Shown here: positions 1 to 64,000 of the stretch, piece by piece
Numbering within the stretch: position 1 is the first letter of the stretch
Layout of the letters: each line of letters begins with the position of its first letter
Virus record (IMG/VR): IMGVR_UViG_3300045952_000362
Span: 1-64,000 of that record
DNA from: a virus
Length of the DNA: 64,000 bases
Reading direction: 5' to 3' (one strand)
Notes under the pieces: model-generated
The model's database searches: none
Told to the model about the DNA's origin: nothing
Seen by the model: the letters and a program-made list of their open reading frames with translations, nothing else
Program-made: the position numbers and the translations under genes

Positions 1-104
1 TTAAAAAACGCTCTCTTCTCTCTCGGTTGCTTTGCCCACCACTTCTTTCGATGGTATCGATTTCGTTCCGGATTTTGATCCCGCCACCGGCGCATCGCTC
101 GTGC
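1..104. repeat. 104-bp exact direct repeat, left copy (partner 62981-63084)
   Basis: Bases 1-104 are identical to 62981-63084. The sequences then diverge (CGCACTGCC here, GCACTTGTCC there), with a short AGTGC(G) microhomology at the junction on the minus strand. A simple terminal redundancy would stay identical to the contig end, and this does not. Confidence 0.9.
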
Positions 105-371
105 CGCACTGCCGGCGTCGCCCTCCTGCCAGCGCTCACTCTTCTCGTCGTAGGCGTCTTGCAGTTCGTCTTTGACTTCCTCCGCCCACGTACGAGCGCT
201 GGAGAGCGTCTCGTTGTACGTCCGGATGGCACTGTTGGCGTCTTCCATCGCGGACGCGATCGCGGACCGCATCGTCTCCATGGCGTCCTCCAATACGCCC
301 TTGGCCTTGTTCAACGCTTCGACGTGCTCGCCCTTCTTCCGCAGCCCATCCTTCTTAAGTCCGAACGCCAT
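1..371 (-). CDS. Partial, apparently chimeric ORF running off the left edge
   Basis: The ATG at 371 follows a good ribosome site (GAGGAGGTGACCG), and the frame is open for 123 codons to base 1. Residues 1 to about 90 form a helical, probably coiled-coil protein (MAFGLKKDGLRKKGEHVEAL, later DEKSERWQEGD). The last 34 residues (ARAMRRWRDQNPERNR onward) are identical to residues 123-156 or so of the basic protein at 62821-63453, because bases 1-104 repeat 62981-63084. The frame is kept across the junction. This could be a real in-frame fusion, a deletion variant of the phage, or a chimeric assembly end. The first 90 residues are probably a genuine small phage protein whose true C-terminus is missing here. 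Confidence 0.6.
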   Translation of the reverse strand, partial: MAFGLKKDGLRKKGEHVEALNKAKGVLEDAMETMRSAIASAMEDANSAIRTYNETLSSARTWAEEVKDELQDAYDEKSERWQEGDAGSAARAMRRWRDQNPERNRYHRKKWWAKQPREKRAFF

Positions 372-603
372 CGGTCACCTCCTCGATCGTCATCTTGTAC
401 TCTTCCAGGAACCGGCCCGTCGGACTAGTGAGCGCCATGTGCTCGTCCGAGAGCCAGCAGATATCGAAGGCCCGACGCGAGCGCACGGCGGACGCCCCGG
501 CTTCGATCATGTGTAGGTACGCTTCGGTCATCGTGTCGAAGCGCATGCGCATCGGGGGTAGCCCCTGCGCGGTCAACGTTTTGGTAACGACGTAGTTCGT
601 CAC
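355..603 (-). CDS. Small conserved hypothetical protein, paralogue of the 62568-62828 product
   Basis: 82 residues. I chose the GTG at 603 because GGAGAGGAG lies just upstream and because the protein then aligns end to end with the 86-residue product at 62568-62828. Shared positions are an N-terminal YVVTKT/YIVTKT, MTxA, MI, then SxRxxD, WLxD and SPTGRxLE. The open frame extends further upstream, but only into a GC-rich non-coding island, so the longer version is not believed. It overlaps the next gene (start 371) by 17 bases. Function is unknown. The two copies probably arose by duplication and lie near the two ends of the window. Confidence 0.7.
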   Translation of the reverse strand: MTNYVVTKTLTAQGLPPMRMRFDTMTEAYLHMIEAGASAVRSRRAFDICWLSDEHMALTSPTGRFLEEYKMTIEEVTDGVRT

Positions 604-727
604 GGCGCATCTCCTCTCCCAGTGCGCGTAGCAGAGCCGATGCCGTCGGCCCACGGTCGTGCCAGAGTGTCGGTCGTCGTTCACGTGTCGGCCACTGCAC
701 CCGATACGCGTCCGGATGCTTTGCCAT
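425..727 (-). CDS. Possible small ORF with a strong ribosome site, overlapping the next gene out of frame
   Basis: The ATG at 727 has a near-ideal ribosome site (GGGAGGTGTGAA) and starts MAKHPDAYRVQWPTRERRPT. The first 45 or so residues look protein-like. After about base 600 the frame only shadows the 355-603 gene (Arg-, His- and Ala-rich). A one-base indel near 600-610 would let it stop at the TGA overlapping the downstream GTG, as is usual in this operon. It is either a real short gene with a frameshift or sequencing error, or a long out-of-frame overlap. Confidence 0.35.
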   Translation of the reverse strand: MAKHPDAYRVQWPTRERRPTLWHDRGPTASALLRALGEEMRRDELRRYQNVDRAGATPDAHALRHDDRSVPTHDRSRGVRRALASGLRYLLALGRAHGAH

Positions 728-779
728 TTCACACCTCCCTGAAATTCGCTGAAGAATTTCTCGACCCGAACCTGCCTAC

Positions 780-937
780 GGATTTGCCCCCGGTCGTGCC
801 GCCCCCGCCGTTGCCCCTTGGGGCGTCCGGTCTGCCGGGGTGGGCAAGGCCCCCCGGCCCCGGTTATCGCCCCTGCAGCGGCCCCTAATGGGCGGCAACC
901 CGGCCCCGGCCCCACCGGGGGGACCCCGCCCCGGCCA
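780..937. repeat. GC-rich non-coding island 1
   Basis: This is a G/C-run-rich stretch with no credible reading frame. It shares the exact 18-mer GGGGTGGGCAAGGCCCCC (837-854) with the island at 26641-26839 (26688-26705). It also carries CTAATGG and CCATTAG motifs in both orientations (about 888-945) like the islands at 43615-43830 and 63717-63893. It lies between the stop of the DUF2786 gene and the small genes downstream, in an arm where genes otherwise overlap. The last codons of the DUF2786 gene run into it. Terminator, promoter or mobile-repeat roles are all open. Confidence 0.7.
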
Positions 938-1894
938 TTAGCGCCCATTGCCGGGGCCGATCGCCCGACGCCGGGGGCGTTGCCCGGTCCCCGGCTTGGC
1001 CACGTCCTTGGGGTCGCCGCCACAGGCCTGACAGACCAGCCCATCGGTGTCGTGGTCGAACCAGCCGAAGTCGCCGCCATCCTCCGGCTCGTTGCAGTGC
1101 ACGCATCGCTTCGAGTCCAGCCGCAGCTGCTGCTCGGCGGTGAGTGCGTTGCTTCGCAGGTTCACCTTCTCTGCGGCCGCACGTCCGTGCCGCATGCCGT
1201 CGGCGTGCGCGGTGCGCGCCACCGGCCCGAGCTTGCTCGCGCTCTTCCACGACTGGCCCTTCACGAAGTCGTCCACGGCCTTGAGATCCGACACGCGCAC
1301 CAACGCCACACACCCGGCTGCGGCCTCCCGTCGCAGTCGTGCGGCCTCGTCATCGTATCGCTCCCCCAGCCGTCGCACGAAGGAGTCGATCCAGTTGTCG
1401 CGATAGCCACGCATCCGGTACGTGACGTTCTGTCCGGTCTTGCGCCACTCCTCGACATGCTGGTGGTAGTACTCGTGCCGGGCACGGTCGCTGGCCCGTT
1501 CGACGAACCGCTGGAGCACGACGAGGACGAACTCGCACTGCTCGACTTCGCTCTTGCGCCCGATGAGCGAGAGTCGCGAGCTCTTCGTGTACACCGCGAA
1601 GCGGCAGTTGTGTGCGGCCGACACGATGCCGGCCAGTCGCTCGATCCACGCCTGTCGTGACTTGCGCATCTCGAGGTCCGGGTACTTCGAATAGTCGATC
1701 GGGTAGTTCGCGATCGGGTTGCTGTCCTGGAACTCCTTGAACTCGATGTCGGTCATCGAGATCTTGTGCTTGGCCAGCAGCCGCTGCATCATCTCCGCGA
1801 ACGCTTGCGCCTCAGCCTCGTTGCCGATGGCCGACGCACTCTCCGCATGACGCTTCAGCTTTCCGATCTTGTCGAGGATGGACTGGTCAGCCAC
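938..1894 (-). CDS. DUF2786-type protein with C-terminal zinc ribbon
   Basis: 318 residues from the GTG at 1894, preceded by GAGAGGGG. Residues 5-52 match the DUF2786 pattern seen in many phages and bacteria (ILDKIGKLKRHAESAS, then EAEAQAFAEMMQRLLAKHKI). The middle region (about 75-190) contains an RxxW...SFVRRLGERY segment typical of proteins carrying this domain. Near the C-terminus CVHC and CQAC pairs suggest a zinc ribbon. The final 15 residues (Arg/Gly/Pro-rich) are encoded by the start of a GC-rich island and may be an acquired tail. The role of the family is not established, and the zinc ribbon suggests nucleic-acid contact (inference). Confidence 0.8.
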   Translation of the reverse strand: MADQSILDKIGKLKRHAESASAIGNEAEAQAFAEMMQRLLAKHKISMTDIEFKEFQDSNPIANYPIDYSKYPDLEMRKSRQAWIERLAGIVSAAHNCRFAVYTKSSRLSLIGRKSEVEQCEFVLVVLQRFVERASDRARHEYYHQHVEEWRKTGQNVTYRMRGYRDNWIDSFVRRLGERYDDEAARLRREAAAGCVALVRVSDLKAVDDFVKGQSWKSASKLGPVARTAHADGMRHGRAAAEKVNLRSNALTAEQQLRLDSKRCVHCNEPEDGGDFGWFDHDTDGLVCQACGGDPKDVAKPGTGQRPRRRAIGPGNGR

Positions 1895-2072
1895 GGGGCA
1901 CCCCTCTCGGACGCGAACGACGTTCCCACTCGACCTCTTCCAGCGCTTGCTCGGGCGAGCGCAACCACGACGCGTACAACTCCGTGCGCGACACGGGACG
2001 CTCCCCGTGCTTCGCGATGTCGTAGCGCAACCACAGACCGACCGCAAGGGCTACGATCAGTACAACGATCAT
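1887..2072 (-). CDS. Small single-pass membrane protein
   Basis: 61 residues starting MIVVLIVALAVGLWLRYDI. Residues 1-15 are a strongly hydrophobic helix with no charged N-region, followed by a basic cytoplasmic-type segment. It overlaps the upstream gene by four bases (ATGA at 2069-2072) and the downstream gene by eight, so it is translationally coupled. It may be an inner-membrane early protein, and I cannot assign a function. Confidence 0.6.
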   Translation of the reverse strand: MIVVLIVALAVGLWLRYDIAKHGERPVSRTELYASWLRSPEQALEEVEWERRSRPRGVPRG

Positions 2073-2332
2073 GACTCTCCTCCTGGTTGTCGAAGCACCT
2101 GCACACCGTAGCGGACCCGACGCTTGGTCCGTACGGCGTAGTGCGAAAACTTACTGGGCCGATTGTCCCACGCCAACTGCGACGCGTACAGACGCGCCTC
2201 ACGCAGCAGGTCGAAGAGCACCGGCTCATTTGTGCCGTTGCGTTTCACCCGGACGACGACAGCGATGCCGTCCGGGTGCATGGGAGTGGGGTGAACAGCG
2301 GTATGCACGGTACGACCACGAAGCTCCAACAT
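2069..2332 (-). CDS. Small hypothetical protein
   Basis: 87 residues from the ATG at 2332 (MLELRGRTVHTAVHPTPM), chosen because it overlaps the stop of the upstream gene. It contains a central LFDLLREARLYASQLAWD segment that is probably helical and a basic C-terminal half. No family is recognised. Coupled start and stop overlaps on both sides support that it is translated. Confidence 0.6.
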   Translation of the reverse strand: MLELRGRTVHTAVHPTPMHPDGIAVVVRVKRNGTNEPVLFDLLREARLYASQLAWDNRPSKFSHYAVRTKRRVRYGVQVLRQPGGES

Positions 2333-2529
2333 CAGTCCACCTCTTCTCCGCGCTCCAGTGCGCGGGCACGTTCCGTGTGACGGGCCGCTGCGGCCATGTC
2401 TCCATCCTGCCGAGCGAGACCCGCCATCTCCCACTCCTGGTCGGCCCGACGTTTCATCGGGTCCGACTGTCGCTCCCGGAAGCGTGCCTTCTGCTCCGGC
2501 GACCACCGGCTGATGTCACGAATTGCCAT
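2332..2529 (-). CDS. Small charged helical protein
   Basis: 65 residues, MAIRDISRWSPEQKARFRER at the start. The protein is almost entirely charged and helical (Arg, Glu, Gln), without cysteine or membrane segments. It overlaps its neighbours by 1 base downstream and 14 bases upstream. It may bind nucleic acid or protein, but the family is unknown. Confidence 0.6.
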   Translation of the reverse strand: MAIRDISRWSPEQKARFRERQSDPMKRRADQEWEMAGLARQDGDMAAAARHTERARALERGEEVD

Positions 2530-2710
2530 AGCCGTATCCTCCTCCGGTGGCCGAGTGCCACGTGTGCACGATCACGTGCTTGAGCCCCATCGTGCCGCAG
2601 TACCGAAGGGTCTCCACCCACGTGCTCAAGTTCTTGGCGTAGAACCCTTCGATGAAGACGGTGAAGCTGCCGCTGTTGACAACGATCTCGAGCGTGTCCT
2701 GCGAGTTCAT
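2516..2710 (-). CDS. Small hypothetical protein
   Basis: 64 residues from the ATG at 2710 (MNSQDTLEIVVNSGSFTVFI), ending in a Gly/Tyr-rich tail (GGGYGYGNS). It looks like a small beta-rich domain. It is coupled to the upstream gene by a four-base overlap. Function is not recognised. Confidence 0.55.
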   Translation of the reverse strand: MNSQDTLEIVVNSGSFTVFIEGFYAKNLSTWVETLRYCGTMGLKHVIVHTWHSATGGGYGYGNS

Positions 2711-2877
2711 GACTTGCGCTCCTGCCGCTTCGACGCGGCGACCGAATACAACGTGTCCACGATCTCCTTCAACTGCTCCGCCCCCTTTTCCAACTCCTCC
2801 GGTGTGCGGCCATTCAGACCGCCGACGTACACGTCTTGGATCAACTTCTGCAACCCCGTCTTGCTGAAATCCTTCAT
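2707..2877 (-). CDS. Small helical hypothetical protein
   Basis: 56 residues from the ATG at 2877 (MKDFSKTGLQKLIQDVYVGG), with a ribosome site GAGGACATC just upstream. The second half (EELEKGAEQLKEIVDTLYSV) is a likely amphipathic helix. It overlaps the upstream stop by four bases. Function is unknown. Confidence 0.6.
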   Translation of the reverse strand: MKDFSKTGLQKLIQDVYVGGLNGRTPEELEKGAEQLKEIVDTLYSVAASKRQERKS

Positions 2878-3086
2878 GATGTCCTCCTCTGGACGATGGT
2901 GAGCGTACCTTCCAAACCGATCTCTGCGTATCGAGTGCGCACACGGGGCGTCCCGCGCAGCACCAGACACACCGTGTTCCCGTCCCAGACGACGACCTCC
3001 CACCCGTCCGACAGGGCGAGTGAGAGGCAGACCTCCTGGGGGGTGTTGGGCATGCGCCCGTACTTGCGTTCGAACGTGGTCTTCAT
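2874..3086 (-). CDS. Small hypothetical protein
   Basis: 70 residues (MKTTFERKYGRMPNTPQEVC). The body is beta-rich (WEVVVWDGNTVCLVLRG). Its ATG overlaps the stop codon of the upstream gene. No recognised domain. Confidence 0.6.
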   Translation of the reverse strand: MKTTFERKYGRMPNTPQEVCLSLALSDGWEVVVWDGNTVCLVLRGTPRVRTRYAEIGLEGTLTIVQRRTS

Positions 3087-3415
3087 CTCGAGAGGAAGAG
3101 CAACAGCACGCTGTCGATCGACCCCTCCGCATCGAAGTGCGCGTACACCGTCGGACGCATCGTGCGCGACGGGTGCGCGTTCTCCTGTTTGAGAAACAGC
3201 GCCGCAGCCATCGTGGCCTTGGACGTATCACCGTCGCCGTGGTGCACGATGTAGCGATCGGTCTTGTCGTTGTACACGATCTTGGTCACGATGCCAAGAT
3301 AGGTCGGATGGTCTTTCGTCGCGCGGTCTTGGATCGACGCCCGCACTGTGTTGTAGTCGCCACCGGCCGCACGGGCCTCGTCGGCCCACTCTGACGCGTA
3401 TGCAATCGTGTTCAT
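3083..3415 (-). CDS. Hypothetical protein
   Basis: 110 residues, start MNTIAYASEWADEARAAGGD. It is preceded by a TTAATTAAGGAGA block that combines a palindrome and a ribosome site, and a near-identical block precedes the gene at 4567. Mixed alpha/beta composition with no motif I can name. Confidence 0.6.
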   Translation of the reverse strand: MNTIAYASEWADEARAAGGDYNTVRASIQDRATKDHPTYLGIVTKIVYNDKTDRYIVHHGDGDTSKATMAAALFLKQENAHPSRTMRPTVYAHFDAEGSIDSVLLLFLSR

Positions 3416-3429
3416 CTCAGTCTCCTTAA

Positions 3430-3633
3430 TTAAGGTTGGGCGTGCTTCTGAATTTCCTCGGCCAAGGCACGGGCCATCGCCCGGCCCACCAACTGCTCGT
3501 CGAACACCCGAGCAGCGAATGCGTGTCCCACGGCATCGGCCGTGTCCGGGTCGAGACCGGCGTCACGAGCCGCATCTCGACCATGTCGGTAGGCTTCCTG
3601 TCGGACCCCGGCAAGCACATCGCGTCGTCTCAC
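3430..3633 (-). CDS. Small hypothetical protein
   Basis: 67 residues from the GTG at 3633, chosen because it overlaps the TGA of the upstream DUF3846 gene (GTGA). The sequence is Ala- and Arg-rich and helical (DAVGHAFAARVFDEQLVGRA). A longer frame exists upstream but only as a shadow of the DUF3846 gene. Function is unknown. Confidence 0.55.
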   Translation of the reverse strand: MRRRDVLAGVRQEAYRHGRDAARDAGLDPDTADAVGHAFAARVFDEQLVGRAMARALAEEIQKHAQP

Positions 3634-3875
3634 TGGCGGTCTCCCTTCTCCAACTCGACGACATCGCCCACTAGCACCTGACCGAACCGCTGGGAGGCGA
3701 CTTGGTTCAGAGGGAGGCCACGCAGCCGTCCCTCTTCGTTGCAGTATGCTCGCGCACGAGTGCCGGGGACGGCTTCGATCCACCCACCCACAGCCTTCTG
3801 CAACTCGTCGAGCGTCACCTTGCGCTTGCCGAGCACCACCGTCTCGATGGTGCCATCCGTCTTGTAGATTTTCAT
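3630..3875 (-). CDS. DUF3846-like protein
   Basis: 81 residues from the ATG at 3875, with AAGGAGGCTGAC upstream. The pattern is that of DUF3846: an LDELQKAVGGWIEAVP core, a Tyr-Cys-Asn-Glu-Glu-Gly stretch (YCNEEG), LPLNQVASQ, then a VGDVVEL strand. The family is common in phage early regions and has no known activity. It is coupled to the downstream gene. Confidence 0.75.
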   Translation of the reverse strand: MKIYKTDGTIETVVLGKRKVTLDELQKAVGGWIEAVPGTRARAYCNEEGRLRGLPLNQVASQRFGQVLVGDVVELEKGDRQ

Positions 3876-3885
3876 GTCAGCCTCC

Positions 3886-4203
3886 TTAGCGAATGACCAA
3901 GTACTTCTGGTTGTAGCGGCAGTCTTTCGTGTGCGGCTCATCGTCGATCGCGCCGCAGTCCGCGCATTCGCCGTCTTCGCTGCGATCGTCATCGTCTTCA
4001 TCCGTGTGCAATTGGAATCCGCTGTTCGAGTACGCCGACTCGCTCACGGTGCCCTCTTCGATTTCACCTTTGATGGGCAGCGCTTGCGGTGTGTGGTGGT
4101 AGTCGCCGTAGTCGGTGGTGAAGATCACGAGCGCGTTTTCGTCCTCGCCATCGAGGAGGTCGCGCAGTTCACGGACGGTGATGGTGCGAAGGGTTCTGGA
4201 CAT
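3886..4203 (-). CDS. Acidic protein with C-terminal zinc-binding motif
   Basis: 105 residues from the ATG at 4203. The N-terminal part (TVRELRDLLDGEDENALVIF) resembles small phage proteins that begin with an RELxxxL helix. An acidic run (DEDDDDRSEDGE) is followed by CADCG...HTKDC, a possible zinc site. Function is unknown. Confidence 0.6.
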   Translation of the reverse strand: MSRTLRTITVRELRDLLDGEDENALVIFTTDYGDYHHTPQALPIKGEIEEGTVSESAYSNSGFQLHTDEDDDDRSEDGECADCGAIDDEPHTKDCRYNQKYLVIR

Positions 4204-4249
4204 TTTGGTTTCTCCTATTCGGAACGGCCCGTGGGCCGGGGTGAACGAA

Positions 4250-4567
4250 CTAGCTACGGAACATTTCAACTTCGTGATCGAGCAATTCGAGCACGCGACC
4301 ATCCTTGGTCACGCACGTCCACATCGTGGTCACGACCGCCGCATCCGAATCGTCGATCGCGAATGCGATGGCCTTGTCAGCCTCTTCATCGACCGGACGG
4401 TTCAACAGGCGACCACCGGTCATCAGATTGTGCAGATCGCCCTCGGCATCCGAGTACATCACGTGGGCACCGACAACGAGCACGACGAGTCCGTTGTCCG
4501 ACTCCGACGGATGGAAGTCGCGGCCGCAGAACCCGTTCATATCAACGCTGGTGATCTTGAGCAACAT
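4250..4567 (-). CDS. Hypothetical protein
   Basis: 105 residues (MLLKITSVDMNGFCGRDFHP). A DFHPSESDNGLVVLVVGAHV segment and two further beta-type stretches suggest a small alpha/beta fold. The start is preceded by TTAATTAGGAGAGTGTCCC. No family is recognised. Confidence 0.6.
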   Translation of the reverse strand: MLLKITSVDMNGFCGRDFHPSESDNGLVVLVVGAHVMYSDAEGDLHNLMTGGRLLNRPVDEEADKAIAFAIDDSDAAVVTTMWTCVTKDGRVLELLDHEVEMFRS

Positions 4568-4588
4568 GGGACACTCTCCTAATTAAGG

Positions 4589-4813
4589 TTACAGGTCGAT
4601 GGATGCAACGTTGCGACCCTTGCGCCCGACAGGCGGGTCCGCGATGAAACGCAGCGACATGTCGTCGTCGTCCTTGGTGCGCAGGTTCGTGTAACCCGAA
4701 CCGGCGATGTGGGCCTCAACAGCGGCCCGTGCTTCGGGAATCGTTTTGACTTCGACCGTCCGCACGATTTTGAAATCGCCCGACAGTGAATACAAACGCA
4801 GTGGCATACCCAT
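4589..4813 (-). CDS. Small hypothetical protein
   Basis: 74 residues from the ATG at 4813 (MGMPLRLYSLSGDFKIVRTV), with GACGAGG at a suitable distance. The sequence looks clearly protein-like (EARAAVEAHIAGSGYTNLRT). Its first 98 bases overlap the upstream ORF (4716-5015) in another frame, an unusually long overlap here, so one of the two ends may reflect a frameshift. Confidence 0.6.
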   Translation of the reverse strand: MGMPLRLYSLSGDFKIVRTVEVKTIPEARAAVEAHIAGSGYTNLRTKDDDDMSLRFIADPPVGRKGRNVASIDL

Positions 4814-5015
4814 TCGGAACCTCGTCAGGCCGGTCCATTCCGGCGAGTGCGGCCAGCGCATCAATCAAGAAGGTGGCCGCACTTTCTAGCTCCAAACGAG
4901 AAACGAATGAGACCCTCTGGTTCCCGGAGTATCCACTTACGGCCACGGTCAGATCGTTCGCTGCCGTCTTGCCTCGTGCGTGGACCTGCTGCCGTTTGAC
5001 TGCAGAGGGTCTCAT
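4716..5015 (-). CDS. Possible gene whose start codon lies in a long hairpin
   Basis: 99 residues from the ATG at 5015. The middle (DLTVAVSGYSGNQRVSFVSR, then a helical LESAATFLIDALAALAGM) looks like real protein. The C-terminal third overlaps the next gene out of frame and looks less natural, so a frameshift near 4815 is possible. The start codon sits inside the first arm of a 24-bp inverted repeat (5003-5026 with 4896-4919), so the transcript would fold the start into a stem. Confidence 0.45.
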   Translation of the reverse strand: MRPSAVKRQQVHARGKTAANDLTVAVSGYSGNQRVSFVSRLELESAATFLIDALAALAGMDRPDEVPNGYATAFVFTVGRFQNRADGRSQNDSRSTGRC

Positions 5016-5026
5016 CCGTTTCTCGT
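4896..5026. repeat. Long inverted repeat, 24-bp arms
   Basis: 4896-4919 is the reverse complement of 5003-5026 except for one base, and 83 bases separate the arms. On minus-strand RNA this forms a very stable stem that includes the ATG of the 4716-5015 ORF. It is not followed by a T-run, so it does not look like a standard terminator. Start-codon occlusion or a recombination scar are possible explanations. Confidence 0.85.
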
Positions 5027-5533
5027 GTTCCCGTCCTTTTGTTCCCCGAGCAAGCGGCCGCGTGGCCGGTACAGGTTTTGTCGCTCAGCCGCAGATTGTG
5101 GGCATAGGACTTACACGCGGGTAATACGCTCGGAATTTTGTAGGAGGTCCGTTTTCGCGCTATCCTTATTTAAGGAGGCCGTGGGTTCGGCGGCTAGCCC
5201 CATGCGCTATTACGGTCGTACTTCAGGACCGGATTTTTCTGGGCCGCTTCAACCCGCTCGTCTCACGACGATCGTTTTCAGCAGGCGGCCCCGTCACCGA
5301 CCCCGGCCGCGCCACCCGTCTGACCGGCCGAGTTCTTGTGGCCGACCCGCGCGAACAAGCTTAATATCCCTCAAACCCTCACCGATAGGGAAACTATTTT
5401 CTGTGAATTCAGGCCTAAGTCGAAAAAATTTCAGTGAGGGTTTAGGCCTGAATTTACCAATTCATACCGGCCTCCGAAACCACAGGGGAATTCGACAGTT
5501 TCCCTACTGCGGTTTCGGGGCCGATATCGGGCA
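5027..5533. other. Intergenic region with interleaved palindromes, possible replication origin
   Basis: No credible gene is present on either strand. Within 5373-5518 four inverted repeats interleave: AATTCAGGCCTAA (5406-5418) with 5442-5454, perfect 13 bp; AAACCCTCAC (5373-5382) with 5434-5443; TAGGGAAACT (5386-5395) with 5497-5506; CCGAAACC (5474-5481) with 5511-5518. There is a local A-run (5423-5428) and A/T-rich patches in an otherwise GC-rich genome. A 12-bp palindrome CCTTATTTAAGG lies near 5165-5176. An origin or a multi-operator control region would fit, but I cannot distinguish them. Confidence 0.5.
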
Positions 5534-5731
5534 CTATTGCGTGGTCCACGCCCCTCCTCGTGCGTGCGCCGGGGGCGGGTCCACACGCGGTTCACGTGTG
5601 CATCGCGCGCAGTACTGGAAGTACAACAGATCTTTGCCGTCGGCCATGAGATTCGCCCGCCACACTTTCTTCGGTGCGCGTGTGAACCGATGTCCGACGA
5701 GCCAACACCACACGGTCAAAAGTTTTCTCAT
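5534..5731 (-). CDS. Small zinc-finger-like protein
   Basis: 65 residues (MRKLLTVWCWLVGHRFTRAP). It begins with a Trp-rich hydrophobic CWLVGHRF motif and has a CARC pair later, a combination common in very small phage proteins. The tail after CARC is Pro- and Ala-rich. It starts three bases upstream of the next stop, in tight operon spacing. Function is unknown. Confidence 0.55.
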   Translation of the reverse strand: MRKLLTVWCWLVGHRFTRAPKKVWRANLMADGKDLLYFQYCARCTREPRVDPPPAHARGGAWTTQ

Positions 5732-5732
5732 G

Positions 5733-6245
5733 TCAACTCTCCTTCATCAAACGAAACGTTGCATACCACGCATCCGGATTCGTCCAGCGCCCGCTGCCGA
5801 ACGGCGTCGCTACGGCAATGCCACTGGCGAGCCCGAATACCTGCGCCGATAGTTCCCTAGCCGTCCGGATCGTGGGGTGCGGGAACGGAAACACCGCCAC
5901 GTAGCCCTCGGAGTCCGGATGCGCTTCGATGCGCGTCGGCTCCAAGGACTGCAATCGGTCCCATACAGAACGCGTTTCTGCTGGGATGGTAGGTGCTGCT
6001 GCAACGTGTCTTTCAGGCGCTGCAACTCGCGGGCTACTTTTGCGAACGCCAGCTCGGGGGCCTCGCATGAATGGGCGACCACAACGCGGACACTCGGGGT
6101 CGCAGTAGTGGCAGAACACGCGTGCGCAAGCGCGACACACAATGCGTCGCCTATCGTGGGTCGGACATTTCCGACGACGACGACGCATCGCCCGGTCATA
6201 GTCCGCTTGGAGGAGTTTGCTTCGGAGGTCATCACGCTGCCCCAT
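5733..6245 (-). CDS. Zinc-ribbon hypothetical protein
   Basis: 170 residues from the ATG at 6245 (MGQRDDLRSKLLQADYDRAM), chosen over an upstream ATG because it gives a 14-base overlap like its neighbours. Residues 20-55 hold a basic run followed by CRACARVFCHYC and CPRC, a likely zinc-binding domain. The C-terminal half is not recognised (YVAVFPFPHPTIRTARELSA). Confidence 0.6.
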   Translation of the reverse strand: MGQRDDLRSKLLQADYDRAMRRRRRKCPTHDRRRIVCRACARVFCHYCDPECPRCGRPFMRGPRAGVRKSSPRVAAPERHVAAAPTIPAETRSVWDRLQSLEPTRIEAHPDSEGYVAVFPFPHPTIRTARELSAQVFGLASGIAVATPFGSGRWTNPDAWYATFRLMKES

Positions 6246-6582
6246 CGAGCCACCGCACGGTGCCGATGCCCCACGGCCCAAGGATTTCCTCCGACATCGC
6301 CGCGTCCTCGTTTGTGATGACGCACCACCCTAGCAACTCCCACGCCAACTTGCCTTTGTGATACCGCATGCGGCATCGCAAGATGACGTAGGTGTCCGTG
6401 TCGTTTTCCAGCACCGGGTTCTTGGCGTAGACCTGCTGCCACATTTCAATCGACACGAGACACCGGATAGCAATTTCTGTGCCATCGGGAATGTCCTTGC
6501 CCGGTCGATAGTCGGGCAGTTGCTTCGGGGCGCGGAGCATGTCGCGCCGCACCATCTCACGAATGGAGTCGTTCAGGTTCAT
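6232..6582 (-). CDS. Hypothetical protein
   Basis: 116 residues (MNLNDSIREMVRRDMLRAPK). A mixed alpha/beta sequence with Trp-rich strands (WELLGWCVIT). It overlaps the downstream gene by 14 bases and is separated from the upstream gene by 3. No family is recognised. Confidence 0.6.
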   Translation of the reverse strand: MNLNDSIREMVRRDMLRAPKQLPDYRPGKDIPDGTEIAIRCLVSIEMWQQVYAKNPVLENDTDTYVILRCRMRYHKGKLAWELLGWCVITNEDAAMSEEILGPWGIGTVRWLDGAA

Positions 6583-6585
6583 GGC

Positions 6586-6798
6586 TTACTCCAATTCGTT
6601 CTTGACGGCTCGTGCGGCATCGCGCATCGCCAACACCGCCGTATCCTTCTCCTGCTCGCTGGTGGCATGCACGATGGCGTGGGCCCCGTGTTCGACGGCT
6701 GCGGCCAACTCGCGGACCTGCTTCTTAAGGGCGCGCAAGTTGATGAGAGTGACTTCCTGTGCGGCTCGATTGCGTGGCTTCTTCGTTTTGGTGGCCAT
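6586..6798 (-). CDS. Small helical protein
   Basis: 70 residues from the ATG at 6798 (MATKTKKPRNRAAQEVTLIN), with AGGAGTCGTCCC upstream. After a basic N-terminus there is a long helix rich in Ala, Lys and Glu (LRALKKQVRELAAAVEHGAH), probably a coiled coil. Function is unknown. Confidence 0.6.
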   Translation of the reverse strand: MATKTKKPRNRAAQEVTLINLRALKKQVRELAAAVEHGAHAIVHATSEQEKDTAVLAMRDAARAVKNELE

Positions 6799-6808
6799 GG
6801 GACGACTC

Positions 6809-7180
6809 CTACTGGTGGTTGAACGGACCTTCGAAATAGGTGGCATCGGCATCCCACTCGGGATGCTCGAAGAGCCACTGCTGTAACTCCATCGGCAGCA
6901 ACGCAAAGTGCTCCCGAGGACGGTAGATCATCTTGCGTGTGTACGGCCGCCACAGGCGGGCCGCCGGGTGAATCAACAACGTGGTGCCGACCCCGTGGTC
7001 GCGCCATGGTTTGGACAGCACCACGGTCAACTGTCCGTCGTGCCATCCGGTCCACGTGCCGTGGATATGGTCATGACTCCCGTCGTTGCCGAAGACGTCG
7101 AGGCACTCGGTGCTCCAATGCGACTTGGACTTCCACTCGTCGCCGGAGCAGCGCGTGATGAAGGTTTTAGCCTTGGGCAC
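6809..7180 (-). CDS. Hypothetical protein
   Basis: 123 residues (MPKAKTFITRCSGDEWKSKS). Trp/His-rich (HIHGTWTGWHDGQLTVVLSK), suggesting a compact beta domain followed by a helical C-terminal part. It overlaps the upstream gene by 14 bases. No recognised motif. Confidence 0.6.
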   Translation of the reverse strand: MPKAKTFITRCSGDEWKSKSHWSTECLDVFGNDGSHDHIHGTWTGWHDGQLTVVLSKPWRDHGVGTTLLIHPAARLWRPYTRKMIYRPREHFALLPMELQQWLFEHPEWDADATYFEGPFNHQ

Positions 7181-7391
7181 GAGACATCTCCAGGATCTCC
7201 CGCAGGGTAGAGATCGTGGTCATGGCCGTGGAGACCGGGGCCGGCATGCCGGCGATGGACACCTCAGAGCTGTCCAAGGCCTTCAAGACCGCTTCGGCAG
7301 CGACCTCCAACGAGCAGTGCCAGCACACGTTGTCCACCAGCTCGGGATTCCGGTCCACATGCCGGCAGTTATCAGACCGTGAATCGGCCAT
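7167..7391 (-). CDS. Small hypothetical protein
   Basis: 74 residues. CWHC plus upstream Cys/His (DNCRHVD) could bind a metal. The remainder is helical (EVAAEAVLKALDSSEVSIAG). It overlaps the upstream gene by 20 bases. Confidence 0.55.
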   Translation of the reverse strand: MADSRSDNCRHVDRNPELVDNVCWHCSLEVAAEAVLKALDSSEVSIAGMPAPVSTAMTTISTLREILEMSRAQG

Positions 7392-7971
7392 GGTGCCTCC
7401 TCCGTGGATCCGGCCGCATGCGCACGCGACTATTTACACCCCAGATCTGCACTTGGAAGTGGAAGTCCGTACCACGCTCGCTGAACTCCGAGTTGATCGA
7501 GCACTCCGGCCACGAGATGAACAATTGCTGCCGGTCATGGGCTCGCAGGATCGCGTTGCAGAACTGTTGAATCCAACGTCGGTCGATCTCTGCGTCGTCA
7601 ATACCGAAGAGGATGTCACAGGCTTCTTCGTCGGACATCTCCGGCACTGCCTTCGGCATGTTCTCCGGCGGCACGACCCGTAACACGCATCGCTCGATCG
7701 CGATGTTGTCGCCGTCCTCTGCTCCATACCATACGAGCTCGTAGGCCCATCCGGTCTGTTGCACCTTGTCCTCGAGAGTGCCGGCATTGCCGATGCAACG
7801 CTTCCACATCTTGCCGGAATACGTCCCTGTCGGAATGGTGCCGCTGTACTCCGCGAGCTTCTTGAACGTGTCGTACGTCATGTAAGCTCGCGCCCCGTGG
7901 AACACGATCTCAGACCGATCGGGCTGATTCCAATACCGGCCTTTCGGATCCGTCATGTCAGGGATCTTCAT
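7372..7971 (-). CDS. Hypothetical protein, the largest of the small-gene block after the DUF2786 gene
   Basis: 199 residues from the ATG at 7971 (MKIPDMTDPKGRYWNQPDRS), with GAAGAAGCG upstream. Visible features are a middle region with CVLRVVPPENMP, an acidic helix (EMSDEEACDILFGIDDAEID) and a strand-rich C-terminus with FHFQVQIWGVNSR. No family recognised. The four-base overlap with the upstream gene shows coupling. Confidence 0.6.
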   Translation of the reverse strand: MKIPDMTDPKGRYWNQPDRSEIVFHGARAYMTYDTFKKLAEYSGTIPTGTYSGKMWKRCIGNAGTLEDKVQQTGWAYELVWYGAEDGDNIAIERCVLRVVPPENMPKAVPEMSDEEACDILFGIDDAEIDRRWIQQFCNAILRAHDRQQLFISWPECSINSEFSERGTDFHFQVQIWGVNSRVRMRPDPRRRHHGRFTV

Positions 7972-8207
7972 CGCTTCTTCCTTTTCTTGCCCCGGTTGTG
8001 CGGGGGCGGGGCAGGGGGCCAACGCGCCAACACCGTGTCAGTGTATTCGTCGTAGACCCGTGTAATGCGTTTGAATTGGCTGTGGAGACGGATCGCGGCC
8101 TCGGTCGCTTCCGTTTGCGTGGCATGCCGACTGTCCACTACCCAGTCGCTGTAGGAGGGGCGATGCGCTTGCACGAGAAACGGTTTCACCTCAGGGAATG
8201 GCTTCAC
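7968..8207 (-). CDS. Small basic protein
   Basis: 79 residues from the GTG at 8207, which overlaps the TGA of the upstream gene. The middle region has TQTEATEAAIRLHSQFKRIT followed by YDEYTDTVLA, and the tail is Pro- and Lys/Arg-rich (RGKKRKKR). The basic tail suggests contact with nucleic acid or a cell surface (inference only). Confidence 0.55.
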   Translation of the reverse strand: MKPFPEVKPFLVQAHRPSYSDWVVDSRHATQTEATEAAIRLHSQFKRITRVYDEYTDTVLARWPPAPPPHNRGKKRKKR

Positions 8208-8572
8208 GCGAACTCCCCTGCGTGCTGCTCGTCGATGGGCCCGAACACGGGAGAGGGCGACGGCCATCCCGGCTCCACACGCATCCACGGGCGCCACCAC
8301 ACCGGCTCGTACTCCTGCTGGGTGGTGAGACGCCACCGTGTGATAATCACCACGTAGTCCTTCTCTGCGGCAAACACGGCGCGACCGAATTGATCGTGCG
8401 TGTGTCCGCAGAGATCGGGATGCACCGCCCGCAAGAAATCCACAGACACCGGCACCCGCGTTTCCATCCCAGAGATATCCGGGGGGCGTGGAGTCAGTCG
8501 TGCGCGATTGCGCATGGCAAAGTGGCTGTCGTGGCGCACGAGCTCGACCACCTTTTCTTTAGCGATCTGCAT
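8204..8572 (-). CDS. Hypothetical protein
   Basis: 122 residues (MQIAKEKVVELVRHDSHFAM). The central part has VSVDFLRAVHPDLCGHTHDQ, then a Trp-rich stretch ending in a Pro-rich C-terminus. Not recognised. It overlaps both neighbours. Confidence 0.55.
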   Translation of the reverse strand: MQIAKEKVVELVRHDSHFAMRNRARLTPRPPDISGMETRVPVSVDFLRAVHPDLCGHTHDQFGRAVFAAEKDYVVIITRWRLTTQQEYEPVWWRPWMRVEPGWPSPSPVFGPIDEQHAGEFA

Positions 8573-8915
8573 CGGGCTTCCTTTCGATGATCGCCTTGCA
8601 CACGCGTTCCCACGCCGAGGTGGCTTCGATGAACCGACTCGCGTCCTGCATATTGTCGCGGTCGAAGTCCTCCCACCGTGGCTGTGGCGGCAGGGTGATG
8701 GTCGTAGTTGGTTGCGTCACCACCTGCACGACGGGACGCATGGCCCCACCACACTTGCACACGACACTATCCTTCGTCGCGAACTGGTGGTCCCAATCGG
8801 TGCAGTCGTTCTTGCGCCGACAGTTCTCGTTGTCCCTCGCCCCGCACACGGAACATTCGCCCGTGATCCCGCAGTGGCGTGTAATGATTTTCATCGTGTG
8901 GACTTCGACGGGCAT
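8559..8915 (-). CDS. Zinc-ribbon hypothetical protein
   Basis: 118 residues. The ATG at 8915 overlaps the upstream stop (TAATG); a second ATG lies at 8894. CSVC...C and CKCG patterns within residues 15-60 suggest one or two zinc sites. The C-terminal half is helical. Function is unknown. Confidence 0.6.
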   Translation of the reverse strand: MPVEVHTMKIITRHCGITGECSVCGARDNENCRRKNDCTDWDHQFATKDSVVCKCGGAMRPVVQVVTQPTTTITLPPQPRWEDFDRDNMQDASRFIEATSAWERVCKAIIERKPDADR

Positions 8916-9247
8916 TAGAGCACCACCCCATAGCGATCGGCGATGTTGGACAACGTGGCCATGGCGTCGAGGATACCCATGTGGCCGGTGCGCCAGCTAC
9001 GTTCGTTCAGTGGGGTGCGGCCCCGGAAGAGCTCGCGTGCCTCCTCCAACGGCAACCCGAGAAAGCGCTCCAGCACTTCCACCCCAGCGGCATCGACGCC
9101 ATCGGGTTTGGCCCAGCGCTGTTTCACCACGTGGTACGCGACACAGCCTCGGTCGCGCGTGAGCAAGCAGCTGCCGTAGTCAAACTCAGCGGGCGGCACT
9201 TGCTGGAGGTGGGCATATAACTTCCGTGCGTTCGGTTCGTTGAACAT
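8915..9247 (-). CDS. Hypothetical protein
   Basis: 110 residues (MFNEPNARKLYAHLQQVPPA). Helical, with a CVAYHVVKQRWAKPDGVDAA segment and EARELFRGRTPLNERSWR. It may be regulatory, but no family is recognised. The ribosome site is weak (GGTAGGGACGG). Confidence 0.6.
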   Translation of the reverse strand: MFNEPNARKLYAHLQQVPPAEFDYGSCLLTRDRGCVAYHVVKQRWAKPDGVDAAGVEVLERFLGLPLEEARELFRGRTPLNERSWRTGHMGILDAMATLSNIADRYGVVL

Positions 9248-9347
9248 CCGTCCCTACCGTAGGACCGTCAACAGTGCACCGATCCACAGGGATCGTCAAC
9301 AGCCATTCGTCGCGCAGAGCTCGCCAGTCGGGCTCCGATCGGGCCAT
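9186..9347 (-). CDS. First ORF of the leftward operon, possible leader peptide
   Basis: 53 residues from the ATG at 9347 (MARSEPDWRALRDEWLLTIP), with a strong ribosome site GAGGAGGGCTGTG. Its last 62 bases overlap the next gene out of frame, so it may couple translation of that gene, whose own site is weak. The short N-terminal part looks natural. It may be a leader rather than a functional protein. Confidence 0.45.
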   Translation of the reverse strand: MARSEPDWRALRDEWLLTIPVDRCTVDGPTVGTDVQRTERTEVICPPPASAAR

Positions 9348-10111
9348 CACAGCCCTCCTCCCCAGGAAACGAACAACCGCCGGCACCCGCGGACGGTCCG
9401 CGAGAGGGCAATAATTTGCCTCAAAGGCCCCCCAAGTGCGCCACAGGAATCGTCCACTTGCAAGAAGAAGCGACGGTTACATGGTTTTCGACGTCGTGAA
9501 ACTCGTGTAACCGTCGTTTGTTTTCGTGGGGGTCAAATTAAAGCGACGGGTACAGGAGTTGCGGAGGCACAGCACGAATTAAAACGACGGTCACATGAGT
9601 TGTCGTGCTCAGCGTGTGGTAGGAAAAAGAGATTCGATGTGAAGTGGGAGAGGCGAGAACGAGGAAATAGGGGGTGTGTAGCGCATGTGTTTGCAACGAT
9701 AGGCGAGACACGAGTGGTGGCCGGAAACACGGAGTGAAAAGGACGTGAAGGGAATTGCGCCGCTATATGGGGGGAGGGAGGAGGGCCGGGTTGCGCCGCA
9801 AGCTTGCTCCCCTCAACTCTTCTTAATAAAATTTAATTTCATTTAGCAAAAGGTAAGAAGGTGTAGGGGGCACACCCCCCTCCCCCCATTCTTGAGCGCA
9901 ATTCTAAAACGTCGTTTTGCGTCAGGAAGCATGGTGGTGAATACGGGCTCACCCTTATGTAGTCACATGGGGTGAAACGGGACGGGGCAATTTGGTCCGT
10001 GTTCCGGGGGACATTAGGTCCCGTGGCCATGGTGTGTATCGACAGCAGAAGTGCGCACATTCTCAGTCGTTTGGTACTTCACCGACTACACATGCCACGC
10101 GTGAGGACGTG
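9348..10111. promoter_or_regulatory. Divergent intergenic control region between the two transcription arms
   Basis: 764 bases with no credible gene, separating leftward genes (from 9347) and rightward genes (from 10112). It contains the operator array at 9468-9601, an AT-rich patch near 9817-9846 (unusual in this genome), a G6/C6 hairpin at about 9865-9881, a perfect palindrome AAAACGTCGTTTT at 9906-9918 whose half resembles the operator core, and hairpin-forming GGGGAC...GTCCC near 10007-10023. Promoters for both arms must lie here if transcription runs outward, but I see no unambiguous -35/-10 pair. Confidence 0.6.
9468..9601. promoter_or_regulatory. Four-copy 20-bp operator-like repeat array
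   Basis: Copies: AAGCGACGGTTACATGGTTT (9468-9487, plus), AAACGACGGTTACACGAGT as the reverse complement of 9501-9519, AAGCGACGGGTACAGGAGTT (9541-9560, plus) and AAACGACGGTCACATGAGTT (9582-9601, plus). Consensus AARCGACGGTNACANGAGTT. The last two are each preceded by AATTA. The first two form an inverted pair. Placement between divergent arms suggests binding sites for a phage regulator or elements of phage-specific promoters. Confidence 0.8.
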
Positions 10112-10372
10112 ATGCAATTCAAGGGCCCAGCATTTCCGTCATGGAAAGAACCCACCGCCACTACCCGTACGCTACAAACGCACCACACGTTGGCACCGGG
10201 TGAGCAGTACGTACCGCACGAATCCGCCAACGGCAAAGCCGCACAACGTCGACGCCGACAAATGGCACGCGATCAAGCCAAGCGCTTGCGCAAGCAGTAC
10301 GGCAGCGATGTGGTGGAAGGCATTGACCCCCAGAGTGGCGGGCTGTTGCTGAATTTCACGGAGAAAAAGTAG
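10112..10372 (+). CDS. Small basic protein, first gene of the rightward arm
   Basis: 86 residues from the ATG at 10112 (MQFKGPAFPSWKEPTATTRT), with GTGAGGACGTG upstream. A basic helical segment (AAQRRRRQMARDQAKRLRKQ) dominates the middle. It lies two bases before the putative small terminase gene, so it may take part in packaging, or be a nucleic-acid-binding early protein. No family recognised. Confidence 0.6.
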   Translation: MQFKGPAFPSWKEPTATTRTLQTHHTLAPGEQYVPHESANGKAAQRRRRQMARDQAKRLRKQYGSDVVEGIDPQSGGLLLNFTEKK

Positions 10373-10373
10373 C

Positions 10374-10895
10374 ATGGCTACCCGAGGGCGCAAGCGAAAG
10401 CCGTTGGTGGGGGGGTGGAAGAAGCGCCGACCGAACCCGACGGAGCGCACGGTGCTGAGGCGGGCCCTCCGGCAGCTGGAGCAGCCACGACCGAAGGTCA
10501 AGCACAAAGCGTTCGATCGTGATGTGCACATGGAGACGGTGGAACAGGGAGGCAAGGTCAAGATCCTGTTGAAGAAAGGTTCTCCGGGCCGTGCGAAAGG
10601 CGCGACCAATCGTGTGCCACGTGGCGTGCGTGCGAGTATCAAAGCCATCATCGAAGACGTGGTGAAAGGAAACAGCAAGGATGTACGCACCGCATTCGAG
10701 GGCGGGCTGCGTGGCGGTCCCCAGCATGCGGATCGCTACCTCAAGTTGGCAGCTGAGTATCTCGATGGCAAGCCTACCGACAACGTGAATCTCAATGCGC
10801 GATGGAACCAGGACGAGCTCGCCACTGCGCGAGAACAACTTGGGAAGAAGTTGAGCAGCATGTTGAGTCTCATCCTCAACAGAGACGAGTCGTAG
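10374..10895 (+). CDS. Putative terminase small subunit-like protein
   Basis: 173 residues. The N-terminal 70 residues are very basic. Residues about 85-150 (VRASIKAIIEDVVKGNSKDV, then HADRYLKLAAEYLDGKPTDN) resemble the helical segment and the xLLEYxDGKP-type motif seen in small terminase or small-terminase-like proteins of HK97-type phages. Position at the head of the rightward arm, about 3 kb before the large subunit, is compatible. The assignment rests on pattern and context only. Confidence 0.45.
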   Translation: MATRGRKRKPLVGGWKKRRPNPTERTVLRRALRQLEQPRPKVKHKAFDRDVHMETVEQGGKVKILLKKGSPGRAKGATNRVPRGVRASIKAIIEDVVKGNSKDVRTAFEGGLRGGPQHADRYLKLAAEYLDGKPTDNVNLNARWNQDELATAREQLGKKLSSMLSLILNRDES

Positions 10896-10897
10896 GC

Positions 10898-11032
10898 ATG
10901 CGGACTCGTGCGTTTGAATTTCATTTCCGCCCGATTGATCATGCGTCGTCGGGGTGGTCACCGCTTCACGGTTCCGTAACGTGCGAGGCTGAGGAAATTC
11001 CTGAATGCATAACTGACCGGGGGCGCGCATGA
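10898..11032 (+). CDS. 44-residue small protein
   Basis: The ATG at 10898 gives MRTRAFEFHFRPIDHASSGW and ends with TGA at 11030-11032, overlapping the ATG of the next gene in ATGA form. The coupling and natural-looking sequence support translation, but there is no strong ribosome site. No family recognised. Confidence 0.4.
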   Translation: MRTRAFEFHFRPIDHASSGWSPLHGSVTCEAEEIPECITDRGRA

Positions 11033-11361
11033 CCGTTTTCCTGCTGCTCGTGCTGTTGCTGCTGTGTGTCGTGTTGTACTGCTGGGTCGAAGTCAAACTC
11101 GTGCGCTTGCGTCGCCGCTACATCGTGATGCTGTTGCACGTGCGTGGTGAAATGTCGCCGGTCGAGATCGCCCGCGAGGTCGGCATGGTGCAAGGCACCG
11201 TGTACCCGATGATGCGCGAGTTGGAGGACCGCGGACTCGTGCTTCATCGCGTCGAAGCCATCCCGCTGCCGCCCGATCGCGGCTATCTGGTGCGCTTTGC
11301 CCCCGGCCGTCACCTGTACCGGGCCACTGTTACCGGGGATTCGCCGGTGGAGGCCGCGTAA
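11029..11361 (+). CDS. Membrane-anchored winged-helix protein
   Basis: 110 residues. Residues 1-20 (MTVFLLLVLLLLCVVLYCWV) form a transmembrane helix followed by a basic stop-transfer (RLRRRY). Residues 30-95 look like a PadR/MarR-type winged helix: MLLHVRGEMSPVEIAREVGM, then GTVYPMMRELEDRGLVLHRV and a hairpin wing. A DNA-binding-type domain held at the inner membrane is unusual in a phage. It could sense the envelope, tether DNA, or be a repurposed fold. The gene is coupled to the small ORF upstream. Confidence 0.65.
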   Translation: MTVFLLLVLLLLCVVLYCWVEVKLVRLRRRYIVMLLHVRGEMSPVEIAREVGMVQGTVYPMMRELEDRGLVLHRVEAIPLPPDRGYLVRFAPGRHLYRATVTGDSPVEAA

Positions 11362-11363
11362 TA

Positions 11364-11534
11364 ATGCGTCGGTATTGCACGAACTGCCGCGAACGCCTCA
11401 CCCTACCCAGCCGATTTCGACGGCTCTGCCCGACCTGTCGGCGGCCGTTTAACCGGGGCGCACTGGTGGCGTCCCTCGTGTACCTCGTCGCGACCCTCGT
11501 AAAACTGCTTATTTCCTTTGGAGGCCCCCAGTGA
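11364..11534 (+). CDS. 56-residue zinc-ribbon plus transmembrane protein
   Basis: The ATG at 11364 gives MRRYCTNCRERLTLPSRFRR, then LCPTC, a treble-clef-like four-cysteine zinc ribbon (CTNC...CPTC). Residues 37-52 (ALVASLVYLVATLVKLLISF) form a membrane helix. Its TGA overlaps the GTG of the lipoprotein gene that follows. It is part of the envelope-directed cluster 11.0-13.4 kb. Confidence 0.6.
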   Translation: MRRYCTNCRERLTLPSRFRRLCPTCRRPFNRGALVASLVYLVATLVKLLISFGGPQ

Positions 11535-11902
11535 AGAGACTCTGTATCGCCGTCCTCGCCGTGTGCATCGCTGTTTTGCCCCTTGCCGGGTGTTCCATGT
11601 TCGATCGCGACGGCGACAACAACCCTGTGACACCCACCCAGCCGGGGTTGCAGCTGCCCGTTGTCATCAAATTCGAAGCCGAGAGCGCCACCGTGAAAGT
11701 GAATACGTGCACCACGCTGCGCTGGGAGACGTTGTACGCCGTCACCGCGAACATTACACCCAACATCGGCAACGTCGGTCCGGCCGGGAGTCGGCAGGTG
11801 TGTTTCTCCACCACCGGGCTGAATCAATACACCTTAACGTTGACCGGCAGTGACGGCCGACAACCACCGCCCTCATTTGCGAGTGTCCTCGTCACACCGT
11901 AG
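11531..11902 (+). CDS. Secreted lipoprotein with Ig-like beta domain
   Basis: 123 residues from the GTG at 11531. A classic lipoprotein signal is visible: basic MKR, a hydrophobic core and the lipobox LAGC (Cys21). The mature part is all-beta (VVIKFEAESATVKVNTCTTL, later YTLTLTGSDG), like small Ig-type domains, with a possible disulphide between the two mature cysteines. It would be anchored in a membrane leaflet of the infected host. A superinfection-exclusion role is possible but only inferred. Confidence 0.75.
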   Translation: MKRLCIAVLAVCIAVLPLAGCSMFDRDGDNNPVTPTQPGLQLPVVIKFEAESATVKVNTCTTLRWETLYAVTANITPNIGNVGPAGSRQVCFSTTGLNQYTLTLTGSDGRQPPPSFASVLVTP

Positions 11903-11928
11903 CTCGAACGAAGGAAAGGAAGGCCCCG

Positions 11929-12366
11929 GTGAATCTGTTCAAGCGATTCAAGCGGGATCTGTACGATGAGATTCGTTTGCTCGTCGCACAGGCCATCGCC
12001 GCAGAGCGAGAGAAGCAGGTCATTGCTCTGCTGCGCGAATGTAAAGACCTGCTGTTGCAGATTAAGAAACAAGGAGAGACCCTCATGTCACAGAACGATC
12101 AGCTGAAGGCCGCGTTGCAGAAGATCGACGCCGCCACCAACAGCATTGCCACTTCCGTCACGAGCACTGCCGAGGCGACGACCAACATCGCGGGCGATCT
12201 CAAGACGCTGAAGGAAAAGCTCGAGGCCGCCGGTGGCGTCGATCAGGCCGTGCTCGACTCACTGGACGCCTCGGCGTCGCAGCTCGAGCAGAACGCCGCA
12301 GTGCTCGCCGAAGCAGCCAACACGCTGCAGGGCATCGCTGCGGAAACGCCGGAAGACCAGGCGTAG
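11929..12366 (+). CDS. Coiled-coil protein
   Basis: 145 residues from the GTG at 11929, with AAGGAAAGGAAGG upstream. Residues 1-50 form an amphipathic basic helix. Residues 51-145 form a heptad-rich Thr/Ala coiled coil (ALQKIDAATNSIATSVTSTA). An internal ATG at residue 53 has its own AAGGAGAGACCCTC and could give a 93-residue short form. Composition resembles chemoreceptor-like or tail-fibre-trimer coiled coils. Function is unknown. Confidence 0.65.
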   Translation: MNLFKRFKRDLYDEIRLLVAQAIAAEREKQVIALLRECKDLLLQIKKQGETLMSQNDQLKAALQKIDAATNSIATSVTSTAEATTNIAGDLKTLKEKLEAAGGVDQAVLDSLDASASQLEQNAAVLAEAANTLQGIAAETPEDQA

Positions 12367-12462
12367 CGAGGTCTGCCTTCGGGCAGTCGGGTGGGCCCTG
12401 GCCAGTCGGCCGTGTCCAACGTCACCGTTGGCTGGGGCCACCATCTTCTGGGAGACGAGGCA

Positions 12463-12807
12463 ATGAAAAGCGTGTGCGGGTTCGTGATGCTCGTGTTCAT
12501 TCTTGTGACCGTGGTTGCGGGACCGGAGTTGTCCGCGATGATGCAGCGACGTTCGGTCACCGTCGCTACCATTGGCACGTCCAGTCAGGCGATCTCGGTC
12601 GCGGCTGCAGATGTGCTTCTGTACAACAACGACGGCAAGATGCTGTTCACCCCCAGCATCCCCGGCAACTACATGCTCTGCATCAATGTACGTCCGGTGC
12701 CGACGAACGCTGCTCGTGTTGATGACCCGCCCATCGTCCCTGTCGAACGATGCGCCAGTGTCGGATGGCTTCGATCGACACTTGAACGTGGCGCTGGAGG
12801 CTTCTGA
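12463..12807 (+). CDS. Secreted or membrane-anchored hypothetical protein
   Basis: 114 residues from the ATG at 12463 (GGAGACGAGGCA upstream). The N-terminus (MKSVCGFVMLVFILVTVVAG) is a signal peptide or anchor. The rest contains beta stretches (RSVTVATIGTSSQAISVAAA, DVLLYNNDGKMLFTPS). Its stop overlaps the next start in TGATG form. Confidence 0.65.
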   Translation: MKSVCGFVMLVFILVTVVAGPELSAMMQRRSVTVATIGTSSQAISVAAADVLLYNNDGKMLFTPSIPGNYMLCINVRPVPTNAARVDDPPIVPVERCASVGWLRSTLERGAGGF

Positions 12808-13370
12808 TGAAGACACTCGTTCGTGTGCTCGTGATTCTTGGATTGGCCCTATGGCCGTCCGTTGCGTTCGGTCAGTCGATGGTGTACGCTCGTGGTATCG
12901 ACGCGGCCGGTACGTGGTTCCGTTTCGATACGGACCATTGGACGTCGGTCGGCACCGCTGAACCAGCTTGCCCCGCCACACTGTCGTGTCCGTCTGGCAC
13001 GTCCATCGTCGCCGGTGATGGGGCGATCTGGTCCATCGATGCGTCCTTCAAATTGCTACGCAACGGAACGCCGATGGCGAACGGGGAAGGCAACTTCCTT
13101 AAGTTAGTTCCCCCGGCGTCGTGTCAATGGTACTGGGACGGCAGTAAGTGGGTCGCGAACTTCGTGCCGTGCGCGGCCCCCGGCATTCCCGTGCTGAATG
13201 CGACGGCCACGACTTCGCCGGTATCGTTTGCCACCTGTCCTGCGAAGATCACGACGGTGTTGCTGCCGAATGCTTCGACAGGCGCATATCGATTCACGGT
13301 TGAGATGCCAACCGGCTGCATGATCATCAACAGTACGTCGTTGAACAAGCCTGTTGAGATCAAGAAATAG
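12807..13370 (+). CDS. Secreted protein with signal peptide
   Basis: 187 residues. The signal peptide (MKTLVRVLVILGLALWPSVA) has a likely cleavage site at AFGQ. The mature part is beta-rich with Trp-containing repeats (GTWFRFDTDHWTSVGTAEPA; QWYWDGSKWVANFVP) and six cysteines that could pair in the periplasm. Function is unknown. It may also be a virion protein acting at the host surface. Confidence 0.7.
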   Translation: MKTLVRVLVILGLALWPSVAFGQSMVYARGIDAAGTWFRFDTDHWTSVGTAEPACPATLSCPSGTSIVAGDGAIWSIDASFKLLRNGTPMANGEGNFLKLVPPASCQWYWDGSKWVANFVPCAAPGIPVLNATATTSPVSFATCPAKITTVLLPNASTGAYRFTVEMPTGCMIINSTSLNKPVEIKK

Positions 13371-13372
13371 CG

Positions 13373-14008
13373 ATGGAGCAAACCATATTCCAAGGGTTGG
13401 GGCTGCTCCTCGGCACGGGATGCCTGGGAGCATTGATCCGCATCGCGATTCTTGCGGGCCGGTACATGCAGCGACTGGAAGAGGTGGAGAAGGACATCAA
13501 AGAAGTGAAGGATACCGTGAACAGTCTGGGCAATCGGTTCAATCAGGTGGTTCGCGCTGCGCAAATTCCGGCCGAGATGATGGCGAAGAAAATCAGCGAC
13601 GCCATCCTGTCACACGCGGCGTGGATGGGTCCGATGCTACTGCCGTTCTTCGGTATGTACGGATTGCATCCCGACGTGCCGCATCTCCGGGAACTGCCGG
13701 TGTTGGCGACGTCACGTCCAACTCCCGTCGTGGTGACGCGGTCCATGCTCGCGCGAAAACCGAGAGGCGTGGGCGTCCCGACGCGTGGTGAGTCGATCGA
13801 ACCGGTGAAGACCGCGGTGTTCGCGTTCATTCAGGAAGGGCCGCGCAGCACGAAATCAATTTACGCACTACCCTTCCCGTACACACGCATCTCGTACGCG
13901 ATCCGACTGCTGTCGGAGAGTCGCGCGATCGAACCGACGAACGCGTGGGACCAGGGCATGTTCGTGCGTGCGTACCAAGTGAAAGCACAGGCAGCAGCCG
14001 CCTCATGA
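13373..14008 (+). CDS. Membrane protein with coiled coil and C-terminal winged-helix-like domain
   Basis: 211 residues. Residues 7-30 form a membrane helix, residues 32-60 a coiled coil (RLEEVEKDIKEVKDTVNSLG), then a second weakly hydrophobic patch (about 83-98). Residues 143-190 (VKTAVFAFIQEGPRSTKSIY, TRISYAIRLLSESRAIEPTN) resemble a winged helix. With the gene at 11029 this makes two membrane-linked winged-helix-like proteins in one cluster. It overlaps the terminase start by four bases. Confidence 0.6.
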   Translation: MEQTIFQGLGLLLGTGCLGALIRIAILAGRYMQRLEEVEKDIKEVKDTVNSLGNRFNQVVRAAQIPAEMMAKKISDAILSHAAWMGPMLLPFFGMYGLHPDVPHLRELPVLATSRPTPVVVTRSMLARKPRGVGVPTRGESIEPVKTAVFAFIQEGPRSTKSIYALPFPYTRISYAIRLLSESRAIEPTNAWDQGMFVRAYQVKAQAAAAS

Positions 14009-15372
14009 TTCACCCCCAGATCCTCGCCCGCGTCCCGCAGGGCCAATCGCCGATCCTGATGATAGCTAAAGGACTCGGCCAGGATCGCTTGGACAAGTTC
14101 ATCTCGTCCCTCACCGGCGTGGAAGCGATGCTGCTGCGCTACGAATGGGACTTGTATGCGCGTCCAGCCCAGCGCCCGCCCGAGGGCAAGTGGGATACGT
14201 GGGTCATTATGGCCGGTCGCGGGTTCGGCAAGACCCGACCGGGGGCCGAGCAGTGCAAGATTTGGGCGGAGGAGCTCGGCAAGGACTACGGCGGGGGCCA
14301 CATTGGGCTCATCGCGAAGGACCCGCAGGACGCCCGCGACGTCATGATTGAAGGTGAAAGCGGCATCCTGGCGTGCTCGCCTCCGTGGTTTCGACCGACC
14401 TACGAGCCTTCGAAACGCCTACTGACATGGCCGAACGGGGTCATCGCGCACACGTACTCGGCGGAAACGCCCGATGACCTGCGCGGCCCGCAACACCACA
14501 AGCTGTGGGGTGACGAACCCTGCAAATGGAAGCACGGGCAGGACACGTGGGATATGGCGGAGCTGGGACTGCGGCTTGGTCACAATCCGCAAGCGCTGTT
14601 AACCACAACTCCACGGCCCGTGCCCTTTTTGATTGCGCTGCTGAAAGAGCCCGGCACGCGTGTGACGACCGGCAGTACGTACGAGAACCAAGCGAACCTG
14701 TCGAAGAAGTTCATCAAGAAGATCATACGCAAGTACGAGGGCACGCGTCTCGGCCGACAGGAGCTGCATGCCGAGATGTTGACGGACACACCGGGCGCGC
14801 TGTGGACGTTGGACCTCATCGAATCGTTGCGTGTGCAAAAGATGCCGTGCGAACTGGTCACTGCCATCATTGCCATCGATCCTGCCGGCGTTGCGCCGAA
14901 GGACGAAGAGGCCGAGGATGACGAGATGGCAGAAACCGGTATGGTGTACGGAGGCAAGGGCGAAGACGGGCATCTGTACGTCTGCGGCGACATCTCCGAT
15001 CAGCTCTCTCCAGCGAAGTGGGGTCGCAAGGCCGTCTCGTTCTATGAGACGTTGAAGATGGACCGGATCATCGCAGAGACGAACAACGGTGGCGACATGG
15101 TGGAACACGTCGTGCGCACCGCGGCGGAGCACCTCGATATCGAGATTTCGTTCAGAAAAATCACGGCGAGCCGGGGCAAGCACACACGCGCAGAACCGGT
15201 AGCGGCGTTGTACGAACAGCGACGGGCGCATCACGTAGGGTTGATGCCGGACTTGGAAGACCAGATGACGACGTGGGTCCCGGGTGATAAGTCGCCGGAC
15301 CGTATGGACGCACTGGTGTGGCTGGGGACAGAGGCGATGCTGCTGTCTCCGGACGATGAATACTTCGCGTAA
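14005..15372 (+). CDS. terL: Terminase large subunit
   Basis: 455 residues from the ATG at 14005. The motor of DNA packaging: an N-terminal ATPase with Walker A GRGFGKT (residues 71-77) and a Walker B-like HKLWGDEPCKW at about 165-175, the coupling motif TTTPRP, then an RNase H-like nuclease with acidic IAIDPAG, ETNNGGDMV and KSPDRMDALVWL segments. This is the GTA/HK97-like Terminase_6 type. It acts at the procapsid portal. The Walker B region has Gly before DE, a variant seen in this subgroup. The next gene starts 13 bases after the stop. Confidence 0.93.
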   Translation: MIHPQILARVPQGQSPILMIAKGLGQDRLDKFISSLTGVEAMLLRYEWDLYARPAQRPPEGKWDTWVIMAGRGFGKTRPGAEQCKIWAEELGKDYGGGHIGLIAKDPQDARDVMIEGESGILACSPPWFRPTYEPSKRLLTWPNGVIAHTYSAETPDDLRGPQHHKLWGDEPCKWKHGQDTWDMAELGLRLGHNPQALLTTTPRPVPFLIALLKEPGTRVTTGSTYENQANLSKKFIKKIIRKYEGTRLGRQELHAEMLTDTPGALWTLDLIESLRVQKMPCELVTAIIAIDPAGVAPKDEEAEDDEMAETGMVYGGKGEDGHLYVCGDISDQLSPAKWGRKAVSFYETLKMDRIIAETNNGGDMVEHVVRTAAEHLDIEISFRKITASRGKHTRAEPVAALYEQRRAHHVGLMPDLEDQMTTWVPGDKSPDRMDALVWLGTEAMLLSPDDEYFA

Positions 15373-15385
15373 GCGGGAGGCGAGA

Positions 15386-16798
15386 GTGGGACTTCGTAAA
15401 GCAATCGGCGACGTTGCGTTCAAGGCCGCGTTGTCGGTCATGCAGAAGACCGTCAGCGATCGGATGACGGACACGCAGCTCGTTCAGTTCCTGTTCGGTC
15501 AGTCGACCAGCTTGCCGCGACCAGGAACGGGCGCGCTACTTGGAATGTACTCGACCAGCCCATGGCTTCGCGCCGTGACACAGCGAACCAGCTGGGCGGT
15601 GTCGGCGGTGCCGTGGACTTTGTCCGTAGTGACCTCGAAGGAACCGGACAAGCGAGGCAAAGCGGTTCGGCATCGCATGTTGGCCCGTTGCATGGACCCG
15701 CAGACGCGTGTCAAGATGTACAAGTCGTTGCGACGCGACGACTCGCTGCGTGAACTGACGGACCATCCGGCGCTTGCGCTGATGGACGACGGCAATTCCA
15801 AGTTCGCCGGGCAAACAGTTCGCTCCATCACCCAGCAGCACTTGGACTTGGTGGGTGAAACCTTCTGGATCATGGACCGCAACGGGCTCGGTTTGCCGTC
15901 AGCGATCTGGCCCGCCCCGCCTACGTGGTGCGCGACGCGGCCGCTGGAGGGGTTGAACCCCAGTCCATACAACCCGAAGTACTACGTCTTCACGAGCCCT
16001 ACGGGCTCTCGAGAGGTGCTGGCGGAGGATGTGATTCGGTTCTACCATCCGGACCCGCAGGATCCGTACAACCGCGCGAGCGGTATCGGCCACGTGCTGG
16101 GCGACGAACTGGAGACAGACGAGTTCGCTGCCAAGTATACGAAGCGCTGGTTCAAGAACAACGCCATCCCGCCGATGATCGTGTCTCTCAAAGATACGAA
16201 GAAGGACAACGTTGAACGGTACGAAGACGCGTGGATGAAGAAGTTGTCCGGGCGGCCGAACGTTCCGTTCTTCACGAACCGCGAAGTCACCGTCGAGCAG
16301 TTGAACCAAACGTTCCAGCAGATGGAGCTCACGCAGTTGCGCAAGGACGAGCGCGATGCGATCATCCATGTGTTCGGTGCGCCTCCGGAAATCTTCGGCA
16401 TCATCGAGAACTCGAATCGCAGCACGATCGATGCCGCCGACTATCTGTTCGCGAAGTACGTGGTGGTGCCGCGCCTCGAGTTCTTGCGCATCACCCTCCA
16501 GAAGCATCTGATCGAACGGTACGACGATCGGTTGATACTGGACTACGTGAGTCCAATCGTGGAAGACAAGGAGTTCAATCTGAAGGTGGTGCAAGCCGCA
16601 TCGGCCGCCTTCGAAGTCGATTACATTCGGGAGCTCGGCGGGGCCGGTCCCGACAAGCAGGGTGCAGGACAAGGACGTTTGGTGCCGCTGGGAACCACAT
16701 GGGTGCCTTCGCTCACAGAGCTGGCGCCACCGGAAGAAAGCGAACCGACGGACCGACCTGCACCCGTCCTCGAGGGCGACGATGCCGACGATGAGTAA
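15386..16798 (+). CDS. Portal protein, HK97 family
   Basis: 470 residues from the GTG at 15386, with GGGAGGCGAGA upstream. The portal forms the dodecameric DNA channel at one capsid vertex. Recognisable segments: VIRFYHPDPQDPYNRASGIG (crown/stem entry), then the helical GDELETDEFAAKYTKRWFKN, FGAPPEIFGIIENSNRSTID and RLEFLRITLQKHLIERYDD, in the order typical of HK97 gp3-type portals. The C-terminal tail is Pro/Glu-rich. It overlaps the next gene's start by eight bases. Confidence 0.9.
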   Translation: MGLRKAIGDVAFKAALSVMQKTVSDRMTDTQLVQFLFGQSTSLPRPGTGALLGMYSTSPWLRAVTQRTSWAVSAVPWTLSVVTSKEPDKRGKAVRHRMLARCMDPQTRVKMYKSLRRDDSLRELTDHPALALMDDGNSKFAGQTVRSITQQHLDLVGETFWIMDRNGLGLPSAIWPAPPTWCATRPLEGLNPSPYNPKYYVFTSPTGSREVLAEDVIRFYHPDPQDPYNRASGIGHVLGDELETDEFAAKYTKRWFKNNAIPPMIVSLKDTKKDNVERYEDAWMKKLSGRPNVPFFTNREVTVEQLNQTFQQMELTQLRKDERDAIIHVFGAPPEIFGIIENSNRSTIDAADYLFAKYVVVPRLEFLRITLQKHLIERYDDRLILDYVSPIVEDKEFNLKVVQAASAAFEVDYIRELGGAGPDKQGAGQGRLVPLGTTWVPSLTELAPPEESEPTDRPAPVLEGDDADDE

Positions 16799-17543
16799 GC
16801 GTTCCATCCCGTCGATCGTGTCGAAGATTCGGCCTACGCAGTTAACACGGCGGTACAACCCGCTGATGGCCGATATCGTGACCACGTTCGGGAAACGCGC
16901 CATGGCAACGGTCGGCAGCGAGGACGTCTTTCGCGTCAATCGCCGTGTCTCGAATTTCATTCGAGCGCAGCAGGGCGCACTCATTCGCGTGAATCGAACC
17001 ACGCAAAAGCGCATCGGCAACTTGATTGCGCAGAAAGTGGAAGCCGGGCACTCGGTGGACCAGATCGCACGGGCAGTGAAGGAACGGTTCATCGAGATGT
17101 CACAGGGACGGGCGGACACCATCGCCCGTACGGCAACGACCGAGGGGTCGAGTTTCGCATCCGTGGAAGGCTATCGACAGGCGGGCGTGGAAGAAAAGGA
17201 GTGGCTGACGACAGTGAGCGGCGACTCTCGAGCATCGCATGTGGCGATGGACGGACAGATTGTGGGCATCACGGAGAACTTTGAATCGGGCGACGGAGGC
17301 ACGGCCCCGTACCCGGGAGGGTTTGGCGATCCGAGCGAGGACTGCAACTGCGAATGTGCAGTACTGCCGGTGGTAAGTGAGAAACGACTCAGCTCTCGTG
17401 CAATGATCTTGAAAGCGTTCGAGCGGTTGCGCGCCCCGCACAGACGTGCGATGCGTTCGGCCATGGGCAAAGCGTTTGCTGCGCAGAGCGACGCGGTGGT
17501 GGCAGCAATACGGGAATACGACGACGTGGCCGAGGCCGCGTAA
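16791..17543 (+). CDS. Mu F-like head morphogenesis protein
   Basis: 250 residues from the ATG at 16791 (an in-frame ATG at 16782 is an alternative). The C-terminal half has the Phage_Mu_F signature: RADTIARTATTEGSSFAS, EEKEWLTTVSGDSRASHVAM, DGQIVG, then YPGGF...DCNCECAVLP. Family members are minor head proteins found inside or on the procapsid beside the portal. The final 45 residues are basic and helical. Position between portal and protease is standard. Confidence 0.88.
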   Translation: MSKRSIPSIVSKIRPTQLTRRYNPLMADIVTTFGKRAMATVGSEDVFRVNRRVSNFIRAQQGALIRVNRTTQKRIGNLIAQKVEAGHSVDQIARAVKERFIEMSQGRADTIARTATTEGSSFASVEGYRQAGVEEKEWLTTVSGDSRASHVAMDGQIVGITENFESGDGGTAPYPGGFGDPSEDCNCECAVLPVVSEKRLSSRAMILKAFERLRAPHRRAMRSAMGKAFAAQSDAVVAAIREYDDVAEAA

Positions 17544-17556
17544 GAGAAGGGACGGT

Positions 17557-18756
17557 ATGACGAGGACCGCAGAACGAAATTACATGAGTCCGGAGGGGTT
17601 CTCGAAACTCCTTCAGGCTGTCAAGGGTGATGTGACGCAGGTGGACACGTCCACACTGGCGATCCTGTGCCCCGTGCGCTCAGAAATCAAAGCGCTCGGG
17701 GGCGAGAACAGCCGCCTGATTGAGTTCGTCATCACCAGCGATCGAGTCGATCGGGAGCAGGACACGCTCGCGCCCGACGGTTGGGAGACCGAAGACTACC
17801 AGAAGAATCCGGTAGTGCTGTGGGCGCACGACCACTACTGCCCGCCCGTGGGTCGCAGCGTGTCGTTGTCGAAGAGCGGTAGTCTGATCAAGAGTATCTG
17901 CGAGTTCACACCGCAGGATCTCAACCCGTTCGGCTACATGATCTACCAGATGTACGTTCAGAAGTTCATGAGTGCGGTGTCGGTCGGCTTTCAGCCGATC
18001 GAGTACACGTACGCTGCTGACCGTAAGTACGGCATCAACTACATTCGGCAGGGGCTGCTCGAATACTCGACAGTGCCCGTGCCGGCGAATCCGGACGCCC
18101 TCGCCGTCGCGCGAAGCAAGGGCATCGACACGGCACCGCTGCGGTCGTGGGCGGAATCGATTCTCGACAGCAGCAACAAGAAAGAGCTCGGCGACGAAGC
18201 ACGGCGTCGGCTCGAGGTACTACGGGCGGCATCGTCGCCCAGTGGCCGTGCGCTTATCCTGGAACTGGGAGAGATGAAGATGACAGGGACGGACACGAAA
18301 GACAAGCCGACCACGTCTGATGCGCCCCCGGCTCCCGCGTCTCCCGTCAAATCGGTGCAGCGTTGGGAGTGTGGAACGGAAGGGCATCTGCACAACTCTG
18401 AGGAGGATGCGAAGTCATGCAGCAACCTCGGAGACGAGATCGAGACTCTGTGCAAGCAGGGACTCAGGATCGCCGAGTTCGTTAAGATGGGACGACTCCT
18501 GAACGACGACCAGAAGAAAAAGGTCAAGGAGGTCCTCGACAGTTTGTCACCGGCCCCGGCTCCCCCGGCGGCCCCAACGAAGGAGGATGCACCAGCGACG
18601 GAAGAATCCGGCGTCTTCGAAACGGAAGCAGAAGGCGACGACGACAACGAGAACGAGAAGGGCTTCGAGCTCGAGATGACCGAAGAGGCCCTGACTGCCG
18701 CTGTCACCGCAGCGGTCACCGAGGGACTGAACAAAGTGACAGGGCGCGTGGACTAG
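17557..18756 (+). CDS. HK97-type prohead protease with fused acidic, scaffold-like tail
   Basis: 399 residues from the ATG at 17557. Residues 55-185 form an S78-type protease: FVITSDRVDREQDTLAPDGW, NPVVLWAHDHYCPPVGRSVS with the candidate catalytic His91, FMSAVSVGFQP with candidate Ser142, and LLEYSTVPVPANPDALAVAR. Residues about 275-399 are Pro/Ala/Glu-rich and acidic, including WECGTEGHLHNSEEDAKSC, possibly a zinc-binding insertion, and resemble a scaffold. At 399 residues it is about twice the usual protease length, which supports a protease-scaffold fusion and fits the absence of a separate scaffold gene. Confidence 0.85.
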   Translation: MTRTAERNYMSPEGFSKLLQAVKGDVTQVDTSTLAILCPVRSEIKALGGENSRLIEFVITSDRVDREQDTLAPDGWETEDYQKNPVVLWAHDHYCPPVGRSVSLSKSGSLIKSICEFTPQDLNPFGYMIYQMYVQKFMSAVSVGFQPIEYTYAADRKYGINYIRQGLLEYSTVPVPANPDALAVARSKGIDTAPLRSWAESILDSSNKKELGDEARRRLEVLRAASSPSGRALILELGEMKMTGTDTKDKPTTSDAPPAPASPVKSVQRWECGTEGHLHNSEEDAKSCSNLGDEIETLCKQGLRIAEFVKMGRLLNDDQKKKVKEVLDSLSPAPAPPAAPTKEDAPATEESGVFETEAEGDDDNENEKGFELEMTEEALTAAVTAAVTEGLNKVTGRVD

Positions 18757-18803
18757 TCGTCCGTCGGCCCACAACGTAAGTGTTACGAAGGAGCGAACGA
18801 ATC

Positions 18804-20054
18804 ATGTCCGAGACTGACAAGAACAAGAAGTCATGGACGCCGGACCAGCTGGTCGCAAAGATCAAGGAAGTCTGTGGCGTCGTCGTGGCGGAGCGACTGG
18901 AAACTCTCCAGAAGACCGTCACGGATCACGGCCAGTGGATCAGCGGGGCCAGCAGCCATGGCAACCCGCGCATCTCGCTGGCCACCACGAACGATATGAA
19001 GGGACTCCTCACGGGCGGTATCGTGACGTCTCTTGCGCTCGCGCGTGGCAATGCCAAGGATGCGCTTGACAACGAGAAGAAGCGCTACAACACGGACAAG
19101 TCCGAGCACCAGGCTTCGATCATCAAGGCACTCGAATCGAGCACTGGCACTGCCGGCGGTTTCCTCATCCCCGAGGAATACTCGTCGGACTTCATCGACC
19201 TGCTGACGCCTCGTGCGGTCGTGCGTTCGTTCGGCACCACGGTGCTCCCGATGTCCTCGGGCAGCATGATTGTGCCGAAGCTGACCGCCGCGAGCTCCGC
19301 GTACTACATCGGAGAGTCGCAGCAGCCGACGAAGAGCCAGCCGTCGTTCGGCATCAAGCGGTTGAACGCCCGCAAGCTCGGGGTGCTCGTGCCGCTGTCG
19401 AACGACCTGATCCGTCGGGGCGGCCCGCGTGTCGCCACGGTGGTCCGCAACGACGCACTGCGCTCAGCGTCGCTGAAGGAGGACGTCTCGTTCATCCGCG
19501 CACAGGGTACCGACTACACCCCGAAGGGTCTGCGGTATCAGGCGGCTGCGGCGAACATCCTCACCAGCACGGGCGGTGGCACGTACGATCTGGACTCCGT
19601 CACCACGGACCTCGGTCGGATGGTGCTGGCGCTCGAGGAAGCGAACGTCGCGTTCTCGAACCCCGGCTGGATCTTCTCACCGCGCATCGCGATGTTCCTC
19701 TTCACGCTGCGTGACGGGCTCGGCAACTACGTCTTCCGGGCGGAGATGTCCACCGGCAAGTTCTGGGGCTACCCGTTCAAGAAGACCACGCAGATCCCGA
19801 CGAACCTCGGGGACGGCAGCGACAGCGAGATCTACCTCGCGGACTTCGACGATGTGATCATCGGCGACACGCTGCAGATTCAGGTGGCCGTCTCGGAAGA
19901 GGCGACCTACGTGAACGAGAACAACGAGACCGTCTCCGCGTTCGCGCTCGACCAGACGGTCATGCGTCTCCTGATGGAACACGACATCGTGCTGCGGCAC
20001 GACGAGTCGGTCGCCGTCATGACCGCGCCGTGGGCACCGGGAGGCGCCAGCTAG
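18804..20054 (+). CDS. Major capsid protein, HK97 fold
   Basis: 416 residues from the ATG at 18804, with CGAAGGAGCGAACGAATC upstream. The N-terminal 100 residues form the helical delta-domain removed by the protease. Mature capsid sequence probably starts near SSTGTAGGFLIPEEYSSDFI. HK97-type landmarks are GGFLIPEEYSSDFIDLLTPRAVVR, the strand run RKLGVLVPLSNDLIRRGG, RAQGTDYTPKGLRYQ and GYPFKKTTQIPTNLGDGSDS. Highly biased codon choice with few rare-looking codons, as expected for the most expressed gene. Confidence 0.92.
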   Translation: MSETDKNKKSWTPDQLVAKIKEVCGVVVAERLETLQKTVTDHGQWISGASSHGNPRISLATTNDMKGLLTGGIVTSLALARGNAKDALDNEKKRYNTDKSEHQASIIKALESSTGTAGGFLIPEEYSSDFIDLLTPRAVVRSFGTTVLPMSSGSMIVPKLTAASSAYYIGESQQPTKSQPSFGIKRLNARKLGVLVPLSNDLIRRGGPRVATVVRNDALRSASLKEDVSFIRAQGTDYTPKGLRYQAAAANILTSTGGGTYDLDSVTTDLGRMVLALEEANVAFSNPGWIFSPRIAMFLFTLRDGLGNYVFRAEMSTGKFWGYPFKKTTQIPTNLGDGSDSEIYLADFDDVIIGDTLQIQVAVSEEATYVNENNETVSAFALDQTVMRLLMEHDIVLRHDESVAVMTAPWAPGGAS

Positions 20055-20109
20055 TCGCTGGCTCTTCTTCAACCATCAACGAAAGTCGGAAGGAAGGGAG
20101 TAGAGAACC

Positions 20110-20574
20110 ATGCTCGGAACGAACATTGGAGCCTACGTCACCAGTCGCTTCGCTCTCCAGCGAACGGCACTGGGCGCGGGCGCAGGTGGCAACATTGGCG
20201 CCACCGACGGTACGGCTTTCCAGCGTACCGCGGTGCGTCCGTTGCACATCAGCACGAAGGTCGTCGTGGGGTACAAGACCACGCTGGCCTCGGGCAATAC
20301 GCTCACGCTGACGGCGCAGCTGAAGGATTCACCGGACGGGATCACGTACTCGAACTTCGGAGCTTCGGCTTCGTCGGTCGTGACGGGTCTCGGCGGTGGC
20401 CCGCAGCAGGTCGGTACGCTGGAGCTCGACGTCAATCTGATGGGGGCGGACAAGTACATTCGTCCGACCGTCACGCCCGTGCTGTCGGCATCGGGTGTGG
20501 ACACGGCCGAGATCTTCGGCGTGTACATCCTGGGTGGCGGCGAAACGGTTCCGCCGACGGAGTCCGCGCAGTAG
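20110..20574 (+). CDS. Probable capsid accessory or decoration protein
   Basis: 154 residues, preceded by GGAAGGGAGTAGAGAACC. Gly/Thr/Ser-rich and all-beta (ISTKVVVGYKTTLASGNTLT, LTAQLKDSPDGITYSNFG). It follows the major capsid gene directly with a strong ribosome site. The composition, size and position fit a head decoration protein, but I do not recognise a family. Confidence 0.6.
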   Translation: MLGTNIGAYVTSRFALQRTALGAGAGGNIGATDGTAFQRTAVRPLHISTKVVVGYKTTLASGNTLTLTAQLKDSPDGITYSNFGASASSVVTGLGGGPQQVGTLELDVNLMGADKYIRPTVTPVLSASGVDTAEIFGVYILGGGETVPPTESAQ

Positions 20575-20607
20575 TCGCGCTGGCTCCTGAATGAGGCGAA
20601 CAAACGT

Positions 20608-20685
20608 GTGGGTGCGACACCATGAGGGTCCTGCTGGATCACCGGCGACGGTGGGCCTCCCCAGCATGGGGGTGTCGCACCCCAC
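20608..20685 (+). terminator. Hairpin between the capsid genes and the sugar cassette
   Basis: GTGGGTGCGACACC (20608-20621) pairs with GGTGTCGCACCCCAC (20671-20685) over 14 of 15 positions, 11 of them contiguous (20611-20621 with 20671-20681), around a 49-base loop. No T-run follows, so it may attenuate rather than fully terminate capsid transcription, or stabilise the 3-prime end of the capsid message. Confidence 0.5.
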
Positions 20686-20710
20686 GGCTCTTCTTCCCTC
20701 GGAGGAGCAA

Positions 20711-21802
20711 GTGATAAAAGTATCTGATGTGACGATGTTCGGAAATGAACTCCGCTACGTAACGGAGGCCGTCCGCGAAGGATCGGTCTCATGGCACGGG
20801 CGGTTCGTACGTGAATTTGAAACGGCGTTCGCGCAGTACGTCGGGAGCAAGCATGCGCTGGCGTGCTGCAATGGAACTGCGGCGTTGCACCTCGCGCTCG
20901 AAGCGGCCGGTATCGGCCCCGGCGACGAGGTCATCGTACCGGTCTTGACCTACGTGGCTACGGCTAATGCGGTGCGCCACGCCGGGGCGCGTCCAGTGTT
21001 CGTCGATGTGGACCCCACCACGTGGTGCATGAATGTGGACGAGGCCGACCGGGCGATCACGTCGCGCACCAAAGCGATCCTGCCGGTGCAACTCTACGGC
21101 CACTGGCCCGACATGGGGCTGCTGCAACACATCTGTAAGCGTCGCCAGTTGATGCTGATCGAAGATGCGGCCGAAGCACTAACCGCGCATTGGAAGAGCC
21201 AACATGCCGGCACATTCGGTATCGCCGGGGCCTTCAGCTTCTTCGCTAACAAAACAATCACGTGTGGCGAAGGTGGCATGGTCGTGACGAACAGCGACGG
21301 CGTGGCCGATACGGTGCGTCGCCTCCGGGCCCACGGCATGGAGCAGTCCATCCACCAGTACTATCACGATCGGCTCGGCTACAACTATCGTATGACGAAC
21401 CTGCAAGCGGCCGTTGGGCTCGCGCAGCTGGAGACGTTGCCGGTGTTGCAGTCGCGTCGGGTCGAAGTGGTGCACTACTATCGAACGCACCTGAGCGAAT
21501 TCGAGCAGCAGTGGTCGTCGGTCACGGCGATCCCGAGCAATTGGATGTTTACAGTATTGGTACCGAAAGGGGTTTCAGTTACGGATGTGCGGGCGCGGAT
21601 GGCAGAGGATGGCGTGGAGACCCGTCCTTCGTTCTTGCCATTGAGCACGTTGCCCATGTACTCCGATTCGCTACGGTCGTTCCCGGTAGCGTCGGATATC
21701 TCGAACAGGGGACTCTGCCTGCCAACCCACGCAGGTTTGACCGTCGCGATGCTGGCGCACGTCGAGACGTCGTTTCGCAAGGCGCTACAGGAGGCCGCAT
21801 GA
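20711..21802 (+). CDS. DegT/DnrJ/EryC1/StrS-family sugar aminotransferase
   Basis: 363 residues from the GTG at 20711, with GGAGGAGCAA just upstream. A PLP enzyme that aminates keto-sugars on nucleotide carriers. The catalytic lysine is Lys181 in AFSFFANKTITCGEGGMVVT. Asp152 in LIEDAAEAL contacts the PLP ring nitrogen. The substrate loop GSVSWHGRFVREFETAFAQY and CNGTAALHLAL match the family, as does YNYRMTNLQAAVGLAQL. Length is normal. It opens a seven-gene cassette with overlapping starts. The keto-sugar must come from the host or another gene, since no dehydratase is present here. Confidence 0.92.
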   Translation: MIKVSDVTMFGNELRYVTEAVREGSVSWHGRFVREFETAFAQYVGSKHALACCNGTAALHLALEAAGIGPGDEVIVPVLTYVATANAVRHAGARPVFVDVDPTTWCMNVDEADRAITSRTKAILPVQLYGHWPDMGLLQHICKRRQLMLIEDAAEALTAHWKSQHAGTFGIAGAFSFFANKTITCGEGGMVVTNSDGVADTVRRLRAHGMEQSIHQYYHDRLGYNYRMTNLQAAVGLAQLETLPVLQSRRVEVVHYYRTHLSEFEQQWSSVTAIPSNWMFTVLVPKGVSVTDVRARMAEDGVETRPSFLPLSTLPMYSDSLRSFPVASDISNRGLCLPTHAGLTVAMLAHVETSFRKALQEAA

Positions 21803-22407
21803 AAGTACTGCTACTGACCAAGACGTCAGAGTGGTGCCGTCGCGCGCACGCATTGATGCGCGATCGGTTCCCCGACCTGACGATTTTCGCCGGAGAGGCC
21901 GGCACGTTGCTCCCACCAGAGGTTTCGAAGTGGCGAGGCGATTTGATTCTGTCGTTCGTGTGTCCGTGGATTCTACCGGCAACGGTACTGGCGCACGCGG
22001 GACTGGCGATCAACTTCCACCCGGCTCCACCGGAGCATCCGGGCTTCGCCCCGTACTCGTGGGCGTTGTATGCGGGCGACGTCAACTACGGCATCACTGT
22101 GCATCATATGGTGCCGCGGGTGGACACGGGTCTCATCATTCGAGTCGAACGGTTTCCGATCGACCCGTCACAGTCTGTCTACCAATTGCAGCAGCTCACA
22201 ATGCATCACCTGCTGACGGCGTTGGACGAGATGACCATCGCCGACTTCTACGTCTCGTCGGGCGATGAGTGGACCCGGACACCGCGCACGCGTCAGGATT
22301 TTGAAGTGCTGCGACATGTTCGCCATGAGATGGGCGAACGAGAAATCAATCGACGCATCCGTGCGTGTACGTATCCCGGTCGCCCCGGCGTGGAGGTGAT
22401 CTCATGA
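21799..22407 (+). CDS. Formyltransferase, probable sugar N-formyltransferase
   Basis: 202 residues from the ATG at 21799. Formyl_trans_N fold: the catalytic triad is Asn72-x-His74 in INFHPAPPEHPGF and Asp109 in MVPRVDTGLIIR, as in methionyl-tRNA formyltransferase and in sugar N-formyltransferases. It lacks the C-terminal tRNA-binding domain, so a tRNA substrate is unlikely. Located four bases inside the end of the aminotransferase gene, it most likely formylates the amino group that enzyme installs, using N10-formyltetrahydrofolate (inference from context). Confidence 0.88.
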   Translation: MKVLLLTKTSEWCRRAHALMRDRFPDLTIFAGEAGTLLPPEVSKWRGDLILSFVCPWILPATVLAHAGLAINFHPAPPEHPGFAPYSWALYAGDVNYGITVHHMVPRVDTGLIIRVERFPIDPSQSVYQLQQLTMHHLLTALDEMTIADFYVSSGDEWTRTPRTRQDFEVLRHVRHEMGEREINRRIRACTYPGRPGVEVIS

Positions 22408-22925
22408 AGCACATCCTCGAACTCTGGGAGCACTTCAAAGAGACGGGCATCATCGGGGCGCCGACGACATGGTACGAGCCGATCGTCATGACCCGGGAGG
22501 AGAATCTTCGTCGCGGCCACAACACGCGTGTGGATGGATTCGTGAAACTCGAATGTGGCAACGGTCTGTGGATCGGTGAGAACGTTCACATCGCCTCGTT
22601 CTGCCACATCGGTGTCGGAGGCGGCCACGTCATCATTGAAGACGGTGCGACATGCTCCAGCAGTGTGAAGCTGATCAGTGGTACGAGTGTGCACGAACTC
22701 GGACGTAGCTGCTCGGCCATCGCGCCGGACTTCAAAGCGGAGCGATCGTTCGTTCATTTGAAGAAAAACGCGTGCGTGTTCGCCGGAGTTATCGTCCTCC
22801 CAGGAATTACGATCGGCGAGAACGCCGTCGTGGGGGCCGGAGCGGTGGTCACGCAGGATGTACCGGACGGTGCGATCTATGCGGGCGTGCCGGCCCGTGT
22901 GCTCGCACGAAGGGAGGCTCTGTGA
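22404..22925 (+). CDS. Left-handed beta-helix (hexapeptide) acyltransferase
   Basis: 173 residues. Imperfect hexapeptide repeats run from about residue 55: GLWIGENVHIASFCHIGVGG, GHVIIEDGATCSSSVKL, then ACVFAGVIVLPGITIGENAV and VGAGAVVTQDVPDGAIYAGV, the typical C-terminal signature of O- and N-acetyltransferases in sugar pathways. It probably works as a trimer with acetyl- or acyl-CoA. It starts inside the previous stop (ATGA) and ends in GTGA coupling with the next gene. Confidence 0.85.
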   Translation: MKHILELWEHFKETGIIGAPTTWYEPIVMTREENLRRGHNTRVDGFVKLECGNGLWIGENVHIASFCHIGVGGGHVIIEDGATCSSSVKLISGTSVHELGRSCSAIAPDFKAERSFVHLKKNACVFAGVIVLPGITIGENAVVGAGAVVTQDVPDGAIYAGVPARVLARREAL

Positions 22926-23608
22926 AGAACCTTCTCCTTTCGTACTGGCGTAATGACGCCGACCGTGACATCTGGACGCGGATGAATCACTTGCTGCTCA
23001 AGAAGGATGTGGAGCAGTTCATGTGGGTCGTCGGGGATTCGTCGGATGATACCGCAGCCATCTTGCACGAGGCCGCCGACATCGACTCTCGTGTGCTCGT
23101 ACTTCACGCGGACAGCGGAATCAAAGGCGAGGACATCGATACGCGTCGTCGCCGGATCTCGCACACAGAAACGTTGGCGTACGGAACGATCGCCCACATG
23201 CCGGACATCGACTACGTGATCCAACACGAGTCGGATCTTCGGTCGCCGGTCGACGTCGTCGCTCGGTTGTTGGCGTTGGCCGATGAGCGCACCGTCGTAG
23301 CGGGTTGGCCGATCTTGCATCTGCCGAGTGGCCCGGTGTTCTACGACATCTGGGCCTACCGTGGATTGGACGGCGATCCGTTCACAGGGTCAGCACCGTA
23401 CCACGTTTCATATCGCGCTGACGAACCGTTTGAAGTCGGTGCGGTGGGCAGCGTGTGGCTCGGCCATCGCAAGCTGTGGGCCCACCGAGGCATCGAACGG
23501 GAGTGCTGTCTCGAGTTGTGCCGGCAGTGGCGTGCCGAGGGTGTGCGCATCCTCGTGGATCCGCGGATTGAAATCGAACAGCCGCGAGAACTGTGGGTGG
23601 TGTCATGA
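22922..23608 (+). CDS. GT-A-type glycosyltransferase, paralogue 1
   Basis: 228 residues from the GTG at 22922. Rossmann-like start (MKNLLLSYWRNDADRDIWTR), FMWVVGDSSDDTAAIL, and a metal-site-type acidic motif IDYVIQHESDLRSP. A later FYDIWAYRG...EVGAVGSVWL block is shared with the next gene (YDIWGFRS...EVGSVGSCLV), so the pair is a tandem duplication. The family resembles Anp1/Mnn9-like GT-A enzymes. Donor and acceptor are unknown. Confidence 0.7.
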   Translation: MKNLLLSYWRNDADRDIWTRMNHLLLKKDVEQFMWVVGDSSDDTAAILHEAADIDSRVLVLHADSGIKGEDIDTRRRRISHTETLAYGTIAHMPDIDYVIQHESDLRSPVDVVARLLALADERTVVAGWPILHLPSGPVFYDIWAYRGLDGDPFTGSAPYHVSYRADEPFEVGAVGSVWLGHRKLWAHRGIERECCLELCRQWRAEGVRILVDPRIEIEQPRELWVVS

Positions 23609-24309
23609 ACTTCGCGCTGATGTCTGCGTTCCGAAACAGCAGCGGGTTCCACACCAACCGTTATTTCCGGCAGGTGTCGCGACTGGCGAATGCGTTGGCG
23701 GCCCGTGGCGATGCGTTGCATCTGCGATTGGTCTGGGGCGATTCGGTGGACGGCACCGGCCAGGAGCTCGAGAAGTACGCGACGGCGTTCGTCGGTACAA
23801 ACGAGGTGCGGTCCTACAGTATCGTGGAGCGGTCACACGGCGGTCCCGTCTTCGGCAGTACGGAAGAGGCGGCCCGCATGAAGGCGTTGTCGTGGGTGGC
23901 GAACGGGGCGTTCGAATCCATCGGTGACGACATCGATGTCGCGATGTGGGTGGAGTCCGACCTGCTGTGGGACCCGGCCACGATCGTTCGTCTCATCCAT
24001 CGGCTGAGCGAAACCGATGTCGTGGCTCCGCTGATCTTCGCCGGGGAAGCTTTCTACGACATCTGGGGATTCCGTTCGAAGGATGGCACGCGGTTCGGTC
24101 CATTCTATCCGTACCACGAGTCGATGAAGTTCAACGGCGACGTGACCGAGGTTGGGTCGGTTGGTAGTTGTTTGGTGATGCGTGGAGAGGTAGCGCGGCA
24201 GTGTCGGATTCGTAACGACTACTGTCTCGTCGGGTTCTGTGAAGACGTTCGTGCCCACGGCTACGTGATCTCGGTCGACGGGCAGGAAAGGATTCAGCAC
24301 CCCGCATGA
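23605..24309 (+). CDS. GT-A-type glycosyltransferase, paralogue 2
   Basis: 234 residues. Parallels the preceding protein: LHLRLVWGDSVDGTGQELEK, then VAMWVESDLLWDPATIVRLI as the acidic motif, AFYDIWGFRSKDGTRFGPFY and EVGSVGSCLVMRGEVARQC. Divergence is high outside these blocks, so the duplication is old and the two may attach different sugars. Start and stop overlap neighbours by four bases. Confidence 0.7.
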   Translation: MNFALMSAFRNSSGFHTNRYFRQVSRLANALAARGDALHLRLVWGDSVDGTGQELEKYATAFVGTNEVRSYSIVERSHGGPVFGSTEEAARMKALSWVANGAFESIGDDIDVAMWVESDLLWDPATIVRLIHRLSETDVVAPLIFAGEAFYDIWGFRSKDGTRFGPFYPYHESMKFNGDVTEVGSVGSCLVMRGEVARQCRIRNDYCLVGFCEDVRAHGYVISVDGQERIQHPA

Positions 24310-25196
24310 ATACCAAACTTCGCGTCTGCGCTCGCGCCCTCCCAGAGCATCTGTCGTTGGGCATTCATCGTGTCGCCAATGCGCTCATCCGGTACGCACC
24401 GGATTGGGTGAAACTCGTGGACGACCCGGACACGGCCGATCTCCGCATCGGTCACTGTATCGGAATCCAGGATATGGAAGCGTGGTGCGCCAAAGGCCCC
24501 TACGCTCTCGTGCAATACTGCCTGTTGACGGGCGGGGGCTCTCGAGAGGAATGGGCGTCGCTGTGGAAGGGCGCACGGGCCGTCTGGAGCTACTACGATC
24601 TCAACGAGTTCCTGCGCCCACTGCGTGAGCAGTCGACGTGTGGATGCGGCGATGGGATCAACTTCTATCACGCACCGCTTGGTGTTGACACGTCGGTCTT
24701 CCGGCCGTCGATGCCGGCACGGAAACCGTTCCTGATTGGTACGTCCGGTTTCATCGCCGCGACGGAATCAGTTGAGGAATGTCACGAGGTCGTGAAGCGT
24801 CTCGGTCGCCGGCAGTTCCATCTCGGACCGACGGAGATGGAACTGGGTGACGATGTAACCTACATGCTGCGCGTGCCCGACGCGGCCGTCGCGGACATGT
24901 GGAGCCAATGCACCTTCGTCGCCGGGCTGCGGCGCATCGAAGGCTTCGAGCTCCCCGTGCTGGAAGGCCTGGCATGCGGAGCCCGCCCGATCGTGTTTGA
25001 TGCACCGCACTACTCCCAGTGGTTTGGGGAGCACGTGGAATACGTCCCCGAGGTGGCTCCGGCCGAACTCGTGGATGCGCTGATGGAGATAATGTCGAAG
25101 CCGGTACGACCCGTAACCCCGGCTGAGCGATCCCTCGTCGCTGCGACATTCGACTGGAAGAAACTGGTTGCGGGATTTTGGGAGGCCGTGCGATGA
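24306..25196 (+). CDS. GT-B-type glycosyltransferase (GT4-like), short
   Basis: 296 residues. The C-terminal domain has the GT4 signature: EGFELPVLEGLACGARPIVF (Glu-x7-Glu motif) and YSQWFGEHVEYV. The N-terminal acceptor domain is shorter than usual. A CGCGDG motif and YHAPLGVDTSVFRP mark the domain linker. Substrate is unknown. Confidence 0.8.
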   Translation: MNTKLRVCARALPEHLSLGIHRVANALIRYAPDWVKLVDDPDTADLRIGHCIGIQDMEAWCAKGPYALVQYCLLTGGGSREEWASLWKGARAVWSYYDLNEFLRPLREQSTCGCGDGINFYHAPLGVDTSVFRPSMPARKPFLIGTSGFIAATESVEECHEVVKRLGRRQFHLGPTEMELGDDVTYMLRVPDAAVADMWSQCTFVAGLRRIEGFELPVLEGLACGARPIVFDAPHYSQWFGEHVEYVPEVAPAELVDALMEIMSKPVRPVTPAERSLVAATFDWKKLVAGFWEAVR

Positions 25197-26407
25197 AGGT
25201 TTTGTGGATTGGAGACGCCGTTGTGCAATCGGGCTTTGCCCGCGTGACGCACAACATCGTGGGACGGTTGAAGACGCAGCACAAGTGTGACGTGCGGGTA
25301 CTCGGGGTGAACTACAATGGAGATCCCCACCCGTATGACTATCCGATCTATCCGGCGCTGATCGGCGGAGACCCGTGGGGGATCCAACGAGTGCCGGGGG
25401 TCGTGCGCGACTTTCAGCCGGATGTGATCTGCATCAACAACGATCCGTGGAACGTGGCGCAGTACCTGTCGGTGATCCGCACCGCGGTGCCGACGACTGC
25501 GTACATGCCTGTCGATGCGCCGAATCAAATGCATGCCGGCGAGCTCAGCGTCATGCCGCGAGCGATCGCGTACACCAACTTCGGAAAGAAGGAGTTGTTG
25601 CTCGGCGGCTACAACGGGCGCGTCGATGTGATCCCGCACGGAGTGGACACGGAGATCTACAAGCCGGTCGAAGATCGCGTCACGGCCCGCAAGTGGCTCG
25701 AGTTCCAACCGAAGCTGACGGACGAGCAGATCGGCAACCTGTTCATCGTGTCGAACGTGAACCGGAACCAGCCGCGCAAGCGCTTGGATCTCACCATCCA
25801 GTACTTCACGCAGTTCTGGTTGAACATCGGACAGCCGTCGCACGTGCGCCTGCATCTGCATTGCGGCGAGCACGACATGGGCTGGAACGTGTCACAGCTC
25901 GCGAAGTACTTCGGGATCAACAAGCAGCTGATCATCACGACTCCGAAGATGTCGTTGCAAGCGTGCATCAAGGAGCACGAGCTTCGACTCGTGTACGGAA
26001 TGGCGGATGTCAATCTCAGCACCACGCTCGGCGAGGGCTGGGGCCTGACGACGCACGAGAGCATGGCGTGCGGAATCCCGCAGATCGTACCACGTTACTC
26101 GGCGCTCGGCGAATGGCCGGACGGGGCGGTGCGCTACGTGGAGTGCACGTCGTTCCAAGCCACGCACAACGCGGTCAACACCATCGGTGGAGTCGCCGAC
26201 ATGGCGCAGACCGTTGAGGCGCTGACCGATCTCTATCGCAATGCCGACCTGCGAACGAAGCTGGGGTCGGCCGCACTGGCTCGTGCGACGGAAGAGCGGT
26301 TCAAGTGGGACAAGATCGCCGCGCAGTTCTACGTCGCACTGGCGGAGACCTTCAACGAGCGACGCGCAGCACCAGTAGGGGTGGAGGCTCCCCGATCCAA
26401 TGGTTAG
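25193..26407 (+). CDS. GT-B-type glycosyltransferase (GT4 family)
   Basis: 404 residues from the ATG at 25193. Full-length GT4: MKVLWIGDAVVQSGFARVTH with the glycine-rich N-terminal loop, VDVIPHGVDTEIYKP, LFIVSNVNRNQPRKRLDLTI, VNLSTTLGEGWGLTTHESMA (Glu-x7-Glu region) and CGIPQIVPRYSALGEW. It closes the sugar cassette and overlaps the next gene by eight bases. Confidence 0.88.
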   Translation: MKVLWIGDAVVQSGFARVTHNIVGRLKTQHKCDVRVLGVNYNGDPHPYDYPIYPALIGGDPWGIQRVPGVVRDFQPDVICINNDPWNVAQYLSVIRTAVPTTAYMPVDAPNQMHAGELSVMPRAIAYTNFGKKELLLGGYNGRVDVIPHGVDTEIYKPVEDRVTARKWLEFQPKLTDEQIGNLFIVSNVNRNQPRKRLDLTIQYFTQFWLNIGQPSHVRLHLHCGEHDMGWNVSQLAKYFGINKQLIITTPKMSLQACIKEHELRLVYGMADVNLSTTLGEGWGLTTHESMACGIPQIVPRYSALGEWPDGAVRYVECTSFQATHNAVNTIGGVADMAQTVEALTDLYRNADLRTKLGSAALARATEERFKWDKIAAQFYVALAETFNERRAAPVGVEAPRSNG

Positions 26408-26645
26408 ATTCACACGACACTACGGCAAGTACAACAAGGACGAGACGGCGACCTTCTCGCCGGACCACGAAAAGTGGTTGATCAAACAGAAGTACGTCGT
26501 TGAAGTGGAGGCACCCGTGGCGAAGAGCACCAGCACCGATCCGAAGGGCGGCCCGCAACCGCCCGCAAACCAGCCAGGGACGAAGGATCCTGGCCAGCCG
26601 CAGACCCGGCAGACCACCGTCGGACCGCAGCGAAGCGGTCGTTAA
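26400..26645 (+). CDS. Small structural-module protein
   Basis: 81 residues (MVRFTRHYGKYNKDETATFS). The first 40 residues resemble a short domain often found between capsid and connector genes (RFxRHYxxYNxGExAxF). The rest is a low-complexity Pro/Gln/Thr tail. Its TAA stop is part of the GTTAATGG motif that opens GC-rich island 2. Confidence 0.6.
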   Translation: MVRFTRHYGKYNKDETATFSPDHEKWLIKQKYVVEVEAPVAKSTSTDPKGGPQPPANQPGTKDPGQPQTRQTTVGPQRSGR

Positions 26646-26839
26646 TGGCGGGGGCCGGGGCCGCCTTGCCCGCCTGCAGGCGTTAAGGGGGTGGGCAAGG
26701 CCCCCGGTTCCCTCGTTGGGGCCGGTGTAGGGGCGTTAATGGTCGGCTTCCCGGCGTGCAGCCGGGGCCGGGAGAGCGGGAACGGACGGCCGGGAGACGG
26801 CCGGGGGGACGGACGGGGCCGGGGGCCAGAGGGCAGCAC
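26641..26839. repeat. GC-rich non-coding island 2
   Basis: 199 bases of G/C runs with no natural reading frame. It contains GTTAATGG at its left edge, GCGTTAATGG at 26733-26742 and the exact 18-mer GGGGTGGGCAAGGCCCCC at 26688-26705 shared with island 1 (837-854). It breaks an otherwise continuous operon just before the head-tail connector gene. The connector start at 26840 has only GGGCAGCAC as a ribosome site. Confidence 0.75.
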
Positions 26840-27736
26840 ATGAACATTCAGGTTGTTGAGGGGCCGCGCACGACGTGGTTCACCACACTGCGGCGAGTGA
26901 AAGGCGAACTGGGCATCACCAGCGATGCGCAGGACGAACGTTTGTCCGCGCTGATCGGCGAGGTGTCCGACGACATCGCCGAGTTCACCATGCGTCCGTG
27001 GGCACGACAGTCCGTGACCGAACGCTTGGTCGGCTACGGCACAACGCAAAGCACGCTCAGCATCACACCGATCGCGGAGCGGCCGTCCGAAGTACGGTAC
27101 TACGACACGGCGGTATCGGGCTACTCGGTCGCCGATGCCGAAGCCGGATTCATTATTCGTCCCGATCGCTTCGCCGAGACGCGTCCGTACACCACGTGGG
27201 TCAACACGGACCCCGACGTCGCGTCACAGGGCGAGCGTGCGTGGGCGTTCGATTACATCGGCGGCTATTTAATGCCGGGCGACGACATGCTCCCCAGCGG
27301 TATCATGTCCGCGCTCGCGGTGGACAGCTCGTTCAATCTGACGGGTGTCGATACGATGGAGACACGATTTCCATTGCTCGTCTCTGGCGAGTACGTGGTC
27401 GTGGCCGGATTCTCGATCTCCGGGAACAATGGACGGTTCCGTGTCCTGAGTCGCACGCCATCGAAGCTCGTGGTCGCCGGCACGCTCGTGGATGAAATGC
27501 CGAGCGGTGTCCTGTCGCTGCGATGCCGCACGTTGCCGCGCAATCTCGAGGGCTACGCGATCGAAGAGCTCCGTGCGCGATGGGATCGCGCCACACGGGA
27601 TCCGTCGTTGACGTCTGAGCGCATCGGCGACTGGGGTGCGTCGTACGACAACCCGGCGAACAAGGATGCCGAGGGATTGGGCGGCCTGTCGCCACGTGTG
27701 GCACGCGGACTCGAACGTTACGTGAGGAATGAATAA
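26840..27736 (+). CDS. Head-tail connector (gp6-like adaptor)
   Basis: 298 residues from the ATG at 26840. The N-terminal region (TTLRRVKGELGITSDAQDER, LSALIGEVSDDIAEFT) has the paired helices of gp6/gp15-type head-tail adaptors, which bind under the portal. It is longer than a minimal adaptor because of a beta-rich insertion (about 65-245), and ends in YAIEELRARWDRATRDPSL. An ORF extension upstream through the island is rejected. Confidence 0.75.
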   Translation: MNIQVVEGPRTTWFTTLRRVKGELGITSDAQDERLSALIGEVSDDIAEFTMRPWARQSVTERLVGYGTTQSTLSITPIAERPSEVRYYDTAVSGYSVADAEAGFIIRPDRFAETRPYTTWVNTDPDVASQGERAWAFDYIGGYLMPGDDMLPSGIMSALAVDSSFNLTGVDTMETRFPLLVSGEYVVVAGFSISGNNGRFRVLSRTPSKLVVAGTLVDEMPSGVLSLRCRTLPRNLEGYAIEELRARWDRATRDPSLTSERIGDWGASYDNPANKDAEGLGGLSPRVARGLERYVRNE

Positions 27737-28071
27737 TGAGTCGCGTCACGCACTTGTTGATCGACACGGTCTCGATCTACCGGGAGAGCGAACTCGAGAA
27801 AGGCCGGGGCCGGTGGCAGGACAATCTGGTGCCACTGGCGCTCAACATCCGTGGCCGCATCTGGACGATGTCTGCGCAGGAGCAGGTCGTTGGGCAGCAA
27901 CGGAAAACGTACAACGCTCCGGTGGCCTATTTGGAACCGGATCAGGACGTAGCTCCGGAGGACTACATCGAGCGGAGCGGCGAATGGTATCGCGTGGTGG
28001 CGGTGACGCCTCCGTCGATCCCACATCACAAACGACTCGTGCTTGAACTCATCATGCGAGGGTCGCTGTGA
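27736..28071 (+). CDS. Head closure (stopper) protein
   Basis: 111 residues. All-beta with MSRVTHLLIDTVSIYRESEL, a WTMSAQEQVVGQQRKTYNAP middle and a GEWYRVVAVTPPSIPHHKRL end, matching the small beta-barrel head-closure proteins that follow the adaptor. It overlaps the previous stop by one base and the next start by four. Confidence 0.75.
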   Translation: MSRVTHLLIDTVSIYRESELEKGRGRWQDNLVPLALNIRGRIWTMSAQEQVVGQQRKTYNAPVAYLEPDQDVAPEDYIERSGEWYRVVAVTPPSIPHHKRLVLELIMRGSL

Positions 28072-28469
28072 AGATCACGAAATGGAACGCCGACAAGGTC
28101 GAAGCGAAAGCGACGCAGATCATGGAGCGTCGTGTGGCCTTGGCGTCGGTCGTCGTGCAAGGCGAAGTGAAACGAAAACTCAACCGGAGCAACCGAGGGG
28201 GTACGGAACCTTCAGCTCCCGGTCAACCGCCCAACAAGGGGAGCGGAGATTTACAACGCAGCATCTTTCAGGAGGTGACGAGAGTAGGCAAAATGGTGCA
28301 CGGCTTCGTCGGCAGTCGATTGTTGAAGGCGCGAAGATTGGAACTAGGGTATGTGGGACGGGATCGGCTAGGTAGAACGGTGGATCAAAAGCCGCGTCCG
28401 TTCCTTCGGTCAACACTCGTGGAGCAGCGGGATCGGCTACGTTCGATTCTTCTCGGGGGCAAGAAATGA
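28068..28469 (+). CDS. HK97 gp10-like neck/tail completion protein
   Basis: 133 residues from the GTG at 28068. Basic, with the typical APGQPPNKGSGDLQRSI region and RPFLRSTLVEQRDRLRSI end of HK97_gp10-type proteins located between head closure and tail terminator genes. Confidence 0.78.
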   Translation: MKITKWNADKVEAKATQIMERRVALASVVVQGEVKRKLNRSNRGGTEPSAPGQPPNKGSGDLQRSIFQEVTRVGKMVHGFVGSRLLKARRLELGYVGRDRLGRTVDQKPRPFLRSTLVEQRDRLRSILLGGKK

Positions 28470-28891
28470 CGGCAGTGCAGAATGCGTTGTTCGATGCGAT
28501 CTCAAACTTGGGGGCGGTGACCTCCTGGGCGAGCACGTATCGGGGGAAACCAGCCATCTTCACGCGCAGTCCAATCCCACCCCAGGTGGATGGGAACTAT
28601 CTGGTCATTCGCGATTCGCTTGTGGACGTGCCCGGCGTCGGTGAAACCAAAACGACGACGGGCCGGTTCGTGATGCACGACATCGGACTGTACAAGACCG
28701 AGGACGGCGACCCGTCCGACATCCAAGACATGGCCGAGCTGGTGCGTGACACCTTGCATCGAAACCAGTTGGCGGTGTCTGGCTACGGCAATGCGTTGAT
28801 TGTCAAAGCCATGGGACCGATTGAAGTCGACGAAGACCAAGTCTATGGGCGCATCGTAACGGTGTCGCTCGATTTGATCAAGGCTCAGTAG
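28466..28891 (+). CDS. Tail terminator protein
   Basis: 141 residues. Pattern of small alpha/beta tail terminators: AVQNALFDAISNLGAVTSWA helix, a central MHDIGLYKTEDGDPSDIQDM helix region, and a final IVTVSLDLIKAQ strand. Position before the tail tube gene is standard. It caps the assembled tail before head joining. Confidence 0.7.
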   Translation: MTAVQNALFDAISNLGAVTSWASTYRGKPAIFTRSPIPPQVDGNYLVIRDSLVDVPGVGETKTTTGRFVMHDIGLYKTEDGDPSDIQDMAELVRDTLHRNQLAVSGYGNALIVKAMGPIEVDEDQVYGRIVTVSLDLIKAQ

Positions 28892-28910
28892 GAGCAGAGG
28901 GAGAAGAGAA

Positions 28911-29333
28911 ATGAGTCCGACCCAGGGACCGAACGGAGAGGTCAATGGATTTGACGTCATCGTGCAAGTGCAGGAGCCAGCGGGCACCGGCGACTATGTC
29001 ACGATCGGCAGTCAGCGGGGTGTCACGTTCGGCGAGCAGACGAACGCGATCGACATCTCGTCCAAGGAACGACGCGAGGGCGTGTACCTGCCCGGCCGCT
29101 ACACCAGCACGGTGCAGCTCGAGCATCTGTACATTCCGAGCGCGTCGGGATACACGAAGCTGAGGACCGCCATGCGCACTGGCACCTTCGTCCGCCTCAA
29201 GCGGAAGGAGCTCGGGAGCGATCACGAGGTTGCCAATGCCGTCATCACGGATCTTCAGAGCAGCATGCCCGACCAGGATGCGGCGGTCGTCTCCGCCAGC
29301 TTCCAGGTATCCGGCGCATGGGGCGCACCGTAG
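28911..29333 (+). CDS. Major tail tube protein
   Basis: 140 residues, preceded by GGAGCAGAGGGAGAAGAGAA. Beta-sandwich tail tube type (TP901-1-like): YVTIGSQRGVTFGEQTNAID, SSKERREGVYLPGRYTSTVQ, then AVVSASFQVSGAW. There is no sheath gene next to it, which supports a non-contractile tail. Confidence 0.85.
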   Translation: MSPTQGPNGEVNGFDVIVQVQEPAGTGDYVTIGSQRGVTFGEQTNAIDISSKERREGVYLPGRYTSTVQLEHLYIPSASGYTKLRTAMRTGTFVRLKRKELGSDHEVANAVITDLQSSMPDQDAAVVSASFQVSGAWGAP

Positions 29334-29367
29334 TTCTGTAACCGGGTAATTGTTAAGGAGGCCGACA

Positions 29368-29850
29368 ATGTCACTACCTGTAGAGCAAGTCACACTAGGT
29401 GGAAAGCAGTACCCCATCTGCTTCTCCTCCTCCGCGGTTATGCGACTGGAGAAGGAGACCGGGCAAACGTTACCACGCCTTGGTTTCCTTCTTCAGATCG
29501 GGCGCGGAGGTGTTCACATTATGACCTGCATGCTGTGGGCGGCCCTTGAAGGGGGTCGTCTGCGCACGAAGTCGAATCGCCCGGCGATGACAGTCGATGA
29601 GGTCGCGGATCTCGTCGATGCAACGGACGGCGGCATGGCGGACGTTTGGCGCGAGCCCGACGACGGCACACGGCCGGTGTTCGACGCCGAGCAGAATCCC
29701 GTCATGGAAGGCGGGAAGCAGAAACGTGAACGCAACCCGGAAATTCAAATCGTGGAAGCGCATCCCGTGTTCGCCGCACTGCAAGAGGCGTTCAAGGCAG
29801 CGTTCCCGAAAGAACGCGAGGGGGACAAAGCACTAGCGGACCCTCGCTGA
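29368..29850 (+). CDS. Tail assembly chaperone (G-type)
   Basis: 160 residues from the ATG at 29368, preceded by TAAGGAGGCCGACA. GpG-like chaperone features: a short beta N-terminus (VEQVTLGGKQYPICFSSSAV), LEKETGQTLPRL, and MTVDEVADLVDA. It binds the tape measure during tail assembly. A GGGGG slip site at 29820-29824 near the 3-prime end should allow a minority -1 frameshift into the overlapping frame. Confidence 0.8.
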   Translation: MSLPVEQVTLGGKQYPICFSSSAVMRLEKETGQTLPRLGFLLQIGRGGVHIMTCMLWAALEGGRLRTKSNRPAMTVDEVADLVDATDGGMADVWREPDDGTRPVFDAEQNPVMEGGKQKRERNPEIQIVEAHPVFAALQEAFKAAFPKEREGDKALADPR

Positions 29851-30152
29851 GACGCCCACCGACGTGGGACGAACTTCTGGACGCCTCGGCACTCGTGGGA
29901 CTGTACGATGAGGAGTTCTGGAATCTGACGCTGGCGGAAATCGATCGGAGGCACTGGGCGTTCCTTCGACACGCCAAGCAGGAGTCCGACGATCAAGTGA
30001 CGACAGCATGGCTCGTGGCCGTGTTCTCGCGCCAGCGTCGGTTGCGTTCGTTGAACATGATCCTGAATCCCTTGGCCCGCAAGGTTGAGGGAGAAGAGAA
30101 AGCGCAATTGGATGCGCAGCACGCGGACATGATCAAAGCGATGGAAGGGTGA
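29823..30152 (+). CDS. Frameshift-encoded T extension of the tail chaperone (GT fusion)
   Basis: The frame is open from the slip site: after GAG GGG the ribosome can re-pair one base back on GGGGG and read on through LRRPPTWDELLDASALVGLY and LAEIDRRHWAFLRHAKQESD to the stop at 30152. A GTG at 29895 is a possible independent start but has no ribosome site. The G/GT arrangement just before the tape measure gene is conserved in long-tailed phages. Confidence 0.7.
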   Translation, partial: GQSTSGPSLRRPPTWDELLDASALVGLYDEEFWNLTLAEIDRRHWAFLRHAKQESDDQVTTAWLVAVFSRQRRLRSLNMILNPLARKVEGEEKAQLDAQHADMIKAMEG

Positions 30153-30153
30153 C

Positions 30154-33100
30154 GTGGCTGATCCACTGCATGAGAAACTTGGCGAGGCGATAGTTGAGAT
30201 CCGGGCGGACCTAGCGGGGCTCCGTTCGGATCTTGAGAAGGGTCGCAAAGAGACCGGCAAGGAAGTCGATCGGTTTGGTAAGGAGATCACCGATCGCTTC
30301 AAGAATATCGCCGCTGGGTTCACTGTCGGCAATCTGCTGATCAAAGCGACCGAAGGTATTATTGCCTTCGGCGCTGCGGCCGTGGAGAATGCCGGCAACC
30401 TCGTCGACATGTCTGCGAAGACGGGCGCGAGTATCGAGTGGTTGCAGCGGGCCGGGTTCGTCGCCAAGCAAACGGGCGCGGACATCGGCTCGCTGACGGA
30501 TGCCGTGTTCAAGCTCGGCATCAACATGGCGAAGGGCGGCAAGGAAGTTACACAGGGCCTTGCCGACATCGGTCTCAAGTACGAGAAGATCAAGACGCTC
30601 AAACCCGAGGACCAGTTCGACGCGATCGCCGAGGCGCTCAAGTCGATTGAGAATCCGCAAGAGCGCAACCGCATCGCGCTCGAGATCTTCGGGAAGTCCG
30701 CCGGGAAAATCCTCCCAGCGGTTTTGGATGACTACATTAAGCTCAAGGACGAGGCCCCCGTCGTTGCGGAGGCGCAGATCCGTGCGCTGGACAAAGCGGC
30801 GGATCGGTGGGATAAGTTCAAGGACGAAGTGTCGGCGGCCACGGCGAGCATGCTCGGACAGGCCGTCATGGATATGGAGGCGGCCGCCAGTGGCTGGTCC
30901 AAGTTCTTTGGCGATGTCAAGGCCACAATCGCCGGGGGCATTCCCGGTCACATCGCCTACGTGGAACAGCTGCGTGCGCAAGCGTCGGCCGAACGCGATG
31001 CGAAGAAAGCTCTGGAGGAGAAGGCCAAGGCTACTGCGGCTGCGATCCCGCCGAAGAAGTCCTACTCGCAAGCGCTAGCGGAGGCCCGCAAGGAAGTTCA
31101 GGAGCTCACGGCCGCTGAACGAAAGAACATCAACGCCGCGTTGGAGTTGGGTGCGAGCACGGAAGACCTCACCAAGGAGTTCGGCATCTCCGAGGGGGCC
31201 GTCAACCTGTACAAGGAGCAGCTGCAGAAGAACACCGAGGCGACGAAGAAGAACTCGGAGGCGAAGCAGAAGCTCGCAGAGACCGAGAAGGTTCTGCAGC
31301 AGTTGCAAGCCGGGGTCTCTGACGAGATCACGAAGACCATCGTCGCCCTCGAAGCGCAGGGCCTCTCGACCGAGCAGATCGCGGGCAAGCTGAAACTCTA
31401 CAGCGAGACCGTCAAGCAGGTACTGGAGAATCAGAAGCGTCTGCGCGACTTCGAGGAAGAGGGCGCGAAGGCCCGTGCGGATCAAGCCGAGCGGGAGCAG
31501 AAGCGAGCGGAGCGCATCCGCGAGATTCAGAAGTCCAACTACGACGTGCTCCTTGAAGTGGAGCGCGAGTACCAGGATGTGCACAAGCGTCGCACGTACT
31601 CCCAGTTCGAGTACGACAAGGAGCAGATCCGTCTCTGGGTTCAGGATCAGCAGCGCCGATTGGATACGTCGGTCGCCGGGTGGGAGACAGCGTGGGCGCA
31701 GATCGAAGTCGCCGGTGAAGAGAAGCTGCAGGAGTTGGCGGCCGAGCATTCGAAGACCTCGATGCAGATGGCCATGGACACGGTCAAGGTTGAGAACGCA
31801 TGGGCGGATGTCTTCGATGCGCTGCCCGGTTTGCTTCGATCGGCACTGACCGGTGGCGGGGGGCTCTCGGGATTCGGCAACGCGTTCGGATCCATGATCA
31901 CCGAGCAGCTGGGCAAGAAGTTTGTCGGCAGCAATATCGGCACGTCGGTGTTCGGGAAGGCTGCGGACGGGATCGGGAAGCTCTTCGGGAACAAAATCGG
32001 CAACGCGTTTGCAATGGCCGTGCCGGGAATGGGTGGGGCTCTCGGTGCGTTGATGACACCGATGCTCAACAAGCTTGGCAACGGCGTCATGGGCAGCACG
32101 GCGAAGGGGGCCGTCTACGGCTCGATGTTCGGACCGTGGGGCACGGCGATCGGTGCCGGCATCGGCGCCATCGTGGGGGCGTTCAAGACCGGCTCCAACA
32201 AAACGAAGAAGGTGCGTGAGGAGTTTGCGAAGGCCGTTGGATTCAAGGATCTGCCGTCGCTGCTGTCGGATCTCGAGAAGATCGACGCCAAGGGCGCGAA
32301 GCTCGCGCACACGGCCCGCAACATCATCGGCAAGAACGACGAGGCGGGTAACAAGCAGTGGATGGAGGATGTCAAGAAGTTCTACGACGACGTCGCTGCG
32401 AAGAAGCAAAAAGACCTCGATGACGAGATGGATGCCCGCGAGCGATTGCAGAATGCGCTCGAGAAATATGGGTTCACCGTTGAGGAATACGGCGACGTGT
32501 GGAAGCGGATGATGTTGGCCGATCAGGCCAAGGAGTTGTTGCTGGACTTCACGGCGCTGACCGCGTCGGGCGTGAACTTCGATACGGTCATCAAACGCAT
32601 GGGCTCACACATTCAGGACTTCATCACGACGTCGCTGAAGACCGGCACCGAGGTCCCGGAGAGCATGCGCAAGATGTTGCAGCGTATGGTGGAGACGGGA
32701 GAGCTGTTCGACGAGAACGGGAACAAGATCGAGGATCTCGAGAAGAGCGGCATCAAGTTTTCCATGACGATGTCGGAAGGATTCAAGTCGGTCACCGACA
32801 AGTTGGAAGAGCTCATCAAGAAGATCACCGGCGATCTGACCAAGAGTCTAACCACGCTGCCGAGCCCCATGGTGGAGATCGACGTGCGGCCACGGGCCGG
32901 GTCCGGTCTCATCTGGCGCACGCAGGACAACGACCTTCCCCAGATGGAGAAGGGTGGCATCATCAATGCGGGCAAGGGCGCACTGGCGGTATTGCACAAC
33001 CGCGAGGCGGTCATTCCGTTGGATCAGATGCCGAGTTGGATGGAAGGGATGGGCGGTCTCGACGAAGACAGTCTCGTCGCCGCATTGAAGGCGGCAGGCA

Positions 33101-33258
33101 TCTCGAGACCGAATGTAAACTTCGCACCTGTGATCGAAGGGGCGCTGGCCAACGAGATGCATGAGTTCGCACGGAAGGTCTTGCCGGTATTCATTCGTGT
33201 GTTGCAGGAGGACGGGAGCTTGAACTCCAGTCTGGCTGCGACGTTAGGAGCCCGCTAG
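30154..33258 (+). CDS. Tape measure protein
   Basis: 1034 residues from the GTG at 30154. It sets tail length and is probably ejected with DNA. Visible: N-terminal helices with a hydrophobic segment (FTVGNLLIKATEGIIAFGAA), a long coiled coil at about 270-550 rich in Lys/Glu (for example KNTEATKKNSEAKQKLAETE), a hydrophobic Gly/Ala-rich region at about 570-680 (GAVYGSMFGPWGTAIGAGIG), then more helices. By the usual 0.15 nm per residue, the tail would be about 150 nm. Confidence 0.92.
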   Translation: MADPLHEKLGEAIVEIRADLAGLRSDLEKGRKETGKEVDRFGKEITDRFKNIAAGFTVGNLLIKATEGIIAFGAAAVENAGNLVDMSAKTGASIEWLQRAGFVAKQTGADIGSLTDAVFKLGINMAKGGKEVTQGLADIGLKYEKIKTLKPEDQFDAIAEALKSIENPQERNRIALEIFGKSAGKILPAVLDDYIKLKDEAPVVAEAQIRALDKAADRWDKFKDEVSAATASMLGQAVMDMEAAASGWSKFFGDVKATIAGGIPGHIAYVEQLRAQASAERDAKKALEEKAKATAAAIPPKKSYSQALAEARKEVQELTAAERKNINAALELGASTEDLTKEFGISEGAVNLYKEQLQKNTEATKKNSEAKQKLAETEKVLQQLQAGVSDEITKTIVALEAQGLSTEQIAGKLKLYSETVKQVLENQKRLRDFEEEGAKARADQAEREQKRAERIREIQKSNYDVLLEVEREYQDVHKRRTYSQFEYDKEQIRLWVQDQQRRLDTSVAGWETAWAQIEVAGEEKLQELAAEHSKTSMQMAMDTVKVENAWADVFDALPGLLRSALTGGGGLSGFGNAFGSMITEQLGKKFVGSNIGTSVFGKAADGIGKLFGNKIGNAFAMAVPGMGGALGALMTPMLNKLGNGVMGSTAKGAVYGSMFGPWGTAIGAGIGAIVGAFKTGSNKTKKVREEFAKAVGFKDLPSLLSDLEKIDAKGAKLAHTARNIIGKNDEAGNKQWMEDVKKFYDDVAAKKQKDLDDEMDARERLQNALEKYGFTVEEYGDVWKRMMLADQAKELLLDFTALTASGVNFDTVIKRMGSHIQDFITTSLKTGTEVPESMRKMLQRMVETGELFDENGNKIEDLEKSGIKFSMTMSEGFKSVTDKLEELIKKITGDLTKSLTTLPSPMVEIDVRPRAGSGLIWRTQDNDLPQMEKGGIINAGKGALAVLHNREAVIPLDQMPSWMEGMGGLDEDSLVAALKAAGISRPNVNFAPVIEGALANEMHEFARKVLPVFIRVLQEDGSLNSSLAATLGAR

Positions 33259-34121
33259 TGTCGTTCACTACTCCCGCTGTCGCCCCCGGCAACCTAAAAT
33301 ACGCGCGACCGAGCGACATCATCACCAGCAACTTCACGTGGTCCGTCGCCACGGGCACCGTCTCGTCCGATCCCAACTACGGTCTGCCGTCGATGTACGA
33401 CGGGCAGATGGCACAGCCGACGAAGTTCATTGACGACCCGGTCGTCCAAGTACGTGTGGTCGGCGATGCCGGCACGGCGGTGCGAGTGGACGGGATGGCT
33501 ATGCCGAACTCAAACTTCCCGGCCGGCACGGTGCTCAAAGCACAAATGGGCAACGATCCCACGTTCGCTACCTTCGCCGTGTCCGTCGACGTCACACTAG
33601 GCACGGCCGGGTTGGACGGACATGTGGCGTCGCCGTGGGCAGACTTCGTCGCGGCTAGTGGCTACAGTGTGAGCGGCTACCGCTACGTGTCGTGGGTCAT
33701 CCCGGTGATCGCCAACGCTCCGTGGATCGGTGAACAGCTGGTCATGGCGCAGTTGCGTTCGTTCTCCGTGTGGCCGCAGTTCGGCGGCCGTCGTGGACAG
33801 GCGATGCCGTTTCTCGAGTCGCTGTTCACGGAGTACGGGGTCAAGCGAGCGACGCGTCGACTGATCCGCATGCGTCGCATCGCGTACCCGTTCAACGGCA
33901 CCGCGCAGGACTTTGAAGATTTGCAGATGCTCGTGCAGGATTGCGGGGGCGTAGCCTCGCCGTTCTTCATGGTGGCGAACTCCAGCGTCAAGACCGACGG
34001 CGGGTTGTACGGCCGGTTCACTCCGGACACTGTGCGCTTGGTTGAGAACACCGAGAACTGGTTCGATCTCGAAGGCTTCAGTATCGTCTTCGAAGAAGAC
34101 TCGCGGAGCATCCCCTTCTAA
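33258..34121 (+). CDS. Distal tail protein-like
   Basis: 287 residues from the GTG at 33258, overlapping the tape measure stop. All-beta, ending in SVWPQFGGRRGQAMPFLESL and ENWFDLEGFSIVFEED. Position between tape measure and the large tip protein and the C-terminal pattern fit a distal tail hub component. Confidence 0.65.
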   Translation: MSFTTPAVAPGNLKYARPSDIITSNFTWSVATGTVSSDPNYGLPSMYDGQMAQPTKFIDDPVVQVRVVGDAGTAVRVDGMAMPNSNFPAGTVLKAQMGNDPTFATFAVSVDVTLGTAGLDGHVASPWADFVAASGYSVSGYRYVSWVIPVIANAPWIGEQLVMAQLRSFSVWPQFGGRRGQAMPFLESLFTEYGVKRATRRLIRMRRIAYPFNGTAQDFEDLQMLVQDCGGVASPFFMVANSSVKTDGGLYGRFTPDTVRLVENTENWFDLEGFSIVFEEDSRSIPF

Positions 34122-37100
34122 TGTCGATCATCTACACGACCGACCCGATGCTCGTCGTCCCTTCGGGGGCGGACGGCACCTCTGTCACACCCAGTAATAT
34201 CAATGTCGGACAGTCGGCGTGGTTTGAGGTGTCGGCCTCTGCCGGGGACTGGGCGATCACGAACGTCTCGTTCGTCAACGGGGCGGACGGTGTCGGCTTC
34301 TTCCGCATCATCCTCGGCGTAGGGTCGGCGGGCAACGAGGTCACCATCCTGAATCTCGAAGGATGGTTGTCGAATCAGTTCACCGTTGCTCGTCCACAGC
34401 AATTTTTGTACGTCCCGATTCCTGTCGAAGTGAATTCGGGCGAGCGTCTTGCCGTGTCTATGGTCAAGCAAGGCACAGACACGACCGCATGGCGCTACAA
34501 AGTGAATTACTTCGTCCGGCCGATCGCGGGCAACGTGCCGACGACCGATGCCGTATTGACCCCGGCGGGGTCCGTGGCTGGCGTGTCGGTCAGCTCTGTC
34601 TGGGGATATGGCTCGTGGGCGCAACAGTACGCGTCGATCGCAACGGATCAACTGGTCGTCGCGGTCAATCCGTTCTATCCCGGACAGTGGAACGGTACAC
34701 AGCACGAGTTCGAAATCGGCGTGGGGGCCGCTGCGTCCGAGGTCACATACATCTCGGTCCGCAACGACACCATCAACACGACCGGCTTGGTCATGGGCGG
34801 TCCGTTCCAAATGCAGGTGCGGCCGTTCCGCAACCTGCCGTCTGGGTCGCGCGTCAGCATCCGTGCTCGAAAGAACGACAACAACGGCACTGCATGTAAC
34901 GTCAACTATTCTTACTACCCCAGCATCACGTCGCCGGATGGGCAGACGTCGCAACAGCCGGTCACGTGGATCGTAGCGGGCGCGAATTCGACCGGACTCG
35001 CTACGTCGAATGGGTGGGCTCAGAACGCGTACACAGAAATGTCTGCCGCGCTACCGGCAGACGCCGTGATTCAAGCGGTCCATACCAAGAACGATACCTC
35101 GGCTGCCCACTACGAGCTTGACTTCTCGGAGGGGGCCGGTGGCGCCGAGGTCGTGGTCACGACGACGCACTTGCAAGGCAGTGCGATGACCGTCGGTGGC
35201 GATCGATACTCAACCTTCGCCATCGCATCGGACACGATCGCCTCGGGCAGTCGTTTGTCGATTCGTTGCCGGACCAGCATCCCCGTCGGTGTGGACGTGA
35301 CCGTCGGTGTCGTGTACAACCCGGACTACGAGCAGCGAGGGTTCCAACAGTTCACCGTGCCGGCGACCAGCGTCGGTATCGCAGTCGCTGCAAACACAAC
35401 TGCGTGGGCGTACTCGGCGTGGGGCACAATCACATCGCCCGGTCTGCTCGGTGACTATGCGATCACCGGGTTCTGGGGTCCTGGTGGCGTATCGAACGCC
35501 GAGCAGGAATTGCAGATTGGGCAAGGGGCGGCCGCATCTGAAGTGGTCGCGACCACACTGGCGATTGTCACCAATGGGTCAGGCGGTACCAAGTTCTGGA
35601 TTCTGCCGGGTGCGCCGTTCAAAGTCGACGCCACGACGCGACTGGCTTACCGATTCCGGAAGTCCGGTACGACAGCGGGCAACGATACCTTCGGATTGCT
35701 GTACGCCGCGGTGCTGTTCGCACTACCGACGGTAACCGATCCGGACGACGTTCGGGCGCCGTACGATGACTTTGACCAGCAGACCACCTTACGGGCAACG
35801 GTTACCGATTCGGTAACCATCGACGACGGCACCGTTACCTTTGTCGTGTCCGGCGAGGCACTCGGAGTAATCGGCGTACCGGTACAGGGCGACGTAGACG
35901 ACGGAGTGGCGATCTCGTCGTTCACAATTCCCGGCGGTACACCGGTCGGCTTCTATACGATCTACGCGTTCTACTCCGGTGTCGATGGCTCGTGGGAGCC
36001 GAGCGTGGGTTCGGGCGTGCTCGAGATCTACATCCCGTCGGATCGCGAGGAGCTCTGCCGTCATCCGCAGGAACCGTTCATCTTCGCGTCCGTCGCGCCC
36101 CCTGGTCTCACACGCAAGTGGTACGGGCAGGTGGCGTTGCCGCATCGCGCGTCTTACTACGGTGGCATGAAACCCGATCGCATTCTCGGGGCCTCGTCAG
36201 TGCAGCGGTCGTTGGCCGGGTGGCAGAACGATTACGTGGTCGGCACGTTCACGTTGACCCTTGCGGACGACGACTACGAAGTGCGCACCATGCTCGTCAA
36301 CGATACGGGCCGGTTCTTCTCTCGCTGGGAAGTGGACATGTACATGGCCACGCCCTCCGGCATGAAGGCTCTCGCCGTCCCCCAAACGATTGCGACCGGG
36401 CAGGTGGACTCGGATCCCACGTTCGATACCGAACCAGAAGGCATGACCGTTGAGTTGTCCATGCGCGACCGTCTCGGCGTCGCGATGGGGTGGACGAACA
36501 CCGGGCAGACGCAGCTGCCGAGACGCGCCGTCAGCAACACCACGCTGCCGGGTGTCGGCGTCAACATGGCGGGCAAGGCTGCGTGGCTCCCGTGGGGCGT
36601 CCTGTCCACCGCACTGGTCACACCGTCGGGATTCGCCCCGCCATACCCGGCTGTCAATCCGGCACGCGGTGGTGCCTTCGATGGGCCGTACGCGTTGGGT
36701 TCGTATGCTCCGTGGGACCAGACGGTGCCACCGGTCACCGGGCTGTCGGTCAATGCGATCGCTGGCGGCGACTGTCCGGATCGCACATGGGCCGTGGCCG
36801 TCTTCCCGTTCATGAACGACAACCGAGTGGGCGACTCCGAACCGTACATCATCGGCGATGTGCAGGTCGCCACGGTCTCGCCGAACTCGTTGATCGACGT
36901 CGCATGGACCGGCACTGCCGATCGATACTACGTCTGCCTCTTCCACTTCTACTTCGGATGGCGGTTGCAGCAGGTCATCGAGACGACGGCACTGACCGCG
37001 CAGTTCAACCACGCGATGGACCTGCCGGGCGGCCCCGGTACAGGATTGTCGGACGGGGCGGTCATCCCGCCGGACCCGACGTACAACTACTATAAGGCGC

Positions 37101-39037
37101 GATCCGTTGCGGCCGGGCCCATCTACAGTGCGTGGCATACGGTGGTGGATCCAACGCTGCCGGATTACACGTTGCCGAACGCCCCGGCGCAGTTCACTGC
37201 CGGCATCACATTGCCCAACGGGGCGAAGCGTCCGTCGCGGTTGTATTGGACCTCGCTCGGCTCAGGCATCAACCTGCAGATTGAGAAGACGGCCGCCGGA
37301 CCCGGCTTTACACCGAGGCAGTTTGACGTGCTCGCCTCCCAGTTAGAAGACGGCATGGTCTACTGGGACGAGGATTGGAACGACAACGACGCCAATCCGG
37401 TGGACGCGACTGTGTCGCGAGCCGCTGGCCGATTGAAAGTTGAGTACACACGCGACGTGCTCGGGACCGACGGTGTGACCCGGCGTGAATTCTTCATTGC
37501 GGGTGTGCCGATCAAAGGCGTCGACAATTGGTACTACGACCCCGATCCGAATGGCAACGACCCGAGTGTCGTGGAAGTGGACCAGGACGACGGTACCGTG
37601 TGGTGGTTCCCGAAGGTCGAGACCAGTGCATGGGACACGCTCTTCGGCACGCGCTACCGCGACATCATCGGCACGGACGGCGTCACACGCCGGTTCATGC
37701 TGGGCTACGGACTCGGCGAAAAGGCCGACCTCGTAGCGAGCGGCACGTCGCGCATGACGTTGAACATCCAGGGCATTGAAGATATCGGCGATTGTTCTGG
37801 CGAGGTAATCACGGACCTGCACATGCAGGCGTTGCACTTTCTGAACCACTTCGTCGTGGCGTCCGGTGAAGGGTATACCACGGGCCTGTGGGGGCCGGTG
37901 CCCACGCAAGGCTACGATGGGCGCACGGTGGTGAACCAGTCGTCGTTCCAAGAAGTGAAGGAAATGCGCGATGCCGAGATCGAAGGTGGCATCGTGGGCG
38001 CGGGTGTGACGGGGGCGCGTGGTGAGTTCGTGGACGTGTCCACCGAATTGAAACGGTGGATGGTGTCGGGCGACTTCCGACTGGGACCGAATCGCGATTG
38101 GCAGATCGTATGTCGAGCCCTCAACACGGCCATCTCGCCGTTGCTAGTACCGAATTCGTTGAACGATGTGTTCGATATTCACAATCGAACCTTCAAGCCG
38201 ATCCCGCGAATGAACGAGTTGCAGAACCTGTTCACCTACCGGAGCAGTCGCGACTATATTCAGTCGGGTTGGTTGGTAGACGATCAGGAGTACATGAACC
38301 AGGACTCCGTCGACAACTGGCGGATTCGGAAGCGAGGCGAGGACCTCGACTTCTCGTACATCGAAGACCCGGCAGTGGTGGCGCATATCTTCGGGAAGCA
38401 CGTAGCTCGACGCAAGGACGTGCCGATGTATGCCACGTTCGAAGGGGATCTGTGCCTGTACAGCGACGAGTTCGATATCGGCCGGTACGTCAAGCTGACG
38501 CATTGGCGAGGCGTGGGTGTGGCGGGATGGGTGGATCGCGTCATGTGGATCCTCTCCCAGACATTCAATCCGGCAACGAAACGAGTGGCGATCGAAGCCT
38601 TAGATGTGACGCCGATCATCAGCGACGATACGGCACTACTAGAGGGAGCAGCGATGGATATAGATTTGGGCGGTTCGTGGTACCACGCACCGACCGTGGA
38701 CTCCAACCCAGCGACAGTCAACGCCTACGAGTATCGCGATCGGCAGTACCCGTGGTCGAAGGTGCCGGACGGAACAACGTTGACCGCACGGGTGTACTGC
38801 GCGGTGCCGAGCGGCGTAACCGCGTCGCTGCAGATCTACGACCCGGACAACGCCACGGTGATCGCAACAGACCCGACCACCTTTACGTATACGGATGGCT
38901 CGTTTGCCTTGCATACGTTCCAGTTGCCGTCGGTCACTCTCGATACGGTCTACCGTTTGCGTGCGACCATCACAGGCGTCGCGAGTGGACTGTCAGTCGT
39001 TCCGTTCTTGGGCGCGCTGCGTCCCACACTTCCATAG
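34121..39037 (+). CDS. Large tail tip protein with four N-terminal beta-repeat domains
   Basis: 1638 residues. Residues 1-530 contain four copies of a beta domain with a GxGxAxxE turn (GVGSAGNEV at about 66, GVGAAASEV at 200, EGAGGAEV at 337, GQGAAASEV at 467; period about 134). The rest (540-1500) is the tail hub: APPGLTRKWYGQVALPHRAS, SVQRSLAGWQNDYVVGTFTL, MRDRLGVAMGW and long beta regions. A final beta domain starts at GAAMDIDLGGSWYHAPTVDS. The same repeat recurs in the 39637-41397 protein, which suggests sharing of a receptor- or glycan-binding unit. Confidence 0.8.
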   Translation: MSIIYTTDPMLVVPSGADGTSVTPSNINVGQSAWFEVSASAGDWAITNVSFVNGADGVGFFRIILGVGSAGNEVTILNLEGWLSNQFTVARPQQFLYVPIPVEVNSGERLAVSMVKQGTDTTAWRYKVNYFVRPIAGNVPTTDAVLTPAGSVAGVSVSSVWGYGSWAQQYASIATDQLVVAVNPFYPGQWNGTQHEFEIGVGAAASEVTYISVRNDTINTTGLVMGGPFQMQVRPFRNLPSGSRVSIRARKNDNNGTACNVNYSYYPSITSPDGQTSQQPVTWIVAGANSTGLATSNGWAQNAYTEMSAALPADAVIQAVHTKNDTSAAHYELDFSEGAGGAEVVVTTTHLQGSAMTVGGDRYSTFAIASDTIASGSRLSIRCRTSIPVGVDVTVGVVYNPDYEQRGFQQFTVPATSVGIAVAANTTAWAYSAWGTITSPGLLGDYAITGFWGPGGVSNAEQELQIGQGAAASEVVATTLAIVTNGSGGTKFWILPGAPFKVDATTRLAYRFRKSGTTAGNDTFGLLYAAVLFALPTVTDPDDVRAPYDDFDQQTTLRATVTDSVTIDDGTVTFVVSGEALGVIGVPVQGDVDDGVAISSFTIPGGTPVGFYTIYAFYSGVDGSWEPSVGSGVLEIYIPSDREELCRHPQEPFIFASVAPPGLTRKWYGQVALPHRASYYGGMKPDRILGASSVQRSLAGWQNDYVVGTFTLTLADDDYEVRTMLVNDTGRFFSRWEVDMYMATPSGMKALAVPQTIATGQVDSDPTFDTEPEGMTVELSMRDRLGVAMGWTNTGQTQLPRRAVSNTTLPGVGVNMAGKAAWLPWGVLSTALVTPSGFAPPYPAVNPARGGAFDGPYALGSYAPWDQTVPPVTGLSVNAIAGGDCPDRTWAVAVFPFMNDNRVGDSEPYIIGDVQVATVSPNSLIDVAWTGTADRYYVCLFHFYFGWRLQQVIETTALTAQFNHAMDLPGGPGTGLSDGAVIPPDPTYNYYKARSVAAGPIYSAWHTVVDPTLPDYTLPNAPAQFTAGITLPNGAKRPSRLYWTSLGSGINLQIEKTAAGPGFTPRQFDVLASQLEDGMVYWDEDWNDNDANPVDATVSRAAGRLKVEYTRDVLGTDGVTRREFFIAGVPIKGVDNWYYDPDPNGNDPSVVEVDQDDGTVWWFPKVETSAWDTLFGTRYRDIIGTDGVTRRFMLGYGLGEKADLVASGTSRMTLNIQGIEDIGDCSGEVITDLHMQALHFLNHFVVASGEGYTTGLWGPVPTQGYDGRTVVNQSSFQEVKEMRDAEIEGGIVGAGVTGARGEFVDVSTELKRWMVSGDFRLGPNRDWQIVCRALNTAISPLLVPNSLNDVFDIHNRTFKPIPRMNELQNLFTYRSSRDYIQSGWLVDDQEYMNQDSVDNWRIRKRGEDLDFSYIEDPAVVAHIFGKHVARRKDVPMYATFEGDLCLYSDEFDIGRYVKLTHWRGVGVAGWVDRVMWILSQTFNPATKRVAIEALDVTPIISDDTALLEGAAMDIDLGGSWYHAPTVDSNPATVNAYEYRDRQYPWSKVPDGTTLTARVYCAVPSGVTASLQIYDPDNATVIATDPTTFTYTDGSFALHTFQLPSVTLDTVYRLRATITGVASGLSVVPFLGALRPTLP

Positions 39038-39046
39038 GAGCAGACG

Positions 39047-39637
39047 GTGCCTTCATTCATTGACATCATTCTGCGTTGCAAGCAACTGGTCGTCGGAATC
39101 TCCGACAGCCAGTACAGTAAGATCCTCTGGTATCCAACGTCGCCGGAAGGCAACGTCGCGGCCCCTCCCGGATCCATTTGCATGACCGGCACGGGCAGCG
39201 CTTACCAGAAAGACTCGGGATCCGGTGCTACGGGATGGGTGGCCATCGGATCAGGTGCCGGCGGTGGAAACAAATTTGTGGGCATCGTGATCGACGGGGG
39301 CGGGTCCGTCATTACGACCGGAACAAAAGGCTACGTTTCGATCCCGATCAACGGCACGTTGGTCGCATGGCGCATTCTGTCGATCGACCCGGCCGTGACT
39401 TCTGGGTCGATCGTGATCGATGTCTGGAAGGATACGTTCGCAAACTACCCGCCCACCAATGCGGACAGTATCACCAACGGACACGAACCGACCGTCAGCG
39501 GCGCGACAAAAGCTGAGGATTCCGATTTATCCGATTGGACTACACAGTCGGTTACCGAAGGCGACGTCCTCGGTTTCAATGTCGACTCGGTGACCAGCTT
39601 CACTCGTGTGACGCTCGTGCTGGAGATTCAACCATAA
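39047..39637 (+). CDS. Tail fibre or tip accessory protein
   Basis: 196 residues from the GTG at 39047, preceded by AGGAGCAGACG. N-terminal 75 residues are Gly/Ser-rich; residues 78-196 form a beta-sandwich (FVGIVIDGGGSVITTGTKGY, VAWRILSIDPAVTSGSIVID, VWKDTFANYPP) often seen in phage tail fibres. Its TAA overlaps the next ATG. Confidence 0.65.
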   Translation: MPSFIDIILRCKQLVVGISDSQYSKILWYPTSPEGNVAAPPGSICMTGTGSAYQKDSGSGATGWVAIGSGAGGGNKFVGIVIDGGGSVITTGTKGYVSIPINGTLVAWRILSIDPAVTSGSIVIDVWKDTFANYPPTNADSITNGHEPTVSGATKAEDSDLSDWTTQSVTEGDVLGFNVDSVTSFTRVTLVLEIQP

Positions 39638-41397
39638 TGGCTTACTTTCCAACCTCCGAAACGGGATTGCAATTCGCTACTTCGTCGCCGGGACCAAACG
39701 TCGCACCATCCCAGACGATTACAGCCAGTGGATCAACGAACACCAAGGGCAGCTATACGGAGTTGATCTCCTCGGCTGCGTTTACGGCCAACTGGGCTTA
39801 CGTCTACACGTACGCATCCGCTGCCTCGAATGGACGGCAATACCTCTACGATATTGCGACCGGGGCTGCGGCCGCTGAGGTCGTGCGACTCCCAGATATT
39901 CTGGCGTGGGGCGGCCCCACCTCTGCGCATGCAGGTGCGGCGGGCAATCTGCCGTTCCCGTTGGCCGTCGCATCCGGTACTCGTGTGGCGGCCCGCTGTC
40001 AGTCCACGACAGGTGGCGGTACGTTGAATATCTTGGTCCGTCTCATTGCGGCCGGTTCGCTCGTTGGCATCTCAACGTTCACGAATCACGGAGCGGTCAC
40101 AGCCGATAGCGGTGGCACCTCATACGATCCAGGCGGGTCGGCTAACACCAAAGGTTCCTACACGCAACTCGCTGCCAGTACGGCCGCGGTCGCGCAGTAT
40201 CTGATGCTCATGACGAGCGTCGGAGGTAACACGCAGCCGACTTCGAATGGATGGGCCATCGATATCGCTACCGGTGCCGCCGCGAGTGAGGTGGTGCTGA
40301 TCCCGGACCTTCGGCAGTCCGTGTTGAATGAAAGCACGGACGGTGTCCTGCTTTGGCAACCGTCATGTCATGCATTTCCGGTTTACATTCCCGCGAGTAC
40401 GCGCATCGCAGTGCGTGCTTCTGTTGTGGGTACCGACGCGACCGACCGTCTCATCGACATGTCGATCTATATCGGCACAGCTCCGGACGAACCGGTAACG
40501 AATCCGGCCACGTGTGAGTACTACCCGGCGAGTGCTTTGAACCTCTCCTATGTGACGTATCCTGTCGGGCCAGGGGCCACAGTCGATATCATTCTACCGG
40601 CCGCAGGGGCCAACAACACCAAGAGCGCCTACGTACAAGCAGTGGCCTCAGCACCGTTCACGAGTAACCAAGCAATCATCCACTGGCAATTTACGCAGTC
40701 ACTGAGTCGGACTTGCCTGCTCGACATTGCCACGGGAGCGGCCGCAAGTGAAACAGTGGTGGTACCGAATCTGCTCAACGAAGGAAATGCGGGGTCGACT
40801 TCCTGGGTGGGCAAGTCGTGGGATCTGCCTCTCAGTATTCCGATGGGGTCGCGCATTGCAGCACGGTATCAGATCAACGATATCACAGGCGGTCTGACGC
40901 CCAACAGCGGACCTCAGATCACCTTGAGTGCGGGTGGCGGTCGTCCGGGCATTACTTCGTTCACCAACTACGGGGCGGCGACGAGTACAAGTCGCGGGAC
41001 GCAGGTGGACCCCGGCGGCACCATCGACACGAAAGGCAGCTACTCGCAGATGACCGCGAGCACGGCCGCTGTCTCGCAATCGATTACACTGTGCATGACG
41101 GGCATCGGTAACACGGCTCCGACCAGCTCTCGATGGAAGATCGACATCGCCACCGGGGCTGCCGCATCGGAGGTCGTGTTGATTCCAGATCTGCTCTATA
41201 CGGCGGCAGGAACCGTGTTCCGCTACCAGGGTTCGGGGCAGACCTTCCCCACGTACATTCCGGCAAGCACAAGAATCGCAGTGCGAGCTTCGAGCGGTAT
41301 CAACGATGCGACGGACCGTCTCATCGATGTGGCCGTTGTCGTCGGCACTGCTCCGGCCACAGTCGCATTGGAACGAGCATTCACATTCATCGGTTAA
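39637..41397 (+). CDS. Tail fibre or receptor-binding candidate with four beta repeats
   Basis: 586 residues from the ATG at 39637. Four tandem domains of about 137-154 residues, each opening with a TKGSY/TKSAY motif and carrying a DIATGAAAxE core at about 72, 209, 363 and 503, followed by a VxxPDL strand and a (F/L)P(V/L)xIPxSTRIAVR strand. The last gene of the tail block and made of surface-type beta domains, it is the best candidate for host recognition. The codons of the repeats have drifted, so the duplication is old. Confidence 0.75.
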   Translation: MAYFPTSETGLQFATSSPGPNVAPSQTITASGSTNTKGSYTELISSAAFTANWAYVYTYASAASNGRQYLYDIATGAAAAEVVRLPDILAWGGPTSAHAGAAGNLPFPLAVASGTRVAARCQSTTGGGTLNILVRLIAAGSLVGISTFTNHGAVTADSGGTSYDPGGSANTKGSYTQLAASTAAVAQYLMLMTSVGGNTQPTSNGWAIDIATGAAASEVVLIPDLRQSVLNESTDGVLLWQPSCHAFPVYIPASTRIAVRASVVGTDATDRLIDMSIYIGTAPDEPVTNPATCEYYPASALNLSYVTYPVGPGATVDIILPAAGANNTKSAYVQAVASAPFTSNQAIIHWQFTQSLSRTCLLDIATGAAASETVVVPNLLNEGNAGSTSWVGKSWDLPLSIPMGSRIAARYQINDITGGLTPNSGPQITLSAGGGRPGITSFTNYGAATSTSRGTQVDPGGTIDTKGSYSQMTASTAAVSQSITLCMTGIGNTAPTSSRWKIDIATGAAASEVVLIPDLLYTAAGTVFRYQGSGQTFPTYIPASTRIAVRASSGINDATDRLIDVAVVVGTAPATVALERAFTFIG

Positions 41398-41413
41398 CAG
41401 GAGGCACAGAGCA

Positions 41414-41833
41414 ATGGCAAAGTTCGCTGTCGTCGTCAAGGATCCACAGGTCGCTCGCGAGCGAGAGATCGAACGTAACTTCAAGCACAACCTTCCTTCG
41501 TTGCGCGACAACGTGGGAAATGTCGGACACCGGACCATGCTGCGCAAGCAAGTCGAAGCGATGGTCTCACCCAAACAGGCTGGCGATCTACACACGCACA
41601 TCGACGAAGACTGTCCGATGGGACTGCCGAACTGCCGCAACTGCGGCGACCCGGATCATGCGGCCGATTGCGCAAGCAAGGGCCACTGCCCCGATTGCGG
41701 CACCAAGCACGGCATCGCGCCATCCTCGGTGGTAGCGGCCAACGGATTCGAACTCATCGAGATCGACGGACCAAAGGAGGACGAGGAATGGGATCGTCTC
41801 CAGAAGAAGTTCGTCGCAAAGAAGAAGGCGTGA
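41414..41833 (+). CDS. Zinc-finger-like hypothetical protein of the lysis region
   Basis: 139 residues from the ATG at 41414, with AACAGGAGGCACAGAGC upstream. A cysteine-rich patch (CPMGLPNCRNCGDPDHAADC, then CPDCGTKHG) in residues 62-97 suggests two zinc sites. The N-terminal part is basic and helical. Its stop overlaps the endolysin start. Function is unknown. Confidence 0.65.
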   Translation: MAKFAVVVKDPQVAREREIERNFKHNLPSLRDNVGNVGHRTMLRKQVEAMVSPKQAGDLHTHIDEDCPMGLPNCRNCGDPDHAADCASKGHCPDCGTKHGIAPSSVVAANGFELIEIDGPKEDEEWDRLQKKFVAKKKA

Positions 41834-42360
41834 TGGAACCGTCTTGGTTTGAAATCGCTGCTCGCTATCTCGGTGTGAAGGAAATACCGGGAGCGGGCAG
41901 CAACCCCACCATCATGACGTGGGTGCGCCGAGTCGCCGTCGGTCCATTCAAATGGATCGCGGGCGTCTACAAGGATGACGACATCGCGTGGTGCGCGCTG
42001 TTCGTGAACAACTGCCTCGTCGAAGCAGGACTGCCGCAGACCGGCCTTCTCTCAGCACGGTCGTTCCAGAAGTACGGACGACAGCTGGTGGCCCCGCGTC
42101 TGGGGTGCATCCTGGTGTTCGACGGTGGGCTGCGCGGTCCCGGCTTTGGACACGTGGGGTTCTACGTGGGCGAGACCGCGGACGGGAAGATGTTGCGTGT
42201 GCGGGGAGGAAACCAGAACAACGCCGTGAGCGAGATCTGGATGACACGCAAGCGCTTGTTGGCCGATGGAATGCGTTGGCCGTTTGGTGTCGACCTACCG
42301 GTGCCGGCCCCGGTGGTGCTCGAGTCAGATGGGATGCCGGCATCAACCAGTGAGGGATAG
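41833..42360 (+). CDS. Endolysin, CHAP-like peptidoglycan amidohydrolase or endopeptidase
   Basis: 175 residues. NlpC/P60-CHAP type of the TIGR02594 pattern: catalytic Cys54 in DDIAWCALFVNNCLVEAGLP, His107 in GFGHVGFYVGE, and the GGNQNNAV motif at about 125. No signal peptide is visible, so it needs a holin for export. The C-terminal 25 residues are a flexible tail. Located beside a holin-like gene and a lipoprotein, it forms the lysis cassette. Confidence 0.88.
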   Translation: MEPSWFEIAARYLGVKEIPGAGSNPTIMTWVRRVAVGPFKWIAGVYKDDDIAWCALFVNNCLVEAGLPQTGLLSARSFQKYGRQLVAPRLGCILVFDGGLRGPGFGHVGFYVGETADGKMLRVRGGNQNNAVSEIWMTRKRLLADGMRWPFGVDLPVPAPVVLESDGMPASTSEG

Positions 42361-42802
42361 ATGAAGTACTTTCGCTTAACGATCGTGTGGTCGTTCGTTT
42401 GCATTCGTCGTCTTGCTCGGCCCGTCGATCGTTGCTCAGGGTGTCGCGCAGGTCACGCAGGGAGGCGTCGATGCACCGAGGGCGCCCAACACTCCGAACG
42501 TCTGGGGCAATTCGTTCCTCTGGGCATTCGCCAGTTCGTGGATCATGCGGTGGCTCCGCGAGCATCCAAGCGTGAGTGCGTTCTCGTCGGAGACGTCGCT
42601 CAAACTTCAGCGCCTCATCGCCGGGGCGGTTGCGTTCCTGAGCGGACTCGGGATCAGCTTCGTCTTCGACCACAACACCGGCCAGTTGGTGGTCTCTGGG
42701 CTGGCGCTCGCTTCGATCGGTTCGGGGCTGCGTCAGTTCTTCATGCAAGAGTTCGTGTACCACTCCGCCCTCAAACGTCCGTCACCGACCGCAAAGGTCT
42801 AG
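42361..42802 (+). CDS. Holin-like membrane protein with an apparent frameshift in its signal segment
   Basis: The ATG at 42361 directly follows the endolysin stop and gives MKYFRLTIVWSF, then continues in a frame that makes no sense. A shift of one base near 42397 joins it to FAFVVLLGPSIVAQGVAQ and the open frame ending at 42802 (for which only a TTG at 42413 is otherwise available). The joined product, about 146 residues, has a perfect signal peptide with cleavage near AQG and a later membrane helix (AGAVAFLSGLGISFVF). Either a sequence error, a natural frameshift mutation, or recoding. Holin role inferred from position. Confidence 0.6.
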
Positions 42803-42811
42803 GAGGTTCTT

Positions 42812-43372
42812 GTGAAGAGAGTTGCCCTCGCCCTCGTCATCGTGCTGCTTGCCCCGGCATGCTCGCTCGGCTTGCAGTCGCCCGTCACCAATCGTCCCCA
42901 GCTGTCGGCCATCGGCAAGACCGCCGTCTATGGTCGGCAGTTCGTCATCGCGGGCAACGGCGTGTTGACCGGGATCGACACCGTCATGGAGAACGGCGTC
43001 CTGCCGCGCGAGCACGGCATCACCCTACTGCGTGTTATGCAACGCATCGGGGACGAGGCTGTGCGATTGGCCGACATCTTGAAGCTGTTGGACCAAGCCA
43101 CGACCGCGACACAGCAGACCTCGCTGGTCGCTCGCGCGCAGAGCGTCGTTGCCACCATGCGGACGCTGCTCGACAGCGCCATCCTGCCCATCGCCGACAC
43201 ACGGGCGCGTGCCATCATGTCGAGTACGACGGCGACGTTCTCCGCGCTGCTGTCAGACTTCGGTACGACGTTTGTGAATATGCTGGGAGCAGGAACGCTC
43301 CGAGTGTCGGCGGAGGAGTTGTCTCGTGCGCCAGCCGAGTGGCGGTGGGCGATTGAAGGAGGTGTGCAGTGA
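42812..43372 (+). CDS. Lipoprotein of the lysis region, possible outer-membrane spanin partner
   Basis: 186 residues from the GTG at 42812, with AGGAGGTTCT upstream. Signal peptide with lipobox LAPAC (Cys17). The mature protein is helical (VRLADILKLLDQATTATQQT and further long helices). It could be a spanin-type or periplasm-bridging lipoprotein, but it has no proline-rich o-spanin look and no second membrane helix, so the lysis role is uncertain. Confidence 0.6.
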   Translation: MKRVALALVIVLLAPACSLGLQSPVTNRPQLSAIGKTAVYGRQFVIAGNGVLTGIDTVMENGVLPREHGITLLRVMQRIGDEAVRLADILKLLDQATTATQQTSLVARAQSVVATMRTLLDSAILPIADTRARAIMSSTTATFSALLSDFGTTFVNMLGAGTLRVSAEELSRAPAEWRWAIEGGVQ

Positions 43373-43614
43373 TCGAACTTGCGAAGCTGTTGGCCGTGGC
43401 TATCGACGGCATCAAAGCATTCCGTGAGACCCGCGATCGAATGGTTGCGGCCGGAGCAGTGGACCCGGCGGACCTGCCGTCGGATGCCGAACTCATCGAG
43501 CTGTTTCGGGCCGACGCCGTAGCGTTTCGGGATCGCGCTGGCGACCTGCTGCGCAAGTGGGAAACCCCCGGCACGCCCGCCCCCGTTCCCGGCCCGGTCG
43601 ACCCCGGCCGCTAG
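43369..43614 (+). CDS. Last gene of the rightward arm, small helical protein
   Basis: 81 residues from the GTG at 43369, overlapping the previous TGA. Residues 1-65 are helical (MIELAKLLAVAIDGIKAFRE). The tail TPGTPAPVPGPVDPGR is encoded by GC-rich sequence at the edge of island 3 and looks like read-through into the island. Function is unknown. Confidence 0.6.
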   Translation: MIELAKLLAVAIDGIKAFRETRDRMVAAGAVDPADLPSDAELIELFRADAVAFRDRAGDLLRKWETPGTPAPVPGPVDPGR

Positions 43615-43830
43615 AGCCCGTTCCCGGCCCCCCGGCAAGACGTCCGGCGGGGCCGGGAGACGCGCCCCCGCCCCCGGTTTCGGGGCCGCAAGGGGGCGTT
43701 AATGGCCAAGGCCCCCCCGCCCCCGCCCGCCCCGGCCCAACCTGCCGGCCATTAGCGGTCCTATACGGGCCTGAACGGCCCCGCCCCGGCCGGTTGGAAC
43801 GCCCCCGGAACGGCCCCCGCCCCGCGACCG
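43615..43830. repeat. GC-rich non-coding island 3 between convergent arms
   Basis: 216 bases of C/G runs between the last rightward gene and the first leftward stop. It has GCGTTAATGG at 43696-43705 inside a hairpin (GGGGGC...GCCCCC), GGCCATTAGCGG near 43749 and a TTAATTGGG at the leftward stop. A bidirectional terminator would be expected here, and the island is the only candidate sequence. No T-run terminator is seen. Confidence 0.7.
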
Positions 43831-45948
43831 TTAATTGGGTTTGGCGGGCGTCCGTCGCCGCAACACGACGACGTGCGCGGGCCGCGTCAACTCCTCGGGC
43901 GTGTCATACAGACGAGCTGCGTGAAGGTTGTGCAATATGTACGGCGACAGCCGCCACATGAAACGGAACGACGTGCCTTTCTTCTCTACGACTTGCAGCA
44001 AATGCAAATCGTCCAGCATGCGACGGATGGTGGCATTCGGATACGCGATGTCGGTAGCGAGTTCCACACTGGTGCAATAGTCCTTGTCGGTCGGGCAGCG
44101 TTTGTAGATCGCGCGGATGAGATCTTCCTGTCGCTGCGCCACGGTGTCCAACATAACCTTCACCGCCACGCGGTAGTCGGCCTCGGAGACTTCGCGTCGC
44201 CCATGCACCCATGCGAGAGCGCGACAGAGCTTCGACAGTTGCACCCCCAGACGACTGCCGACCTCGGCAAACGGTCGGCCGATGATGTGCTCGCCTCGGA
44301 AGTCCTTCGACACCGTGCCGCGGATGCGGGCACCGAACCGTGCCAGCGCGATGATGCGTCGCTGATACTCTTGCGACAACGTGGGCACGGGGCCGCGAGG
44401 CGCATTCAAGAACGCCGAGGTGACCTCGGCCAGTTCCTTTTGCATCGCGCTGCTGCGGTCCACATTCTCGATGGCTCGTTGAATGATCTGCTCCTCGCTG
44501 TCGTGTTGCAGATTGTCGGCGATGGTGACCTTCAAGAACCGTTCGCCGAGCGACGCGTGTCCCTCGCCCAAGTCGTAGATGCGCGGGGTGACACCGGCGA
44601 TGAACCCGAAACTGCTCTCGTAGCTACGTTCGACTCCGTTGCCGAAGATCTTGCCGCAGCGCCCGTCGTACGCGTCACGGAAGATGCCGAAGATCTCGCC
44701 TTGGTCCAGGTCGCGCATCTCGAACACCGGGGTGAAATCTTTCACGGTCAACAGCTTGCCATTCAGTCTGGGGATGAGCGACGGGTCGCTCTGCCCTTGC
44801 CAGTTGGCTCCGGAGATCAGCGCATGCGGTGTCAGGCTGGACGTGAAGAAAGAGTCCTGCCACGTGGACAGCGCCATCAAGATGGCCGTCTTCGCCGATC
44901 CGGGCGGCCCCACGAGGAACAACCACAGGGGCGGCCCCTCGATCTTCAACGCAAACGCACACGCCAGTGTAATGTCGATGGCGGCCGTATCCTTCAGGAA
45001 CAGCCACTTGTTGAACACCGCGTGCACTTCGGCGAGCGTGGCTGTTTTCTTCTTCGGTTCCTCTTGCGCGAGCTTCCCTTTCTTCAGCACCACCACCTTG
45101 CGGCGGTCTGTGCCCTCGCGACGGGGGTTCGGTCGGAAGAGCTTGTGCAGCTTCTCGAGACAGATGGCGGGGGTGTCTCGTTTGACGGCTCCGTAGACAA
45201 TCCAATCGCGCGTGTCGAACCCACTCGGGAGTTCGGCGGGCCAGTGCGTGAACGTGACACTACGCGCCACACCGCGCAACCGCTTCGCTGCCAGCTCCTC
45301 GCCGCTGTCGCCGGGTTCGTCCAGATCGTACAGGGTGTGCACGTCGCGCCCTTTGAATCTCGAGACCCACTCCGGCTTGAACGTGCCGGCACCCGGCAAC
45401 CCCAACACGACGCCGGGTTTGTCGAGTGTGCGCAGCAACCAGTTCAACGCGATGGCATCCCACTCGCCCTCGCACAGATACACCGGGTCGTTGGGGCGGG
45501 CCGCCAACTCCTGGGACCCGACGAGACCGACATCGCAGCCAGCGGTGCTGCGCATCTGCTTCTTCTCGAGGTCGTAGGTGCGTAGATCGTGCAGCTTGCC
45601 TCGCTCATCTCGCACCGGCAGCACATAGTGCGCCCCGTCCCACCCGAACTTCCACGCCTTGAACGCCGCGATGGGGAGTCCGCGGTGCTTAGCCAATGCC
45701 GCCATCTTCGCGGGCCGCTCCCGCACGTCGCGGTAGAGCTCCATCGCCATCCCCAGATACTTCGCCAGTCCGCCCCCTTCGCCGAGGGTCTTCGAATGCC
45801 ACGCTCCCGTCTTCGTATTGAAATAGAACTTGTCAAGCTTCCCGGTGAACGGACAGTCCGCAATCAGTTCGTCACCGCTCTGCCGTTTGAACTCTACGCC
45901 ATGGGCCGCGTAGGGTCGCGCCTTTGGGAAATCGTCCACGTCAATCAC
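43831..45948 (-). CDS. Primase-helicase: TOPRIM primase fused to AAA+ ATPase
   Basis: 705 residues. Residues 1-65 are a degenerate CHC2-like primase zinc region lacking most cysteines (one Cys32). TOPRIM: VYLCEGEWDAIALNW (Glu160) and HTLYDLDEPGDSGEE (Asp208/Asp210). Walker A is GPPGSAKT at 347-354, with later AAA+ segments TVKDFTPVFEMRDLDQGEIF, FGFIAGVTPRIYDLGEGHAS and LGERFLKVTI. The C-terminal 100 residues hold a winged helix (CTSVELATDIAYPNATIRRM). The helicase part is of MCM/AAA+ style rather than the RecA-like DnaB/T7 type. It overlaps the polymerase gene by four bases. Confidence 0.82.
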   Translation of the reverse strand: MIDVDDFPKARPYAAHGVEFKRQSGDELIADCPFTGKLDKFYFNTKTGAWHSKTLGEGGGLAKYLGMAMELYRDVRERPAKMAALAKHRGLPIAAFKAWKFGWDGAHYVLPVRDERGKLHDLRTYDLEKKQMRSTAGCDVGLVGSQELAARPNDPVYLCEGEWDAIALNWLLRTLDKPGVVLGLPGAGTFKPEWVSRFKGRDVHTLYDLDEPGDSGEELAAKRLRGVARSVTFTHWPAELPSGFDTRDWIVYGAVKRDTPAICLEKLHKLFRPNPRREGTDRRKVVVLKKGKLAQEEPKKKTATLAEVHAVFNKWLFLKDTAAIDITLACAFALKIEGPPLWLFLVGPPGSAKTAILMALSTWQDSFFTSSLTPHALISGANWQGQSDPSLIPRLNGKLLTVKDFTPVFEMRDLDQGEIFGIFRDAYDGRCGKIFGNGVERSYESSFGFIAGVTPRIYDLGEGHASLGERFLKVTIADNLQHDSEEQIIQRAIENVDRSSAMQKELAEVTSAFLNAPRGPVPTLSQEYQRRIIALARFGARIRGTVSKDFRGEHIIGRPFAEVGSRLGVQLSKLCRALAWVHGRREVSEADYRVAVKVMLDTVAQRQEDLIRAIYKRCPTDKDYCTSVELATDIAYPNATIRRMLDDLHLLQVVEKKGTSFRFMWRLSPYILHNLHAARLYDTPEELTRPAHVVVLRRRTPAKPN

Positions 45949-48065
45949 GCCGCCACCTTGTCCATGAACTTAATCTTCTTCGCCTCATGCCAATACTCGT
46001 GCGTCCGAACCAACTTCATCTCAACGGGAAGGGGCTTCGGCAATCCGAGCAGCTTGGTATCCATCTGCATGGCACGGATGACATCCTTCATCAGCCGCAC
46101 GCAGTGCAACTCTTCGGGGACCTCGACCACGATCTCATCGTGAATGGTCAATAGCAACCGCGGCCCGTCTGCCCACTTGGTCCGCAGCATCCGGTCCACG
46201 TTGACCAACGCGTTCTTCATTACATCCGCTGCCGATCCTTGGATCAGGTAGTTCACAGCGCGGTACGCCCAGTCCGGTTCGAACTCGTACCGGCGACCGT
46301 AGGCGTTGTAGATCTCGCCTTCGGCCGTCGCCAGATTGATCATCTTGTCCATGAAGCGTTTGACACCGGGCAGCTCCGTCTCGTACTGCTCGATGAATTC
46401 GATCGCCGCTTCCATACTCGTCTTCAGCAGCGCCGCCATTTTCTTCGGGCCGCCTCCGTAGAGTTTGCAGAACATGATCAGCTTGGCGCACTTGCGATAG
46501 TACTCCGCGTGCTCCTTGAAGTCCTTCCGATTGCCGAAGACCCGTCGCGCAATGTCACCGTGGAAGTCAATGCCGGCGAGCAACGACGCCTGCATCTTCT
46601 TCTCGCCTGACATGAACGCGAACAGCCAGACCTCGATCTGGGAGTAGTCCGGCAAGTACCACACATAGCCGGGTCGGGGGCCGAACGCTTCTCGCGGCCG
46701 CGATTGAATATCGGCCTTACGCCGACCCGTGGTGGCCGACGCCACTTGCATCAGGTTGGGGTCGGAGCACGACAGACGCCCGGTGACCGTACCGGTCTGC
46801 CGGTAGTTGGGGTGCAAGACGTAGACGCCCTTGTCCTCGCGCACCCAGTAGCGTTCGTAGACCTCCAGGAAACTGGAGATGGTCTGGTCGGCCGCCTTGT
46901 ACTCCAATACCGCCTTGGCCAACGGATCCGGCGGCCGTTTGAGCGCCACGCATCGCCGCACACCTGAGTCGTCGGTGCTGTAAATCTTTTTGTAGCCGTA
47001 CTTCTTCCTCTTCCGCCACAACGCATCGGGCACGTCGTTGCGCTGCACCACGTAGCCGGTCGCCATCTTCAAGAGGTGCTCGCCGTTCAACGAGTAGTTG
47101 CGCAGCCCGGTCTTCTTGTTGACGGTCTCCGTGTGGTTGGGCACGTGGCCCCGGTCTTCGTAAAACATCTTCGCCATCTGCGGCGTGCTGTTGTAGTTCT
47201 TCCCGGCAGCACCCTCGCGGTCAGCGATCTTGACTTGCTTGCTCTTGTAGTCCTCGTAGAAGTCTTTCAGCTTGCGGACGACCGGCCGGTGGACTCGCGT
47301 GCCGTGATCCTCCATGCGCTTCAACACCCAGAACACTTCATGCTCGCGGGCGCAGACCTCGCGCATGCGCTTGTCTTTCTGGATCGCCGGCATCCACTTC
47401 TGCCAGAACACCATCGACCGGATGGCGTCCCAGATGGCGTACTCGTTGCAGAGGTCTTCGTCCGCCATCCAGTAATCGGCCTTCACCGGATCGCGGCCAC
47501 CGACGACCTCCGTGCCGTAGGACCACCGCATCTTCTTCGCCAGCAGCCGAGCACGGTGGGTGGATTTCTTCAGTTTCTTCTCGTCGTCCTCCGTGATGCG
47601 CAGGTGCTTCTTCGCCAACGGCTTCAACGCGTAGGTGAGTTCACCCCCAGCGGTGTAGGTGTGGGCCACGATCATGGTGTCGGTGATCTTGCCTTGCACT
47701 TGGATGCCGTCGAACTGCGCCATCAACAGATCGAACCGGGGGTTGTGTCCGATCTTCTCGATGGCGGGGTCTTCCAGGATGCTGCGCACCTTGTCGTGGT
47801 CGCTGCGCTTCCATGTCACCGCCCGTGTCACTGGGTCGACCTTGCCCCGCACCGACGCGGTGTTGCCCTCTTCGTCGCAGAACGAATAGAGGAACGGCCG
47901 TGCCGGCACGATGCGCCGCACGACATCTTTCTGTGGTGCCTTCTTGTTTCCGAAGTTGTACGTCACCTCCCGATACGAACCCCACCCGTTGAGTCCCGTC
48001 GCCTCCGTGTCGAAGGCCACGCGACGTCCCGTGAGACCGAACGGCAGTGCGCGCTTAATCAGCAT
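45945..48065 (-). CDS. polA: DNA polymerase I (family A) with proofreading exonuclease
   Basis: 706 residues. 3-prime to 5-prime exonuclease: VAFDTEATGL (Asp19, Glu21), HNPRFD (Asp112) and EYAIWDA (Tyr209, Asp213). Polymerase: motif A DYSQIEVW at 473-480, motif B RKCAKLIMFCKLYGG (the position equal to E. coli Phe762 is Phe), motif C LTIHDEIVVEVP at 640-650. All catalytic acids are present. In motif A the nearly invariant Arg after DYSQIEL is Trp480, an unusual change. No 5-nuclease domain is visible. Confidence 0.93.
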   Translation of the reverse strand: MLIKRALPFGLTGRRVAFDTEATGLNGWGSYREVTYNFGNKKAPQKDVVRRIVPARPFLYSFCDEEGNTASVRGKVDPVTRAVTWKRSDHDKVRSILEDPAIEKIGHNPRFDLLMAQFDGIQVQGKITDTMIVAHTYTAGGELTYALKPLAKKHLRITEDDEKKLKKSTHRARLLAKKMRWSYGTEVVGGRDPVKADYWMADEDLCNEYAIWDAIRSMVFWQKWMPAIQKDKRMREVCAREHEVFWVLKRMEDHGTRVHRPVVRKLKDFYEDYKSKQVKIADREGAAGKNYNSTPQMAKMFYEDRGHVPNHTETVNKKTGLRNYSLNGEHLLKMATGYVVQRNDVPDALWRKRKKYGYKKIYSTDDSGVRRCVALKRPPDPLAKAVLEYKAADQTISSFLEVYERYWVREDKGVYVLHPNYRQTGTVTGRLSCSDPNLMQVASATTGRRKADIQSRPREAFGPRPGYVWYLPDYSQIEVWLFAFMSGEKKMQASLLAGIDFHGDIARRVFGNRKDFKEHAEYYRKCAKLIMFCKLYGGGPKKMAALLKTSMEAAIEFIEQYETELPGVKRFMDKMINLATAEGEIYNAYGRRYEFEPDWAYRAVNYLIQGSAADVMKNALVNVDRMLRTKWADGPRLLLTIHDEIVVEVPEELHCVRLMKDVIRAMQMDTKLLGLPKPLPVEMKLVRTHEYWHEAKKIKFMDKVAA

Positions 48066-48468
48066 TCGCGTTCAACCACGAGATCGTGCGGCACCGTTTG
48101 CAAATGAAGTTCTCGTGGCACTTGCAGGGTTGCGTTTCCCAGTAGCGCATCCACGAGCGCATGATCTCTTCTCGTCTGGTCAGCCAGATGTGGAAGAAAG
48201 CGAAGTAGTTCGCAGCGTCCTTTAGTCTCGAGACCGGCGGATCGCTGTTGACGTGGCCGTGTATGCAGAGGTGTTGCAGCGCCGTGGTCTGCTTGTCCAG
48301 CAGATTGCCCAGCACCTGAAATGGTTGCTGGTTCCACGTCACGCAGCTGTCCAACACATTGAGGAGGGCGACGCCGGTGGGGGCGTAGTCGCTCTGTCGG
48401 CTGGCGATGACAGAGAGGGCGTCGTCGTAGAATTGCGAGATCGCGTCGTACTGCTCTTTCAGATTCAT
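48055..48468 (-). CDS. Putative nucleotide-modification-associated (DUF1599-like) protein
   Basis: 137 residues from the ATG at 48468 (an upstream ATG at 48486 is an alternative). The pattern IASRQSDYAPTGVALLNVL, LLDKQTTALQHL and RLKDAANYFAFFHIWL resembles DUF1599 (nucleotide modification associated domain 1), which is found in phages with altered nucleotide metabolism. A C-terminal CKCHENFICKRC is a probable zinc site, an addition to the domain. The match is by pattern only. Confidence 0.45.
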   Translation of the reverse strand: MNLKEQYDAISQFYDDALSVIASRQSDYAPTGVALLNVLDSCVTWNQQPFQVLGNLLDKQTTALQHLCIHGHVNSDPPVSRLKDAANYFAFFHIWLTRREEIMRSWMRYWETQPCKCHENFICKRCRTISWLNANAD

Positions 48469-48533
48469 GGGACGAGTCTCCTGCAAAACGGGAAGGAGGC
48501 GAGCCCGAAGGCCCGCCCCCCCGCACCCGCGAC

Positions 48534-49565
48534 TTACTTCTTCGCCTTCTTCTTGCCCTTGTCCGCCGTCTTCGCCGTTTTCTTCTTCGGCTCATCCGGC
48601 GTGTCGAGCACTTCGAGGATGCGATCCGCCGGCAGCTTCACCTTCTTGCCGTCTTCGGTCGTGACCTTGATAGCGTTCTCGTCTTCGAAGATCTCGGTGA
48701 CCTCACCGATCTTCTTGCCATCCTTGGTCTTGACCCGGACACGCGACCCGACGGACAGCGCGACGGATTCGGAGTCGTCCTCTTCTTCGTCGTCGGACTC
48801 CTCTTCGTCTTCGCTCTCCTCGTCGTCTTCCTCTTCGTCGTCGGATTCTTCTTCCTCATCCGACTCCTCGTCCTCGTCTTCCTCCTCGTCTTCTTCGGCC
48901 GCCTTCTTCTTCGCAGCCTTGCCCTTTTTCTTCTTGGGCTCGTCCTCTTCCTCGTCCTCCTCTTCCGCATCTTCCTCCTCGTCGTCGTCGTCGGACTCTT
49001 CCTCCTCGTCGTCCGACTCCTCCTCGGATTCGTCACCGTCTTCTTCCTCGTCGTCCTCCTCCTCGGCCGACTCGGCGTCCTCGACTTCGTCTTCATCGAG
49101 CAGACGGTTGATGCGCACGTTCTGGAAGTCGCCGTTGGTGACGAGCTTGATGCGGCAGACCGGCTTCTCCTTCTCGACTTCCTTCATGATGTTCGGGATG
49201 TCGGCTTCGAAGTCGTCGATCTGTGCGATGTCAAAGCCCATCGCCCGCAGATCGCGCAGGAAGTACGTCCAGCCGTCCTCGTTCACCAGACGCTGGAATG
49301 CCTTCTTGGTCTTGCCACGGTACTCGCCCTCGAGGAACTTCCACGAGGTGACGGCCTGCATGTTGCCGGCACTGCTGGGCGCGATCTCGAGCTTCGTGGC
49401 ACGGGCGACGTACGACCCGTCCTCGAACTCCTCGAACCCCTTCGACGCATTGCTCGCAACGGTCTCGCGGAACTTGTTGGCCTTCTTGAGGAAGTCCTTC
49501 AGGTTCACCTTCTTGCCCTTGCCGTCGCCCTTGCTCTTCTGCTCTTTCGGTGCTTTCTTCGCCAC
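48534..49565 (-). CDS. SSB-like protein with a very long acidic tract and C-terminal SH3/KOW-like domain
   Basis: 343 residues. N-terminal 150 residues: basic leader, then DGSYVARATKLEIAPSSAGN and MQAVTSWKFLEGEYRGKTKK, resembling DUF669-type phage ssDNA-binding proteins. Residues about 158-270 are almost only Glu/Asp/Ser, broken by one Lys-rich patch (KKKKGKAAKKKAA). Residues 272-320 (VGSRVRVKTKDGKKIGEVTE) look like a small KOW/SH3 barrel, followed by a Lys-rich tail. SSBs usually end in a short acidic tip; this one has a central acidic tract of over 100 residues. Confidence 0.7.
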   Translation of the reverse strand: MAKKAPKEQKSKGDGKGKKVNLKDFLKKANKFRETVASNASKGFEEFEDGSYVARATKLEIAPSSAGNMQAVTSWKFLEGEYRGKTKKAFQRLVNEDGWTYFLRDLRAMGFDIAQIDDFEADIPNIMKEVEKEKPVCRIKLVTNGDFQNVRINRLLDEDEVEDAESAEEEDDEEEDGDESEEESDDEEEESDDDDEEEDAEEEDEEEDEPKKKKGKAAKKKAAEEDEEEDEDEESDEEEESDDEEEDDEESEDEEESDDEEEDDSESVALSVGSRVRVKTKDGKKIGEVTEIFEDENAIKVTTEDGKKVKLPADRILEVLDTPDEPKKKTAKTADKGKKKAKK

Positions 49566-49602
49566 GTTGCTCTCCTAGGGTAAATGGACTTGAGGGTCCG
49601 TC

Positions 49603-50565
49603 CTACTTCTTCAGCTTGAATGTCGTTTTCTTCTTGTCGCTCTTCGTGCGTCGCCGATCCTCTTCGACGACATCCTCCTCCGTAGTCGGCTCGTACCGAT
49701 TGTGAAACGCGTCGTTGAAGTTCTTCCACGCCTCGGCGGCCGAGTGCCCCATGTCGATATTCTTGAGGCGTCGACCGTCTGGTGTGCGGAAACGATTCTC
49801 GAACCGGTGCCCGGCCGCCAAGTGCTCGTCGCCAGCGACAGTGAGCACCCGACGGTCGTCGTCGTACTGGTAACACGCGTAGATGTCGATCATCGGTTCG
49901 ACCACCTCGCGCATCTGCTTCGGCATCGTCGGCATGATGCGGTCGTACTCGCCGCCCTCCCGACGGCGAATGCCCTGCTCGTTCGCGTGCGACAGCAGCA
50001 CGACCCCCTTGCCGGTCTGCGTCAACGCGTTCATGAAGTCGGAGAGCTTCCGTCGGCACTCCGACCACCCCTTGCCCCACTCCGCATCGCCGAGCGCGTC
50101 CACCCCCAGGTCCAAGCAGGTGGCGACCTCGGCCAATCGATACAACAGATCGACCGTATCGATCGTGACGGTGCGGAACGACTTGTCCTTCTTCAACGCC
50201 CGCAGTACCCGTTCGGCTTTGAGCCACGTCTTCAGGTCCTCTTTGACCAGACGCAGTCCACGGTAGCCAACCTCGGTCGCGAGGTTCAGGTTCTTCGGGG
50301 CGTGCGACAGCATGCTTGTCTTGCCGATCTTCCGGTAGCCGTAGATCAGCACGAGGCAGTCTGACAGGTTGTCGACCGGCTCCGTGACGGACGACGGCAG
50401 CTTGTACGGACCACTGTCCTCGCCCCCGTCTTCGGTGCCGTGCTTCTTTTTCTTGGTCAACACCTTCTCGGTGCGACCGCCTTTTTCTTTCCTCACCACC
50501 GCCACGTTGTCCTCCTCGGCGAGCGCATCGGCCCACCCTGTTTCGATGTAATCTTCCGCTGCCAC
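49603..50565 (-). CDS. RecA-like ATPase (AAA_24/Sak4 type)
   Basis: 320 residues from the GTG at 50565. Walker A GYRKIGKT at 76-83 in LVLIYGYRKIGKTSMLSHAP; Walker B FRTVTIDTVDLLYRLAE; then GKGVVLLSHANEQ as the third strand motif. Such proteins act as phage single-strand annealing or recombination ATPases and sit beside an SSB gene, as here. N- and C-termini are charged tails. Confidence 0.82.
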   Translation of the reverse strand: MAAEDYIETGWADALAEEDNVAVVRKEKGGRTEKVLTKKKKHGTEDGGEDSGPYKLPSSVTEPVDNLSDCLVLIYGYRKIGKTSMLSHAPKNLNLATEVGYRGLRLVKEDLKTWLKAERVLRALKKDKSFRTVTIDTVDLLYRLAEVATCLDLGVDALGDAEWGKGWSECRRKLSDFMNALTQTGKGVVLLSHANEQGIRRREGGEYDRIMPTMPKQMREVVEPMIDIYACYQYDDDRRVLTVAGDEHLAAGHRFENRFRTPDGRRLKNIDMGHSAAEAWKNFNDAFHNRYEPTTEEDVVEEDRRRTKSDKKKTTFKLKK

Positions 50566-50566
50566 G

Positions 50567-51880
50567 TTACCGACGAGGCCGCAACATGCGACCACGACGT
50601 CGCTGCTGCACTTCGTCCTCCGACTCAAGACCGTACGCCACGCCGGTCTCATACAAGAGATCGTGCGGGTAGGTGCCGTTGGTAGCGATCCATTCGATCG
50701 CGCCTCCGCGCATCGCCTCGGGCGTCAACACCCAGAACGGCATCTGACGCGCCGTGTGCTGTCGCGGCAGTTTGTCCACGGGCCGATACTCGTGATACAG
50801 GTAGCTCGGCTCCGTCTCGGTCGAGACCCCGTGGATGGGATGGTCCTTCGGGTTCTCGCAGTTGGCGCAGCGCTCGTACGGGTTCGGCCACTTGCCGTCC
50901 GCGGGCCAGCTCTCGAGACCGGCGAAGGCCGCACGCTTCTGCATGTCGCTGTGCGACCCGAGGTAGCGCCCGAAGATCGGCGGGCACTTCATGTTGACCT
51001 CGCGTTGCATAAGCTGGGCCACGCAGTTCACTTCCCAGTCCATGATGTGCTCGAGACGGTTGCCCAGCACCCCTTTGAGCGCGACGTAGTTGTAGTCGCA
51101 GTGGATGTAGGTCTGCGTGCCCATCCACAGGACTCGTCGCGCATCCTGCCACGGAATGCCGGCATCGACCAACGCCGCGTACAACGCCTTGCCCTCGTCC
51201 AGATAGGCTTGGATGGCGCCACGTAAATCGTTGGCCCGGTCCTGCTGGTTGATGAACGACTCGATCGGCGTCCAGTCGGAGATGCAGACCTCGCGGCCGG
51301 TGACCACGGTGGGGTAAGGACCGCCGGGGCCTTCCGGGATACGGGCCGCCCCACGCTTCGCCTCGTCGGCCTCACAGGCGCGTGTAATGGTTTCTGGCAT
51401 GGTCCAACGCCGGTGCCGCCAATCGTTGTCGCGGCCCCCGTGTTGCATGAACCCGGCCCCGACCCGTGTGCGCACGATCTGGTGGGTCTCGGCACGGCTG
51501 CACCCGTCGACGCAGAACGAGAACGTGAACCGTTCCAGTGCCTGCTGCAACGTCTTCCCGGCGAAGCACATCTCGACGTAGGCTTGCTGGTCCGGCTCGA
51601 GACGGCACCAGCCCGTCTTATGCTCCCAGGAGTTGATATGCTTGACGTGCTCCAGGTAGCCGCCATTGAACCCGCACGCACGATCGACCGTGCGGCTCGG
51701 GTCGTCTCCCCAGTTGCTGACGAGCGAATCGTACAGCGACGGGAACATGTTGGTCTCGATCTGCGGCCAGTTGTCCAGTGTCACCACAAGCGACTCCGGC
51801 CCGCGGACCACGTCCGTGGACGGCATCTCGCCGGTGTGGACCGCATGGGGGCGGTGTTTGGCATCTGCGTAATCGGGCAT
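50567..51880 (-). CDS. ThyX-like (flavin-dependent thymidylate synthase family) protein, divergent
   Basis: 437 residues from the ATG at 51880. The ThyX core is at about 100-330: YVEMCFAGKTLQQALERFTF, SRAETHQIVRTRVGAGFMQH, then GIPWQDARRVLWMGTQTYIH and NRLEHIMDWEVNCVAQLMQR. The signature RHR is RTR (137-139) and the following serine spacing differs, so normal dUMP methylation is uncertain. It is twice the usual length, with a C-terminal domain (CANCENPKDHPIHG, a possible metal site). It may act on another deoxynucleotide. Neighbours include a FAD enzyme and a MazG-HAD fusion. Confidence 0.7.
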   Translation of the reverse strand: MPDYADAKHRPHAVHTGEMPSTDVVRGPESLVVTLDNWPQIETNMFPSLYDSLVSNWGDDPSRTVDRACGFNGGYLEHVKHINSWEHKTGWCRLEPDQQAYVEMCFAGKTLQQALERFTFSFCVDGCSRAETHQIVRTRVGAGFMQHGGRDNDWRHRRWTMPETITRACEADEAKRGAARIPEGPGGPYPTVVTGREVCISDWTPIESFINQQDRANDLRGAIQAYLDEGKALYAALVDAGIPWQDARRVLWMGTQTYIHCDYNYVALKGVLGNRLEHIMDWEVNCVAQLMQREVNMKCPPIFGRYLGSHSDMQKRAAFAGLESWPADGKWPNPYERCANCENPKDHPIHGVSTETEPSYLYHEYRPVDKLPRQHTARQMPFWVLTPEAMRGGAIEWIATNGTYPHDLLYETGVAYGLESEDEVQQRRRGRMLRPRR

Positions 51881-51890
51881 GGTGGGTCTC

Positions 51891-52871
51891 CTACTCCTTC
51901 TCGTTGAAACGCAACTCGCCGAGGGTACGGACGAGTGTGAACGGTTGAATCTGCTCCGGTGTAAGTCCGAGTGTGGTCTCCCGCCGAAGCAGATAACACG
52001 GGATACCGAGGCGAGCGAACCCAGCCAAGTGGTTGGGGTCATCGTCGACGACGAGCTTGATCTGATGGTGCACGTTGTCCTGCAACATGCGCTCCGTTTT
52101 GTTGGACGCCCACCACAGATAGTCGAACGGGAGTTTGTGATCCTGCAGCCACAGCAACGTGTCCGTGTACAGGTTCGGGTATTGGTCGATGGGACGAGAC
52201 GTGAGCAGGATGATCTTCAACCCCTGCTCGCGCAAGTGTCCGAGGAACGCGGCCGCATCGTCGAATGCCGGCAGCTGTCGCTTGGCCCCGGAGACCCGGA
52301 ACTCGTGTTTGATGTTCTGCCAATCGCTCTCGTCCAGTTCGAGTGCGTCTCCGTTGATCCACAGCGCATCCCGCTCCACGTTGTCGATGCGTCGCAACAG
52401 TTTCCGTTGGTAGGGGAACTTCGACCGAAGATACGCGCACATGCCGCCGATAAAGTTGCACAGCACTTGGTCGATGTCCACGACCGCGCACGGCCCCGTC
52501 AACTGTCCCGACCACTCCTCGGAGTAGCGCTGGCGCACCACCGCGGTCTTCCGCCAGTAGGCTTCGATAGCCCGCTCCGGAGTGAACCCGTGGATCTGCA
52601 GCAACGACATCACACACTTCAGGATGTCCGCGAGCTCGTCGTCGAGATGCGCTTGGTTGTCCCGGATGGCGGGCCGTCGATGCTTCTTCCATTTCATGGC
52701 GCGCAGGAGCTCGTGCAACTCTGACTCCGTGTTCAGCACGAACTCGCTAGTCTGGGCCGCCAGCTCCTCGGTGTTCTTGGGCTGCTGCCGGAACAGCGTA
52801 TTGAACGCCCGCTGGTCCTCCCAGATGTCGCGCAGGGCCTTGCCCAGCATGGCGTCGTCCATCGTCGGCAT
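51891..52871 (-). CDS. MazG-like NTP pyrophosphohydrolase fused to HAD-family phosphatase
   Basis: 326 residues from the ATG at 52871. Residues 1-120 are an all-alpha NTP pyrophosphohydrolase: ESELHELLRAM (Glu49, Glu51, Glu54) and DDELADILK (78-83) form the metal site. Residues 128-326 are a HAD phosphatase: VVDIDQVLCNF with nucleophile Asp132 and Asp134, ILLTSRP (Thr224), Lys258, VVDDDPNHLAGF (Asp276-278). Such a fusion could convert a dNTP to dNMP and then to nucleoside, or clear damaged or host nucleotides. Coupled to the FAD enzyme gene in TGATG form. Confidence 0.82.
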   Translation of the reverse strand: MPTMDDAMLGKALRDIWEDQRAFNTLFRQQPKNTEELAAQTSEFVLNTESELHELLRAMKWKKHRRPAIRDNQAHLDDELADILKCVMSLLQIHGFTPERAIEAYWRKTAVVRQRYSEEWSGQLTGPCAVVDIDQVLCNFIGGMCAYLRSKFPYQRKLLRRIDNVERDALWINGDALELDESDWQNIKHEFRVSGAKRQLPAFDDAAAFLGHLREQGLKIILLTSRPIDQYPNLYTDTLLWLQDHKLPFDYLWWASNKTERMLQDNVHHQIKLVVDDDPNHLAGFARLGIPCYLLRRETTLGLTPEQIQPFTLVRTLGELRFNEKE

Positions 52872-53782
52872 CACATCACACCCCCACGCGACTCGTAGAC
52901 CGAGATGTGTCGGGACATCGCCCACGTCCGCACCGCCCGGTAGGACTCGTGCGCCAGTTCGTCGGTGCGCCACCGGGCGAAGCGTCCGAACATGAAGATG
53001 TCGAAGATCTCCAGCGACGCGATGCTGGTCTCCGTGTGCTCGTTGGGGTAGATCTTGCCGGGCACTACGCCGAAGCCTTCGACCCCGAATGCGTTGCGGT
53101 CCAACGACTCGCGAAAGCATTTCCCCTCGCGCCACGTCTCTCGGTACCACGGCACCTTCGGGTTCGAAATGTAGTTGACCCGCATGCCGTTGTTCCACAT
53201 CGACGGGTGCTGCGCCTTCCACCACGGCAGTTCGCTGGTGTGGAAGAAGATGGGCCGGTAGCGCAACGTGTTCGCCATCGCGTCGTAGGCCCCGTGGCGC
53301 ATCAGCCGCAGGAACGCGTAGAGGGGAATGGTGGACAGCAGGTAGTCGTAGTGCTCCTGTCGGCCGCCCGCCATCAACAGCGTGCGCGTGTGTCCGTCGA
53401 TGCATTTGATCTTCTGGTCGTACTCCACCCGGTCCGGCGGCAGGGTCACCGAGTACCCTCTCATGCGACGTGAAAACTGCGCTCGCCAGTCGCCCCCGTC
53501 AAGTTCTTTCCCCACGCGGGCCTTGTAGCGGGCTACACGTTCGTCGGTCGCGGTGCGTCCGTCGACCAGTGTCGTGACGTTGAACTCCTCGTGCTCGTCT
53601 GGCGAGAATCCCTGCAACGGTTCCCACAGGTACTGCGGCCCGAGCATGCGGGAGCTGACCGTCGGTGCCTCCTTTCGCCAATCGAACACACGTGCCGACG
53701 GCAGCACGCTGTGGATGAGGCGGCCGAGGAATCCTCCGCCGACGATAATGATACGTGGATGCGCCGCTCGTAGGGTGGTCAT
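52871..53782 (-). CDS. FAD-binding oxidoreductase or mutase-like protein
   Basis: 303 residues from the ATG at 53782. N-terminal Rossmann dinucleotide motif PRIIIVGGGFLGRLIHSV; later YDYLLSTIPLYAFLRL, typical of the amine-oxidase/UDP-galactopyranose-mutase superfamily. It lacks some length relative to full enzymes (usually 370 or more residues). Located between a ThyX-like gene and a Cas4-like nuclease gene. Substrate is unknown; a sugar-nucleotide or a modified base are both possible. Confidence 0.65.
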   Translation of the reverse strand: MTTLRAAHPRIIIVGGGFLGRLIHSVLPSARVFDWRKEAPTVSSRMLGPQYLWEPLQGFSPDEHEEFNVTTLVDGRTATDERVARYKARVGKELDGGDWRAQFSRRMRGYSVTLPPDRVEYDQKIKCIDGHTRTLLMAGGRQEHYDYLLSTIPLYAFLRLMRHGAYDAMANTLRYRPIFFHTSELPWWKAQHPSMWNNGMRVNYISNPKVPWYRETWREGKCFRESLDRNAFGVEGFGVVPGKIYPNEHTETSIASLEIFDIFMFGRFARWRTDELAHESYRAVRTWAMSRHISVYESRGGVM

Positions 53783-53784
53783 CG

Positions 53785-54822
53785 TTATACGTCCTCCAAC
53801 TCTCTGAACACTGTCTTCCGTTTTGCATGGCGACTGAAATCGCCGTTGGCACAGATGGGAAGGAACCCACACGTGCCGTATTTGTTCTCGCAGTGGTTGT
53901 CGTTGTCGTAGTGCGGGGCCTCCCCTCGGAACCACTTGATGAAATCCTCGAGCACCGCATCGCGCTTCTTCAACTCGCGTGCGAGATCCTTCTTGTCGAT
54001 GGACATCTTCAGCCGAATGAAATAGTGCTCCGGTCGCTTCGACACGTCCGCTGCCACACGGGCCGCGAACACCGGCAACGACTCCCCCTTCTTCGGCGCG
54101 AGGTTTGGTTTCCGTACGATGTTGTAGAGCACACCCCCCGGCGTCTTGTTCTCCATCGCGAGGATAGCGCCGAGATACATATTGACTTGGATGTTGCGCG
54201 GCAGGACATCCACCAGATTGGATTCACCCTGCTCGCCCAGACGTGACTTGGTCTTTGTCTCCAGCAGCCACGTACGGTTGTCCTTGTCGGGATTGAATCG
54301 TCCGTCCATCTTGCCTCGGAAGAAGGTGTTCAGCCATCCGAAGACCGTGGTGGGGACTTTGAACTGGTGCTCCAAGGACAACCACTTCACTTTCGTGAGG
54401 TCCTTGTGCCAGTAGGAGAAGTATACAGGCAGGATGGCGTTGGCCAAGAGGATGCACATGTCCAACGCTTGCAACGTCTCGGGGGCCGCCTTGGGGTTTT
54501 CTGCGCGCCACTGCTTCTCGATACGCAGCGTCACCTTCTTGATGTCCTCGCGTTTGGGGAGCGAAGTCAACTTGCGCTCTTGGATCTGGGTGTAGAAGAT
54601 CTCGAGCGCTGCGTGGATCACCGTGCCGAAGATCGAGCTCGGGCCCACGCGAGTGTCTGTCCATCCCAGCAACGATAGCCGGGCCGCCTCTCGGCAGTTC
54701 TTGAACGTCTGCAACAACCCCTGCGTCACGCCGTCGCGCTCGGGGTTATAGAACGCGGGGTCGATGCCGTGGGGGTTCGCCGGGGGCACCACGGTCCTTG
54801 GTTTGACCAGCTTCAGTTTCAT
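53785..54822 (-). CDS. Cas4/RecB-like PD-(D/E)XK exonuclease with iron-sulfur cysteines
   Basis: 345 residues. Nuclease core: His70 (FGTVIHAALE), Asp173 (FRGKMDGRF), Glu188-x-Lys190 (LLETKTKSR). Cluster cysteines: Cys43 (FKNCREAAR) plus a C-terminal CENKYGTCGFLPIC. This arrangement is that of phage Cas4-like 5-prime exonucleases used in recombination and DNA processing. It is not next to any CRISPR array. Confidence 0.85.
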   Translation of the reverse strand: MKLKLVKPRTVVPPANPHGIDPAFYNPERDGVTQGLLQTFKNCREAARLSLLGWTDTRVGPSSIFGTVIHAALEIFYTQIQERKLTSLPKREDIKKVTLRIEKQWRAENPKAAPETLQALDMCILLANAILPVYFSYWHKDLTKVKWLSLEHQFKVPTTVFGWLNTFFRGKMDGRFNPDKDNRTWLLETKTKSRLGEQGESNLVDVLPRNIQVNMYLGAILAMENKTPGGVLYNIVRKPNLAPKKGESLPVFAARVAADVSKRPEHYFIRLKMSIDKKDLARELKKRDAVLEDFIKWFRGEAPHYDNDNHCENKYGTCGFLPICANGDFSRHAKRKTVFRELEDV

Positions 54823-54992
54823 TACCCGTTCTCCGGATTCCGACGTGCGGCTTTCTCGCGCGCCTGACGCAGCATGTCCTTGGCCGTGGCGTAGTTGACC
54901 TTGAACACCTTCTGGATTTCCGAGATCGCATCACCGTCATGCTCGACGGCATTCGCGATCGTGTTGATACGAATGGCCTCCGACTTCGTCAT
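54822..54992 (-). CDS. Small helix-turn-helix-like protein
   Basis: 56 residues from the ATG at 54992, with GAGGAGAAGCT upstream. The body (AISEIQKVFKVNYATAKDML) looks like a short helix-turn-helix with a basic tail. Probably DNA-binding. It overlaps its upstream neighbour by four bases. Confidence 0.5.
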   Translation of the reverse strand: MTKSEAIRINTIANAVEHDGDAISEIQKVFKVNYATAKDMLRQAREKAARRNPENG

Positions 54993-55735
54993 AGCTTCTC
55001 CTCGAAGAGGTCCAGCTGCCTGGACCGGTAGAATGTCATCGTTGTGCGGTGCACCAAGATCGCCACGTTCCTTCTTGTATCGCCTCGCTCCGCCCCGTCG
55101 CACAGCAGACACTTGGAGCACGTGGTGCGGTGTCCGCCTTCGTCGCTGGCAGGGCAGAGGGTCTCGTCGTGCATCAGAGCACTGTCGTCCGTGCGCACAC
55201 GGAACGTGCGGTAGCCCTTGGCCAATGCCTCACGCTGCTCCGCTTCGGTGTCCACGCTGGCCATGCAGATCTCGCGCATCTCGAGAGCGCACGTGCGCCA
55301 ATGGTGGGTGTAGGCGGTCCACCCCCGAGCCCGCCGCAGGAGTCCCCGCCACCAGTCGACCGGCACGGCTGCAGGGTCCCCATAGGCCCCAATGCGCAAC
55401 AGCCCGTCCCGCACGGCGTGCGACACCCGAGGCATGGCGGCCGCCGAGAGGTCCTCGTAACGCCCCGCCCGCCACGCCCGAAACACGGCGGCAGGGGCGT
55501 GGGCCACCGTCACGTAACAGGAACGCTGAAGGCCGTTAATGCCTCGGTGGGCGCAGTCCCCGCAGATCGCCCGGTCGTCGCCGTCGCGCACGGCCACCAG
55601 CGGATGCTTGTCGGTGCGGAGGATCCACAGCTGCGTCATGGGGCCGGTCTTCCGGTTGGCCGAGTCCTCGGTCGCAATGACCATAATGGTGGCTTCGGGA
55701 TCCAACAGCGATGCGCCGCGATACAAGATCTTCAT
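54989..55735 (-). CDS. Cysteine-rich conserved phage protein (DUF7227-like pattern)
   Basis: 248 residues from the ATG at 55735. Pattern RKTGPMTQLWILRTDKHPLV, ICGDCAHRGINGLQRSCYVT and a C-terminal CSKCLLCDG recur in a family I know only as phage proteins of unknown function. The N-terminal CxxC...C and the C-terminal pair suggest metal binding or a redox site. In other phages it also lies in replication regions. Confidence 0.55.
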   Translation of the reverse strand: MKILYRGASLLDPEATIMVIATEDSANRKTGPMTQLWILRTDKHPLVAVRDGDDRAICGDCAHRGINGLQRSCYVTVAHAPAAVFRAWRAGRYEDLSAAAMPRVSHAVRDGLLRIGAYGDPAAVPVDWWRGLLRRARGWTAYTHHWRTCALEMREICMASVDTEAEQREALAKGYRTFRVRTDDSALMHDETLCPASDEGGHRTTCSKCLLCDGAERGDTRRNVAILVHRTTMTFYRSRQLDLFEEKL

Positions 55736-56148
55736 GCCTCCTCCGGCCGGGGCGCAAACAGCCCACCATACTGCAACACGCGATCGAGACGGTTGCCCTC
55801 GGGCGTCCGCCATGCCAAGTGTTCCGGGTTCCAGCACCATGCGTTGATACATTCGACGTGGGCCGCCTCCAACCCTTCACGATCGGAGAGCGGCACTCCG
55901 TCAACCAACGACAGTGCCACACGCGCCACGTGCACCACGGGACTGTCTTGGTGCGGACCGAGCCACACCACCGGACGCGACGGCCCCTTCTTCTTGCCCC
56001 GGTGCACCTTCTGGGAGTGTGCTCCCACCCAGCGCCAGCATCCGTTGGGTTCAACGCGCAGATGCGCCCGCATCCGTTCGATGAGACCGCCCTTGCCGCG
56101 AATGCGCTTGAACGTTTCCTTCTGTTTCTTTCGTCCCCGGCGTTTCAT
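55732..56148 (-). CDS. HNH endonuclease
   Basis: 138 residues. CWRWVGAHS (zinc and beta strand), then the HNH core AAHVECINAWCWNPEHLAWR with the His-Asn-His order, followed by TPEGNRLDR. It could be a free-standing homing endonuclease or the packaging-associated HNH type, but it is far from the terminase. It overlaps the genes on both sides by four bases, so it is integrated in the operon. Confidence 0.8.
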   Translation of the reverse strand: MKRRGRKKQKETFKRIRGKGGLIERMRAHLRVEPNGCWRWVGAHSQKVHRGKKKGPSRPVVWLGPHQDSPVVHVARVALSLVDGVPLSDREGLEAAHVECINAWCWNPEHLAWRTPEGNRLDRVLQYGGLFAPRPEEA

Positions 56149-56513
56149 TCACCCCTCGAAAGATGGATGACGGGGATGCCGGCAGCACGCGCATACCGCA
56201 CAGTGGCCCACGTGCCGGAGCGAATGATTTCTTCGTCGGTCGCCGGTGCTGCGATCAGGATCTGTGAGGCGGCAACGATCTTCCGGTTCCGTCCAAGCGG
56301 ATCGCGACCAGCCGGAAAGCAAACGGCATCAACACGGGGGACAAAGAGTTTGACGAGCGATGCAGCCTGACGGTCGGCACCGATTGCTCCGCCGTGGTTG
56401 AACGTTTTTGTTCCACCAAGGATGGACCGGAGCAGCAGTCGGAGCTGCATCTTCTGCTCGTGCGACATCCCCTGCCTCGTGCCGGTGAACCCGACCGACT
56501 GAATGTAACGCAT
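56145..56513 (-). CDS. SLOG-family (DprA-like) nucleotide-binding protein
   Basis: 122 residues from the ATG at 56513. A single Rossmann-like domain: VGFTGTRQGMSHEQKMQLRL, FNHGGAIGADRQAASLVKLF, VCFPAGRDPLG, and a C-terminal TVRYARAAGIPVIHL. The GTR and GGAxGAD motifs are those of SLOG/YspA/DprA-like proteins that bind nucleotides or their derivatives. In a phage it may bind a signalling nucleotide or help recombination. Both are inference. Confidence 0.75.
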   Translation of the reverse strand: MRYIQSVGFTGTRQGMSHEQKMQLRLLLRSILGGTKTFNHGGAIGADRQAASLVKLFVPRVDAVCFPAGRDPLGRNRKIVAASQILIAAPATDEEIIRSGTWATVRYARAAGIPVIHLSRGE

Positions 56514-56998
56514 CAGAACCTCCCCTGCGCCCACATGCCGATACCCACAGCGTCCCACGCATCCTTCTCGATGCCGAGGTCGTCGCACTGCTTCCGTCCA
56601 AGCTTCCGCCGCAGCCGATCGATCACGATGGTCTTCGGCAGCTGCCCTTTCCACTGGCTCGGCTTCACCAATCGAAAGTCCTTCGCTTGGCAGGACATGA
56701 AGTCGCAACACATCACGCCCACGAGGAACACCAACGACTGCAGGTCGCCGGTCTGCCAGCCCATCGCACGCGAGACACTGCCTTGGAACTCCGGCATCTC
56801 GCACACCACACGCGCCCCTACGAGTCCGTGCACCTCTTGCACGAGCTCCTGGGAGAGTGCCATCGCTCGCTCCGGCAACGTGCCCTTGCGGGGTGCGCCC
56901 ACAAGGCCGACACGCACCAGCCGACTCCCGCGCCAGTAGGCGTAGCCGGTGCTGCCGAGTCCCGGGTCGATCGACATCAACACCTCACCGGGCGGCAT
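56513..56998 (-). CDS. RuvC-like Holliday junction resolvase
   Basis: 161 residues from the ATG at 56998, with GGAGGAGATCGCA upstream (a GTG at 57016 is the alternative). RNase H-fold catalytic acids: Asp11 (SIDPGLGSTGYAYW), Glu67 (VVCEMPEF) and the C-terminal DAWDAVGIGMW pair. It would resolve branched DNA before packaging. Start and stop overlap with the neighbours. Confidence 0.8.
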   Translation of the reverse strand: MPPGEVLMSIDPGLGSTGYAYWRGSRLVRVGLVGAPRKGTLPERAMALSQELVQEVHGLVGARVVCEMPEFQGSVSRAMGWQTGDLQSLVFLVGVMCCDFMSCQAKDFRLVKPSQWKGQLPKTIVIDRLRRKLGRKQCDDLGIEKDAWDAVGIGMWAQGRF

Positions 56999-57197
56999 TG
57001 CGATCTCCTCCGTCACACCACTCCGGACTCAGCCACGACCGTTCGCAAGACCAGCTGAGTCTCGGCGCACCCGTGCGTGTGGAGTACAAACCGTTTGGTC
57101 GGTACCCCATACGCGTCCCACATCGGTAGCAATACTTGGCACGTAGATGCAACCGGAGCAGGAGCTTCCCGAACCACAGGAAGATTTTAACGCGCAT
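56985..57197 (-). CDS. Small zinc-ribbon-like protein
   Basis: 70 residues (MRVKIFLWFGKLLLRLHLRA). A basic hydrophobic N-terminal helix then CYRCGTRMGYRPNGLYSTRT, two cysteines as half a zinc site. It overlaps the downstream gene by 14 bases and the upstream gene by 11. Function is unknown. Confidence 0.5.
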   Translation of the reverse strand: MRVKIFLWFGKLLLRLHLRAKYCYRCGTRMGYRPNGLYSTRTGAPRLSWSCERSWLSPEWCDGGDRNAAR

Positions 57198-58008
57198 TGC
57201 GGCCCCCCAGTCGCGTCTTGATGCCGCCGTCTTCGTATTTCAGAATCGTGGACCACGGTGTCATCGGGTCCGACAGTCCCATGTAGATGGGGAAGTCGCG
57301 ACACAGTGCTTGCGTGGACATCGTGTTCTTCGAAATGCGATCGGCGATCAGTCCCTGACCCCCCGGCTCGTAGCGGGCCTTGGCGAATGGCGCATCGGGG
57401 CAGACACGGAACTGCCGGATGCCCTGTTGGATCATCCACATGACGAGGTGCCGGTCCTCGTAACAGTAGACGTCCTTGGGATGCTCGTAGTCGGCATACA
57501 GATCGCCCGGCACTCCCCACAGCATCATGGAGATGCGAGGGTAGCTGCGCAACCCACCAACGACTTCGGCACCTTCGACCTTGTCCTTATCCCAGTGCGC
57601 CGCGGTGCCGTGCATGCCGGCCATGATGACCGTCTGCCCACTCCACTTTTGATACGCGTACCACGCGCACACGAGGTTGTCCAACGCCTCGCGTGTGTAG
57701 GTGGCGTTGTCGTCCGTCTGGATCACGAGGTCGTAGCGCTCCGGCTGACAGGCGCGACGAATCAACTCGCGCGCCCATCCTACGCTGCCACCAGGATTCT
57801 TCACCGGCACGAGCTTCGCCTTCTTCGGTCGCAGCCAGTCGTACTCGGGATTGCGGTGGGACGGGGCGTGGTCCACACCGATGAAGACGCCGGGGGCGTC
57901 CAGGTAGCTCATCTTTCGTTGCCACAGGCGCTGCATACGAACGCCCCGGCCCCGTGTCGGGATGCAGACGGCGTAACGGATCTTCGTACCTTTATGAGTT
58001 GCGATCAT
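57187..58008 (-). CDS. GT-A-fold glycosyltransferase in the DNA-metabolism arm
   Basis: 273 residues. AVCIPTRGRGVRMQRL (N-terminal nucleotide-binding strand), KNPGGSVGWARELIRRACQP, then LVIQTDDNATYTREALDNLV with the metal-binding acidic pair (Asp99-Asp100), and GVPGDLYADYEHPKDVYCYE with candidate catalytic acids. It resembles TET-associated and related phage glycosyltransferases that modify bases, and is unlike the sugar-cassette enzymes. Location among replication genes favours DNA as acceptor (inference). Confidence 0.65.
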   Translation of the reverse strand: MIATHKGTKIRYAVCIPTRGRGVRMQRLWQRKMSYLDAPGVFIGVDHAPSHRNPEYDWLRPKKAKLVPVKNPGGSVGWARELIRRACQPERYDLVIQTDDNATYTREALDNLVCAWYAYQKWSGQTVIMAGMHGTAAHWDKDKVEGAEVVGGLRSYPRISMMLWGVPGDLYADYEHPKDVYCYEDRHLVMWMIQQGIRQFRVCPDAPFAKARYEPGGQGLIADRISKNTMSTQALCRDFPIYMGLSDPMTPWSTILKYEDGGIKTRLGGRNAR

Positions 58009-58426
58009 CTCGAGCTCCTGACGCGATGTCGAGCAGGGCCGCGACCATCGGTATCTCGATGCCGTGCACCACTCGGGTAATGTATTGGTAGGCGTACTTG
58101 AAACGCAACAGATCGCGCAGCACGATGCGACAGTCGGCCGGATTGAGACGGCTGTTCATGGCTGCGTCGGCAACTTCGGTTGCATACGGCACCACGAGAG
58201 TGGAGGCTCCCGACAGAGTCGTGCACAGGGCCGTGAGCGGGGTCATGTTCAACGCCCGCAACCGATCGGCGTTGTCATCCAACGTCTTGATCAGGTCGCC
58301 CGTGATCTCCATCAGCAATTCGACCTGCGCGTCTGCTAGCGCCGCCTCGGCAGTGTCCGGACTCGCCGGCATCTTCGCTTTTGTTTTGAGATCCGCTTCG
58401 TGCCACAACTCGAACAGTGACTTCAT
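57992..58426 (-). CDS. Hypothetical helical protein
   Basis: 144 residues (MKSLFELWHEADLKTKAKMP). Almost all-alpha (LADAQVELLMEITGDLIKTL, LLRFKYAYQYITRVVHGIEI). No cysteine pattern or membrane helix. It overlaps its neighbours by 17 and 4 bases. Not recognised. Confidence 0.6.
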   Translation of the reverse strand: MKSLFELWHEADLKTKAKMPASPDTAEAALADAQVELLMEITGDLIKTLDDNADRLRALNMTPLTALCTTLSGASTLVVPYATEVADAAMNSRLNPADCRIVLRDLLRFKYAYQYITRVVHGIEIPMVAALLDIASGARDDRNS

Positions 58427-58626
58427 TTCTTCCTCCGACCCGAACCGACGCGACGTAGTTTCCGTAGGCGGTGGCCGTCGCTGACCCTGCGCCCATCACA
58501 GAACAGAAAACACTCGTGACACGTAAACTTCTTCCACGACACCTTGTTGAAACACCCCCGGCACTGACACCGAAACCGCGACGGAGGAAACTTCCACCGC
58601 TGCTGCTTGCGCCATGCGACGGTCAT
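58423..58626 (-). CDS. Small zinc-finger protein
   Basis: 67 residues from the ATG at 58626 (MTVAWRKQQRWKFPPSRFRC). The set CQCRGCFNKVSWKKFTCHEC is a likely zinc finger, followed by FCDGRRVSDG and a basic tail. Probably a nucleic-acid-binding accessory protein. Confidence 0.6.
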   Translation of the reverse strand: MTVAWRKQQRWKFPPSRFRCQCRGCFNKVSWKKFTCHECFLFCDGRRVSDGHRLRKLRRVGSGRRKK

Positions 58627-58805
58627 CCGAGTCGACTCAGCACCACGACACCGAGCGCCACGAGCACAACGAACCCGCCCAGCCCGATCTCGAGCAGACG
58701 ACCACCGTTGCCGAAGACATCGTCCGCGGTCACACGATCGCCCTTGCCCCACAGCCACCCATGACCCACGCACTTGATGATCAGCAATCCAAACACCTCG
58801 AACAT
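58623..58805 (-). CDS. Small membrane protein
   Basis: 60 residues from the ATG at 58805 (MFEVFGLLIIKCVGHGWLWG). Residues 38-58 (LEIGLGGFVVLVALGVVVLS) form a transmembrane helix. It is coupled in TGATG form to the helicase gene. A C-terminal membrane anchor in the replication arm could localise a complex; function is unknown. Confidence 0.55.
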   Translation of the reverse strand: MFEVFGLLIIKCVGHGWLWGKGDRVTADDVFGNGGRLLEIGLGGFVVLVALGVVVLSRLG

Positions 58806-60274
58806 CACGCCACCTCCCCCGGCGACAGCCGCGTGATCTTCGCGAGACGGGCCGCCACACTGGCCGCCATGGCTTGCGAGAACCGTTTGCTGTCGATCTG
58901 TTTGCTCTGCAACGCTTCGACCACATCCTCGTCCGATGTCCCGATGGTGACCAAGTCGATCACCGTGACCGGGTCCCTCTTCTGGGGATGAATGATCCGG
59001 TCCTCCGACTGTCGGCGATCTTCGTGCTCGTACGTGTTCGAGTAGTAGAGCTCGTAGTTCGCTCTCGAGAGGTCCCACCCGAACTGCCCGAGCGCCACTT
59101 GCATCAGCAGCACGCGGGTGTGCCCGTCCTGGAATCGATCTTGGATGACGGAGCGTTCGCTCTTCGGCATCTTCAGCCCGCCGTGGACCCGTTCGACCTT
59201 CACTTTCTTGCGCGTCAGATACTCCCAGCAGTAGTCGATCTCTTGGTTGAATCGGAACCACACCACCACGCTCTCACGCGGCAGCTCTTCCGTCAGCACC
59301 TCGTGCAACAGTCGTGGCTTGCCGTCGTCCAACAGCACACCATCCTCGGTGGGCGAGAACCCCCCGGCGATCTTCTGCATCCACGTCTCTTTGACGGGGG
59401 CCCACTTCGTCTCCGTGCCTTCGTACTCGTATGACTTGGCCACCTGCTTCAGTGCGCGCATCTGCTTCGGTCCCATGGGGACACTGCGCATCTCGTAACT
59501 CTTCTTGCTGCCGATGCCCGCCTTGGCGCGTGTGAGGATGAAGCTGTTCTGGTGGACGAACGCTTTGATGGCGTCGAGGGTTCCCTTCTTCGGATACCAC
59601 TGCCCGGCAAACGCCCCGGCGGAGAAGTAGCGGTGCCGCCATGCCCAGAAGTTTGTGTAGCCCATGCAATGTCCAAGGGTGAACTGGAACTGCGTGAAGA
59701 AATCCATGGGCGACTCCGGGTTCGGTAGGCCCGACAGAATGGCCCGCAGGTCGGCCTCGCCCCGGTTGAGTAACGTCTTCGTGATCTGTGCCTGTGGGTT
59801 GCGAATGCGCGTGCTTTCGTCCACGATGATGGCATCCCACGGCCAGTCCAAGAGATCGGGGGCCACACGCAGTCCTTCGAAGTGCAGCAGGAACCACCCT
59901 TCGGCCTTGCGACGCACCAGCCCACGGACGGTGTCACCGGCTCGGGCAAACAAATCGTCGTAGCCTTCAGGAGCCTCTACGATTCCTCGTTCCCACTTCC
60001 ACCGGGCCGCTGCTTCGCGGTCCTCCGTCGGCATGTTGCACAACATCGTCACGGTCTCACCGTGCCGGCGCAGGTGGCCTTCCCAGTTGCGTGTGCCCAC
60101 GAGGGTGTTCCACGGGGCCAACAGCAGGATACGCCGGGCACCTTTCTCGCGGATCCACTTCATGGTCACGTAGGTCTTGCCGACACGCATCTCGAGGAAC
60201 AGGGCGATCCGGTCGCGCGTCTTCGCATACTGGAAGACGGGACGCTGATGCGGCAGCAGGGTGATGTCGGTCAT
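58805..60274 (-). CDS. SNF2-family helicase
   Basis: 489 residues. Motif Q-like LLPHQRPVFQYAKTRDR, Walker A LEMRVGKT (27-34), DEST box at 152-155 (AIIVDESTRIRN), RAILSGLPNPESPMDFFTQF, then the second RecA domain: VVWFRFNQEIDYCWEYL, RVLLMQVALGQFGWDLSRAN, and QSEDRIIHPQKRDPVTVIDL. A compact phage DNA translocase or helicase of the kind found in replication regions. Confidence 0.88.
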   Translation of the reverse strand: MTDITLLPHQRPVFQYAKTRDRIALFLEMRVGKTYVTMKWIREKGARRILLLAPWNTLVGTRNWEGHLRRHGETVTMLCNMPTEDREAAARWKWERGIVEAPEGYDDLFARAGDTVRGLVRRKAEGWFLLHFEGLRVAPDLLDWPWDAIIVDESTRIRNPQAQITKTLLNRGEADLRAILSGLPNPESPMDFFTQFQFTLGHCMGYTNFWAWRHRYFSAGAFAGQWYPKKGTLDAIKAFVHQNSFILTRAKAGIGSKKSYEMRSVPMGPKQMRALKQVAKSYEYEGTETKWAPVKETWMQKIAGGFSPTEDGVLLDDGKPRLLHEVLTEELPRESVVVWFRFNQEIDYCWEYLTRKKVKVERVHGGLKMPKSERSVIQDRFQDGHTRVLLMQVALGQFGWDLSRANYELYYSNTYEHEDRRQSEDRIIHPQKRDPVTVIDLVTIGTSDEDVVEALQSKQIDSKRFSQAMAASVAARLAKITRLSPGEVA

Positions 60275-60501
60275 GGTTGGGCATCCATCTCTTCGCCCAC
60301 GGGGTAAATCAATTCCGCACGCGGGCCTTTGTCAGTGTCCGTTGGTTCGAACTGCAACGGCATGCCTTCGGTCACTTCGTGAATCCGAAGACGGCGCAGC
60401 GCACTACGGTGCGCAAAATAGTCCACGGTGCCTTGGTTCACTTCGACACGAATGAAGAAGAACCCTCGGTCGTGGTTGATGTTCACGGCGTTGCCGATCA
60501 C
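60271..60501 (-). CDS. Cold-shock domain protein
   Basis: 76 residues from the GTG at 60501, with GAGAGGAGACGGAACA upstream. A CSP-type OB fold: RGFFFIRVEVNQGTVDYFAH includes RNP1-like GFFFIRV and RNP2-like VDYFAH, then RSALRR...TEGMPLQFEP and GPRAELIYPV. Phage-borne cold-shock proteins are uncommon. It may melt RNA or bind ssDNA. An extra N-terminal frame extends upstream but has no ribosome site. Confidence 0.72.
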   Translation of the reverse strand: MIGNAVNINHDRGFFFIRVEVNQGTVDYFAHRSALRRLRIHEVTEGMPLQFEPTDTDKGPRAELIYPVGEEMDAQP

Positions 60502-60586
60502 TGTTCCGTCTCCTCTCAAAACACGTAGAGACCGGGGGCTGGCGCGATGCCAACCCTCCGGTCTGTCTGCCGTGGGCGTCTGTGCC

Positions 60587-61309
60587 TCAGGCGCTGGCGG
60601 AGTCGCCCGACGCCGCTGCCTCCTTGACGATGAGCCGGACCTTCTTCTTGCCGGTCTTCGCCTTGGCCTTCGCCGGGGCCGCTGCCGCCTTCTCGCCATC
60701 GCGCACGATCTCGATGGCCCCCTTCTCGGCGAACTGACGGAGGAGCGACAGCACCATGCCACGCGGATCCTGCTTGGTCTGCTTGTTGAGACCCAGCTTG
60801 TTGGCCGCGTCCGTGATCTCCGACGCCGTGCCACGTTTCACCTGCCGCACCGCCTTGTAGATGGTGGCGGCGATTGCGCCCGTCGGTTCAAGCTTGAGGG
60901 CACGCTTGAAGACGTACGACTGGTTCCACGTGCGGGCTGCGGCTTCCTTCTTGCTCTGTTTCTTCGACATGACTTCTGCTCCTACTGAAATGGCGAGGGC
61001 CTCCGCCTCCGCCTGTTGACGTTGCCTACGACCTTCACCCGCAGCGAAGTGCTCAGCCATTGCCGTCTCACGGACGGTGCATTGTTCGCAGCCGATCTTC
61101 ACCCACAGATGAATCTTATTGGGACGCACACGGATCAACGTGTGGCCGCATTTCAAATCGATGACATCATGTCCATGCTTGCGCATCCGCGCCCGCTCTC
61201 GCATGACGGCACCCTGTGCCGGGTCCCGGCGTTCCAACTCCCGGAGCTCGTCCTCCGTCTTGGGATCGAAGTGCGTGACCCGCCGCACCTCGCGCATCAT
61301 GAGTTTCAT
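60587..61309 (-). CDS. Two-part protein: Cys/His N-domain plus winged-helix-like C-domain, with possible internal start
   Basis: 240 residues. N-terminal part: FDPKTEDELRELERRDPAQG, CGHTLIRVRPNKIHLWVKIG, CEQC (zinc). C-terminal part (residues 114-240): AIAATIYKAVRQVKRGTASE and TDAANKLGLNKQTKQDPRG, then LLRQFAEKGAIEIV, a winged-helix pattern, ending in a Lys/Ala-rich tail. The ATG of residue 114 (MSKKQSKKE) has GGAGCAGAAGTC upstream, so a separate short protein of 127 residues may also be made. Confidence 0.6.
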   Translation of the reverse strand: MKLMMREVRRVTHFDPKTEDELRELERRDPAQGAVMRERARMRKHGHDVIDLKCGHTLIRVRPNKIHLWVKIGCEQCTVRETAMAEHFAAGEGRRQRQQAEAEALAISVGAEVMSKKQSKKEAAARTWNQSYVFKRALKLEPTGAIAATIYKAVRQVKRGTASEITDAANKLGLNKQTKQDPRGMVLSLLRQFAEKGAIEIVRDGEKAAAAPAKAKAKTGKKKVRLIVKEAAASGDSASA

Positions 61310-61596
61310 TTCCGTTTCCTCGGGCCCAGCACCTCGAAGATGCTTTTGGTTTCCGGGAACGGTCCCTCGGTCTCCACTTCGATCGTGGCCGACAGCAGGA
61401 CCACGAGCTCGTCGCGACGTGCGATCAGCGCATCGAGCAACGCCAGTGCATCCTTCCGGGAGATACGATTGGGCGTGCTGTCGATGATGCCGCCGATCTT
61501 GTCTTCGACGTATTGCAACACATCGGACAACCGATCGAACGTCACCTCGTTGAATCGATATCGTTCGAGGCGCACGATCTCATGCTTCGTCCTCAT
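61306..61596 (-). CDS. Small hypothetical protein
   Basis: 96 residues from the ATG at 61596 (MRTKHEIVRLERYRFNEVTF). Helical with DRLSDVLQYVEDKIGGIIDS and a basic end (VLGPRKRK). It overlaps both neighbours by four bases. Not recognised. Confidence 0.6.
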   Translation of the reverse strand: MRTKHEIVRLERYRFNEVTFDRLSDVLQYVEDKIGGIIDSTPNRISRKDALALLDALIARRDELVVLLSATIEVETEGPFPETKSIFEVLGPRKRK

Positions 61597-62045
61597 CCTC
61601 GCCTCCGCTTCAGTTTCACGAACAGCACACCCTGCTTCGGTTTCCACGCCGTGATGGGACGCCAGTCGGGCCGCACCTGCGGCACCGGCATCGGCTTCGG
61701 CCGCCGATAGCGGTTGGTGGCCAGACGCGGCGTCACCCCGGCCCGGTCTGCCAACTCCAACACCAGCATCTTCACGCGACGGGCGTCCGTGGGCCACATC
61801 CACAGGGGCCAGTCGCTGCGCCAACGTTTCTGCCAGTCCCGCTCTCGCGACAATGGGTCGAACCACTGCAACCCATCGCGCTCCAACATCTCGGCATCGC
61901 CCAGCTGGAGAGCAAGGGCGTCACGGGCAGACACCACACCAGCGGCTGGGTAGCGGAGACGCGGGCCCATGCACAGGCACCACGTCCCCTTCTCCACGCC
62001 GGTCAGCCACCGGAACAGCGGCCGACGTTTGACCCGCACCTTCAT
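61593..62045 (-). CDS. Hypothetical basic protein
   Basis: 150 residues from the ATG at 62045 (MKVRVKRRPLFRWLTGVEKG). Trp-rich (WFDPLSRERDWQKRWRSDWP) and strongly basic. It may contact DNA. The family is unknown. Confidence 0.55.
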   Translation of the reverse strand: MKVRVKRRPLFRWLTGVEKGTWCLCMGPRLRYPAAGVVSARDALALQLGDAEMLERDGLQWFDPLSRERDWQKRWRSDWPLWMWPTDARRVKMLVLELADRAGVTPRLATNRYRRPKPMPVPQVRPDWRPITAWKPKQGVLFVKLKRRRG

Positions 62046-62593
62046 ACGACCACGCAGTTCTCGCACGCGTCGCATGCGAAGAAAGGTTGCAGGGACGAGT
62101 GGCCATGTCGCACCGAGACGACGTGACCCTGCTGAAATGTCATCACACCCTTGCACTTGTGACACGGCAGTCGAATCGGTTCAGCCAGCTTGCACTTCAA
62201 CATCGTCTCGAGCTCGTCCTGTTCCACGACGACCGATCGCGCCTTGCGGATCCCGAGCCACGGCAAGATGCGCACCTCGCAGAGTGCTTTGCATCGATGG
62301 TCCAACCCCCGCACACTGGCGAGATACAACGTGCGCACCACGACCACATACAAGGTGCGCTCGCGCCCTTCGTATGGCATGGTGACACGAAGTGCCTGAC
62401 CCACGAGGCGTGGTTTCAATCCGACTCCTGCCAAAATTGCCGACCCAACCGACCCGAGCCGACCCGAGCCCCGACCAATTCGGGGCGGAATATTATCCCT
62501 CGAAACGGAACGAAAAGGGGAACTTTTTTCTCGGCCCGGTATTTCCCGTGCGGCTCGCGCAGGTCGGCTACGCTTCTTTTTTCTCGGGTTGGA
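62042..62593 (-). CDS. Hypothetical zinc-binding protein
   Basis: 183 residues from the ATG at 62593, with GGAGGACGCAA upstream. A basic N-terminal stretch (SNPRKKKRSRPARAAREIPG), a central beta part (RTLYVVVVRTLYLASVRGLD), then CHKC...CDACENC near the C-terminus, a zinc ribbon. Its first 26 bases overlap the upstream gene. Confidence 0.55.
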   Translation of the reverse strand, partial: SNPRKKKRSRPARAAREIPGREKSSPFRSVSRDNIPPRIGRGSGRLGSVGSAILAGVGLKPRLVGQALRVTMPYEGRERTLYVVVVRTLYLASVRGLDHRCKALCEVRILPWLGIRKARSVVVEQDELETMLKCKLAEPIRLPCHKCKGVMTFQQGHVVSVRHGHSSLQPFFACDACENCVVV

Positions 62594-62828
62594 CATTTGC
62601 GTCCTCCATCGTGAGATCCAATTGCTCCAACACGCGGCCCGTTGGGCTGCAGAGTTGCACCGTATCGTCACCGAGCCAGCGTGCATCGTAGACACGCTTG
62701 CTCTGAATCGCCAGCGATGCTTGGTCGATCATGAACAAGATCGCCCGCGTCATGAACTTGAACTCCGTGCGCTGTGGCGCGAGCGACTGCTTCGGCCACG
62801 TTTTGGTTACGATGTACACGCTAGCCAT
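62568..62828 (-). CDS. Small conserved hypothetical protein, paralogue of the 355-603 product
   Basis: 86 residues (MASVYIVTKTWPKQSLAPQR). It aligns along its length with the product at 355-603: VTKT, MTxAxxxMI, SxRxYD/SxRxFD, WLxDD/WLSDE, SPTGRxLE. A C-terminal QPEKKEA is unique. Function is unknown. The gene order differs: here it follows the basic repeat protein, while at the left end it precedes the fused ORF. Confidence 0.7.
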   Translation of the reverse strand: MASVYIVTKTWPKQSLAPQRTEFKFMTRAILFMIDQASLAIQSKRVYDARWLGDDTVQLCSPTGRVLEQLDLTMEDANVQPEKKEA

Positions 62829-63453
62829 TTTTGCTCTCCTGGAAAATCGTCGAAAAATTTTTCTGACGGGAAACCTTCGACCGAAGATGACGGAGGAATT
62901 TGTATCGCGCCAACATCATCGCATACAATTTCGGTTCCGGTAGTCGCCCTCCAAACATTTTCCTTACGCGTCTCCGCCAATTAAAAAACGCTCTCTTCTC
63001 TCTCGGTTGCTTTGCCCACCACTTCTTTCGATGGTATCGATTTCGTTCCGGATTTTGATCCCGCCACCGGCGCATCGCTCGTGCGCACTTGTCCGGATTG
63101 ATCCGTCGATATTTTTTTGCCTCACGCAGCATCCTCTTTTGATGACGTTTGTAAAACGCTCTCTTCTGGGAGAGGAGCTTGCTGCGGTGCTTGGCTCGCC
63201 ACGCTCGGCCGTGATTCCGGTACCACTCCTTGTGGTATGCTCGGACGTGGGCTTTGTTTTTTCGATACCATCGCCGATCCCACATCGCCTTCTTTTTTCG
63301 ATTCTTCCGTTTCCACTGTCGCTCACGTTCGCGCACCCGCTGTCGCTGCTCGGGCGACATGCGCTGACTGTAAGCTTTGGCGTATCGAAGAGCATGCGCG
63401 CGATTTTTCTTGTACCACTCCCGACGATACCGTTGCTTTACAGTCAGCGCCAT
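62821..63453 (-). CDS. Extremely basic repeat protein (Trp/Tyr-Lys/Arg repeats)
   Basis: 210 residues. The protein is nearly half Arg and Lys, with evenly spaced Trp/Tyr and NP motifs in loose repeats of roughly 20-25 residues (WDRRWYRKNKAHVRAYHKEW, WRAKHRSKLLSQKRAFYKRH, INPDKCARAMRRWRDQNPER). Such repeats precede HNH domains in some phage nucleases, but no HNH core is present here. Binding of nucleic acid is likely from charge. Its bases 62981-63084 recur at the left edge of the window. Confidence 0.65.
   Translation of the reverse strand: MALTVKQRYRREWYKKNRAHALRYAKAYSQRMSPEQRQRVRERERQWKRKNRKKKAMWDRRWYRKNKAHVRAYHKEWYRNHGRAWRAKHRSKLLSQKRAFYKRHQKRMLREAKKYRRINPDKCARAMRRWRDQNPERNRYHRKKWWAKQPREKRAFFNWRRRVRKMFGGRLPEPKLYAMMLARYKFLRHLRSKVSRQKNFSTIFQESKNG
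62981..63084. repeat. 104-bp exact direct repeat, right copy (partner 1-104)
   Basis: Lies wholly inside the basic repeat protein gene and is identical to bases 1-104. Sequence on the right (63085 onward) completes the 210-residue gene and does not match bases 105 onward. If base 1 is really joined to 62980, the unit length would be 62,980 bp and 63085-64000 would be an alternative branch. Confidence 0.9.
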
Positions 63454-63464
63454 GGCCCGTCCTC

Positions 63465-63716
63465 CTACTCCAATTGGTCTTTGACCAGTTCACGAAGCAC
63501 CGTCGGCAGTTTCGCTGCAGCGACGGCAGTCGCCAGTCGATTCGACTCGGCCGCTCGCACACGAGAGTAGCCACCGATCGCCGATGCCCCGAGTTTCGCT
63601 CGGTTCAAACGATTCGGATCGGTACCCTTGTAGGTGAAGAACGAAATCAATTCGTCCGCACCCAATTCGGCTGCATGCTCGAACTTCTCCATCCGTTTCT
63701 TGTCCGTCGGTTTCAT
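63465..63716 (-). CDS. Small helical protein
   Basis: 83 residues (MKPTDKKRMEKFEHAAELGA), preceded by GAGGAGAGACCA. A helical body with DPNRLNRAKLGASAIGGYSR and AVAAAKLPTVLRELVKDQLE. No motif. The small gap before the next gene (12 bases) is normal for this operon. Confidence 0.6.
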   Translation of the reverse strand: MKPTDKKRMEKFEHAAELGADELISFFTYKGTDPNRLNRAKLGASAIGGYSRVRAAESNRLATAVAAAKLPTVLRELVKDQLE

Positions 63717-63893
63717 TGGTCTCTCCTCTGCCGGAAGACCCGTCCCGGCTCGGTCTTTCAGAACCCATTAACGCCCCAAGGCGTGGGGCGGTCCCAAAGG
63801 CGGGGGCAACCGGCCCCCCGACCCCCTGTAGACCGCCCTAATTGCCGCTAACCGACCCGTTCTCCCTCTCCCGGCCCACGCCCCGGCCCCGGT
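63717..63893. repeat. GC-rich non-coding island 4
   Basis: 177 bases of C/G-rich sequence with CCATTAACGC (63765-63774), the reverse complement of the GCGTTAATGG found in islands 2 and 3, plus CTAATTGCCGCTAACC near 63838. No reading frame looks natural. It separates two leftward genes that would otherwise be closely packed. Confidence 0.7.
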
Positions 63894-64000
63894 TTACCGA
63901 AGCACCGAGAGCAGGTGGGCGAGCAGGGCGCGTCGCTGCTGGGGGAGCATGCGCTTGGCCACCTCGCGGAGTTGCCCCACTGTCAGGCTGTCCAATTGCT
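63894..64000 (-). CDS. C-terminal fragment of a leftward gene cut by the window edge
   Basis: The last 35 codons are open (LDSLTVGQLREVAKRMLPQQ, then RRALLAHLLSVLR and TAA at 63894-63896). Helical, and it resembles short helical repeats that begin DSLTVGxLRExAxxML. The rest lies outside the window. Confidence 0.55.
   Translation of the reverse strand, partial: QLDSLTVGQLREVAKRMLPQQRRALLAHLLSVLR

Follow-up and report, generated by a model that had tools for sequence, protein, structure and literature searches.

The window analysed here, a 64,000-nucleotide stretch (positions 1 to 64,000) of the IMG/VR virus record IMGVR_UViG_3300045952_000362, carries seven genes arranged head to tail at 20711-26407, downstream of the major capsid protein and an accessory gene and upstream of the connector genes. 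They encode, in order, a DegT aminotransferase, a formyltransferase, a hexapeptide acyltransferase, two GT-A and two GT4 glycosyltransferases. The cassette and its neighbours are as follows.

18780..20054, + strand: major capsid protein, HK97 type (phrog_10, 2.8e-45; phrog_617, 2.6e-42)
20110..20574, + strand: 154-aa capsid accessory gene, function unassigned (weak phrog_5707 match, 8e-4; synteny with contig L065)
20711..21802, + strand: DegT-family sugar aminotransferase, GDP-perosamine-synthase-like, catalytic Lys181 (PF01041, 1e-115, 387 bits)
21799..22407, + strand: short (202 aa) sugar N-formyltransferase, Asn72, His74 and Asp109 (PF00551, 7e-16, 59 bits)
22404..22925, + strand: left-handed beta-helix (LbH) acyltransferase, N- or O-acetyltransferase (Hexapep, 5.5e-10, 39 bits)
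22922..23608, + strand: GT-A glycosyltransferase 1, extra copy (paralogue of GT-A 2; relatives at 38-46% identity)
23605..24309, + strand: GT-A glycosyltransferase 2, core member (model pLDDT 96.5; closest folds COLGALT1, LH3 and Mnn9)
24306..25196, + strand: GT4-type glycosyltransferase a, core member (PF00534, 5.6e-6, 26.4 bits, at the Pfam cut-off)
25193..26407, + strand: GT4-type glycosyltransferase b, core member and hallmark (phrog_2170, 9.6e-35; Pfam just over cut-off)
26400..26645, + strand: 81-aa gene with a Ser/Thr/Pro/Gln-rich tail, overlapping GT4b (phrog_38773/2616, about 1e-3; synteny with contig L069)
26840..27736, + strand: head-tail adaptor, first connector gene after the cassette (phrog_442, 7e-9)

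All seven ORFs that the first-pass annotation had read as a sugar cassette are present at these coordinates, each junction overlapping by 4 bases. Their placement between the capsid accessory gene and the first connector gene also stood, with the addition that the 81-aa gene intervenes downstream. The DegT gene starts with GTG at 20711, preceded by GGAGGAGCAA. The longest open frame (426) was longer than all those of 200 shuffled replicas (maximum 403), and homology, synteny and base composition point the same way, so the frames are not due to chance. Two more IMG/VR contigs hold identical DNA. The GC and GC3 of the cassette are similar to those of the adjoining structural genes, and on that ground a recent acquisition was rejected. 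The accessory gene has a homologue at the equivalent place in L065, and L069 has a homologue of the 81-aa gene; when near relatives of the capsid and DegT proteins were sought, the scans gave back the same contig alone.

The enzyme families claimed for the cassette were borne out by Pfam matches for most genes and by paralogy and a fold model for the GT-A pair, and the residues Lys181 and Asn72/His74/Asp109 were confirmed. The DegT protein has a full-length fold with the catalytic lysine, and its best solved relative is perosamine synthetase (3bn1; 301 bits, 46% identity over 347 residues), against 236 bits for the second-best. At the position of Lys181, PerA has Lys and entry 3dr4 has Ala. 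Curated equivalog models scored 324 for LegC (cut-off 420) and 256 for PseC (cut-off 423), and membership of both was rejected; the equivalog matches included no PerA model, and the rejection covers LegC and PseC only.

The Asn-His-Asp triad of the formyltransferase was invariant in 24 aligned sequences. Its PF00551 (Formyl_trans_N) match spans profile positions 75-169 only, and its N-terminal part is shorter than that of Formyl_trans_N; the same holds in its relatives, and the model is still confident (pLDDT 96.3). Structure prediction, which had been proposed as a check, yielded confident models with the expected folds for both this enzyme and the second GT-A. The closest folds to the formyltransferase were Rv3404c, WbkC and VioF, and sugar N-formyltransferases, not PurN or Fmt, made up the first 29 matches (query TM-score 0.65-0.79), with 4-N sugar formyltransferases the nearest. 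Its best profile match was the GDP-perosamine N-formyltransferase WbkC (1e-16).

Taken with the nearness of the DegT protein to GDP-perosamine synthase, the triad and the 4-N-formyltransferase-like fold favour a 4-amino-4,6-dideoxyhexose, most likely perosamine, as the predicted product from a host NDP-4-keto sugar. The GDP-perosamine call is mostly DegT-based, since the formyltransferase profile parts WbkC (65 bits) from ArnA (61 bits) only slightly. Of the two positions first proposed for the amino group, DegT similarity and the formyltransferase fold make C4 most likely and speak against C3. A search of the whole record found neither a dehydratase nor a nucleotidyltransferase, as had been claimed. 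The proposal that an amino-sugar is made from a host keto-sugar is supported, with the enzyme activity itself predicted.

The beta-helix acyltransferase is WbbJ/WcaF/NeuD-like, with every score under cut-off. GT-A 1 had no family match in the Pfam search, and GT-A 2 matched CAP59_mtransfer alone (29.5 bits, cut-off 28.8). On the modelled structure the GT-A assignment is right for both, because the two genes are paralogous and the confident model of the second has the GT-A fold. This predicted fold resembles the protein glycosyltransferases COLGALT1 and LH3, a likeness of common fold that is no proof of a protein acceptor. Relatives of GT4a occur on about 19 viral contigs. GT4b has homologues in the isolated phages Mae-JY09, S-CBS4, TJE1 and phiPsal1, and its only solved relative is chlorovirus B736L, which prefers GDP-mannose for binding (PMC4691112).

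Scanning the collection with the GT-A family returned 40 viral contigs. In 33 of these the cassette adjoins head, neck or tail genes (on both sides in 14); in the other seven no virion gene was identified close to the GT-A gene. A syntenic cassette, DegT-acyltransferase-GT-A-GT4-GT4, is conserved between capsid/adaptor and neck/tail genes, and its recognition as such is new here. The major capsid proteins of the phages that bear it belong to at least three unrelated families: PF05065 (the window phage and L065), DUF6260/phrog_771 (L047), and phrog_267/3437 or Phage_capsid_4 (L048, L005). In L011, genes for a formyltransferase and a DegT protein follow an unrelated capsid gene, phrog_1357, at a distance of a few kb. 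Among isolates, GT4b homologues occupy the same slot in phiPsal1 (MCP-GT4-MTase-GT2-neck) and Mae-JY09 (MCP-hyp-GT4-hyp-adaptor), and the GT4 homologue of S-EIVl lies outside any virion block. The location is a recurrent slot in unrelated phages and no quirk of a single genome.

Gene content differs among relatives: the formyltransferase, the second GT-A (the extra GT-A 1 copy is common to L033, L036, L004, L005 and L038) and a methyltransferase (L033, L036, L048) come and go. This variability would fit decaying passengers that have no function for the phage. Such a reading is very improbable, given that the frames are all intact, the catalytic residues invariant, the base composition that of adjoining genes and the core order retained across unrelated phages. 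The closest relative, L065, is without the formyltransferase, which is an add-on; the conserved core has the acyltransferase only. The proposed N-formylation is supported by triad and fold but refined to a step peculiar to this phage. In FastTree phylogenies GT4b largely tracked structural lineage and DegT mixed lineages, which suggests from tree topology that the sugar-making gene has been exchanged between lineages.

We consider it probable that the seven genes form a late-expressed virion glycosylation cassette with a Corndog-like arrangement plus its own amino-sugar synthesis. Recurrence at the virion genes of unrelated phages suggests, on genomic grounds, that particles are sugar-coated by the phage itself. 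The DegT enzyme would aminate a host NDP-4-keto-6-deoxyhexose, most likely GDP-4-keto-6-deoxy-D-mannose to give GDP-perosamine, and the 4-amino group would be capped by the formyltransferase or alternatively by the beta-helix acyltransferase. Working in the cytoplasm, the four soluble glycosyltransferases would then add sugars directly to a virion protein, either ahead of head and tail assembly or while it proceeds, and the purpose may be particle shielding or adsorption tuning. Substrate, step order, acceptor and purpose are all inferred. As in mycobacteriophages Che8, Corndog and Myrna, the sugars would most likely be attached to the major capsid protein or to the tail tube, and the window's major capsid protein is the most likely candidate acceptor upstream of the cassette. 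The C-termini of the capsid and tail-tube proteins, inspected for an acceptor clue, carry no Ser/Thr-rich tail; the sole such tail is that of the 81-aa gene at 26400, too thin a basis for an acceptor guess.

Placement in a virion operon could alternatively serve late expression of something else. On one such account, the target in late infection is the host surface: the cassette would alter O-antigen, capsule or teichoic acid, for instance to keep new virions off debris or to exclude other phages, and the structural-operon site reflects timing only. DegT, formyltransferase and LbH enzymes are families typically seen in O-antigen clusters; in bacteria, relatives of the formyltransferase stand alongside NeuB, Polysacc_synt_2 and UDP-sugar dehydrogenase genes in clusters for surface sugars; and the LbH protein is nearest to O-antigen acetyltransferases. 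Nevertheless, none of the seven cassette proteins has a membrane segment (19-residue hydrophobicity window, no segment >1.82), and their family calls include no flippase, polymerase or lipid-carrier transferase. A search of the record found no tyrosine integrase, which makes long-term lysogenic conversion unlikely, and a surface trait is not expected to recur at the head-tail boundary of unrelated phages. We regard host-surface remodelling as unlikely; recurrent placement by virion genes and soluble enzymes favour the virion acceptor that the first-pass annotation had put forward, the acceptor itself being a prediction.

Glycosyltransferase sets by which phages decorate DNA are known, as cited in PMC12619734, and the transferases here might likewise hypermodify phage DNA ahead of packaging. 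This is highly unlikely, as the record contains no homologue of thymidylate synthase (Thymidylat_synt search, with a valid control) or hydroxymethylase and the cassette is part of the late operon, a long way from the replication genes, which occupy 43.8-60.3 kb on the opposite strand; a Tet_JBP search of the record gave zero matches, as did its control. Equally hard to credit is action on host small molecules or proteins, such as inactivation of a defence signal or antibiotic with formyl or acyl sugars as a by-product: beta-helix acyltransferases do include drug acetyltransferases, but those scores were all far under cut-off, and amino-sugar synthesis with four transferases is out of proportion to such a task.

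The virion glycosylation reading has precedents. Virion glycans are reported for Che8, Corndog and Myrna (PMC12363180), and in mycobacteriophages the capsid and the tail tube are reported to carry glycans (PMC12619734, PMC12363180). Within the head-gene block of Corndog, gp35-38 stand between portal and protease (PMC4351075). Corndog, Che8 (gp108-110) and Myrna have glycosyltransferase genes, as the window phage does, together with O-methyltransferase genes; a methyltransferase is also carried by some relatives of the window cassette (L033, L036, L048). The window phage additionally would make and acylate its own amino-sugar. Che8 gp108 and gp110 had no detectable match to the window transferases and gp109 a marginal one (E 3e-4 within a set of 17 sequences; hhalign probability 21%), which amounts to no clear relation; the precedent is thus one of arrangement, not descent.

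Virus-encoded amino-sugar pathways are found in giant viruses, including mimivirus, whose R141-L136-L142 viosamine pathway makes an N-acetylated 4-amino-4,6-dideoxy sugar for the particle with a PLP aminotransferase (PMC4691112), and chloroviruses with capsid glycans, the source of B736L. Giant viruses encode a dehydratase too, whereas none was found in the window phage; the comparison of sequence kinship covered B736L and the fold search. The bacterial O-antigen pathway to perosamine and N-formylperosamine (PerA, WbkC, PerB) is similar in that DegT is nearest PerA, the formyltransferase is nearest WbkC by profile and an acyltransferase is present, but no dehydratase was found in the record, none of the seven cassette genes is an export gene by family, and the formyltransferase is shorter (202 vs about 260 aa). 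phiPsal1, Mae-JY09, S-CBS4 and TJE1 have homologous GT4b genes, scoring 195-303 bits against the cassette profile, in the neighbourhood of head and neck genes, but as single GT4 genes without amino-sugar genes. We know of no functional study of these GT4 genes in virion blocks.

To our knowledge, glycosylation of phage particles has so far been shown in a few mycobacteriophages only. Tentatively, an island of aminotransferase, acyltransferase, GT-A and two GT4 genes may have spread among unrelated tailed phages to the capsid-to-neck boundary, and many environmental phage particles may carry an N-acylated 4-amino-4,6-dideoxyhexose, formylated in this phage, that soluble transferases have linked directly to a capsid or tail protein. 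The question is testable at once in cultured phages with the hallmark GT4 gene in the equivalent slot (phiPsal1, Mae-JY09). If true, a cassette of this kind, conserved and fixed at that boundary in unrelated phages and supplying its own amino-sugar, would mean that sugar-coating is common in uncultured tailed phages, which would bear on phage survival, recognition and adsorption.

The record holding the window is 64,627 bases long (61% GC). This phage has been sampled more than once, since two further IMG/VR contigs (3300049733_000523 and 3300045936_000325) contain the same DNA. The gene order around the cassette was as follows:

18780-20054: major capsid protein (MCP), upstream of the cassette
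20110-20574: 154-aa accessory gene, between the MCP and the cassette
20711-26407 (+): cassette of DegT aminotransferase, formyltransferase, hexapeptide beta-helix acyltransferase (LbH), two GT-A and two GT4 glycosyltransferases (GT4a and GT4b)
26840-27736: head-tail adaptor, downstream of the cassette

The first-pass annotation had described a seven-gene run between a capsid accessory gene and a connector, and this was borne out by the flanking genes and the ORFs, whose stop and start codons share a 4-base overlap at each junction. Family scans confirmed DegT, the formyltransferase, the hexapeptide acyltransferase and both GT4 enzymes, and the residues named in DegT (Lys181) and the formyltransferase (Asn72, His74 and Asp109) were correct. 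The GT-A calls held although family models barely detect either enzyme: the two are paralogues, and a confident structure model of the second (pLDDT 96.5) has a GT-A fold. An 81-aa gene (26400-26645) with a Ser/Thr/Pro/Gln-rich tail overlaps the end of GT4b, is kept in the related contig L069, and possibly encodes a virion protein.

A scan of viral contigs with the GT-A alignment as query yielded 42 loci, and gene order was analyzed in 40 contigs. The core DegT-LbH-GTA-GT4a-GT4b, complete or interrupted by a contig end, occurred in about 20 of the 40, and in an automatic count 33 had head, neck or tail genes no more than about eight genes away from GT-A, 14 of them on both sides, while the remaining 7 had none on either side. 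The 40 contigs are not 40 independent cases, because all are related through the query; independent evidence for recurrence is the change of structural background. The closest relatives each match one side of the cassette:

L065: TerL-portal-MuF-protease-MCP-accessory-DegT-LbH-GTA (upstream side)
L069: GTA-GT4a-GT4b-81aa-connector-tail tube (downstream side)

Gene order suggests that the formyltransferase was added in the window phage, because LbH directly follows DegT in L065 with no formyltransferase; L069 starts within its GT-A gene and is uninformative on this point. Contig L064 carries a gene weakly resembling the formyltransferase. In a large second group with DUF6260/phrog_771 capsids, a decoration protein and adaptor precede the cassette, and neck, tail terminator, major tail protein and tape measure genes follow it. 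A third group (L048, L049, L051 and L005) has phrog_267/3437 or Phage_capsid_4 capsids, and L032 has a reduced set between portal and capsid genes. The cassette is split in L054 and L055, where GT4a and GT4b are separated by small genes, among them an N-acetylmuramidase (PF11860), that perhaps form a lysis module (L054:11250-14622).

Among isolated phages, GT4b homologues also lie in virion blocks: in phiPsal1 and Mae-JY09, in S-CBS4 on the portal side, and in TJE1 upstream of its terminase genes. The homologue in S-EIVl, by contrast, lies outside the virion block. A scan with the formyltransferase found L011. Behind its major head protein gene (phrog_1357) come, in order, genes for proteins of 172 aa and 1068 aa, a glycosyltransferase, a formyltransferase, a nucleotide-sugar epimerase, a methyltransferase-like protein and DegT. 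The 1068-aa protein (L011:6108-9314) is probably a multidomain glycosyltransferase. In podophage ct7QV12 (L012:5592-7998), the terminase large subunit gene is directly preceded and overlapped by genes for a tibC-like glycosyltransferase, a methyltransferase and a DegT protein.

Among solved enzymes, DegT scored highest against perosamine synthetase (301 bits, next 236), with 46% identity across 347 residues and a common motif, N-K-x-I-T-x-G-E-G-G; the lysine of the DegT motif aligns with Ala in entry 3dr4. The C3 enzymes, including QdtB and WbpE, reached 159–187 bits. The formyltransferase profile, built from five aligned sequences, matched WbkC (GDP-perosamine N-formyltransferase, 65 bits) ahead of ArnA (61 bits), and the predicted fold (pLDDT 96.3) was closest to Rv3404c, WbkC and VioF, all 4-N sugar formyltransferases. 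A 4- or 3-amino sugar had been proposed; these comparisons make C4, rather than C3, the most likely position of the amino group. The only solved relative of GT4b is chlorovirus B736L, for which GDP-mannose was the best-bound ligand (PMC4691112). The second GT-A fell narrowly above the Pfam CAP59 mannosyltransferase cut-off, and its fold neighbors include Mnn9, solved with GDP. Combined, the DegT, formyltransferase, GT4b and GT-A comparisons make GDP-linked 4-amino-4,6-dideoxymannose the favored predicted product, ahead of the alternative, viosamine linked to dTDP or UDP. Searches of the record turned up neither a dehydratase nor a sugar nucleotidyltransferase, in agreement with the first-pass annotation, so the keto-sugar must be host-supplied. 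The beta-helix protein may target the same amino group or be an O-acetyltransferase. In archaeal MAG contigs (L070:8866-15545, L071 and L075), a formyltransferase relative lies beside 5-formyl-THF cyclo-ligase, serine hydroxymethyltransferase and FolD, with DegT and a NeuB fused to a cytidylyltransferase in the same clusters, which would thus be sugar formylation clusters that supply their own one-carbon units.

The primary work on mycobacteriophage virion glycans is reportedly that of Freeman et al. 2023. Che8, Corndog and Myrna are reported to have glycans on their virions (PMC12363180, PMC12619734, PMC11256854), and in Corndog the genes for an O-methyltransferase and three transferases sit between those for the portal and the protease (PMC4351075). 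The window cassette is alike in arrangement, with sugar synthesis as an extra feature. By hydrophobicity, all seven proteins are soluble, and the modeled second GT-A has COLGALT1, LH3 and polypeptide GalNAc-transferases, all of them protein transferases, among its fold neighbors, a likeness that is no more than suggestive of a protein acceptor. Because of the Corndog-like arrangement, the solubility and these fold neighbors, we favor the cassette glycosylating a virion protein, the putative acceptor, in the cytoplasm, over its main rival, in which it remodels the host surface. DNA modification is unlikely, as family searches for Tet/JBP (which had no valid control) and thymidylate synthase gave no match.

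The nearest functional parallel to the product predicted from the cassette genes is mimivirus, which makes its own N-acylated 4-amino-4,6-dideoxy sugar (PMC4691112). Phage virion glycosylation as a kind is already known; what is new, judging by the literature searched, is a syntenic amino-sugar cassette that occupies a single slot across several unrelated structural backgrounds and that in this phage includes a formyltransferase.
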